This document shows, one piece after another, positions 1 through 35,277 of a stretch of DNA of 35,277 nucleotides (position 1 is the first letter of the stretch; every line of letters starts with the position of its first letter). The notes beneath the pieces were generated by a model. It was given only the letters and a program-made list of their open reading frames with translations. It made no database searches and was not told the DNA's origin. Source of the stretch: an uncultured Planktomarina sp. (GTDB taxonomy: Bacteria > Pseudomonadota > Alphaproteobacteria > Rhodobacterales > Rhodobacteraceae); contig CAJWTH010000009.1 of assembly GCA_913047725.1 (NCBI GenBank), forward strand, positions 1 through 35,277. The letters are read 5' to 3'. The position numbers and the translations under genes were made by a program.

Positions 1-139
1 GTACAATGCGTTGAAAGCAGTGATCATTACGCACTGGCCAGTGCCTGTGTGACGTCCGTGCAAGATTTGGCATGATCTCTTTTGTCAGTACCATATATCG
101 CGATACCAGATCGGCGGTGCGCGGTTGTACTGGTGTCAT
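1..139 (-). CDS. N-terminal part of an uncharacterised protein, truncated by the window start
   Basis: Minus-strand ATG at 139 opens a frame with no stop to position 1: MTPVQPRTADLVSRYMVLTKEIMPNLARTSHRHWPVRNDHCFQRIV... Composition is protein-like. Not in the ORF track because no stop falls inside the window. Confidence 0.5.
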   Translation of the reverse strand, partial: MTPVQPRTADLVSRYMVLTKEIMPNLARTSHRHWPVRNDHCFQRIV

Positions 140-279
140 ATGTAATCCTATTTTTGTTCTCAGATGGCCAGTGCTAATCCAAAAGGTACTATTCTACACA
201 ACACGAAATGACGGGTAGTGAACGAAGTGTATCAAAAAACATGACAAATTATTTTAAATTTATCTTAAGGGTATAATAG

Positions 280-744
280 TCATGGGTTCAAAAGAATATA
301 AGATAAGTTGAGCGCAGTGGCGAAAGTAACCCATGCCCAGTAAGGTACAAACATATAACTTGATGCCCGATCAATCTTAAAACTGATTAATACATAAACT
401 CCAATTGTGAACCATAAAACCACTATAATCCCTAACGCGCCTTGAAGATCAAAGGCCCCAAAAAAAACTGGTGTCCAAATAGTATTTAGGCACATTTGCA
501 AAGCCCATAACCCAAGCGCAATATTCTTTAGGTTACTACTTTTAAGATAGCTAATCCGATAACCACTTGTTGCTATAAGTAAGTATAGGATTGTCCAAAC
601 TGGCCCAAACAACCATGCTGGAGGAGCAATAGTAGGTACTATCCATTCATTAGCGTTCAAATCACCAACGAACCAAATAGCTCCACCAGCTGCAACAAGC
701 GTACATGCGTAGAACAAGACCCAGACTATTACGCGACTTTTCAT
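280..744 (-). CDS. tspO: TspO/MBR family tryptophan-rich sensory protein
   Basis: 154 aa, Trp-rich, five predicted TM segments; APPAWLFGPVWTILYLLIATSGYR and YWAWVTFATALNLSYILLNP match the TspO/MBR pattern. Confidence 0.9.
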   Translation of the reverse strand: MKSRVIVWVLFYACTLVAAGGAIWFVGDLNANEWIVPTIAPPAWLFGPVWTILYLLIATSGYRISYLKSSNLKNIALGLWALQMCLNTIWTPVFFGAFDLQGALGIIVVLWFTIGVYVLISFKIDRASSYMFVPYWAWVTFATALNLSYILLNP

Positions 745-1019
745 GTGGTGGTTCCTACTACGGATAGTTAGGTTTTAAAGCTATGGAAACTATAACTCAA
801 GATTATTAAGAAATGTCCTTCAATGGAAATAAACCCCCAGAGAAAGCAATGAGCTAAACCCCTTATATCTTGTCGTAAGCTGGGATTTAACATCCCAGCC
901 TCTATCTCTATGTGAGAACGACAATGATAGCATTGGCCTTGTTAACTATTGTTATTCAAGGGAATGACTAGATAATGTAGTGTTAAGTTACCTAAAATGA
1001 TAAAACCAGGAGAGACGCT

Positions 1020-1673
1020 ATGGTAGAGCCCGAAACATTTACGTTCCTTGCGGATCTGGCAATCAATAACAGGAAAGTTTGGATGGATCAGCACAGATCT
1101 GAGCGTGATGAGGCCATGCGTAATTTTACTGGGATTGCAACAACGTTACACGATTATGCTCATCGTTTTGATTATTTAGTGGCTGATGCGCGAAGCAAAC
1201 CAAAGCAAAGCTTCACGAAGTTTTTCCAAGAACCGCGTGACCGTATTGGACGTGCTTTATACCGCGTTGGTGTGGATGTTTTTGCTCATGTTGGTCATTC
1301 CGAAGAAACCTTCGGGTATTACCTACATATTGAGCCAGGCAGCTGCCATGCAGGTGCTGCACTTTTCCAACCATCCAAAGAGGCGCACATGCGTTCAATT
1401 AACCGGCTTGTCGATGATCCACAGGGTTTGAGGGCCGTATTGGATGATCCTGAGTTTAAGAAGACTTTTCCGGAGGGCTTGGTAACACGAAAAACCTTAG
1501 CTGATTTGCCTGTGGGTTTTGAAAGTAACGATTTTGTTGAACCCTATTTGAGAATGGTTGGTCTGGGCTGTCGAAAGAACTTGCCAGATGAGCTTTTACT
1601 TGACGATGACGTGATTGATGTGCTGATTGAGATTTTCCGTCCTGCTAGCCAGTTGGTGCGTTACTTTGAGTGA
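1020..1673 (+). CDS. DUF2461 domain-containing protein
   Basis: 217 aa; TFTFLADLAINNRKVWMDQHRSERDEAMRNF and FGYYLHIEPGSCHAGAALFQPSKE are typical of DUF2461/TIGR02453. Confidence 0.8.
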   Translation: MVEPETFTFLADLAINNRKVWMDQHRSERDEAMRNFTGIATTLHDYAHRFDYLVADARSKPKQSFTKFFQEPRDRIGRALYRVGVDVFAHVGHSEETFGYYLHIEPGSCHAGAALFQPSKEAHMRSINRLVDDPQGLRAVLDDPEFKKTFPEGLVTRKTLADLPVGFESNDFVEPYLRMVGLGCRKNLPDELLLDDDVIDVLIEIFRPASQLVRYFE

Positions 1674-1826
1674 TTAGAAACTAGAATATTCTAGCAGGCC
1701 ATCCGGATCGATTGCATCCAACAACAGGGGTTACTTAGACCGTACCAAGGATCGGGGATCCCGGATTACGGGCCGTGCGACTTGGATCCCAGCCGTTTAG
1801 TGCTTTGGATTGATAATTAATGTAAA

Positions 1827-2876
1827 TTAATCTGTTTCAGACGATTTAGCCCACAAGTTAATCCCGTGGTCCCCTGATAGGCGATCAATTTCTGATAGCT
1901 CGAGCTCACTAAAGTTGAGGTTGTTAACTGCGCCGGCACAGTCTTCCACTTGCTTTGAAGTTGAAGCTCCAATTAGGGCGGTAGTGACACGATTTTCTCT
2001 CAGCACCCAGGACAGAGCCATTTGAGCCAATGTCTGGCCTCGACCTTGGGCAAGATCATTGAGGTCATTTAAATTCTGCATAAGTTCTGACGTGATCATG
2101 TTCTGGTCTAAGCTTTTTCCCTGCAGTGCACGACTATTTTTGGGAACGCCTTTTATGTACTTATTGGTCAGCAAGCCTTGAGCAAGTGGTGTAAATGCAA
2201 TTGATCCAATGCCAAATTCATCTAGAGCATCAAGTAGGCCATCAGTTTCGACCCAGCGGTTGAGCATATTGTAACTGGGTTGATGGATCAAACACGGGGT
2301 GCCTAGCTCATTTAGAATTTTCACAGCTTCTCGAGTGCGTCGGCTGTTGTAGCTTGAAATACCAATATAAAGTGCTTTCCCAGATCTTACGATGTGGTCA
2401 AGTGCGCCCATAGTTTCTTCAAGTGGTGTATTTGGATCAAAGCGATGGGAGTAGAATATATCTACGTAATCTAGGCCCATCCGTTTCAAGGATTGATCGC
2501 ACGAAGCAATCATATATTTTCTGCTGCCCCATTCTCCATAGGGACCAGGCCACATATCATACCCAGCCTTGGAGCTAATTATTAGTTCATCCCGAAAGTT
2601 AGAAAATTCGGTTTTCACTATGTCCCCAAAAGCGGTTTCTGCACTTCCTGGTGGTGGCCCATAGTTATTGGCGAGGTCAAAATGGGTAATTCCATTGTCG
2701 AATGCAGTTTGGCAAATCGCTCTTTTGGTTTGATGAGGAAAGTCCTCACCAAAGTTATGCCAAAGGCCCAGAGAAATTGCTGGTAGTTTTAGGCCAGAAT
2801 TACCACATTTACGATAAACCATTTTATCGTACCTGTGTTCATTGGGTACGTACTTCATAGGATAGCCCTCTAGCAC
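1827..2876 (-). CDS. Aldo/keto reductase, YghZ/L-glyceraldehyde-3-phosphate reductase-like
   Basis: 349 aa; YDKMVYRKCGNSGLKLPAISLGLWHNFGEDFP and DYVDIFYSHRFDPNTPLEETMGALDHIVRSGKALYIGISSY. Probable internal start MKYVPNEHRY. Confidence 0.9.
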   Translation of the reverse strand: MLEGYPMKYVPNEHRYDKMVYRKCGNSGLKLPAISLGLWHNFGEDFPHQTKRAICQTAFDNGITHFDLANNYGPPPGSAETAFGDIVKTEFSNFRDELIISSKAGYDMWPGPYGEWGSRKYMIASCDQSLKRMGLDYVDIFYSHRFDPNTPLEETMGALDHIVRSGKALYIGISSYNSRRTREAVKILNELGTPCLIHQPSYNMLNRWVETDGLLDALDEFGIGSIAFTPLAQGLLTNKYIKGVPKNSRALQGKSLDQNMITSELMQNLNDLNDLAQGRGQTLAQMALSWVLRENRVTTALIGASTSKQVEDCAGAVNNLNFSELELSEIDRLSGDHGINLWAKSSETD

Positions 2877-3207
2877 TAGTAATTTTTCAAAACGTTAAGC
2901 AAATTTGATTTTATTCGCAAGGCAATGTCAGACTAATCTACTTGAGACGGGTAGCGCTACTTTGTAACATCATCGGATGCCAAAAAACTCTCCGTTTTGC
3001 TACATGAAACCTGGCTCGGGGGACCGTCTCTCTGCCATTAAACTTATATAGTTTATTGTTTTAATTAATTTAAAATATAATTATAATTTTTAGACCCACA
3101 ATAGAAATTTGTAGTTCTTGGTTCTTAAGCCAAAATCATGCCATCATAGTATGGATGTTTTTGGGTGCCGCACTAATTCATAAGATGATGCCGAGAGAGG
3201 ATCAACG

Positions 3208-3702
3208 ATGAACGAGAACGTACGGCTAAGACGACGACAATTGTTAATACTTGCATCTAGTTGCATTGTTGCTGTTCCGTTGGCGGGTTTAGCCAAAACT
3301 ACTACCAATGATATTCATGTTGTTAAAAACCCACAGTGCGGTTGCTGCAGTGCATGGATCAAAATCTTAGAGGCTAAAGGATTCAGTGTAACTGCAGAAG
3401 ATCGCTCTGGCAGTCTGTTAACTGAATTCAAAATTGACAGTGGTATCCCCAGCGATTTGATGTCCTGTCATACAGCCAAAATTGGCGGGTACTTCATCGA
3501 AGGGCACGTACCCGCTAAGGACATAAAACGCCTTGTATCTGAACTCCCTGATGCTTTAGGATTAGCAGTGCCAGCAATGCCTTACGGCTCGCCTGGGATG
3601 GGACCTGAAGATGAGCGTGAAGCCTACGATGTGTTAATAGTTAGAAGTGATGGAACCACCGAGGTATTTCAACATTATCCCAAAGCAGGCATACAAGCAT
3701 AA
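3208..3702 (+). CDS. DUF411 domain metal-binding protein with twin-arginine-like signal
   Basis: VVKNPQCGCCSAWIKILEAKGF, SCHTAKIGGYFIEGHVPAKDIKRL, GLAVPAMPYGSPGMG = DUF411; N-terminus RLRRRQLLILASS resembles a Tat signal. Confidence 0.9.
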   Translation: MNENVRLRRRQLLILASSCIVAVPLAGLAKTTTNDIHVVKNPQCGCCSAWIKILEAKGFSVTAEDRSGSLLTEFKIDSGIPSDLMSCHTAKIGGYFIEGHVPAKDIKRLVSELPDALGLAVPAMPYGSPGMGPEDEREAYDVLIVRSDGTTEVFQHYPKAGIQA

Positions 3703-3728
3703 GACGGCACTACTCACCGTCTAATTTC
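3702..3728 (+). terminator. Possible weak Rho-independent terminator after the DUF411 gene
   Basis: Perfect 6-bp stem AGACGG / CCGTCT (3702-3707 and 3717-3722), 9-nt loop, then AATTTCTT. Confidence 0.45.
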
Positions 3729-3803
3729 TTATTGCTGGAGTTACTTTCAATAGTTGACTGCCAACTCTTTTTGTCTCTACCAAGAGTTTTGTGGGTGCTA
3801 AAT

Positions 3804-4577
3804 ATGAAATTATTAAATCAAAGTGCCTTTAAGCCAGGGCTATATGCAGGGCGTAAACTAACTGTCAACAAGGCAACAACTGGATCAAGAAGAGAAAAAA
3901 TCCTAGGGTTAGAAAAATCAGAAGACCGCTTCACAAAAATATATAACTCAAATCACTGGAATAGTTCGGAGTCTCGAAGTGGCGACGGATCTACCCTTGA
4001 AAACACACAAAATATTCGAGCAGAACTCCCCAGAATATTAGACCGTTATAAAATCAAAAAAATGCTTGACGCGCCCTGTGGCGATTTCAATTGGATGCAA
4101 CATGTTACAAAAAATACTCCTATCAAATATATAGGTGGGGACATTGTTAAACCATTGATAAAAAACAACCAATCTGAATATAGTAATCAAGATACAACAT
4201 TTATTCATCTAGATTTGACAAAAAACACACTGCCAAAAGTGGATCTTTTATTTTGTCGTGATTGCTTATTCCATTTAAGCTATAAAGATATATCCCTTGT
4301 TCTAAGTAATTTTCTAGGCTCTTCAATTCCGTATTTAATGACAACTTCTAGCGCTGCTCCAAATGGGCCACGCATTGAAAATTCAGATATAGCGACGTCA
4401 GATTGGCGGTTAATTGATTTTTTTACTGAACCCTTTAGTTTAAGTCAGAGTGACGTATTAGAAAGTGTATCTGATGAGATGGTTAGTGTGAAAGCAGAAC
4501 GCTCATTGATCCTTCTGAACCGAGCGACGGTCCAAAGAATATTCAAAAATTTAACTACTAACATGGAGGCAACTTGA
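3804..4577 (+). CDS. Class I SAM-dependent methyltransferase-like protein
   Basis: MLDAPCGDFNWMQHV (motif I), YIGGDIVKPLI, VDLLFCRDCLFHL. ORF track begins at a TTG at 3732; ATG at 3804 is the more plausible start. Confidence 0.75.
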   Translation: MKLLNQSAFKPGLYAGRKLTVNKATTGSRREKILGLEKSEDRFTKIYNSNHWNSSESRSGDGSTLENTQNIRAELPRILDRYKIKKMLDAPCGDFNWMQHVTKNTPIKYIGGDIVKPLIKNNQSEYSNQDTTFIHLDLTKNTLPKVDLLFCRDCLFHLSYKDISLVLSNFLGSSIPYLMTTSSAAPNGPRIENSDIATSDWRLIDFFTEPFSLSQSDVLESVSDEMVSVKAERSLILLNRATVQRIFKNLTTNMEAT

Positions 4578-5053
4578 TAGAATATAAGGCCGATAACTCG
4601 GGTACCTGCTCTTGGCCACTCTATTCTATTAAAAGCGTAACGGGGCTGGGGATAAGCAATCTGGTTCGCTTGCGCGTGACAACGGCATAGAGGCCATCGA
4701 ACAGTATCTCCAAACAAAAACTATTTGGGTAAAAACCAAAAAATCCTAGTGAGGTCATTTAAGGAACCGATGTTTGATCTGACGTCAGCTTAATTTCTGT
4801 AAGTAAGACCCTTGACCAAGGCACCCGCACCTAGCTAATCCATTTACAATGAAGTATTAAATATTCAATTTATGGATCTAGCGCGCAACACCTAAAATGG
4901 TTTGCATGATATTTCATAGGATCGAACTTGAACTTATAATGCTCAAGCTGTGCTCAAATTCCATCTAAGATGAGTGGCTACATAAGTAAAAGACGAATAG
5001 GATGCCTCCAAATATGGGCATTTTTAGGAAGAAAAATAAAAAGGTCATTGTCT

Positions 5054-6682
5054 ATGGTATGTCGTGTTTTAATCTTGGGAGGTGGTTTCGCTGGGCTTTA
5101 TGCGGCTCGTAACATTCAACGTTTACTAGGCAAAAATGTTGATATAGAAATCGTTAATCGTGAAAACTATTTTGTATTTCAGCCACTTTTACCCGAAGTT
5201 GCAGGAGGTGCTATATCGGCTGTAAGTGCTGTTTCGCCTCTACGTTTCCTAACCCGTGGGATCTCAGTGCGTAAGGCCGAGATTGATAGTATCGATCCAG
5301 CAGCACAGACAGTTACTGTTTTTCAAGGGGTTCAACGACGCCCGACAATATTAAGTTATGATCATTTGATAATTGCCTTAGGGTCTGGGAGTGATTTATC
5401 ACGTACACCCGGATTGAACGAACACGCATTCACAATGAAAACCCTAAGCGATGCGCAGCATTTGCGCGCGCATGTAATTGAGCGGCTGGAACATGCGGAT
5501 ATCACCCGCTTACCTGAAGTCAAAAAAGGCGCACTAACGTTTACTGTTATAGGCGGAGGGTTTTCAGGGATTGAGACTGTTGGCGAAATTAAGGAACTGA
5601 TTGACCGCTCGCTGCGTTATTATCCCAATGTACAAGGTTCAGAAATACGAGTTGTTGTGTTGGAATTTGCCAATCGCATCTTGAATGAAATGCCTAAGAG
5701 TTTGGCGGCATACGCACAAAAAAAACTTGTGGAACGAGGAATTGAAATTCAGTTAGGCGTCGGCGTTTCGGAATGCACCGGGACCCAGCTTGTTACAACT
5801 GCAAATGAAATTATAGATACTCGAACTATTGTAGCAACAATAGGTAACGCCCCATCTTCAGCCGTATCAAAAATGCCATTAGCTCTCCAACATGGGCGCA
5901 TTTTAGTTGAGCGTGACTTCCGTGTACACGGGCATGAAAATATTTGGTCTATTGGAGATTGCGCTCTAATCCCAATGAAAGACGACGCCAGCCATCGGGA
6001 TGATTTTGCCCCACCAACGGCACAGTTTGCCGTGCGAGAAGCAAAGCAAATTGCTTCGAACATCAAAGCCGCGATCAGCAATCAACCTTTAAAGACATTT
6101 AAATATACCTCTAAAGGGTCCTTGGCTTCACTTGGAGCAGGCAGGGGTGTGGCTGAGGTTTTTGGTATAAAATTAACTGGTCGAACTGCTTGGCTACTTT
6201 GGCGGGTTTACTACATTTCATTTTTACCTGGCATGCAGACGCGGATCTCAGTCCTTTGGAACTGGCTGATGGATTTCTTCTCACGCCGCTCAGTTGTACA
6301 AATCAATTCTGAAAAGCAACAAGGTGCGCGCTATGTGCTTTACCGCGCAGGCGATAGAATTTATGAAAATGGCGCTCGTGCGGATGGGTTTTATACAATT
6401 ATATCTGGAAGCGTTCAGATAACAGGCATTGACGAGAATACAGGAAAAGAAACGTCTCGTATTCTTGGAACTGGTGAGCACTTTGGCGAACGATTATTGA
6501 TAGGCGCAACCCGCAGGATTGCTACTGCAGTTGCTGTAGGTGACACAAAAGTTTTGGGTCTAACTCGAGAGGAGTTTTTAAAACTTGCGGAAGGATTACC
6601 CTTCTTTAATGACTATTTTGAAAAACATCTAGACGCTTCCGGCCTCGGGCAAGTCGTGCTAAGTACTGATGACAAGCGCTAA
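5054..6682 (+). CDS. NDH-2-like NAD(P)/FAD-dependent oxidoreductase with C-terminal cyclic-nucleotide-binding domain
   Basis: CRVLILGGGFAGLYAARNIQ (FAD-binding GxGxxG), NYFVFQPLLPEVAGG, TVIGGGFSGIETVGEI (NAD-binding), IWSIGDCALIP; C-terminus ENGARADGFYTIISGSVQITG...GEHFGERLLIGATRRIATAVA is a cNMP-binding fold. ORF open from 4970; ATG at 5054 preferred. Confidence 0.88.
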   Translation: MVCRVLILGGGFAGLYAARNIQRLLGKNVDIEIVNRENYFVFQPLLPEVAGGAISAVSAVSPLRFLTRGISVRKAEIDSIDPAAQTVTVFQGVQRRPTILSYDHLIIALGSGSDLSRTPGLNEHAFTMKTLSDAQHLRAHVIERLEHADITRLPEVKKGALTFTVIGGGFSGIETVGEIKELIDRSLRYYPNVQGSEIRVVVLEFANRILNEMPKSLAAYAQKKLVERGIEIQLGVGVSECTGTQLVTTANEIIDTRTIVATIGNAPSSAVSKMPLALQHGRILVERDFRVHGHENIWSIGDCALIPMKDDASHRDDFAPPTAQFAVREAKQIASNIKAAISNQPLKTFKYTSKGSLASLGAGRGVAEVFGIKLTGRTAWLLWRVYYISFLPGMQTRISVLWNWLMDFFSRRSVVQINSEKQQGARYVLYRAGDRIYENGARADGFYTIISGSVQITGIDENTGKETSRILGTGEHFGERLLIGATRRIATAVAVGDTKVLGLTREEFLKLAEGLPFFNDYFEKHLDASGLGQVVLSTDDKR

Positions 6683-6765
6683 TTAATGAGTTGCATCAGA
6701 AAAGTTTGTAAAACCTAAGATACCTGAGCCCAAACAAAGGGATATCTAGAAAATTGATGTTTTTT

Positions 6766-7314
6766 TCAGTGCTCACCGTTTTTCCATTTGATTGGGGTAA
6801 CGTAAACGATCCTATCGTCAACACCCACCATAACATCACCATCCTGAATATTGATCTGTAGCCTCATCGAACGGCTTGCTTGTTTTTCGAGTTCGCTGGT
6901 ATCTTTTTCTAAAAAATTTATAACCTGAAGGTTTCCAAATCGAGTGGTACTGTTTTGGATTTTCTCCCACCACATCTCAGCCGTCCTACCACCGTAACAA
7001 TAGATGATTACCTTATTAGATTTGCCACAGGATTGGCGAACAATCTTTTCGCTAGGAAGCCCCAACGTAACCCACAAATCGAGCTCTCCACTCAAACTTT
7101 TCTGCCATATATCTGGTTCATCATCTGACGAAATGCCCTTCGAAAATTCCAATTTTTCATGTGCATTTAGTGCAAAAGAAAGAATACGAACCATTAGTCG
7201 TTCATTCGTCTCCGAAGGGTGTTTAGCAACTGTCAGATTATGGGTTTCATAATAGTTACGGTCCATATCAGAAACGGATAGTTCAACTTTATAAATAGTG
7301 GCTTTTTGCGCCAT
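6766..7314 (-). CDS. yaeQ: YaeQ family protein
   Basis: MAQKATIYKVELSVSDMDRNYYETHNLTVAKHPSETNERLMVRILSFALNA...ELDLWVTLGLPSEKIVRQSCGKSNKVIIYCYG is characteristic of YaeQ. Confidence 0.92.
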   Translation of the reverse strand: MAQKATIYKVELSVSDMDRNYYETHNLTVAKHPSETNERLMVRILSFALNAHEKLEFSKGISSDDEPDIWQKSLSGELDLWVTLGLPSEKIVRQSCGKSNKVIIYCYGGRTAEMWWEKIQNSTTRFGNLQVINFLEKDTSELEKQASRSMRLQINIQDGDVMVGVDDRIVYVTPIKWKNGEH

Positions 7315-7432
7315 AATTTGTCCTTTAACGAGGAAGATAACCTTACATAATGGGTCTGATCACTTTGTGAAAGTACATAAACAGCCTCACCAAATAAACG
7401 ATTAGGCATTTCTTAGAAAGAATATATTTCTA

Positions 7433-8332
7433 TCAGGATTGGGACTGCTTAAATGTCAATGCATTGCCAGCTATCGCAGCTAACAGCAATGCTCCACCAA
7501 TTAGGGTTCTCGAGGAGGCTTCATCTCCAAGAAACAGCCATACCCAGAGCGGCCCAAGAAGTACCTCAGCAAGGGACAGTAATGCCAGTTCAGCCGCAGG
7601 AAGGGCTCTTGAGCCCAGGGTATACAGGACCAGCCCAGATCCCACTTGAAAAACGCCCATACTCATAGCAATCCCTCCATCCCTAGGAGAGAGGATGAAG
7701 GAAAGACCAAGCCAGAAGCAAAGAGCAGATGTAATGATGACAGCAAAAAGACCAGATAAAAATACCGCGGGGAGCATTTCGCCAGATTTTCCCCAGCGAA
7801 GCGCAACAGTAAATACCGAAAATCCAAAGGCAGAACCGAGTGCAGCCATAGTTCCACCAAGCGTTCCTTTAGAAGTTTGTCCTGAGACCATGATTGTAAT
7901 GGCAATAATTGCCACAATGATTGCTAACCATGTAGCTGAGCGGACGCGCTCCTGTAAAAAAAACCAACCTAAAATTGCTGTCATAAAGGGCGCAGTTGCA
8001 AAAAGTAGAAGCGCGTTTGCAACCGGAATAACTTGAATGGAATAAATGCCACCGGAATAGGCCGCAACTAAAGCCAAGCCAGCCAAAACTGCTGGAAAGC
8101 CTGACCGAACGGCTTGAACGAACGGACTTTCCCGACTACGAAAGCTAATTACTAGATAAAGAAAAGTACTTAAAGCTAATGAGCGGTACAGCAGTATCTG
8201 CCAAACACTGGCGTCTTCGATTAGGCGTATACCTAAGCCAACCGTCGACCACAAAACACCTGCAGCAAAGACACAGGCTAACCCTCGGCGGTAGCTGATT
8301 TCATGACCTGCGCTGGATGAGATGACAGACAT
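7433..8332 (-). CDS. DMT superfamily (EamA) transporter
   Basis: 299 aa, about ten hydrophobic segments; AAGVLWSTVGLGIRLIEDASVWQILLYRS, two EamA repeats, C-terminal ALPAAELALLSLAEVLLGPLWVWLFLGDEAS. Confidence 0.9.
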   Translation of the reverse strand: MSVISSSAGHEISYRRGLACVFAAGVLWSTVGLGIRLIEDASVWQILLYRSLALSTFLYLVISFRSRESPFVQAVRSGFPAVLAGLALVAAYSGGIYSIQVIPVANALLLFATAPFMTAILGWFFLQERVRSATWLAIIVAIIAITIMVSGQTSKGTLGGTMAALGSAFGFSVFTVALRWGKSGEMLPAVFLSGLFAVIITSALCFWLGLSFILSPRDGGIAMSMGVFQVGSGLVLYTLGSRALPAAELALLSLAEVLLGPLWVWLFLGDEASSRTLIGGALLLAAIAGNALTFKQSQS

Positions 8333-8397
8333 TCTGAAGCCTCAGTAGAATATTCACTTGCTCATTATTAAATAAAATTTAATCCAGACCTACCGTT

Positions 8398-8417
8398 CGC
8401 GACCTGCAGGTGTCGCG
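8398..8417. promoter_or_regulatory. Near-perfect palindrome in the divergent intergenic region; possible operator or hairpin
   Basis: CGCGA-CCTGCAGG-TG-TCGCG: palindromic core CCTGCAGG flanked by CGCGA/TCGCG, with a 2-nt asymmetry. Confidence 0.3.
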
Positions 8418-8523
8418 CTCAAACAATAAAATACAAAGACGATGTCACCCTATAGTAAAGCTTTGTTTTACAAACATTAAATAAAAAGTTGATATTATAA
8501 TAAAGAGATTTTAACCTAATTAT

Positions 8524-8949
8524 ATGATTAAAAACATATATGTTGCAGGTCCATTATTTAACGCTCATGAAAGAAGCTACCTCGAGGATATTGTCTTTGA
8601 GTTAGAAAAAAACGGATATGAATGCTTTCTTCCACATAGGGATCAGTCAGGGATCGACGATTCTGAATTAGAAGGAACCGATATGAGTGACATTACAAAA
8701 AAGAAAATTTTTAACAATGACTTAGATGCGCTTAAAGAAGCAGACATAGTAGTAGCTTTAATCACAGGGCAAGATATCGATTCTGGAACATCCGCAGAGA
8801 TAGGTTACACTTATGCAAACGGAAAACCCGTCATTGCTATTAGTGCCTCTGAAAGACGATATAGAAATTTATTTGTCGAAGGGATGATAATCAACACAGT
8901 CAATGATGTTAATGAAATTATTCCAGCAATAAAAAAACTCACTTTTTAA
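8524..8949 (+). CDS. Nucleoside 2-deoxyribosyltransferase family protein
   Basis: NIYVAGPLFNAHERSYLEDIVFELEKNGYECFLPHRDQ...ADIVVALITGQDIDSGTSAEIGYTYANGKPVIAI matches the NDT fold (D-x-G-T-x-x-E-x-G). Confidence 0.9.
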   Translation: MIKNIYVAGPLFNAHERSYLEDIVFELEKNGYECFLPHRDQSGIDDSELEGTDMSDITKKKIFNNDLDALKEADIVVALITGQDIDSGTSAEIGYTYANGKPVIAISASERRYRNLFVEGMIINTVNDVNEIIPAIKKLTF

Positions 8950-8982
8950 TAATTCTTACAACCCCTTTTAACGGAAAATACC

Positions 8983-10020
8983 ATGCGGAGTAGCAAAACC
9001 ATTCATGTCGTATCCTGTCATGCTGAAGGTGAAGTTGGTGACGTAATAGTGGGCGGGGTGGCACCACCACCTGGAAAAACCTTGTGGGAACAAAGAACTT
9101 GGATTGCTAAGAATAAGACCTTGCGGAATTTTATGCTTAACGAGCCACGAGGTGGAGTATTTAGGCATGTGAACTTGCTGGTGCCACCTATACATTCGGA
9201 CGCGCACATGGGCTGGATTATAATGGAACCAGAAGACACGCCACCCATGTCTGGTTCTAACGCAATTTGCGTAGCAACGGTGCTCTTGGACACCGGTATT
9301 ATTCCAATGATTGAGCCTTTCACGGAAATTACGCTTGAGGCTCCTGGCGGGTTGGTAAAAGTAATTGCTGAATGTCGGGATGGAAATACAGAAAGAATAA
9401 CTATACGAAACCTTCCTTCTTTCGCAGGTGAAACATCCGTACTGCTGGACGTACCCAACATAGGGAAAGTCACGGTTGATACAGCTTTTGGCGGTGATAG
9501 TTTTGTAGTTGTGGATGCCGCAGCTCTTGGATTCGATTTAGTGGCTTCTGAGGCCAAGGCGCTGGCACATCTAGGCGTAGTCATTACCAACGCCGCCAAC
9601 AAACAGCTAACTTTCAGCCACCCGTCTAATGTAAATTGGGATCACTTTTCGTTTTGTCTTTTTGCTGGGCCTATCGTGCGCACAGGTAGCCATATCACTA
9701 CTTCCGCAGCCGTTGCAATTCAACCAGGCAAGGTTGACCGCTCACCAACTGGCACAGCGGCTTCTGCACGCATGGCTCTCCTACATGCACGGGGTGAGAT
9801 GCAGCTAGGCGAAACTTTGACAGTCCGTTCGATTATTAACTCAAAGTTTCACGGACGGATTGCTGAAACAACTACTATCGGTGGGATTAAAGCTATCATC
9901 CCCGAAATCACTGGGCGTGCTTGGATAACGGGCACACACCAACATATGCTGGATCCAAATGATCCATGGCCTGAAGGTTACCGACTGGGGGATACGTGGC
10001 CCGAATTGAAAAGTCGTTGA
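8983..10020 (+). CDS. Proline racemase superfamily protein (hydroxyproline epimerase/dehydratase-like) with atypical active-site residues
   Basis: [90 protein letters not shown]. Family signature with Ser and Thr at the positions normally occupied by catalytic Cys. Confidence 0.88.
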
Positions 10021-10289
10021 GGGTTTTGTCCATTGCGCTAACGTAAGATGTGAACCACTTTGACGGTCCAAAAAGACAATAAGATTATCTATCAGCGCCA
10101 ATCACGCTTTTTTAGCCAACAAAGCTATGCATGACTTTATTTTTTGAACTTTTTGGTCCTGTAAGCTATAAAATTTATTCTCAGAGCTTTGTTAGCCAAA
10201 AAAAAACTTGTAAAGTCTCTTAAGTAAGTGAAACATCAACGAACAATGCGTCGGTAAAAGCCTGGCGCGCTATTAATACTATTCAATTT

Positions 10290-11309
10290 TTGGGAGGAAA
10301 TTTAAGTATGATTAAATTTATTTATGTCAAACTAGCGCTATTAATTAGTTTGTTAGTCTCACCTGCGTTAGCGGCAGAAGAATATTTGGCCCGAATATCA
10401 GGCCATTGGTCGCCAAAGCACCAGAGCGCAATACATTCGCAGCTTTTTGCTGACGAGGTAACAAAAAGATCAAACGGACGATTAAAAGTTGAATTCTACC
10501 CTTCCAAGCAATTGTTCGATATTAGGACCGTAATGGGTGGCGTTACCTCAGGAGCCGTTGAGATGGGCGGCATCGTTGGTGTTGTAAGTTTTCCAAAAAT
10601 TAACAAAAATTTTAGTGTCGCATCCTTTCCTGGATTATTTGGGTCTTACGATGAACAGCGAAAATTTTTCTTAGACGATCCTACCGGCAGTGAAATTTGG
10701 AACGACATTACTAAAAAAACTAATACAAAATTAATAATGTATAACCCTGTTGGTCCCATTATGACATTTAGTGGAGCAAGAGAATTAACAGGAATAGGTG
10801 TTATGAAAGGCCTAAAAGCACGCGCGCTTTTAAAAAGTGAAAGGCCAATGTGGAAAGCACTGGAAGCCTCTATTGTCTCATTGAAGACTGGTGAAGTGTA
10901 TACAGCCCTACAGACTGGTATGATTGATACAATCAATACCCCTCCTGGGAGCGTTGAAGCATACAGTTGGTGGGAGCATCTAAAGTATGCTCAGAAACCC
11001 TATCAGTATTATGCTGACGCATACATCATGGCGAACGCAACTTGGTTTGATAGCTTACCGAAAGATCTCCAAGATCTTATCATGACCGTAGGCGCCGAAA
11101 TTGGTGCCAAAGCTACAAATACAATTTTTGATGCCGGCGAAAGCTCAATAAAGAAATTCCAGGAAATGGGTGGAATTGTTACTACATTGAGTGGTGCAGA
11201 GAAAGCTAAGTTCGACAAGCTGATGAATGAAGTAGTTTTGCCTGATATGGCTGATCAGTTTGATGCAAGCGCTCTAAAAGCCGCGCAAGCTTTTGTAGCT
11301 AACCAGTAA
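10290..11309 (+). CDS. dctP: TRAP transporter substrate-binding protein (DctP family)
   Basis: Signal peptide; SNGRLKVEFYPSKQLFDIRTVMGGVTSGAVEMG, GLKARALLKSERPMWKALEASIVSLKTGEVYTALQTGMIDTINTPPGSVEAYSWWEHLKY. An alternative start lies at the next Met (MIKFIYV). Confidence 0.93.
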   Translation: MGGNLSMIKFIYVKLALLISLLVSPALAAEEYLARISGHWSPKHQSAIHSQLFADEVTKRSNGRLKVEFYPSKQLFDIRTVMGGVTSGAVEMGGIVGVVSFPKINKNFSVASFPGLFGSYDEQRKFFLDDPTGSEIWNDITKKTNTKLIMYNPVGPIMTFSGARELTGIGVMKGLKARALLKSERPMWKALEASIVSLKTGEVYTALQTGMIDTINTPPGSVEAYSWWEHLKYAQKPYQYYADAYIMANATWFDSLPKDLQDLIMTVGAEIGAKATNTIFDAGESSIKKFQEMGGIVTTLSGAEKAKFDKLMNEVVLPDMADQFDASALKAAQAFVANQ

Positions 11310-11319
11310 AATATAACAG

Positions 11320-11346
11320 GTGGCCTCTCTACCTTAGAGGGGCCGC
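11320..11346 (+). promoter_or_regulatory. Strong intergenic stem-loop between dctP and dctQ
   Basis: GTGGCCTCTCT-ACCTT-AGAGGGGCCGC: 11-bp stem including two G-U pairs, 5-nt loop, no downstream T-tract; overlaps the only purine-rich SD-like stretch (AGAGGGG) before dctQ. Confidence 0.65.
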
Positions 11347-11356
11347 TCTATTAGAT

Positions 11357-11875
11357 ATGATTGATTTATTTTTAAACCCATTAGGGCAATTTAACAAAGT
11401 AATTTCTCAAATCGTTTTTGCTTTAGCTACGGCTCTTATAGGTTTGATAGTATTAGCTTTAACTATGAGTGCTGTGACAAGATATGTTTCAGGAAACGGT
11501 TATGATTGGTTCATTGAACTACCGCCCGCTATGGTTACTTGGTTGGTCTTTCCTTTATTAGGACCTTTGTTCAGATCTGGGCAACATATATCCGTGGATT
11601 TTGTAACTGTTTTCTTAAGTAATACACAGGTAGCCTTTTTAAAATTTCTTACACATGTTGTTACATTAATAGCCGCAGTAATATTTACCCAAGCAGGAAT
11701 TGAAGCTACTCAACTCTACATACAATTAGGCGAATTAATGGAGTTAGAAATAGAGATCCCTGTTTGGTGGATTTATCTAGCATTTCCTGTTGGGTTTATT
11801 ATTTTAGGCTTAATTTCGTTAGAGCTTATACTCTTAGATCTTAAAACATTTTTTGCAAAAAATACTGGGAAATAA
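11357..11875 (+). CDS. dctQ: TRAP transporter small permease (DctQ family)
   Basis: 172 aa, four TM segments, NGYDWFIELPPAMVTWLVFPLLGPLFRSGQHISVDFV; between dctP and dctM. Confidence 0.92.
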   Translation: MIDLFLNPLGQFNKVISQIVFALATALIGLIVLALTMSAVTRYVSGNGYDWFIELPPAMVTWLVFPLLGPLFRSGQHISVDFVTVFLSNTQVAFLKFLTHVVTLIAAVIFTQAGIEATQLYIQLGELMELEIEIPVWWIYLAFPVGFIILGLISLELILLDLKTFFAKNTGK

Positions 11876-11881
11876 TAATAA

Positions 11882-13150
11882 ATGTATATATTTTCTCTAG
11901 CCTTATCTACTTTTTTACTCGCAATTTCTCTACCAATATTTTTAGTCTTTGCCCTGGGCAGTTCTGTTGCGGCTATTTGGGGGCTAAATCTTCCCTGGTC
12001 GACACTTATTCAAATCTCATTTCAAGCTCTGGCAAAGCACGTATTGATTGCAGTGCCATTATTTATTTTTGCGGGAATGGCAATGTTGAGGGGCGGTGCC
12101 GCCTCAAGACTAGTATCGTTCGCAACCGCTTTAGTTGGGCATTGGCCCGGTGGCTTGGGAATCGCAATGGTAATCGCAATGGGATTTTTTGCAGCATTTT
12201 GTGGATCTATACTGGCAGCTATAACCGCGGTGGGCACTATCATGATGCCCAAGATGATAGAGCAAGGTTATCCCAAGCCTTTTGTTGTTGTTCTAGCAGC
12301 CTCTGCTGCACTCCTAGAGGCCCTTATTCCCCCCTCAAATGCCGCAATACTATTTAGCGCGTTAACAAATGTACCAGTCTCCCAAACATTTGCCGCCGGT
12401 ATTATACCAGGCCTAATTCTATTGGTGTTAATGATTGTTCTAGTTCTCATAAAATGTAGGAATATTAAAAGTCCCAAAAGAGTGCCTAACCGTGAAAAAT
12501 TAATTGCCGGTGTGAAGGCGTTTCCAGCGCTCTTTACGCCAATTATTATTCTCGGTGGAATATACGCAGGCCTGCTTACCCCAGCTGAATCAGCGGCTGT
12601 TGCCGGAGTTTGGGCTATTATCATGGGGGCAGTCATCTATAGAGAATTAACTATAAGTTCTCTAATTCTGTGTCTCAAGGAGACAGCGTCTATTACAGCC
12701 GTAATTTTTTCTATAATAGCCACAGCAACTTTCTTGAGTGTAGTTTTGACTTATACACAAGTTCCACAAAAATTAATTTTGTATTTTACTGAACTGGGAG
12801 CTGGGATCTGGTTTTTTTGGCTGTCACTTGCTATAATTTGTTTGATATTAGGCACTTTTATAGAAATTGTCCCAGTGTTCTATTTAACAGTTCCTATTTT
12901 TGCGGCACTTATTATTTCTCTTAACCAAAGCTTGTTACACCTCTACGTAGTGTTTGTTGCATTTGCGGGAATAGGTATGATCACACCACCCGTATGCGTC
13001 GGCATTTACACATCAGCTGGCGTGATAAAAGAAAATCCAGGAAATGCATTTAAAGAAGTACCCCTATTTGTCTTTGTAGGAATAATTTATGGAATATTAA
13101 TGATCATTTTTCCAGCCGCATCTACTTGGTTGCCTACCGTACTTCGGTAA
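11882..13150 (+). CDS. dctM: TRAP transporter large permease (DctM family)
   Basis: 422 aa; AVPLFIFAGMAMLRGGAASRLVSFATALVGHWPGGLGIAMVIAMGFFAAFCGSILAAITAVGTIMMPKM, GGIYAGLLTPAESAAVAGVWA, GMITPPVCVGIYTSAGV. Confidence 0.95.
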   Translation: MYIFSLALSTFLLAISLPIFLVFALGSSVAAIWGLNLPWSTLIQISFQALAKHVLIAVPLFIFAGMAMLRGGAASRLVSFATALVGHWPGGLGIAMVIAMGFFAAFCGSILAAITAVGTIMMPKMIEQGYPKPFVVVLAASAALLEALIPPSNAAILFSALTNVPVSQTFAAGIIPGLILLVLMIVLVLIKCRNIKSPKRVPNREKLIAGVKAFPALFTPIIILGGIYAGLLTPAESAAVAGVWAIIMGAVIYRELTISSLILCLKETASITAVIFSIIATATFLSVVLTYTQVPQKLILYFTELGAGIWFFWLSLAIICLILGTFIEIVPVFYLTVPIFAALIISLNQSLLHLYVVFVAFAGIGMITPPVCVGIYTSAGVIKENPGNAFKEVPLFVFVGIIYGILMIIFPAASTWLPTVLR

Positions 13151-13227
13151 AATTTGGTCAAAATATAATTAAAGTACATTAATTGGACGAATTGTTTAAA
13201 ATTTGTGCAAAGTTTTAGGAGAATTCA

Positions 13228-14250
13228 ATGAACCAAAATGCTTTGACAGGTGAGTGGAGGTTATCAGATCTTAATGCCAATAAAGATTGGGTTCTTGAAC
13301 TGGAAGAGCGGGATCAAAAAGAAATTATAAATGCAACAAATAGTTCTATAAAATCTAAAAAATCTTTATTTGATCTTAAAGTTTCAGATTTTCCTTTGAG
13401 CAAGTTTAAGGAAAAATTAGATGAAGCAAAGCTTCAGTTAAAGCACGGTTTAGGTTTTGTTTTGTTAAGGAACCTACCTGTTGAACAGTTTAGTGATGAT
13501 AATATCAAAATAATGTTCTGGGGTATTGGGCAATATCTTGGCTTTCCAGAACCCCAAGATAAAGCTGGTTCTCTGCTGCATGTGGTCACGGATACAGGCG
13601 CTGAGGTGAAAACTTCGGATAATGTAAGAGGTTTCCAAACCAATCAGGAATTACAATTCCATACGGATGGTGGCGATGCTTTTGGACTGTTATGCGTCCG
13701 TGCCGCAAAGAAAGGAGGGATTTCAAAACTGGTGTCCTCTGTCGCAATTTTTAAAGAGATCGAAAGACAGCGCCCAGATTTAGCTGCTGAATTACAACAA
13801 GACTTTTATTTCGATACTCGTTCACAAAACCCTAATGATAGTAAATTTCAAAGTGTCCCAGTTTTTATTAAACATGACGGTTTAGTCTCAGCACTCCACA
13901 AAAGACAGTACATTGAAACTGCACAAAGATTTTCAGAAGTACCCAAATTAACAACAAAACAAGTTGAGGCACTGGATATGGTGGATCGACTTTGCAACAG
14001 CAAAGAGTTCTGTTTTGATATCAAATTAAAACCAGGCGATATGGAAATTGCAAATAATGCTACAACTTTCCATTCACGTGAAAACTACCAGGATTTTGAT
14101 GATATAAATAAACGCCGTTGTATGCTGAGGTTATGGCTTACACTTCATGATGGCCGCCCACTGCCTGACGAATATGAACACACTCGAGAATGGGCTCCAA
14201 CCTTCAAACGTCGAAAAAAAATCAACGAGCTGACGAAAAATGAAACTTGA
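13228..14250 (+). CDS. TauD/TfdA family Fe(II)/2-oxoglutarate dioxygenase
   Basis: NQELQFHTDGGDAFGLLCVRAAKKGGISKLVSS (HxD), C-terminal GDMEIANNATTFHSRENYQDFDDINKRRCMLRLWLTL (distal His and Arg). Confidence 0.9.
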   Translation: MNQNALTGEWRLSDLNANKDWVLELEERDQKEIINATNSSIKSKKSLFDLKVSDFPLSKFKEKLDEAKLQLKHGLGFVLLRNLPVEQFSDDNIKIMFWGIGQYLGFPEPQDKAGSLLHVVTDTGAEVKTSDNVRGFQTNQELQFHTDGGDAFGLLCVRAAKKGGISKLVSSVAIFKEIERQRPDLAAELQQDFYFDTRSQNPNDSKFQSVPVFIKHDGLVSALHKRQYIETAQRFSEVPKLTTKQVEALDMVDRLCNSKEFCFDIKLKPGDMEIANNATTFHSRENYQDFDDINKRRCMLRLWLTLHDGRPLPDEYEHTREWAPTFKRRKKINELTKNET

Positions 14251-14653
14251 ATTTCATCATATTAATTTTGTTGCTGAGGACGTGGATCAACTTCACGAAT
14301 TTTACCAAGATGTCCTTGGCCTATCCGATATTCCAATACAGTCATTTCCGCGACCAACAGCCACTGTGAAAAGTGGATATGACGGGCAAATAAGGTTTGC
14401 CACAGACGGTCAAATGCAGATGCACCTAGCTGAAAGAGACTTGTCGGTGGCTTCAAAGAATGGACATGTGATAAACCCAGTTGAAAAAGGCCATATAGCT
14501 TTTAGAACTGATGACTTAGACTATTTCAAAGCCGTGCTTGATAAAAAAAATATTCCCTATTCTGATTATGGAACAGCATTCGCCAAGGATTGGCATCAAA
14601 TTTTTTTTCATGATCCAGAAGGGAATATTATTGAAGTACACCAAGAAGTTTAA
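14240..14653 (+). CDS. VOC/glyoxalase family protein
   Basis: LEFHHINFVAEDVDQLHEFYQDVLGLSDIP...HIAFRTDDLDYFKAVLDKKNIPYSDYG...WHQIFFHDPEGNIIEVHQ; overlaps the upstream dioxygenase by 11 bp. Confidence 0.92.
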   Translation: MKLEFHHINFVAEDVDQLHEFYQDVLGLSDIPIQSFPRPTATVKSGYDGQIRFATDGQMQMHLAERDLSVASKNGHVINPVEKGHIAFRTDDLDYFKAVLDKKNIPYSDYGTAFAKDWHQIFFHDPEGNIIEVHQEV

Positions 14654-14751
14654 TGTAACAGTTTGTTCTTAGTTACTTCGGCATTAAACTCATTGCTTGA
14701 CTCTCTATACCCATTAGAATTTCTTTTAATAGATTTAAGGGGACCGCTAAA

Positions 14752-15234
14752 ATGAAAACTCCCGAAGACCGACTAATCGATTTAGATCTTTTACTTCCAG
14801 AACCCATAAAAACTCCACAAAATTTACACCTACCATTTGCCTTTGTGAATATAAGAGGGAGCAGAGTATTTATCTCTGGTCATCCCAGGCAATCAAAACA
14901 GGGTAACATTGATGGCCCCTATGGCGTGGTTGGCAAAGATCTAACAACCAAAGAAGCCCAAAGTGCTGCACAGGACATAGCATTATCAGTACTCGCTAAC
15001 CTCAAACAGGAAATTGGTGATCTTTCCAATGTTATTGGTTGGAACCGAGTACTCGGTATGGTTAATTCTGATACTGACTACACTGAACAACACTTAGTTT
15101 TAAATGGTTTCAGTGATCTGATAATCAAATTATTTGGTGAAGATATAGGACGTCATTCTCGGTCAGCTGTTGGCGTTAATGGCCTTCCAATGAATTTTGC
15201 CATTGAAATAGAAGCAGAGCTAGAAATTAAGTGA
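14752..15234 (+). CDS. RidA/YjgF-like (Rid superfamily) protein lacking the RidA-type arginine
   Basis: AFVNIRGSRVFISGHPRQ...LTTKEAQSAAQDIALSVLANLKQEIGDLSNVIGWNRVLGMVNSDTDYTEQHLVLNGFSDLIIKLFGEDIGRHSRSAVGVNGLPMNFAIEIEAEL. Confidence 0.9.
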   Translation: MKTPEDRLIDLDLLLPEPIKTPQNLHLPFAFVNIRGSRVFISGHPRQSKQGNIDGPYGVVGKDLTTKEAQSAAQDIALSVLANLKQEIGDLSNVIGWNRVLGMVNSDTDYTEQHLVLNGFSDLIIKLFGEDIGRHSRSAVGVNGLPMNFAIEIEAELEIK

Positions 15235-15614
15235 CTAAAGCACCTTTGTTTAAATTAATGATTATCATCCCATTAGCTTCATTAGCAATTAAGGCGCATG
15301 CGTTTGATAAAGGGTTTTTAGCCTACATGATCAATGACTTCACTACAGCGCTCATCGAATGGAGGAAGAAAGCTGAACTCGGCAATGCTACCGCCCAAAC
15401 TAATATTGGTGATTTATATGAAGCTGGAAATGGTGTGTTGAAAGATAATGTTTTAGCTTATCAGTGGTATAGTCTCGGTACCATGAATGGCAGTAACTCA
15501 GCAAAAAAAAGTAAAGAATATTTAGAAACTAGAATGACACCACTTGAAATAAAAATGGCCAAAGAATTGACTAAAACATGCCTTGCGAGTGGCTATAAAG
15601 ACTGCAGTTTTTAA
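15231..15614 (+). CDS. SEL1-like/TPR repeat protein, probably exported
   Basis: GTG start overlaps the RidA-like stop (GTGA). Hydrophobic N-terminus MIIIPLASLAIKAHA; DFTTALIEWRKKAELGNATAQTNIGDLYEAGNGVLKDNVLAYQWYSLG = Sel1-like repeat. Confidence 0.8.
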   Translation: MTKAPLFKLMIIIPLASLAIKAHAFDKGFLAYMINDFTTALIEWRKKAELGNATAQTNIGDLYEAGNGVLKDNVLAYQWYSLGTMNGSNSAKKSKEYLETRMTPLEIKMAKELTKTCLASGYKDCSF

Positions 15615-15753
15615 TTGTACATTACACACTTAAGTATCTGAGGTAAAAGATTAGCAATTAAATTGCAGTTATACGGAAAAATAAACATCATTAATTTTCA
15701 CCAAAATAAACAGTATAGCTAATAATATAGGGCCCTCTGACGTTTATATCAGT

Positions 15754-15894
15754 ATGACGGATAAGGATAACATAAAAACTATCTGGCTGATATTAGCTCT
15801 CAAAAAGAAATTCGAGCAAAATCCCTATGGATTAACCTCTTCAGAACTCCAATTACTGAAACTATATGACACCCGTCGATCGCAAAACAATTAA
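15754..15894 (+). CDS. Possible 46-aa small protein
   Basis: ATG at 15754: MTDKDNIKTIWLILALKKKFEQNPYGLTSSELQLLKLYDTRRSQNN*, protein-like amphipathic composition; below the ORF-track length cutoff. Confidence 0.35.
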   Translation: MTDKDNIKTIWLILALKKKFEQNPYGLTSSELQLLKLYDTRRSQNN

Positions 15895-15970
15895 CATAAA
15901 ATCACTTAGGTGCTGACGGGTGCCTAAAACATAGACCTAAATATAAATTTTCTTAAAATAAACCTACGAG

Positions 15971-16414
15971 CTAAATTTTTATTTGCTCACGAAAAGCCCC
16001 ATAACCCTCTGCATCCATATCATCACGATGTACGAAGCGCAGTGATGCTGAATTAATGCAATAGCGCAATCCACCGGCATCACGCGGACCATCAGAAAAC
16101 ACATGCCCAAGATGACTGTCACCGAACGTTGAACGCACCTCTGTTCTCGCCATACCTAGAGATTTATCCGTAAATTCACTAACATTTTGCTTATTAATTG
16201 GCTTTGTGAAACTTGGCCAGCCGCAACCACTTTCATATTTATCAGACGACGCAAACAAAGGCTCACCTGAAACAATATCGACATATAAGCCTGGCTCTTT
16301 ATTATCTAGTAATTTTCCAGTACCGGGACGCTCTGTACCACTCTCTTGTGTAACATAAAATTCTTCCGGTGAAAGATTGGCAATAATGTCTGGGTTTTTA
16401 GTATAATTAGCCAT
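15971..16414 (-). CDS. msrB: Peptide-methionine (R)-S-oxide reductase
   Basis: [12 protein letters not shown]-like start, [39 protein letters not shown] (MsrB catalytic RYCINS). Confidence 0.95.
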
Positions 16415-16731
16415 CCTAAATCCTCTTGTGGTTTTTTCTAATTAGTCTTTCTAGGTTTATGAAATACATAGTGGTCAATTATGGCACGTCAACTAATCAC
16501 TCGCAAAAAGCATGACTACTAAAGTAACTTTTGGCTGGCAAGAAGCGCAAAAAACATACTTAGCTATGAGCCAGAGCGCGCTACTAAAAATTTTGACTCT
16601 CTAATTGATTTTTGGGATCTGGGTTATAGAAGATTATACATTTTGGTTTCGTAGTAGAAAAAATAGATAAGGCACGATAAACACACCTAATGTGACTTAA
16701 ATACTAAATCACCGCACATTAGAGGTATGAA

Positions 16732-17694
16732 ATGATACCTCGTTCTTTTTTTAATTATCATGCCATTATTAGGGCGAAACTAGGGCTAATTGAAATGACA
16801 CCTCTAAATGAAAAAACTACCCGCATTGCTTTTTTAGGCTTAGGGGTCATGGGCTATCCAATGGCGGGCCATCTTAAAACGGCTGGCTATCACGTAACAG
16901 TATACAATCGAACAAAATCTAAATCTGTAGCCTGGGTAAATCAATATGGCGGCTCATTAGGCGAAACCCCAGCCGGAGCGGCCACTGGCGCAGACTTAGT
17001 CATGGCCTGCGTTGGAAATGACGATGACCTTAGGTCCGTCTGCTTAGGGGCAGACGGCGCATTCAGCGGGATGTCTCATGGTAGTAAGTTTGTAGATCAC
17101 ACGACTGTTTCGGCTGCCGTAACGCACGAGTTATATGAGATTGCAAAATCACAAGGCATCGCTTTCCTGGATGCACCCGTATCTGGCGGACAAGCTGGCG
17201 CAGAAAATGGCGCATTATCTATTATGTGTGGTGGAGATGATGCAGTTTTTAGTTGGGCAGAGCCAATAATCAGTGTGTACTCTAAATTGTGCCGAAGGAT
17301 TGGGCCAAGTGGATCAGGCCAGTTGACCAAAATGTGCAATCAAATTGCTATTGCTGGGTTGGTTCAAGGGCTTTCCGAAGCACTCCATTTTGCTGACCAA
17401 GCAGGGCTAGATGGCGCCTCCGTGATCGAGGTGATAAGCCAGGGTGCGGCCGGTAGCTGGCAAATGTCAAACCGATACAAAACCATGTTAGAAGATCATT
17501 TTGAACACGGTTTTGCCGTCGATTGGATGCGTAAAGATTTAGGTATTTGTCTTCAAACAGCTAATGAAAATGGCGCTAGCCTTCCAGTTACAGCAATTGT
17601 TGATCAATTTTATAAGGACATTCAAAATATGGGTGGTGGACGGTGGGATACATCGTCTTTATTTAAAAGATTACAGAGTATGAAAGCTCCATAG
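16732..17694 (+). CDS. NAD(P)-dependent oxidoreductase, 3-hydroxyisobutyrate dehydrogenase family
   Basis: IAFLGLGVMGYPMAGHLKTAGYHVTVYNRT, FLDAPVSGGQAGAENGALSIMCGG, GSGQLTKMCNQ (catalytic Lys). GAGG upstream of ATG 16732; alternative start 16795. Confidence 0.92.
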   Translation: MIPRSFFNYHAIIRAKLGLIEMTPLNEKTTRIAFLGLGVMGYPMAGHLKTAGYHVTVYNRTKSKSVAWVNQYGGSLGETPAGAATGADLVMACVGNDDDLRSVCLGADGAFSGMSHGSKFVDHTTVSAAVTHELYEIAKSQGIAFLDAPVSGGQAGAENGALSIMCGGDDAVFSWAEPIISVYSKLCRRIGPSGSGQLTKMCNQIAIAGLVQGLSEALHFADQAGLDGASVIEVISQGAAGSWQMSNRYKTMLEDHFEHGFAVDWMRKDLGICLQTANENGASLPVTAIVDQFYKDIQNMGGGRWDTSSLFKRLQSMKAP

Positions 17695-17827
17695 AAACTT
17701 TTTTCGATTATTTATGGACCTAATGCAGAACCAACCCCATTCCATTCTGGTAATAAAAGATATTACATATTCATGAAATTGAAATAATGTCTTCAACGTT
17801 AAACGCAAAAATCTAAGGAATGATCCC

Positions 17828-19042
17828 ATGAACCGCAAAGCTATAATCGTCGGCGGCGGTATAGGTGGTTTGACTGCGGCTATTTGTTTGCGTCAAATTG
17901 GTTGGGATGTTCAGGTTTTTGAGACGGCACCTTCAAATTCAGAGATTGGTGCAGGGATACAAATTAGCCCAAACGGAGTAAAAATTCTTCAAGAAATTGG
18001 CGTAATGCGCCTACTCGAAGAAAGCTTATTTGAGCCAGACAGCATTGAAATTCGCCTGGGAAAATCTGGCAAGAAATTGGTTCAGATCCCAATGAAGGAT
18101 ATCGCAGCAGACAGGTGGGGCGCAAGATATGTTCAAATCCATCGTGCGGACTTAATTGTCGGACTAAATACCAGGCTAGCCCAATTATCACCAAACTCCA
18201 TAGAAACAGATAGCAAAGTAATATCGTTCAATAACAGAGAAACTTCTGCTTTTATTAAGTTACAAAATGGTAAAACCCATGAGGCCGATTTAATAGTTGG
18301 AGCTGATGGTGTTCACTCGACTATAAGAAATCAAATGTTTGGACCTGAAAGAGCTCGCTTCACTGGGAATGTTGCTTGGAGGGCTGTTATCCCAGTAGAG
18401 CACCTTGGAGCTCTTGTGCCACCCCCAACAGGCTGCATATGGGCCGGTCAACAAAAACATGCCGTAACCACACGTATTCACAGCGGCCGGACAGTGAATT
18501 TTGTTGGTATAGTTGAGCATTCCGACTGGAAACTTGAAGGCTGGAAATTTGAAGGAAAGACGGCTGATGCGTTAGCTGATTTTAAAGACTGGAATCCAAC
18601 TATTACCAATCTAATAAAAAAAGCTGAGAGCCTACATAAGTGGGCTTTATTTGATCGTGCGCCCCTACCCCACTGGCACACAGGCCACGTGGCACTGTTG
18701 GGTGACGCTGCCCACCCAATGCTTCCCTCGATGGCACAAGGTGCTGTCCAATCAATTGAAGATGCCTATGTTTTAGCAAAATCATTAGCAAGTTCGAGCC
18801 ACAGTCATATCCCGACAGCATGCAACAATTATTTTCAAAGCCGCATCAGGCGAACAACTAAGGTTCAAAAAGTTTCAATGAAAAATTTGGATTTATTCCA
18901 CAAATCAAATGTTTGGACGCAGTTTGTTCACTATGCACCCATTTGGTTTGCGGGACACTTTACACCAACTTTAATTCAAAAGCACTATGATTGGCTTTAT
19001 GGCAAAGAATTTGGGCCATTAGCTCCTACATCGCTACATTAA
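17828..19042 (+). CDS. FAD-dependent monooxygenase, salicylate hydroxylase-like (group A flavoprotein)
   Basis: AIIVGGGIGGLTAAICLRQIGWDVQVFE, ADLIVGADGVHSTIR, GHVALLGDAAHPMLPSMAQGAVQSIEDAYVLA. Confidence 0.9.
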   Translation: MNRKAIIVGGGIGGLTAAICLRQIGWDVQVFETAPSNSEIGAGIQISPNGVKILQEIGVMRLLEESLFEPDSIEIRLGKSGKKLVQIPMKDIAADRWGARYVQIHRADLIVGLNTRLAQLSPNSIETDSKVISFNNRETSAFIKLQNGKTHEADLIVGADGVHSTIRNQMFGPERARFTGNVAWRAVIPVEHLGALVPPPTGCIWAGQQKHAVTTRIHSGRTVNFVGIVEHSDWKLEGWKFEGKTADALADFKDWNPTITNLIKKAESLHKWALFDRAPLPHWHTGHVALLGDAAHPMLPSMAQGAVQSIEDAYVLAKSLASSSHSHIPTACNNYFQSRIRRTTKVQKVSMKNLDLFHKSNVWTQFVHYAPIWFAGHFTPTLIQKHYDWLYGKEFGPLAPTSLH

Positions 19043-19060
19043 ATTTACATAAATTTTTTA

Positions 19061-19510
19061 TTAACTCCTTTGTGGCAACTTTCCAGTGACCACATATCTT
19101 AAAGCATCTGAAACCTCTTCAGGGCTCTGAGCTACTACCAGTGCGGTAGCGTCAATTTCTTTCAAAGCATGTTGATGCTCTAAACTGTGTAAAATAATTA
19201 ATGACTTTCCTAACGCGGAGGCAAACCCAGCATCAAAGGCGGCATTCCACTGTTTGTACTTATCCCCAAACCTTACAACAACAACATCGGCTCTACCTAG
19301 CGCATTCCGTGTCCTGACTGCATTTAATTTTGCACTCTTATGATCATGCCAAAACTTAGAATTTTCTTCTCCCAAAATTTCGACACCACAATCGTCACTT
19401 GCAGCATGATCAGTTACTGGAGCATCAAAAGTAATGGCTAAGTCAGAACATTTTTCAATAATCTGATCTCGCCAATCTGTATGGATTTCTCCTGAAAGGT
19501 AAACATTCAT
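19061..19510 (-). CDS. YtoQ family protein (nucleoside 2-deoxyribosyltransferase-like fold)
   Basis: MNVYLSGEIHTDWRDQIIEKCSDLAITFDAPVTDHAASDDCGVEILGEENSKFWHDHKSAKLNAVRTRNALGRADVVVVRFGDKYKQWNAAFDAGFASALGKSLIILH is the YtoQ pattern. Confidence 0.88.
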   Translation of the reverse strand: MNVYLSGEIHTDWRDQIIEKCSDLAITFDAPVTDHAASDDCGVEILGEENSKFWHDHKSAKLNAVRTRNALGRADVVVVRFGDKYKQWNAAFDAGFASALGKSLIILHSLEHQHALKEIDATALVVAQSPEEVSDALRYVVTGKLPQRS

Positions 19511-19705
19511 TGATCTAATCCCATCTATAAAATATCCGCGCGCATTAACGGTGTTAAAGATATTTAATCTGGAAGTTTAGTTACCGCAATAAAGTTTATT
19601 AAAGATCGACCAAGGGTTAGAGGCGCTAGCAGCTACTAAATAATTAAACCTAAAAAAATTATAAATTTTTGACTTGAACAACTAAATACCCCGTCCTTAT
19701 GTATG

Positions 19706-19753
19706 AGGGTGACAAAAAACTATAAACGTTCTTTCGATGAATGCAGTCACCCT
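19706..19753. repeat. Inverted repeat upstream of the IPNS-like oxygenase
   Basis: AGGGTGAC (19706-19713) and GTCACCCT (19746-19753), perfect 8-bp arms, 32-nt spacer. Confidence 0.35.
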
Positions 19754-19793
19754 TAAAAAATGGCAACTAACAGACCAAGACTAGGTGGTTGAT

Positions 19794-20738
19794 ATGGAAT
19801 TTAAGAGTTTTAATTTAAAAGAGTTTGAACAATCAAGTGGTCAAACGCGTAAACGGAAAGCACAGGAATTAGACGCCATATGTCAGAGCACCGGGTTTCT
19901 TTTATTATCCGGGCATCAAGTCTCCCCTAAATTAATAGATGCACAATGGAATGTAGTTTCCTCTTTTTTTGCAAGTGATGATAAAACTAAAAAAGAAGTT
20001 AAGGTCCCTTATGCAGGATACCCATATGGTTGGATTGGTCCAAATCAGGAAGCTCTTGCAGCATCTAAGGGCAAAAAAACACCGCCAGATTTGAAAGAAA
20101 GCTTTAATGGTGGCCCTCCAACTGTACCAAAGGGAATATCAGACCCGAGAGCTTACGAATTTTGTTATCAACCTACGCTCTGGCCAGAAATTGAAGGTTT
20201 TCAGGAGTCTTGGCGAGCATATTACGCAGAAATGGAGCGTCTAGCGGAACGCTTAATGGCAGCATTTGCAGAAGCATTAGGTCTGGAAAGTACTTTTTTC
20301 AAACCATATATAAGTCATCCTATTTCCGCACTGCGGGCATTATTTTATCCCGCAACTATTGCTGCTGCAAAAGTTGGTCAGCAACGCGCTGGCGCCCATA
20401 CAGATTATGGATCTTTGACAATACTTCTTCCACAACCAGGTAGCACCGGACTTCAGATATTTAATGAAAATAGGTGGATTACAGTCCCCACAATGCAAGA
20501 CTGTTTTGTTATTAATATAGGGGATCTTATGGCACTTTGGACATCTAATCGTTGGGTTTCCACTTTGCACCGAGTAGTGGCTGAACCCAATCAACCAGCT
20601 CGTCAGAGCCTCGCGTATTTTCATCAGCCTGACTGGGATGCAAAAATCACACCAATAAAAGATCCAGAAAAAAAGGAGAGCGTAGTATCAGGCCCATATC
20701 TTATGGAAAAATTTAAGAGTACGAACCTAGCCAATTAA
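19794..20738 (+). CDS. Isopenicillin N synthase-like 2OG-Fe(II) oxygenase
   Basis: LDAICQSTGFLLLSGHQVSPKLIDAQWNV, YGWIGPNQEAL, GAHTDYGSLTILLPQPGSTGLQIFNENRWITVPTMQDCFVINIGDLMALWTSNRWVSTLHRVV (HxD...H...RxS). ATG 19794 preferred over GTG 19785. Confidence 0.9.
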   Translation: MEFKSFNLKEFEQSSGQTRKRKAQELDAICQSTGFLLLSGHQVSPKLIDAQWNVVSSFFASDDKTKKEVKVPYAGYPYGWIGPNQEALAASKGKKTPPDLKESFNGGPPTVPKGISDPRAYEFCYQPTLWPEIEGFQESWRAYYAEMERLAERLMAAFAEALGLESTFFKPYISHPISALRALFYPATIAAAKVGQQRAGAHTDYGSLTILLPQPGSTGLQIFNENRWITVPTMQDCFVINIGDLMALWTSNRWVSTLHRVVAEPNQPARQSLAYFHQPDWDAKITPIKDPEKKESVVSGPYLMEKFKSTNLAN

Positions 20739-20777
20739 CTTGAAACTAATGATTGTTATTATAAAGCGTTGCAAAAA

Positions 20778-20794
20778 AAACGTTTTAAACGTTT
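20778..20794. promoter_or_regulatory. Two tandem AAACGTTT palindromes upstream of kynA; possible operator
   Basis: AAACGTTT at 20778-20785 and 20787-20794, 9-bp period, about 80 nt before the kynA start. Confidence 0.35.
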
Positions 20795-20874
20795 ATTATG
20801 CCATTACAAAAAATGCTATTCCGTCACAAAAACTAAAGTGAAACCATTTAGCATATCAAACTGAAAAAGAGATT

Positions 20875-21714
20875 ATGAATAAAAAACCATTTGATCCTAG
20901 CACTGACGGCGCCAAAACTGATTTTAAAACAGTCATGTCCTATGGAGATTATCTTAATATTGATACGGTCCTCGATCAACAAAATTGCATAACAGACGCA
21001 CACGACGAAATGTTATTTATAGTTCAACATCAGACCTCAGAACTTTGGTTGAAACAGATATTGCATGAAATGCTGGCAGCTCGGACGGCGCTAGAAACTG
21101 GTAATATGCCTAATATGCTGAAAATGCTATCACGCGTTAGCCGTATTTTTGAACAGTTGAACAATCAGTGGGATGTGCTGCGAACAATGACACCGGCAGA
21201 TTATACGCATTTCAGAGATGCCCTGGGGCCATCTTCCGGTTTCCAATCTTACCAATACAGGATGGTCGAATTTATTTTAGGTAATCGTAATCCAGCAATG
21301 TTAAAGCCCCATGCTCATGTTCCAGAAGTTGAGAAAATGCTTCAATTGGAGTTATCGAGAACCAGCTTTTACGATGAAGTAATAAAGTTCTTGTTTAACA
21401 CTTTGGACGGAACCACTAAAGATATGCCAGCCCCCCAACTAGACACCCCGCATGAAGCTCGACCCGCTGTACAAGAAAGGTGGAAAATTGTTTACCAAGA
21501 CGTGGAAAGTCATTGGAACCTTTATGAACTGGCCGAAAAACTGGTGGACCTGGAAGATTATTTCCGTAGATGGCGCTTCAATCATGTAACTACTGTTGAA
21601 CGCGTAATTGGATTCAAGCGCGGCACAGGTGGAACGTCTGGGGTGAAGTATTTACGAAAAATGCTGGACGTTGAGTTATTCCCTGAACTTTGGCACCTAC
21701 GTGGAGAACTATAG
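20875..21714 (+). CDS. kynA: Tryptophan 2,3-dioxygenase
   Basis: YGDYLNIDTVLDQQ, HDEMLFIVQHQTSELWLKQILHEM, GPSSGFQSYQYRMVEFILGNR, RWRFNHVTTVERVIGFKRGTGGTSGVKYLRKMLDVELFPELWHLR are TDO signatures. Confidence 0.97.
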   Translation: MNKKPFDPSTDGAKTDFKTVMSYGDYLNIDTVLDQQNCITDAHDEMLFIVQHQTSELWLKQILHEMLAARTALETGNMPNMLKMLSRVSRIFEQLNNQWDVLRTMTPADYTHFRDALGPSSGFQSYQYRMVEFILGNRNPAMLKPHAHVPEVEKMLQLELSRTSFYDEVIKFLFNTLDGTTKDMPAPQLDTPHEARPAVQERWKIVYQDVESHWNLYELAEKLVDLEDYFRRWRFNHVTTVERVIGFKRGTGGTSGVKYLRKMLDVELFPELWHLRGEL

Positions 21715-21735
21715 TAAATAAGACTTAAAATAATT

Positions 21736-23007
21736 CTATAATGAAAAACGAGCAGGATCAAATGCTGTCAGGTCCATATTTGGATTTTGACCCGCAACCA
21801 TCCGTGAAAGCAAGTATCCTGTTTTGGGCCCTGCTGTTAACCCAACATGCTGATGGCCAAAGCCTACAAAAATGCCACTGCCGTCCAATTCGCCAATGAC
21901 GGGCAGACTATCAGGAGTAGATGGTCTAAAACCCATCCACTCCTGAGTTCCTGAAAAGGTTAAATTTGGAAACGCCCTACCCGCATGTTTTCTTATTAGT
22001 TTTATTGGAGCCGCGCTTGGTCCAGACTTATGATCACCTAACTCTACAGTACCAGCACAGCGTAGTCCCATATCCATAGCATTTACACCAAACTTTCCAT
22101 CAACCATCAGCAGAGGATTTCGCGGCACCACGGATGGCTTTTCAAAGATTACATGATAACCACGCTCAGCCTCTAGGGGAATTTTTAAGCCAAGCCTGAA
22201 AGTTAATTCCTTAGACCAAATACCTGCAGTAATCACTGCAAAGTCGCATGCAAACGTGCCTTTATCAGTACTTATACCAAAGACTTTTCCTTCTGTATTT
22301 TTTTGCAGATCATGAACCTCTGCAGTAATTATCCGACCACCAAGACTTATAAAATGTTCTGCTAATTTAGCCACATATTGACCAGGATCACTTATGTGAC
22401 CTTGTCCCTCAAGAACCGCCAAACATCTGTAATTTGTTGCCAAAATTGGCTCTTCTTCTTGAACAGATTCACCAGTGATAACTTTAGGTATAAGCCCAGC
22501 TGTCTTTTTCATCTTCCAGCTATATGAATCAGACTCAAAATGTTTTTTATCTCTATATACAAAACTTATTTTGCTATCACGTACCCAGCCATCGAGTGGG
22601 GTTTTCTGGACTAGGCTTTTGTGTTGATCTACAGCATCAGACAAAAGCGGACCCAAAGCGTTTACCACATGACGCGCCCCTTTATCAGTCGCATTTTTCA
22701 AAAACCTAACCAACCAAGGAAACATCTGCGGCATATACCCCCACTTTATGAAAAGTGGGCTATTTTTATTGGCCAGATATTTTGGACCTATGCGCCAAAG
22801 GTCAGGCGATGCTACCGGATCAACAGCCCATTGCGCTAAAAGCCCTGAGTTGCCAAAAGAAGCGCCCATTCCAGGCTTCCCTTTATCAATTATTGAAACG
22901 TGATAGCCCATTCGAATTAGCCAGATAGCAGTTGATACTCCACAAATACCAGCTCCTACAACAATAACTGTTTTAGAATTCACACTGTTATCCCCATTTA
23001 TTTTCAA
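21736..23007 (-). CDS. FAD-dependent D-amino-acid dehydrogenase-like oxidoreductase (DadA family)
   Basis: VIVVGAGICGVSTAIWLIRMGYHVSIIDKGKPGMGASFGNSGLL, AEHFISLGGRIITAEVHDL, WMGFRPSTPDSLPVIGEL, VGFGHQHVGLTAGPKTGYLLSRMV. Confidence 0.9.
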   Translation of the reverse strand: MKINGDNSVNSKTVIVVGAGICGVSTAIWLIRMGYHVSIIDKGKPGMGASFGNSGLLAQWAVDPVASPDLWRIGPKYLANKNSPLFIKWGYMPQMFPWLVRFLKNATDKGARHVVNALGPLLSDAVDQHKSLVQKTPLDGWVRDSKISFVYRDKKHFESDSYSWKMKKTAGLIPKVITGESVQEEEPILATNYRCLAVLEGQGHISDPGQYVAKLAEHFISLGGRIITAEVHDLQKNTEGKVFGISTDKGTFACDFAVITAGIWSKELTFRLGLKIPLEAERGYHVIFEKPSVVPRNPLLMVDGKFGVNAMDMGLRCAGTVELGDHKSGPSAAPIKLIRKHAGRAFPNLTFSGTQEWMGFRPSTPDSLPVIGELDGSGIFVGFGHQHVGLTAGPKTGYLLSRMVAGQNPNMDLTAFDPARFSL

Positions 23008-23172
23008 TCCAAAATACCATTTTACTAAATCAATAGAAAAATATCTTTAATATGAGTATAACTCTCGTCATGGGCAACTTTAGTAAAACGCTCTTCATTT
23101 TGTCCAGTAATAAGGGGCAGTCACGGCCCAAAAAGTGAAATTGTGTTACATTCTTTCAAAGGAAACTTATCC

Positions 23173-23694
23173 ATGTTTAGACTGACCCTTGTATCATTAT
23201 TGTTTTTTGTCACAGCTTGTTCCCAAGGGCCTTCAATAAACGATACAAATCTATCAAAATTAGAGCTTAATATTGAAGATTTTTTTGATGGAAAAACAAC
23301 TGCTTATGGACAATTTCAAGATAGGTTTGGAACAATTAGAAGTAGATTTAAAGTAGATATTGAGGGAACTTGGGATGGAGAAGTTTTAACGCTTGTTGAG
23401 AATTTCAATTATGCAGATCAAAGCACTGAAATCCGCATATGGAAACTTAAGAAAACAGGTGAGAATTTATGGATTGGAACAGCGCCAGGGGTTGTTGGAG
23501 ACGCCATAGGAGAGGAAAAAGGCGATGCCTTTAATTTTCGATATAGGCTCCTAGTGCCATTTGGAAAGACGACATTACTCGTAACTTTTGATGATTGGAT
23601 GTGGCTATTAGATGAGAAACGTTTGTTCAATCGAGCTTATTTATCAAAATATGGAGTTAACATTGGAGAAGTTTTAATTACTTTTGAAAAGTAA
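23173..23694 (+). CDS. DUF3833 family lipoprotein
   Basis: Lipobox-like LLFFVTACSQ; IEDFFDGKTTAYGQFQDRFGTIRSRFKVDIEGTWDGEVLTLVENFNYADQSTEIRIWKLKKTGENLWIGTAPGVVGDAIGEEKGDAFNFRYRL. ATG 23173 has an upstream AAGGA. Confidence 0.88.
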   Translation: MFRLTLVSLLFFVTACSQGPSINDTNLSKLELNIEDFFDGKTTAYGQFQDRFGTIRSRFKVDIEGTWDGEVLTLVENFNYADQSTEIRIWKLKKTGENLWIGTAPGVVGDAIGEEKGDAFNFRYRLLVPFGKTTLLVTFDDWMWLLDEKRLFNRAYLSKYGVNIGEVLITFEK

Positions 23695-23814
23695 AATTGT
23701 TGTTATACTTTTAAAAGGTACTCATTTGGAAATTATTACAATGACAGTTTTTCCTCAAAGTTGAGCAATATGTAAAATTGTTGCTAAACCTTAACTAATG
23801 TTACAACCTTAAGC

Positions 23815-23837
23815 TGTTAATTTTAACTTAATTAACA
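23815..23837. promoter_or_regulatory. Perfect inverted repeat upstream of the CBS-domain gene; candidate operator
   Basis: TGTTAATT-TTAACTT-AATTAACA, 8-bp arms, 7-nt spacer, 23 nt before the ATG at 23861. Confidence 0.4.
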
Positions 23838-23860
23838 CGAAAAGCCTTCTGCACCACCAA

Positions 23861-24517
23861 ATGAGAGAACCGCATATGCAAATTTCAGAACTTCAACTTC
23901 TTAAAGACCTTAAAATAAAACATGTAATGGTCGATACTGAAGAAGGCTCCTCAATCGACAGAAAATCTACTATCACTGAAGCGTTATCATTGATGGCTAA
24001 AGATCCTAATAGTGCCGTGGTAATTACGGTTGAAAATGGTGATATTGTGGGCATAGCTACTGAAAAAGATGTGATATTGGCTTTAGAAAAATTTGGTCCA
24101 AGTATTCTCGACCATGCAATAGAAACTATAATGACATCTAACCCTGTTAGATCTGATATGGAAACGACTTGTGAAACGGCCCTACAGCAAATGATAGACG
24201 GGAATTTTCGAAACATACCCGTTTTTGAGAATGAAAAATTTAAAGGTATTGTCCAAGCTCTAGAAATTGCCGAAGGTAAAACTGTCGAAATTCTTGAGGA
24301 AAATCGTAAGCTGAAAGAACTTATAGTACAGCATCTCCCAAGAAATTTTTATTTTCAATCAACCGATGATGTGAACAAAGTCCACGATAGCATGGTGGAA
24401 AACAATATGACCTGTGCTTTAATTCAAAACCCAGATCGGCCTGCTGATATAATTGATCTTAGTGACTTCCTGCACCTGATGGGTCAATCAGCTAATTCAG
24501 ACAATCCATCTAATTGA
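23861..24517 (+). CDS. CBS-domain-containing protein
   Basis: STITEALSLMAKDPNSAVVITVENGDIVGIATEKDVILALEKFG...IMTSNPVRSDMETTCETALQQMIDGNFRNIPVFENEKFKGIVQALEIAEG is a CBS pair. Confidence 0.92.
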   Translation: MREPHMQISELQLLKDLKIKHVMVDTEEGSSIDRKSTITEALSLMAKDPNSAVVITVENGDIVGIATEKDVILALEKFGPSILDHAIETIMTSNPVRSDMETTCETALQQMIDGNFRNIPVFENEKFKGIVQALEIAEGKTVEILEENRKLKELIVQHLPRNFYFQSTDDVNKVHDSMVENNMTCALIQNPDRPADIIDLSDFLHLMGQSANSDNPSN

Positions 24518-24531
24518 GGGATAATTAGAAA

Positions 24532-25020
24532 ATGGCAACAAGATTTATGCCTGAATGGGTTCTTGGATTTACCTGCGCCTACATATCTTTACGTTTTGTA
24601 AATGGCACTATTCCACTGCAGGCATTCGCTAATAAATATTCAAAGCCGTTATCAGAAAAATACGCTGATGCCTCCAGTAAAAAACTGATGGGTATTTCTC
24701 AGGATATGCTATATTTTCTGGCAACTTTTGAAAGTTCCAACCACATGGCGATCGTAGAATCTTATATGTTTAATAGTTTAAATTTTACCAAGAAGGGTAG
24801 AAAGCGGAAGATCAAAACTCTGTTTGGTTCTGCTTTAGATGCTCAAAAACAAGCTACGCCTCAAGAGGCTAGCATAAGGAGATTTAAGAATTTTGTTTTC
24901 CAACTTCGAGCTGACAGTAGATATAATGTTCCTGGAGGTTGGAACTTAAAAGAAGAGCAAGGAATTGATTGGCTTCTAAATATTTATGAGCAGAATGTAC
25001 GCACAATGGACGGTTTTTAG
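24532..25020 (+). CDS. Uncharacterised 162-aa protein, copy 1
   Basis: MATRFMPEWVLGFTCAYISLRFVNGTIPLQAFANKYSKPLSEKYADASSKKLMGISQDMLYFLATFESSNHM...; no family recognised. Supported as coding by the intact paralogue. Confidence 0.85.
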   Translation: MATRFMPEWVLGFTCAYISLRFVNGTIPLQAFANKYSKPLSEKYADASSKKLMGISQDMLYFLATFESSNHMAIVESYMFNSLNFTKKGRKRKIKTLFGSALDAQKQATPQEASIRRFKNFVFQLRADSRYNVPGGWNLKEEQGIDWLLNIYEQNVRTMDGF

Positions 25021-25050
25021 CCTTAAAAACTTAAAATAAATCTATTTTTT

Positions 25051-25259
25051 AATATGCCGTGGTAATTGAGGTCCAAAATGAAGGCGTTGTCGGCATAGCC
25101 ATGGGGAAACATATGATATTGGCTTTAGAGAAATTTGGTCCAAGTGTTCTCGAACATGCAAAAAAAACTATAATATTATCCGGCCCTGTTAGATCTGGTA
25201 TAGAAACGACTTGTGCTATAATTCAGACTCCAGATAGACCGGCCTTAACGGTTTCATAA
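25051..25259 (+). pseudogene. Degraded second copy of the CBS-domain gene (5' truncated, internal 243-bp deletion)
   Basis: Encodes VVIEVQNEGVVGIAMGKHMILALEKFGPSVLEHAKKTIILSGPVRSGIETTC/AIIQTPDRPA, aligned to 24013-24173 and 24414-24435 of the intact gene. Confidence 0.9.
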
Positions 25260-25316
25260 AACTAATGGGGCCACTTAGTAGTTAAACAAAGCTATCTAAT
25301 CGAAGGAAGCTTAAAA

Positions 25317-25805
25317 ATGGTCACAAGATTTATGCCAGATTGGGTTCTTGGATGTACCTGTGCCCACATAACTATACGCTTTGTAAATAGCACTATTCCA
25401 TTAGAGGCATTCGCTAACAAATATTCCAAATCGCTATCCGAAAAATACGTTGATGCCTCCAGTAAAAAACTGATGGGTATTTCTCAGGATATGCTATATT
25501 TTCTGGCAACTTTTGAAAGCTCCAACCATATGGGTGTCGTAGAATCTTATATGTTTAATAGCTTAAATTTCACCAAGAGGGGTAGAAAGCGGAAGATCAA
25601 AACTCTGTTTGGCTCTGCTTTAGATGCTAAAGAGCAGGCCACGACCCATCAGGCTAGCATAAGAAGATTTAAGAATTTTGTTTTCCAACTTCGAGCTAAT
25701 GATAAATATAATGCTCCCGAGGGTTGGAACTTAAGAGAAGAGCAAGGAATTGATTGGCTACTAGATATTTACGAACAAAACGTAATAGCAATGGACGGGC
25801 TTTAA
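25317..25805 (+). CDS. Uncharacterised 162-aa protein, copy 2 (paralogue of 24532-25020)
   Basis: MVTRFMPDWVLGCTCAHITIRFVNSTIPLEAFANKYSKSLSEKYVDASSKKLMGISQDMLYFLATFESSNHM...; same length, about 28 substitutions and no gaps relative to copy 1. Confidence 0.85.
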   Translation: MVTRFMPDWVLGCTCAHITIRFVNSTIPLEAFANKYSKSLSEKYVDASSKKLMGISQDMLYFLATFESSNHMGVVESYMFNSLNFTKRGRKRKIKTLFGSALDAKEQATTHQASIRRFKNFVFQLRANDKYNAPEGWNLREEQGIDWLLDIYEQNVIAMDGL

Positions 25806-25836
25806 CTTTTAATTATATATTGGGTAGCCTCACCTA

Positions 25837-27453
25837 TTATTTATCAACATGGTTAGGCAGTCTACGCCCTGAAGGCTTAAGTTCTTTTTGATTCCAGTAA
25901 CCTATCATAACCCCTGGTGGTTCTTTAGCATCAGTCATCTTTTCAACGATCGCAGCTGGTCGCGTAATTCTATTATGATGTCTCCGGGCCCACTCAAAAT
26001 GAAGTTCCCGTAAACGAGATATTTGACCCTTAAAATCCGGATTATTGCCAAGGTCATTTAATTCATTTGGATCAACTTCAAGATCAAACAGCATCGGCCG
26101 CATATTTTCAACATGGGTCAATTTCCAACGACCGTCAAAAATCATAACTAATCGGGCATCCATTTGATCAACACCAACTAAACGGCGAGCATCACGGGTA
26201 GAGTAGTCATATTCACTAACACAAAAACTGCGCCAATCACATTCAATTCCATGCAAAAGAGGTTCTAATGATCTGCCTTCCAAGATATGAGGAATGGCAT
26301 TCCCGCCAAATGCATCAAGAAAAGTTGGCAATAAATCGATACCTTCAACTAACTTATCTGTGACCATGCCCCTTGTGCTATCAGCATCGCTGCGCGGATC
26401 GTACACAATCAAGGGAATTCGTGCGGAGCAATCATAAAATAAATCTTTTTCACCAAGCCAATGATCACCGAGATTATCACCATGATCCGAACAAAATACG
26501 ATCATAGTATCTTCCATCCGACCACTTTCTCTGAGATAGTCAAAGAGTCGCCCGAGTTGGTCATCCAATTCTTTAATTAACCCCATATAGGCTGGTCCAA
26601 CAATATCGCGAACGTCATCACGGGAAAAGCTCTGGCTTACGCGCATGTTTGTCCAAGCCTGCATTAACGGATGATCAGATTCTAATTCGTTATTAGAACG
26701 ATTTACCGGTGGAAGATCTGATGCGGAATACATGTCGTTATACGGAGCGGGAGCTAAATATGGCCAATGAGGTTTAATATAACTCAAATGGCAAAGCCAA
26801 GGGTCGGACCCTTGCGCGTCTATAAAATCAATGCCGCGGGTTGTTAACCAGGCAGTTTCAGAATGTTCTTTAGGGACACGCGCCGCATATTTTGAGTTTT
26901 CTAACATCCAACCCGAACACAATGAGCCGTCCGGAAGCTGAGCGGTGTTAGCCCATTCCTCCCATGGATTATCTCCATCCATGCCATGCGACCGTAAATA
27001 TTTATCATAATCCTCCGAATGACGGACTAAGCAATCGGAATTGTTGTTTCCGTCATCCCTAATAAAAACGTCAAACCCACCCTCGCTAACTCTTTTTCCA
27101 ACGGTACTTGTCGGATCTATATCCAGCCGCGCCATGCCATCTTTATCAGGCGTCATATGAGTTTTACCAACTAGTGTGCAGCTAACCCCTTGCTCTCGCA
27201 AATGATCGCCCAAAGTAGGCTCACCAACACGTAAAGGAAAACCATTCCACGTCGCTCCATGGCTCCGTGTATATCTACCGGTGTAAAAGCTCATTCGAGC
27301 CGGCCCACAAATTGGCGACTGCACATAAGCTTTGTTAAAGGTCATACCGCGGGATGCTAGCCAGTCTATGTTCGGAGTATCAATGTGCTTGGCACCATAG
27401 CAACTTAGATAATCCCAACGAAGCTGATCTACCATTATCCATAACGCATTCAT
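25837..27453 (-). CDS. Sulfatase/phosphonate-monoester-hydrolase family enzyme, apparently cytosolic
   Basis: NALWIMVDQLRWDYLSCYGAKHIDTPNIDWLASRGMTFNKAYVQSPICGPARMSFYTGRYTRSHG (CxPxR formylglycine motif), VFCSDHGDNLGDHWLGEKDLFYD. No signal peptide. Confidence 0.92.
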   Translation of the reverse strand: MNALWIMVDQLRWDYLSCYGAKHIDTPNIDWLASRGMTFNKAYVQSPICGPARMSFYTGRYTRSHGATWNGFPLRVGEPTLGDHLREQGVSCTLVGKTHMTPDKDGMARLDIDPTSTVGKRVSEGGFDVFIRDDGNNNSDCLVRHSEDYDKYLRSHGMDGDNPWEEWANTAQLPDGSLCSGWMLENSKYAARVPKEHSETAWLTTRGIDFIDAQGSDPWLCHLSYIKPHWPYLAPAPYNDMYSASDLPPVNRSNNELESDHPLMQAWTNMRVSQSFSRDDVRDIVGPAYMGLIKELDDQLGRLFDYLRESGRMEDTMIVFCSDHGDNLGDHWLGEKDLFYDCSARIPLIVYDPRSDADSTRGMVTDKLVEGIDLLPTFLDAFGGNAIPHILEGRSLEPLLHGIECDWRSFCVSEYDYSTRDARRLVGVDQMDARLVMIFDGRWKLTHVENMRPMLFDLEVDPNELNDLGNNPDFKGQISRLRELHFEWARRHHNRITRPAAIVEKMTDAKEPPGVMIGYWNQKELKPSGRRLPNHVDK

Positions 27454-28386
27454 TTAGAAGTTCACCCTATCACCACCTTTAAGAGCAAGTATTTCTCTAG
27501 CTTCCTCTGGACTAGCTACTTCACTACCCAAATCCTCAATTATTCTGCGGATTTTTTCAACTTGTTGGGCATTGTTATCTGCCATCTTACCTCGAGAAAT
27601 AAGCAAACTATCTTCAAGACCAACTCTCACATTTCCACCCATTTGGCTAGCCGTAGTAGCAAACGGAATTTGTGACCCACCTGCCCCAAGTACAGACCAC
27701 CTATAATCATCACCAAACAAGCGGTCAGCAGTGCGTTTCATAAAAATTAGATTATCAATATCAGCACCGATGCCTCCCAGAATGCCAAATATGAACTGGA
27801 TAAATACTGGAGCCTTGAACAAACCAGTATCCATACAAAATTTCAAATTATACAAATGACCAACATCATAGCACTCATGCTCAAACTTAATGTCGTGCGG
27901 GGCCAACGTTTCTGCAGCTTCCCGAATATCACGAAACGTATTTCTAAATATATTGCCCTCTGAACCTTCTACATAATCTTTTTCCCAATCAAATTTCCAT
28001 TGATCGTATCGCTTAGCCAGTGGGTGGAATGAAAAATTCATTGAACCCATATTCAAACTGCACATTTCTGGAGAAAATGTAGTTGCAGGCTTAACCCGAT
28101 CTTTTATTGATAAAGTCAGGCTTCCACCAGTTGATATATTAACAATCGCATCAGTTGCTTGTTTAATTCTAGGTAAAAATCTTGCAAAATCAGAAGGTTC
28201 AACTGAAACACCACCATCATTCTCACGTCTGGCATGTAAGTGTAGTATTGAAGCTCCTGCTTCTGACGCGGCAATAGCTTGAGAAGTAATGTCGTCAGCC
28301 GTATAGGGCAGCGCGTCAGACATGGTGGGAGTATGGATCGCACCAGTTATCGCGCACGTTATAATTGTTTTTCGTTGCTTCGCCAT
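27454..28386 (-). CDS. 3-keto-5-aminohexanoate cleavage protein family (BKACE/DUF849)
   Basis: IITCAITGAIHTPTMSDALPYTADDITSQAIAASEAGASILHLHARRENDGGVSVEPSDFARFLPRIK, INISTGGS-like, FEHECYDVGHLYNLKFC, GGNVRVGLEDSLLISRGKMADNNAQQVEKIRRI. Confidence 0.95.
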   Translation of the reverse strand: MAKQRKTIITCAITGAIHTPTMSDALPYTADDITSQAIAASEAGASILHLHARRENDGGVSVEPSDFARFLPRIKQATDAIVNISTGGSLTLSIKDRVKPATTFSPEMCSLNMGSMNFSFHPLAKRYDQWKFDWEKDYVEGSEGNIFRNTFRDIREAAETLAPHDIKFEHECYDVGHLYNLKFCMDTGLFKAPVFIQFIFGILGGIGADIDNLIFMKRTADRLFGDDYRWSVLGAGGSQIPFATTASQMGGNVRVGLEDSLLISRGKMADNNAQQVEKIRRIIEDLGSEVASPEEAREILALKGGDRVNF

Positions 28387-28486
28387 GTTTATTCCTTTTT
28401 TACTGTATCAGAAATAACTCTGCACCCCAATGGACAGAGTTCTAAATCAAATCGAGTAGGAAAAAGCCCATTTGTGCGCGATACAA

Positions 28487-29416
28487 TTATGAGTTTTTCA
28501 AAATCCCTTCCAGCTTTTGAAGATGTTTACTGACCCTATTACGTGTTTCTGACGCAGCTTCATCAGTCCACACGTGAAAACCTTTTCCTGATTTCATACC
28601 AAGTTCGCCTCTCTTGACCATATTTTGCAAGTAAGGCGATGTTCCACCACGGCTTTCCAAGTCAAAAAGAACATTTTGGTGGATATCCAAAGTTAAATCT
28701 GTACCTACCAGGTCAGCATTCTCGAGTGGTCCAAGTACTGCCAAGCGGCGACCAAAACTAGACTTAACTACTGTATCAACCGCTTCAGCATCACATATCC
28801 CATTTTCAACAAGGCTAATTGCTTCCCGCCACAATGCATGTTGCAAGCGGTTACCGATAAATCCAGCAACGTCTTTTTCGACCAAAACTGGAGTTTTGCC
28901 TGAAGCTGCAAGAAGGTCAAACATAGCCTGCGCATATTTCCCTTCAGTCCATTGAGTTTTAATGACCTCAACTAAGGGTATCAAGTGCGCAGGGTTCCAC
29001 CAATGCGTTCCTAAGGCACGGTGTTTGCCATTTAAGTTTTGCATAATTTTGGTTATTGGGATTACAGATGTATTAGATGCTAATATTGAGTTTTTTGGCG
29101 CATAATCCTCCAAATCTGAAAAAATCTGCTGCTTAACCTCTAGTTTTTCTGGACCAGCCTCAAATACTATTTCTGCATTTGTGACAGCCTCCTTTATTGT
29201 CTCACAAACCACAATATTATTAAGAACGGCCTCTATTTTATTCACATCAACTTCTAAAAGCCTTAAACTTTCCGCCACGCGTGTTGTAAGAGAAAGGCGA
29301 GCCTCATCTGAAGGATCCGTTACACGCACCTGATGGCCAGCTCGCGCAAGGGTCAAAGCTATTCCATGACCCATCAAACCTCCGCCTATAACCGATATTA
29401 ACGAGACTTGTTTCAT
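28487..29416 (-). CDS. 3-hydroxyacyl-CoA dehydrogenase family (carnitine/L-gulonate dehydrogenase-like)
   Basis: ISVIGGGLMGHGIALTLARAGHQVRVTD, ILASNTSVIPITKI, GTHWWNPAHLIPLVEVI, DVAGFIGNRLQHALWREAISLVENGI. Confidence 0.92.
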   Translation of the reverse strand: MKQVSLISVIGGGLMGHGIALTLARAGHQVRVTDPSDEARLSLTTRVAESLRLLEVDVNKIEAVLNNIVVCETIKEAVTNAEIVFEAGPEKLEVKQQIFSDLEDYAPKNSILASNTSVIPITKIMQNLNGKHRALGTHWWNPAHLIPLVEVIKTQWTEGKYAQAMFDLLAASGKTPVLVEKDVAGFIGNRLQHALWREAISLVENGICDAEAVDTVVKSSFGRRLAVLGPLENADLVGTDLTLDIHQNVLFDLESRGGTSPYLQNMVKRGELGMKSGKGFHVWTDEAASETRNRVSKHLQKLEGILKNS

Positions 29417-30198
29417 CCAGCCGTATAACCTCCATCAGCGTAAAGAATGTGCCCAGTATAAAAGTCAGAAGCTCTTGAAGCTAAGAATAGAAGTGGGCCA
29501 GCAAGGTCCTCAGGTTCACCCAATCTGCCTTTGGGCACCCTAGCTAAAAAACCCGCGCGGACCGCATTAGCTTTTTCATTATCTTCAAACATCCATGAAG
29601 TGAGCGGTGACCTAAATACTGTGGGCGCTATCGCATTGACAGTGATCCCAGTTGGTCCAAGTTCACACCCAAGAGCTTTAGTCATCCCATCTACTGCAGC
29701 TTTTGATGCACAATAAGCAGTATATCCGGCAGGATGTCCCAGCAAGCCACGAGCAGACGAAACTAACACAATTTTACCACCGTGGCCTTGCACTTTCATT
29801 TGCGCTGATGCGGCGCGCGCAAGGAGCCATGTCTGCGTAACATTAGCGTCCATGACATCGGTAAAGGTTTTAGGTTCCATATCATTAATTAGCGCAACTT
29901 TATTCATACCTGAGGCCACAACTAAAATATCCAGGCTGCCCATGGCTGATACAGCTGCATCCACCATCGATTGGCATGCAGTTTCATCAGTTGGACGGCC
30001 ATGTACCTTAATGACTTCTGAACCCAGTGCGATGCATTCTTCCGAGATTGTATCCAAGGCATCTACATTGCCAGCAGCCAAAACTAATCTGCAGCCAGCT
30101 TCTGCTAAAACACGGGCCGCGACCATACCAAAGGCACCTGACGCGCCTGTTATAAGGGCCGTTTTACCCTGCACATCAAACATCTGCATTGAATTCAT
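29413..30198 (-). CDS. SDR family oxidoreductase
   Basis: GKTALITGASGAFGMVAARVLAEAG, VLVVASGMN, KIVLVSSARGLLGHPAGYTAYCASKAAVDGMTKALGCELGPTGITVNAIAP (YxxxK), HILYADGGYTAG. Start at 30198 gives an ATGA overlap with the cupin gene. Confidence 0.95.
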   Translation of the reverse strand: MNSMQMFDVQGKTALITGASGAFGMVAARVLAEAGCRLVLAAGNVDALDTISEECIALGSEVIKVHGRPTDETACQSMVDAAVSAMGSLDILVVASGMNKVALINDMEPKTFTDVMDANVTQTWLLARAASAQMKVQGHGGKIVLVSSARGLLGHPAGYTAYCASKAAVDGMTKALGCELGPTGITVNAIAPTVFRSPLTSWMFEDNEKANAVRAGFLARVPKGRLGEPEDLAGPLLFLASRASDFYTGHILYADGGYTAG

Positions 30199-30545
30199 TG
30201 TTTTACTCCGGGCGGATAGGGCATGACAACTAACATAGTGCACGTATTGTTTGTGCGATTCTCAATCTTTCGGGTTTCGCCAGCAGGGATTGTGCAGCTA
30301 TCGTATTTTGAAAGCACTGTCTCAACATTATCAATGGTGACGGTCATTTCCCCCTCAACAATAAAATAAACCTTTTCAATTGGGGTTGAATCAGGACCAG
30401 CACCGCCACCGGGCAAAAATTGGCTTAACCCCATCCACTGATTTTCAGGACCACCTTCTTCAAATCCCTGCAACCGGAGTCCAACCACTCCGTGATGATT
30501 GGGTGCGTCATAGGTTTCAGCTGCCTCAAAACGTTTAACTTGCAT
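30195..30545 (-). CDS. Cupin-domain protein
   Basis: SQFLPGGGAGPDSTPIEKVYFIVEGEMTVTIDNVETVLSKYDSCTIPAGETRKIENRTNNTCTMLVVMPYPPG. Confidence 0.9.
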   Translation of the reverse strand: MQVKRFEAAETYDAPNHHGVVGLRLQGFEEGGPENQWMGLSQFLPGGGAGPDSTPIEKVYFIVEGEMTVTIDNVETVLSKYDSCTIPAGETRKIENRTNNTCTMLVVMPYPPGVKQ

Positions 30546-31381
30546 TAGAACGCCTCACCAGATTCTATGCGATACGCCTGTTTTTTATCAGTCATCGCAA
30601 CCAAACGAATAATACAACCATCACCTCGGTCCCAGTTCCAGGGAAAAAATGCAAAAGTTACACGTTTACCTGTTACAGAATCCAGATCCCCACCAACATT
30701 TTCTATTCCCAAAATACCATTTGAAAATAACTTATTATGAACCGGCTCCCACACCGGAAAATCATCTTTCCAGTCATTTCCACCAGACCATTCTTTATAC
30801 TCTGCCTCAAGATGAGGCAGAATTGGTCCATTTCTTTGCGGCCCAATTGCCGTCGCTAACGGGTGATCATTTGCCTGGGTGTCATGTCCTACAACCTTGA
30901 TCCCTTTTTCTACCATCCAATCTGCCGCCGATGGAACTAGGCCAGGGCAATAAGGAAAATAGTCACCATCTTCATAAACCTTATGCCAACCAGTATTTAT
31001 TATCAGAACGTCTCCCTTGCGAATTGCATGTCCGCAGGCCTTTTCAAGATCTTCCCTGGTAATGCTTTCCCATTTCTTTTTAGGAATAGAGACAACAAGG
31101 CCACTACCAAAAAAGTGAGGTAGAGGAACTTCGTCAATAAAAGGGGTCCCTTGGACCACATGTGCCGGAGCATCAATGTGCGTCGTGACATGCATTGTTG
31201 TGGTAATTGTCTGACTTAAAACACCAGATTTTGCCATATAATGTTTTCGTTCGATTGCGACATCTTTAAAATATGGCCAATTTGGGCATTGGTAACCAAA
31301 TCGATGACTTAAGTTAACGAACTCCAAACCCATGTCGTTGTTAAGGTTTTCTTGAAACTCTATACCACGAATTTCTTGCAT
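30545..31381 (-). CDS. Cyclase-family metal hydrolase (kynurenine formamidase/isatin hydrolase-like)
   Basis: VNLSHRFGYQCPNWPYF, TTMHVTTHIDAPAHVVQGTPFIDEVPL, GDVLIINTGWHK, GVEN-like IENVGGDLD; AGGAG upstream of the ATG. Confidence 0.88.
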   Translation of the reverse strand: MQEIRGIEFQENLNNDMGLEFVNLSHRFGYQCPNWPYFKDVAIERKHYMAKSGVLSQTITTTMHVTTHIDAPAHVVQGTPFIDEVPLPHFFGSGLVVSIPKKKWESITREDLEKACGHAIRKGDVLIINTGWHKVYEDGDYFPYCPGLVPSAADWMVEKGIKVVGHDTQANDHPLATAIGPQRNGPILPHLEAEYKEWSGGNDWKDDFPVWEPVHNKLFSNGILGIENVGGDLDSVTGKRVTFAFFPWNWDRGDGCIIRLVAMTDKKQAYRIESGEAF

Positions 31382-31563
31382 ATATTCTTCTCCTATCTGA
31401 TCTTTATCACGCTAGACATCTTTGATTTTCGATTCTTGTCCCTACTATTGGTGCATATTCACAACCAAGACGTCAACCAAAAGCCGCTATGCAGTATACT
31501 TGTATCGTATGGCGGTTTACGTTAAGTTTGAAAAAAATAAATATTTGGGTTAAAAAAGTTTAA

Positions 31564-32310
31564 ATGTCTCAAAAACAAAAAAAAGGTATTCAGGTAATTG
31601 AACGTGCTGCAAGTATCTTAAGAGTACTAAAAGACAACCAATCTGGGCTCAGCCTCGGCCAGATTTCCAAACAGGTAAACCTACCTCGTTCCACAGTCCA
31701 AAGAATAGCAAATGCTCTGCAAGCAGAGCGTTTAGTTATTTCAAACCCATCTGGCGGTAGTCTGCGGCTTGGACCAGAAGTTAATGCATTGGCTCAAGCA
31801 ACAAATTACAACATAGTAGAAACCTGTCGCTTATTTTTGACTGAGCTAACCGAAATCACAGGGGAGACAGCCGATTTGTCTGTTCTCCGAGGTGCTGGAG
31901 TAATATTTTTAGATCAGGTACCGGGCACACAACGGTTACGAACTATTTCGTCTGTGGGTGAAGTTTTTCCGTTGACTACTACAGCTAATGGAATGGCATG
32001 TTTGTCCCGTATTTTACCAAAAGCCGCACATTCACTTGTTACTGATGAGTGGGATCGACGGGGTATAATTAGTGATATAAAAAAGATAGAACAAAAGCTC
32101 TCAGGAATCAGACACAACCGTCTCGCCTATGACGAAGATGCTCACACAATAGGTATTTCTGCTATCGGCTTTGCTTTTAATGACCTTTCGGGGGATGTGG
32201 TTGCAATATCAATTCCAGTTCCCAGCAGCCGGTTTTTGGAAAAGCGCAAACTAATTGAAACGGCCCTGCGCAAAACGGCCTTCCACATTGATAAATTAAT
32301 GGAAAATTAG
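31564..32310 (+). CDS. IclR family transcriptional regulator
   Basis: GIQVIERAASILRVLKDNQSGLSLGQISKQVNLPRSTVQRIANALQAERLV (wHTH) plus IclR effector domain GVIFLDQVPGTQRLRTISSVGEVFPLTTTANGMACLS. Confidence 0.95.
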   Translation: MSQKQKKGIQVIERAASILRVLKDNQSGLSLGQISKQVNLPRSTVQRIANALQAERLVISNPSGGSLRLGPEVNALAQATNYNIVETCRLFLTELTEITGETADLSVLRGAGVIFLDQVPGTQRLRTISSVGEVFPLTTTANGMACLSRILPKAAHSLVTDEWDRRGIISDIKKIEQKLSGIRHNRLAYDEDAHTIGISAIGFAFNDLSGDVVAISIPVPSSRFLEKRKLIETALRKTAFHIDKLMEN

Positions 32311-32314
32311 TAGG

Positions 32315-33526
32315 TTAGACTCTATTTTTTTCAATCCCAGCAATTTTTTTGTAAGAACTTGCTACCTGTTTCAACTCACTTGAAGAAATTAAGTCTTCAA
32401 TTCGGTCATTCGGCCCACTCACCCTTGCAGCTGCTATATCCAGGACCTTTTCTGGGCCACCTTTCCTATTACTTTCTACAACATCGGTAGTTATCGGCAG
32501 CCGCGCGAATTCATAAGCCTTCAAACCACCTGTATTAGGTTCTTCTGAAAGACAATGAGCAATAGCCCAAGCGTCAAGTATTGCTTGGCTCGCACCGTTA
32601 GCTCCAATTGGATACATTGGATGTGCTGCATCACCCAGCAACGCGACATTACCTTCAACCCAAGAGAGTAAAGGATTTCTGTCTACCATAGGATATTCGG
32701 TAACAACTTCAGTTTTTTTCATAATTTCAATCAAATTCATGTCGTGCATAAAAAAGTCTTCAAACGGTTTTACGAAATCTATTGTAGCACCCCTACCCCA
32801 ATCCGCATCATTAATATGCCTAGGCTTGCTGTGGCGTATCTCTGCCACCCAATTAGTCAAAGCGCGACCACTTTGACGCGCGCACTCGCTTATGGGGTAA
32901 GTCACAAACTTAACATCATGATCGCCGGCTATGACCATTGTTTTGCCATCGCCAATCAGATCTGTTTCAGTAGCACCCCGGAACATCATTGTTCCCTCAT
33001 AACATAATGGTCCCTCGAATGGATTCATTTGCTTTCTTATCTTCGAGTGGAGGCCCGATGCATCAACAAACAGATTAACATCCAGCTTGGAGCCATCCTC
33101 AAATAATATAGTTACAAAGCCATCACCTTGGCGAAAACCAACTACAGGTTTACCTAATTTAATAGCGCTATTGCCAAGCCGTTTTTTAACCTCACTCGCC
33201 AACATAGCTTGCAATTCACCACGATGGATCGAATATTGTGGAGCTTCAAAACCAGCCTCAACGCTGCGAGGATCAGATTGTATTAAATGACCAAACTTTG
33301 TGCGGTATTCAATGCACCGAGTTCGAATCCCAAGCTCATCAAGTTGCCTGCCAAGCCCAAGTTCTATTAATAACTTTGACGCATGTGGCATTATATTAAT
33401 ACCGACACCAAGTGCCCTTATCTCAGTATCTGCCTCAAAAACTGTTACATCAAAACCCTGGTATTTGAGGCACAGCGCCGTAACCAATCCACCTATACCT
33501 GCGCCAGAGATTGCAATTTCAGTCAC
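32315..33526 (-). CDS. FAD-dependent monooxygenase (group A flavoprotein)
   Basis: EIAISGAGIGGLVTALCLKYQGFDVTVFEAD, VDASGLHSKIRKQM, GNVALLGDAAHPMYPIGANGASQAILDAWAIAHCL. Confidence 0.92.
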   Translation of the reverse strand: MTEIAISGAGIGGLVTALCLKYQGFDVTVFEADTEIRALGVGINIMPHASKLLIELGLGRQLDELGIRTRCIEYRTKFGHLIQSDPRSVEAGFEAPQYSIHRGELQAMLASEVKKRLGNSAIKLGKPVVGFRQGDGFVTILFEDGSKLDVNLFVDASGLHSKIRKQMNPFEGPLCYEGTMMFRGATETDLIGDGKTMVIAGDHDVKFVTYPISECARQSGRALTNWVAEIRHSKPRHINDADWGRGATIDFVKPFEDFFMHDMNLIEIMKKTEVVTEYPMVDRNPLLSWVEGNVALLGDAAHPMYPIGANGASQAILDAWAIAHCLSEEPNTGGLKAYEFARLPITTDVVESNRKGGPEKVLDIAAARVSGPNDRIEDLISSSELKQVASSYKKIAGIEKNRV

Positions 33527-33559
33527 GCCTGATCCTTAGAGGCTTTACACAAATATTGT

Positions 33560-34327
33560 TCATGGATTTTTGTATACAACCGTTTTGAATCCTTGGTTCT
33601 TCCATTCAACAATGCCACCAGATAAATGCATAACATTCGTGAAGCCCAACTGATCCACAAGGGCGTTTCCTATCATTGCCGAGCGGTTCCCACTCCGACA
33701 ATATAGTAAAATATTCTCATCTAGTCCTTTAACCAAAGGGAAAAAGATTTCCCTAAATTGAGGGTGCAAATTACCCTCCTCCGTGAATGCTGTAATTGTT
33801 TTAGAACCATCAATTATGCCGGTTTCCAGCCACTCTTCCTTAGCCCGGATATCAACAATCAATACGTTATTTTTCTGGGCCTCGATTAGTTGTTCAGAAT
33901 TAACGCCAGTTAGCTTTGGCGGAAACCCAACATCTAGTAACTCCACATCAAAAATTAGATCTGAATTTGGAGGAATACTCGCTCCAGCACCATTTGCACC
34001 GTAAGCAAGCTCAGGTGGAATAAAGAGCTTCCGCTTCTCTCCCACTTTCATTCCAAGAATACCTTGCTCCCATCCTCTAATTACTTGACCTTTTCCTAAT
34101 ATAAATTCGAAAGGTTTTTTCCGGGGAATAGAGCTATCAAAAACTGTCCCATCCAATAAGGTTCCAGTATAATGTACTTTTACCTTCATTCCTTGTTCTG
34201 CAACTGCTCCAGTACCGACTGAAATTGTTGTTATTTCTAATTCTGAGGCACTAATTGATTTACCATAGCCGAAGCCAACCAGTATAAAGATACAAAACGT
34301 AATCAGTTGTGAATTTGTTCGTAACAT
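33560..34327 (-). CDS. Exported FKBP-type peptidyl-prolyl isomerase fused to a rhodanese domain
   Basis: Signal peptide; VKVHYTGTLLDGTVFDSSIPRKKPFEFILGKGQVIRGWEQGILGMKVGEKRKLFIPPELAYGANGAGASIPPNSDLIFDVELLDV (FKBP) then IVDIRAKEEWLETGIIDGSKTI...ILLYCRSGNRSAMIGNALVDQLGFTNVMHLSGGIVEWKNQGF (rhodanese, CRSGNR loop). Confidence 0.95.
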   Translation of the reverse strand: MLRTNSQLITFCIFILVGFGYGKSISASELEITTISVGTGAVAEQGMKVKVHYTGTLLDGTVFDSSIPRKKPFEFILGKGQVIRGWEQGILGMKVGEKRKLFIPPELAYGANGAGASIPPNSDLIFDVELLDVGFPPKLTGVNSEQLIEAQKNNVLIVDIRAKEEWLETGIIDGSKTITAFTEEGNLHPQFREIFFPLVKGLDENILLYCRSGNRSAMIGNALVDQLGFTNVMHLSGGIVEWKNQGFKTVVYKNP

Positions 34328-34486
34328 GAATTATTTCCATTATTGTTGATGGTCTTTTCAAGATAATTTGATGAATACTTGTCACTTAAAAATTATATAG
34401 AATAGACTTCGTTTGTGTACGGTAACATAGTGCAATTAGTTACTAGATAAAGCTTACAATTTGAAAAGCGATCGAAAGACCCCACC

Positions 34487-35277
34487 ATGTTGAAGAAGCA
34501 CGCTGTTTTATTAATCCTAACGGGTGGTACTTTTATGAGTTTTGTTGGTCTGTATATGAGATTGTTATCACATGCAGATGGATTTCAAATTCTTTTTTAT
34601 AGATCCTTAAGTCTATGCTTTATGGTAGGACTAGTGTGTTGTTTAAGAAGAAAGGTTGCCCCTTTTAAATTTCTTAAAAGTATCGACAGAAACGACTTTG
34701 TGATCGGCATAGTTCTATCTTTAGCCTTTGCCTCTTATGTTTTTGCGATGCTTTACACCACGGTTGCGTCAACCCTACTTATTTTATCCGCCACACCTTT
34801 CATGGCTGCTACAATCGGGTGGCTATGGATCAATGAACGTCCTCGACCAATTACTTGGGTTGCAATGACATTCGCCATTGTGGGGATCTATTTTATGGTC
34901 AAATCAGGATATCAATTAGGAAATAATATCGGCAATCTACTAGCCCTCCTATCAGGTTTTTGGTTTGCTCTGATGCTAGTGATGGCCCGAAGAAGTGGAA
35001 AGGATGATATTTTAGGTGGTACATTCATTGGTGGCGTGATCTGCGTTGTGATCGGTGCCGGCATGGCGCTTCTAATAGGAACTGGCTTAAGAGTTTTAAC
35101 TTTGGATCTGATCATCATTCTTGGGATGGGCGCTTTTGGGATAGGGATTGGGATCGCTTTAGTTACTTGGGGTGCTAGTCACGTTCCCGCAGCTGAAGTA
35201 AGCATTTTAGTGCTTATAGAAAGTGTATTAGGGCCTGTATGGCCATGGGTTTTTCTTAATGAGGCAATGACACTATC
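34487..35277 (+). CDS. DMT superfamily (EamA) transporter, truncated by window end
   Basis: ATG at 34487: MLKKHAVLLILTGGTFMSFVGLYMRLLSHADGFQILFYRSLSLCFMVGLVCCLRRK...; open to the end of the window, so absent from the ORF track. Confidence 0.88.
   Translation, partial: MLKKHAVLLILTGGTFMSFVGLYMRLLSHADGFQILFYRSLSLCFMVGLVCCLRRKVAPFKFLKSIDRNDFVIGIVLSLAFASYVFAMLYTTVASTLLILSATPFMAATIGWLWINERPRPITWVAMTFAIVGIYFMVKSGYQLGNNIGNLLALLSGFWFALMLVMARRSGKDDILGGTFIGGVICVVIGAGMALLIGTGLRVLTLDLIIILGMGAFGIGIGIALVTWGASHVPAAEVSILVLIESVLGPVWPWVFLNEAMTL

Follow-up and report, generated by a model that had tools for sequence, protein, structure and literature searches.

FlaF and FlbT, small regulators of flagellin in Alphaproteobacteria, are encoded at flagellin loci. 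Helpers of a different kind are the flagellin export chaperone FliS (PF02561) and FliT, both of them helical bundles. Stand-alone CBS sensors, a further point of reference for the proteins considered here, include CBSX1/CBSX2, AMPK gamma and ATU1752 (3fhm). In Helicobacter, FliS has a partner, HP1076, and deletion of its gene was reported to leave motility without a phenotype (PMC7248283).

The locus lies in a window of 35,277 nucleotides from an uncultured Planktomarina (contig C9 of genome G000; G, C and L codes are the genome, contig and locus labels of this analysis). Its features are given in Table 1. An initial annotation had described a head-to-tail repeat of the 3′ part of a CBS-domain gene and a 162-aa gene, the two 162-aa frames being of equal length, gapless and about 83% identical, with 28 differences. 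Alignment confirms the description: the two copies align without gaps, differ at exactly 28 residues and are 83% identical in amino acids and 87% in nucleotides, a similarity far above chance (blastn E 1e-179). Copy 1 begins 14 nt after the stop codon of the CBS gene; copy 2 has an RBS-like purine-rich stretch of its own. Promoter-like sites were no more numerous in a promoter scan than in shuffled sequence. On the 5′ side of the CBS gene stands a DUF3833 gene (PF12915, E 1.8e-54; window positions 23143-23694), which keeps this position in two other Planktomarina genomes, G015 and G010.

Table 1. Features of the tandem locus (positions in the window).
Feature	Position	Strand	Supporting data
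CBS-domain gene, intact, 218 aa	23861..24517	+	Pfam CBS E 2.4e-17
162-aa gene copy 1, member of unnamed flagellar-locus family	24532..25020	+	pI 9.65
Decayed CBS remnant, not a working CBS gene	25055..25243	+	nucleotide alignment to intact CBS gene
162-aa gene copy 2, member of unnamed flagellar-locus family	25317..25805	+	pI 9.08

The remnant between the two 162-aa genes is clearly related to the intact CBS gene (blastn E 2e-42). Positions 25055-25215 correspond to CBS nucleotides 24013-24173 at 81% identity (codons about 52-105) and positions 25208-25243 to nucleotides 24409-24444 at 78% (codons about 183-195), with the sequence degenerate beyond; what has been lost is codons 1 to about 50 and about 106 to 183 of the CBS gene. 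These matches agree with the earlier observation that the second CBS copy had lost its 5′ end and middle. The putative nucleotide-binding motif, T67-x-x-D70 in the intact protein, reads M-x-x-H in the remnant (T67M, D70H). The same tandem arrangement is found in two more Planktomarina MAGs, G015 (JAFMEA010000011.1) and G010 (CAJJBD010000008.1). The junction of the internal CBS deletion is identical in all three genomes; the remnants decayed separately afterwards, and that of G010 has an in-frame stop. Since arrangement and junction are common to the three, the tandem duplication is older than these Planktomarina species and no artefact of assembly.

Purifying selection acts on copy 1 and copy 2 alike. 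By the Nei-Gojobori method dN/dS is 0.20 between copy 1 and copy 2 of the window, and between G000 and G010 it is 0.13 for copy-1 orthologues and 0.08 for copy-2 orthologues, with the intact CBS gene at 0.09. The proposal that selection acts on the 162-aa protein is thus borne out for both copies, and a neutral duplicate, with dN/dS near 1, is ruled out by the values for the 162-aa genes. Eleven residues separate copy 1 from copy 2 and are fixed in G000, G015 and G010. Within one genome, dS between the copies is 0.29-0.43, not above the between-species value (about 0.4-0.5); the copies of the window genome are most alike in their middle third, and stretches within the 3′ third of G010 copy 1 are like copy 2. 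From these patches of extra likeness, and from a within-genome dS no higher than that between species, we infer gene conversion between the copies.

Members of the 162-aa family gave no match above noise in Pfam, NCBIfam, PADLOC or PHROGs, and no related sequence was found in the PDB. An AlphaFold model of copy 1 built from 21 aligned sequences (pLDDT 93.5, pTM 0.90) is mostly helical with short strands. Foldseek returned nothing for this model at E<=0.001 from the PDB (best E 3.6, best probability 0.05) and no match among viral structures (best E 1.2): the predicted structure of copy 1 is a confident model with no counterpart among solved structures. The initial annotation had recognised no domain in this protein, and the HMM and structure searches likewise matched no described family or fold. 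A defence origin was rejected because PADLOC gave no match; a viral or phage origin was rejected in turn, the single-protein search having found no relative on viral contigs and the CBS protein having drawn only weak PHROG matches (E no better than 0.03).

To define the family, searches were made with profile A1 and then A2; f109, f9 and f104 are the labels given to genome families in this search. Of 385 genomes sampled from the class, 10 had a match, as did 26 of 61 in f109, 30 of 32 in f9, 13 of 397 in the family to which the window belongs and 2 of 27 in the order of G140; in the draw from the phylum, the window's own genome was the only one sampled with a profile match. The families f109 and f9 are probably SAR116-like and small-genome planktonic lineages. 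Across 76 unique members the most conserved residues are P7, W9, Y44, R92, F98, F118, R126, W137 and D160. The family is undescribed; its proteins, the 162-aa one included, have about 160 residues, are mostly helical and so far come only from Alphaproteobacteria.

The gene neighbours of the family are flagellar. In f109 its gene has fliD on one side and flagellin on the other, in f9 it is flanked by flagellin and flgL, and in f104 it is beside flagellin. Wherever the flanking gene could be classified the orientation was the same – flagellin always divergent (24/24), fliD (22/22) and flgL (9/9) always convergent – counts drawn from genomes that are related within a family and so are not independent events. 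In most Rhodobacteraceae genomes the gene is directly 3′ of fliS and co-directional with it; fliS-linked loci of Planktomarina include those of G012, G002, G004 and G015 (contig C10), with FliS confirmed by Pfam. Other members of Rhodobacteraceae outside Planktomarina are found in clusters with flhA, flgA, fliS or motAB. Adjacency to genes for filament substrates or their chaperone (flagellin, FliD, FlgL, fliS) holds for most loci outside the CBS-linked branch of Planktomarina; the window copies themselves have no such neighbour. The flagellar filament gene block is the common, and probably the ancestral, home of the family.

Members without a flagellar neighbour number 11 in f9, five in f109 and one in G018, in addition to the CBS-linked members of Planktomarina. 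Those of f9 are second copies, co-directional and placed between NDUS4-like and methyltransferase genes (L100-L103, L106-L108, L110, L111, L113, L114); the 11 loci form a separate clade (100/100) and represent a second departure from flagellar surroundings. The extra copies of f109 (L089, L091, L093, L094, L095) form one clade and stand near a winged-HTH or coiled-coil gene.

Two other small genes occur in these neighbourhoods. A FliT-like gene that Pfam does not recognise also occurs in some loci of the 162-family gene, so that the 162-aa protein is not a simple replacement for FliT. In several Rhodobacteraceae, fliS is followed by a gene of unknown family (about 110-135 aa) convergent to the 162-family gene (L161:1989-2351, minus strand; L022:7015-7392, minus strand; L179:7179, plus strand), whose product has a C-terminal motif like PRFGxAxNxxA.

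The CBS protein of the window matches PF00571 in three stretches (63.4 bits against a cut-off of 24): a CBS pair, a linker predicted to be helical and a third CBS stretch. The motif (T/S)-x-x-D is found only in the first CBS (T67..D70) and is intact in all five homologues aligned (alignment A3). The protein has profile matches to CBS chains in the PDB, among them 3fhm (E 3.5e-18) and AMPK gamma; an AlphaFold model (pLDDT 45) was too poor for use.

The pairing of this protein with the 162-aa family recurs. The window genome has a third family copy, on contig C149 (43% identity). Immediately before it stands an intact CBS gene with 51% identity to that of the window, and a beta-propeller-like ORF follows this pair (L020:2229-2966). 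A CBS gene is also directly 5′ of the family member at the corresponding locus of G016, in G009 and on a plasmid of Octadecabacter arcticus. In G009 a TGA interrupts the CBS gene (L023:6127-6786), and the downstream 162-aa homologue is still open. The Octadecabacter arcticus 238 plasmid (NC_020909.1) carries the order fliS–108 aa–CBS–162–motA–motB inside a large flagellar cluster; its CBS gene has the three-CBS layout of the window (22% identity over 171 aa) and its family member is 34% identical to copy 1. A CBS link limited to Planktomarina is thereby ruled out. In the tree the CBS-linked members of Planktomarina (window tandem, C149/G016, G009), together with the unlinked member of G018, form one branch (support 99/94) nested in a clade whose other proteins are linked to fliS or to filament genes. 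The Octadecabacter protein, when added, groups with a flagellar-cluster member that has no CBS gene (100/98), so the tree does not establish a common origin of the two CBS links, which may represent two recruitments. The initial annotation had suggested that CBS and 162-aa proteins make up a sensor/effector module: the pairing recurs, as that idea would have it, but CBS is not the usual partner, most members being at flagellar filament genes, and the tree places the CBS-linked proteins as a branch inside this flagellar-locus family.

Within Planktomarina, FlhA was found in 8 of 20 genomes. Copies linked to fliS occur in 5/8 genomes with FlhA and in 0/12 without it (Fisher p 0.004; one copy is a pseudogene), whereas CBS-linked copies occur in 2/8 and 3/12 (p 1.0), both p values being indicative only as the genomes are related and some are incomplete. 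Neither FlhA nor flagellin was detected in G000 or G010, MAGs that are 86% and 78% complete, for which reason an absence of flagella is not proved; G015, with dS to G000 of 0.01-0.07 at the tandem locus, has flagellar genes. Signs of flagellar decay in the genus include a stop-ridden 162-family gene (G001:C5:276743-277217) and an flhA that is split or stop-bearing (G002:C4:182799-184762, G004:C1:364100-366064); at L025:8030-9163, transposase-like ORFs adjoin a truncated FlbD-like gene. The branches also differ in charge. Median pI is 4.9 for filament-linked and 4.95 for fliS-linked members; at the tandem locus the copies have pI 8.9-9.7. The window copies are basic beside an acidic CBS partner (pI 4.65), a reversal relative to flagellar members. 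The initial annotation had supposed that both copies may work with the one intact CBS protein; opposite charges of this kind (about 4.7 against 9.1-9.7) would permit a charge-complementary contact, although this is only a hint.

How does the family compare with the described systems? Flagellar members resemble FliS and FliT in their position at fliS or in the filament block, in small size and in acidic pI. Yet no flagellar model matched family members in the Pfam and NCBIfam scans, the copy 1 model has no helical-bundle match by Foldseek in the PDB, where FliS and FliT structures are held, and the gene adjoins fliS instead of replacing it. HP1076, likewise a lineage-restricted small protein associated with FliS, offers an analogy for a co-chaperone, but belongs to a different phylum and matches the family in neither sequence nor fold. 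With FlaF and FlbT the family shares small size and a place at alphaproteobacterial flagellin loci; it has no Pfam match to either. The CBS protein of the window has Pfam CBS domains like those of stand-alone sensors, but differs from them in its three stretches, its predicted helical linker, its single intact (T/S)xxD motif and its gene partner. A search of open-access papers found nothing specific on a link between CBS proteins and flagella.

Tentatively, and at somewhat less than an even chance, we favor the view that these proteins are an undescribed family of filament-export adaptors, and that in the window pair an offshoot of it has become coupled to a CBS protein that senses nucleotides. 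Flagellar members would serve as small cytoplasmic adaptors or co-chaperones in the handling of flagellin and cap protein: their genes occupy sites typical of FliS/FliT-type helpers, and they share small size and acidity with type III export chaperones. No PDB chain, FliS included, matches the fold, so the case for a chaperone is built on position, size and charge. In one branch (in Planktomarina and, separately, in Octadecabacter) the 162 gene is the downstream partner of a CBS1-CBS2-helix-CBS3 protein, a putative nucleotide-sensing subunit, which would sense a nucleotide through its first CBS motif and would bind and gate the 162-aa protein. A tandem duplication of the CBS+162 unit took place in the common ancestor of three Planktomarina species; the second CBS gene was truncated and decayed, and both 162-aa copies were retained by purifying selection as slightly diverged paralogues. 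Reversed charge, together with CBS-linked copies in genomes without detected flagellar genes, suggests that the tandem-locus copies have probably been repurposed to act at least partly outside the flagellum.

The same gene order could be read as that of a protein regulating the filament genes, equivalent in function to FlbT/FlaF or FliW/CsrA and tuned by the CBS protein according to nucleotide level. Divergent orientation is often seen for regulator–target pairs, and the strict divergence from flagellin (24/24 loci) fits this reading about as well as it does an adaptor; the basic window copies (pI 9.1-9.7), moreover, could bind nucleic acid. That no library searched revealed a DNA- or RNA-binding domain, that filament-locus members are acidic (pI 4.9) and that the Rhodobacteraceae gene is co-directional with fliS make it unlikely, though a serious contender. 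We assign a similarly low probability to the idea that the CBS+162 module of the window works fully outside the flagellum in an unrelated nucleotide-sensing function, the flagellar link being one of ancestry only. The CBS-linked copies do not track FlhA, no flagellin or FlhA was found in G000 and G010, the charge of the window copies is reversed, and other branches (the NDUS4-linked copies of f9, the extra copies of f109) are also off flagellar loci; against this stand the Octadecabacter pair inside a flagellar cluster, the incompleteness of the MAGs and the flagellar genes of G015 (dS to G000 0.01-0.07 at the locus).

That the duplication was simply fixed by drift or dosage, its second copy having no special function, is very improbable. 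The dS between the copies does not exceed that between species, and the middle third, where the copies of the window genome are most alike, suggests conversion, as such an account would allow; both copies, however, have kept full length in three genomes while the neighboring CBS copy decayed, and eleven copy-specific residues are fixed. A bolder version of the adaptor view is itself rather doubtful: CBS+162 as a novel type of nucleotide-gated switch for export or expression of the flagellar filament, in which a CBS sensor of the cell's adenine-nucleotide state would bind a flagellar adaptor whose fold has no precedent, one that Planktomarina would have duplicated and charge-inverted for a second target.

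The frame in which the duplication was first seen has changed: what was duplicated is an offshoot, coupled to CBS, of a family from flagellar loci. What is new is a protein family at a well-studied machine; its biochemical role is what we infer. The analysis exposes, at the filament genes of marine Alphaproteobacteria (f109, f9 and Roseobacter relatives), a family with no model or known fold, and suggests that accounts of how these lineages handle flagellin and cap protein have lacked a piece. The branch with CBS partners points to a way in which a sensor of energy or nucleotides could be wired to this family, and is a clear example of a flagellar part duplicated and moved elsewhere.
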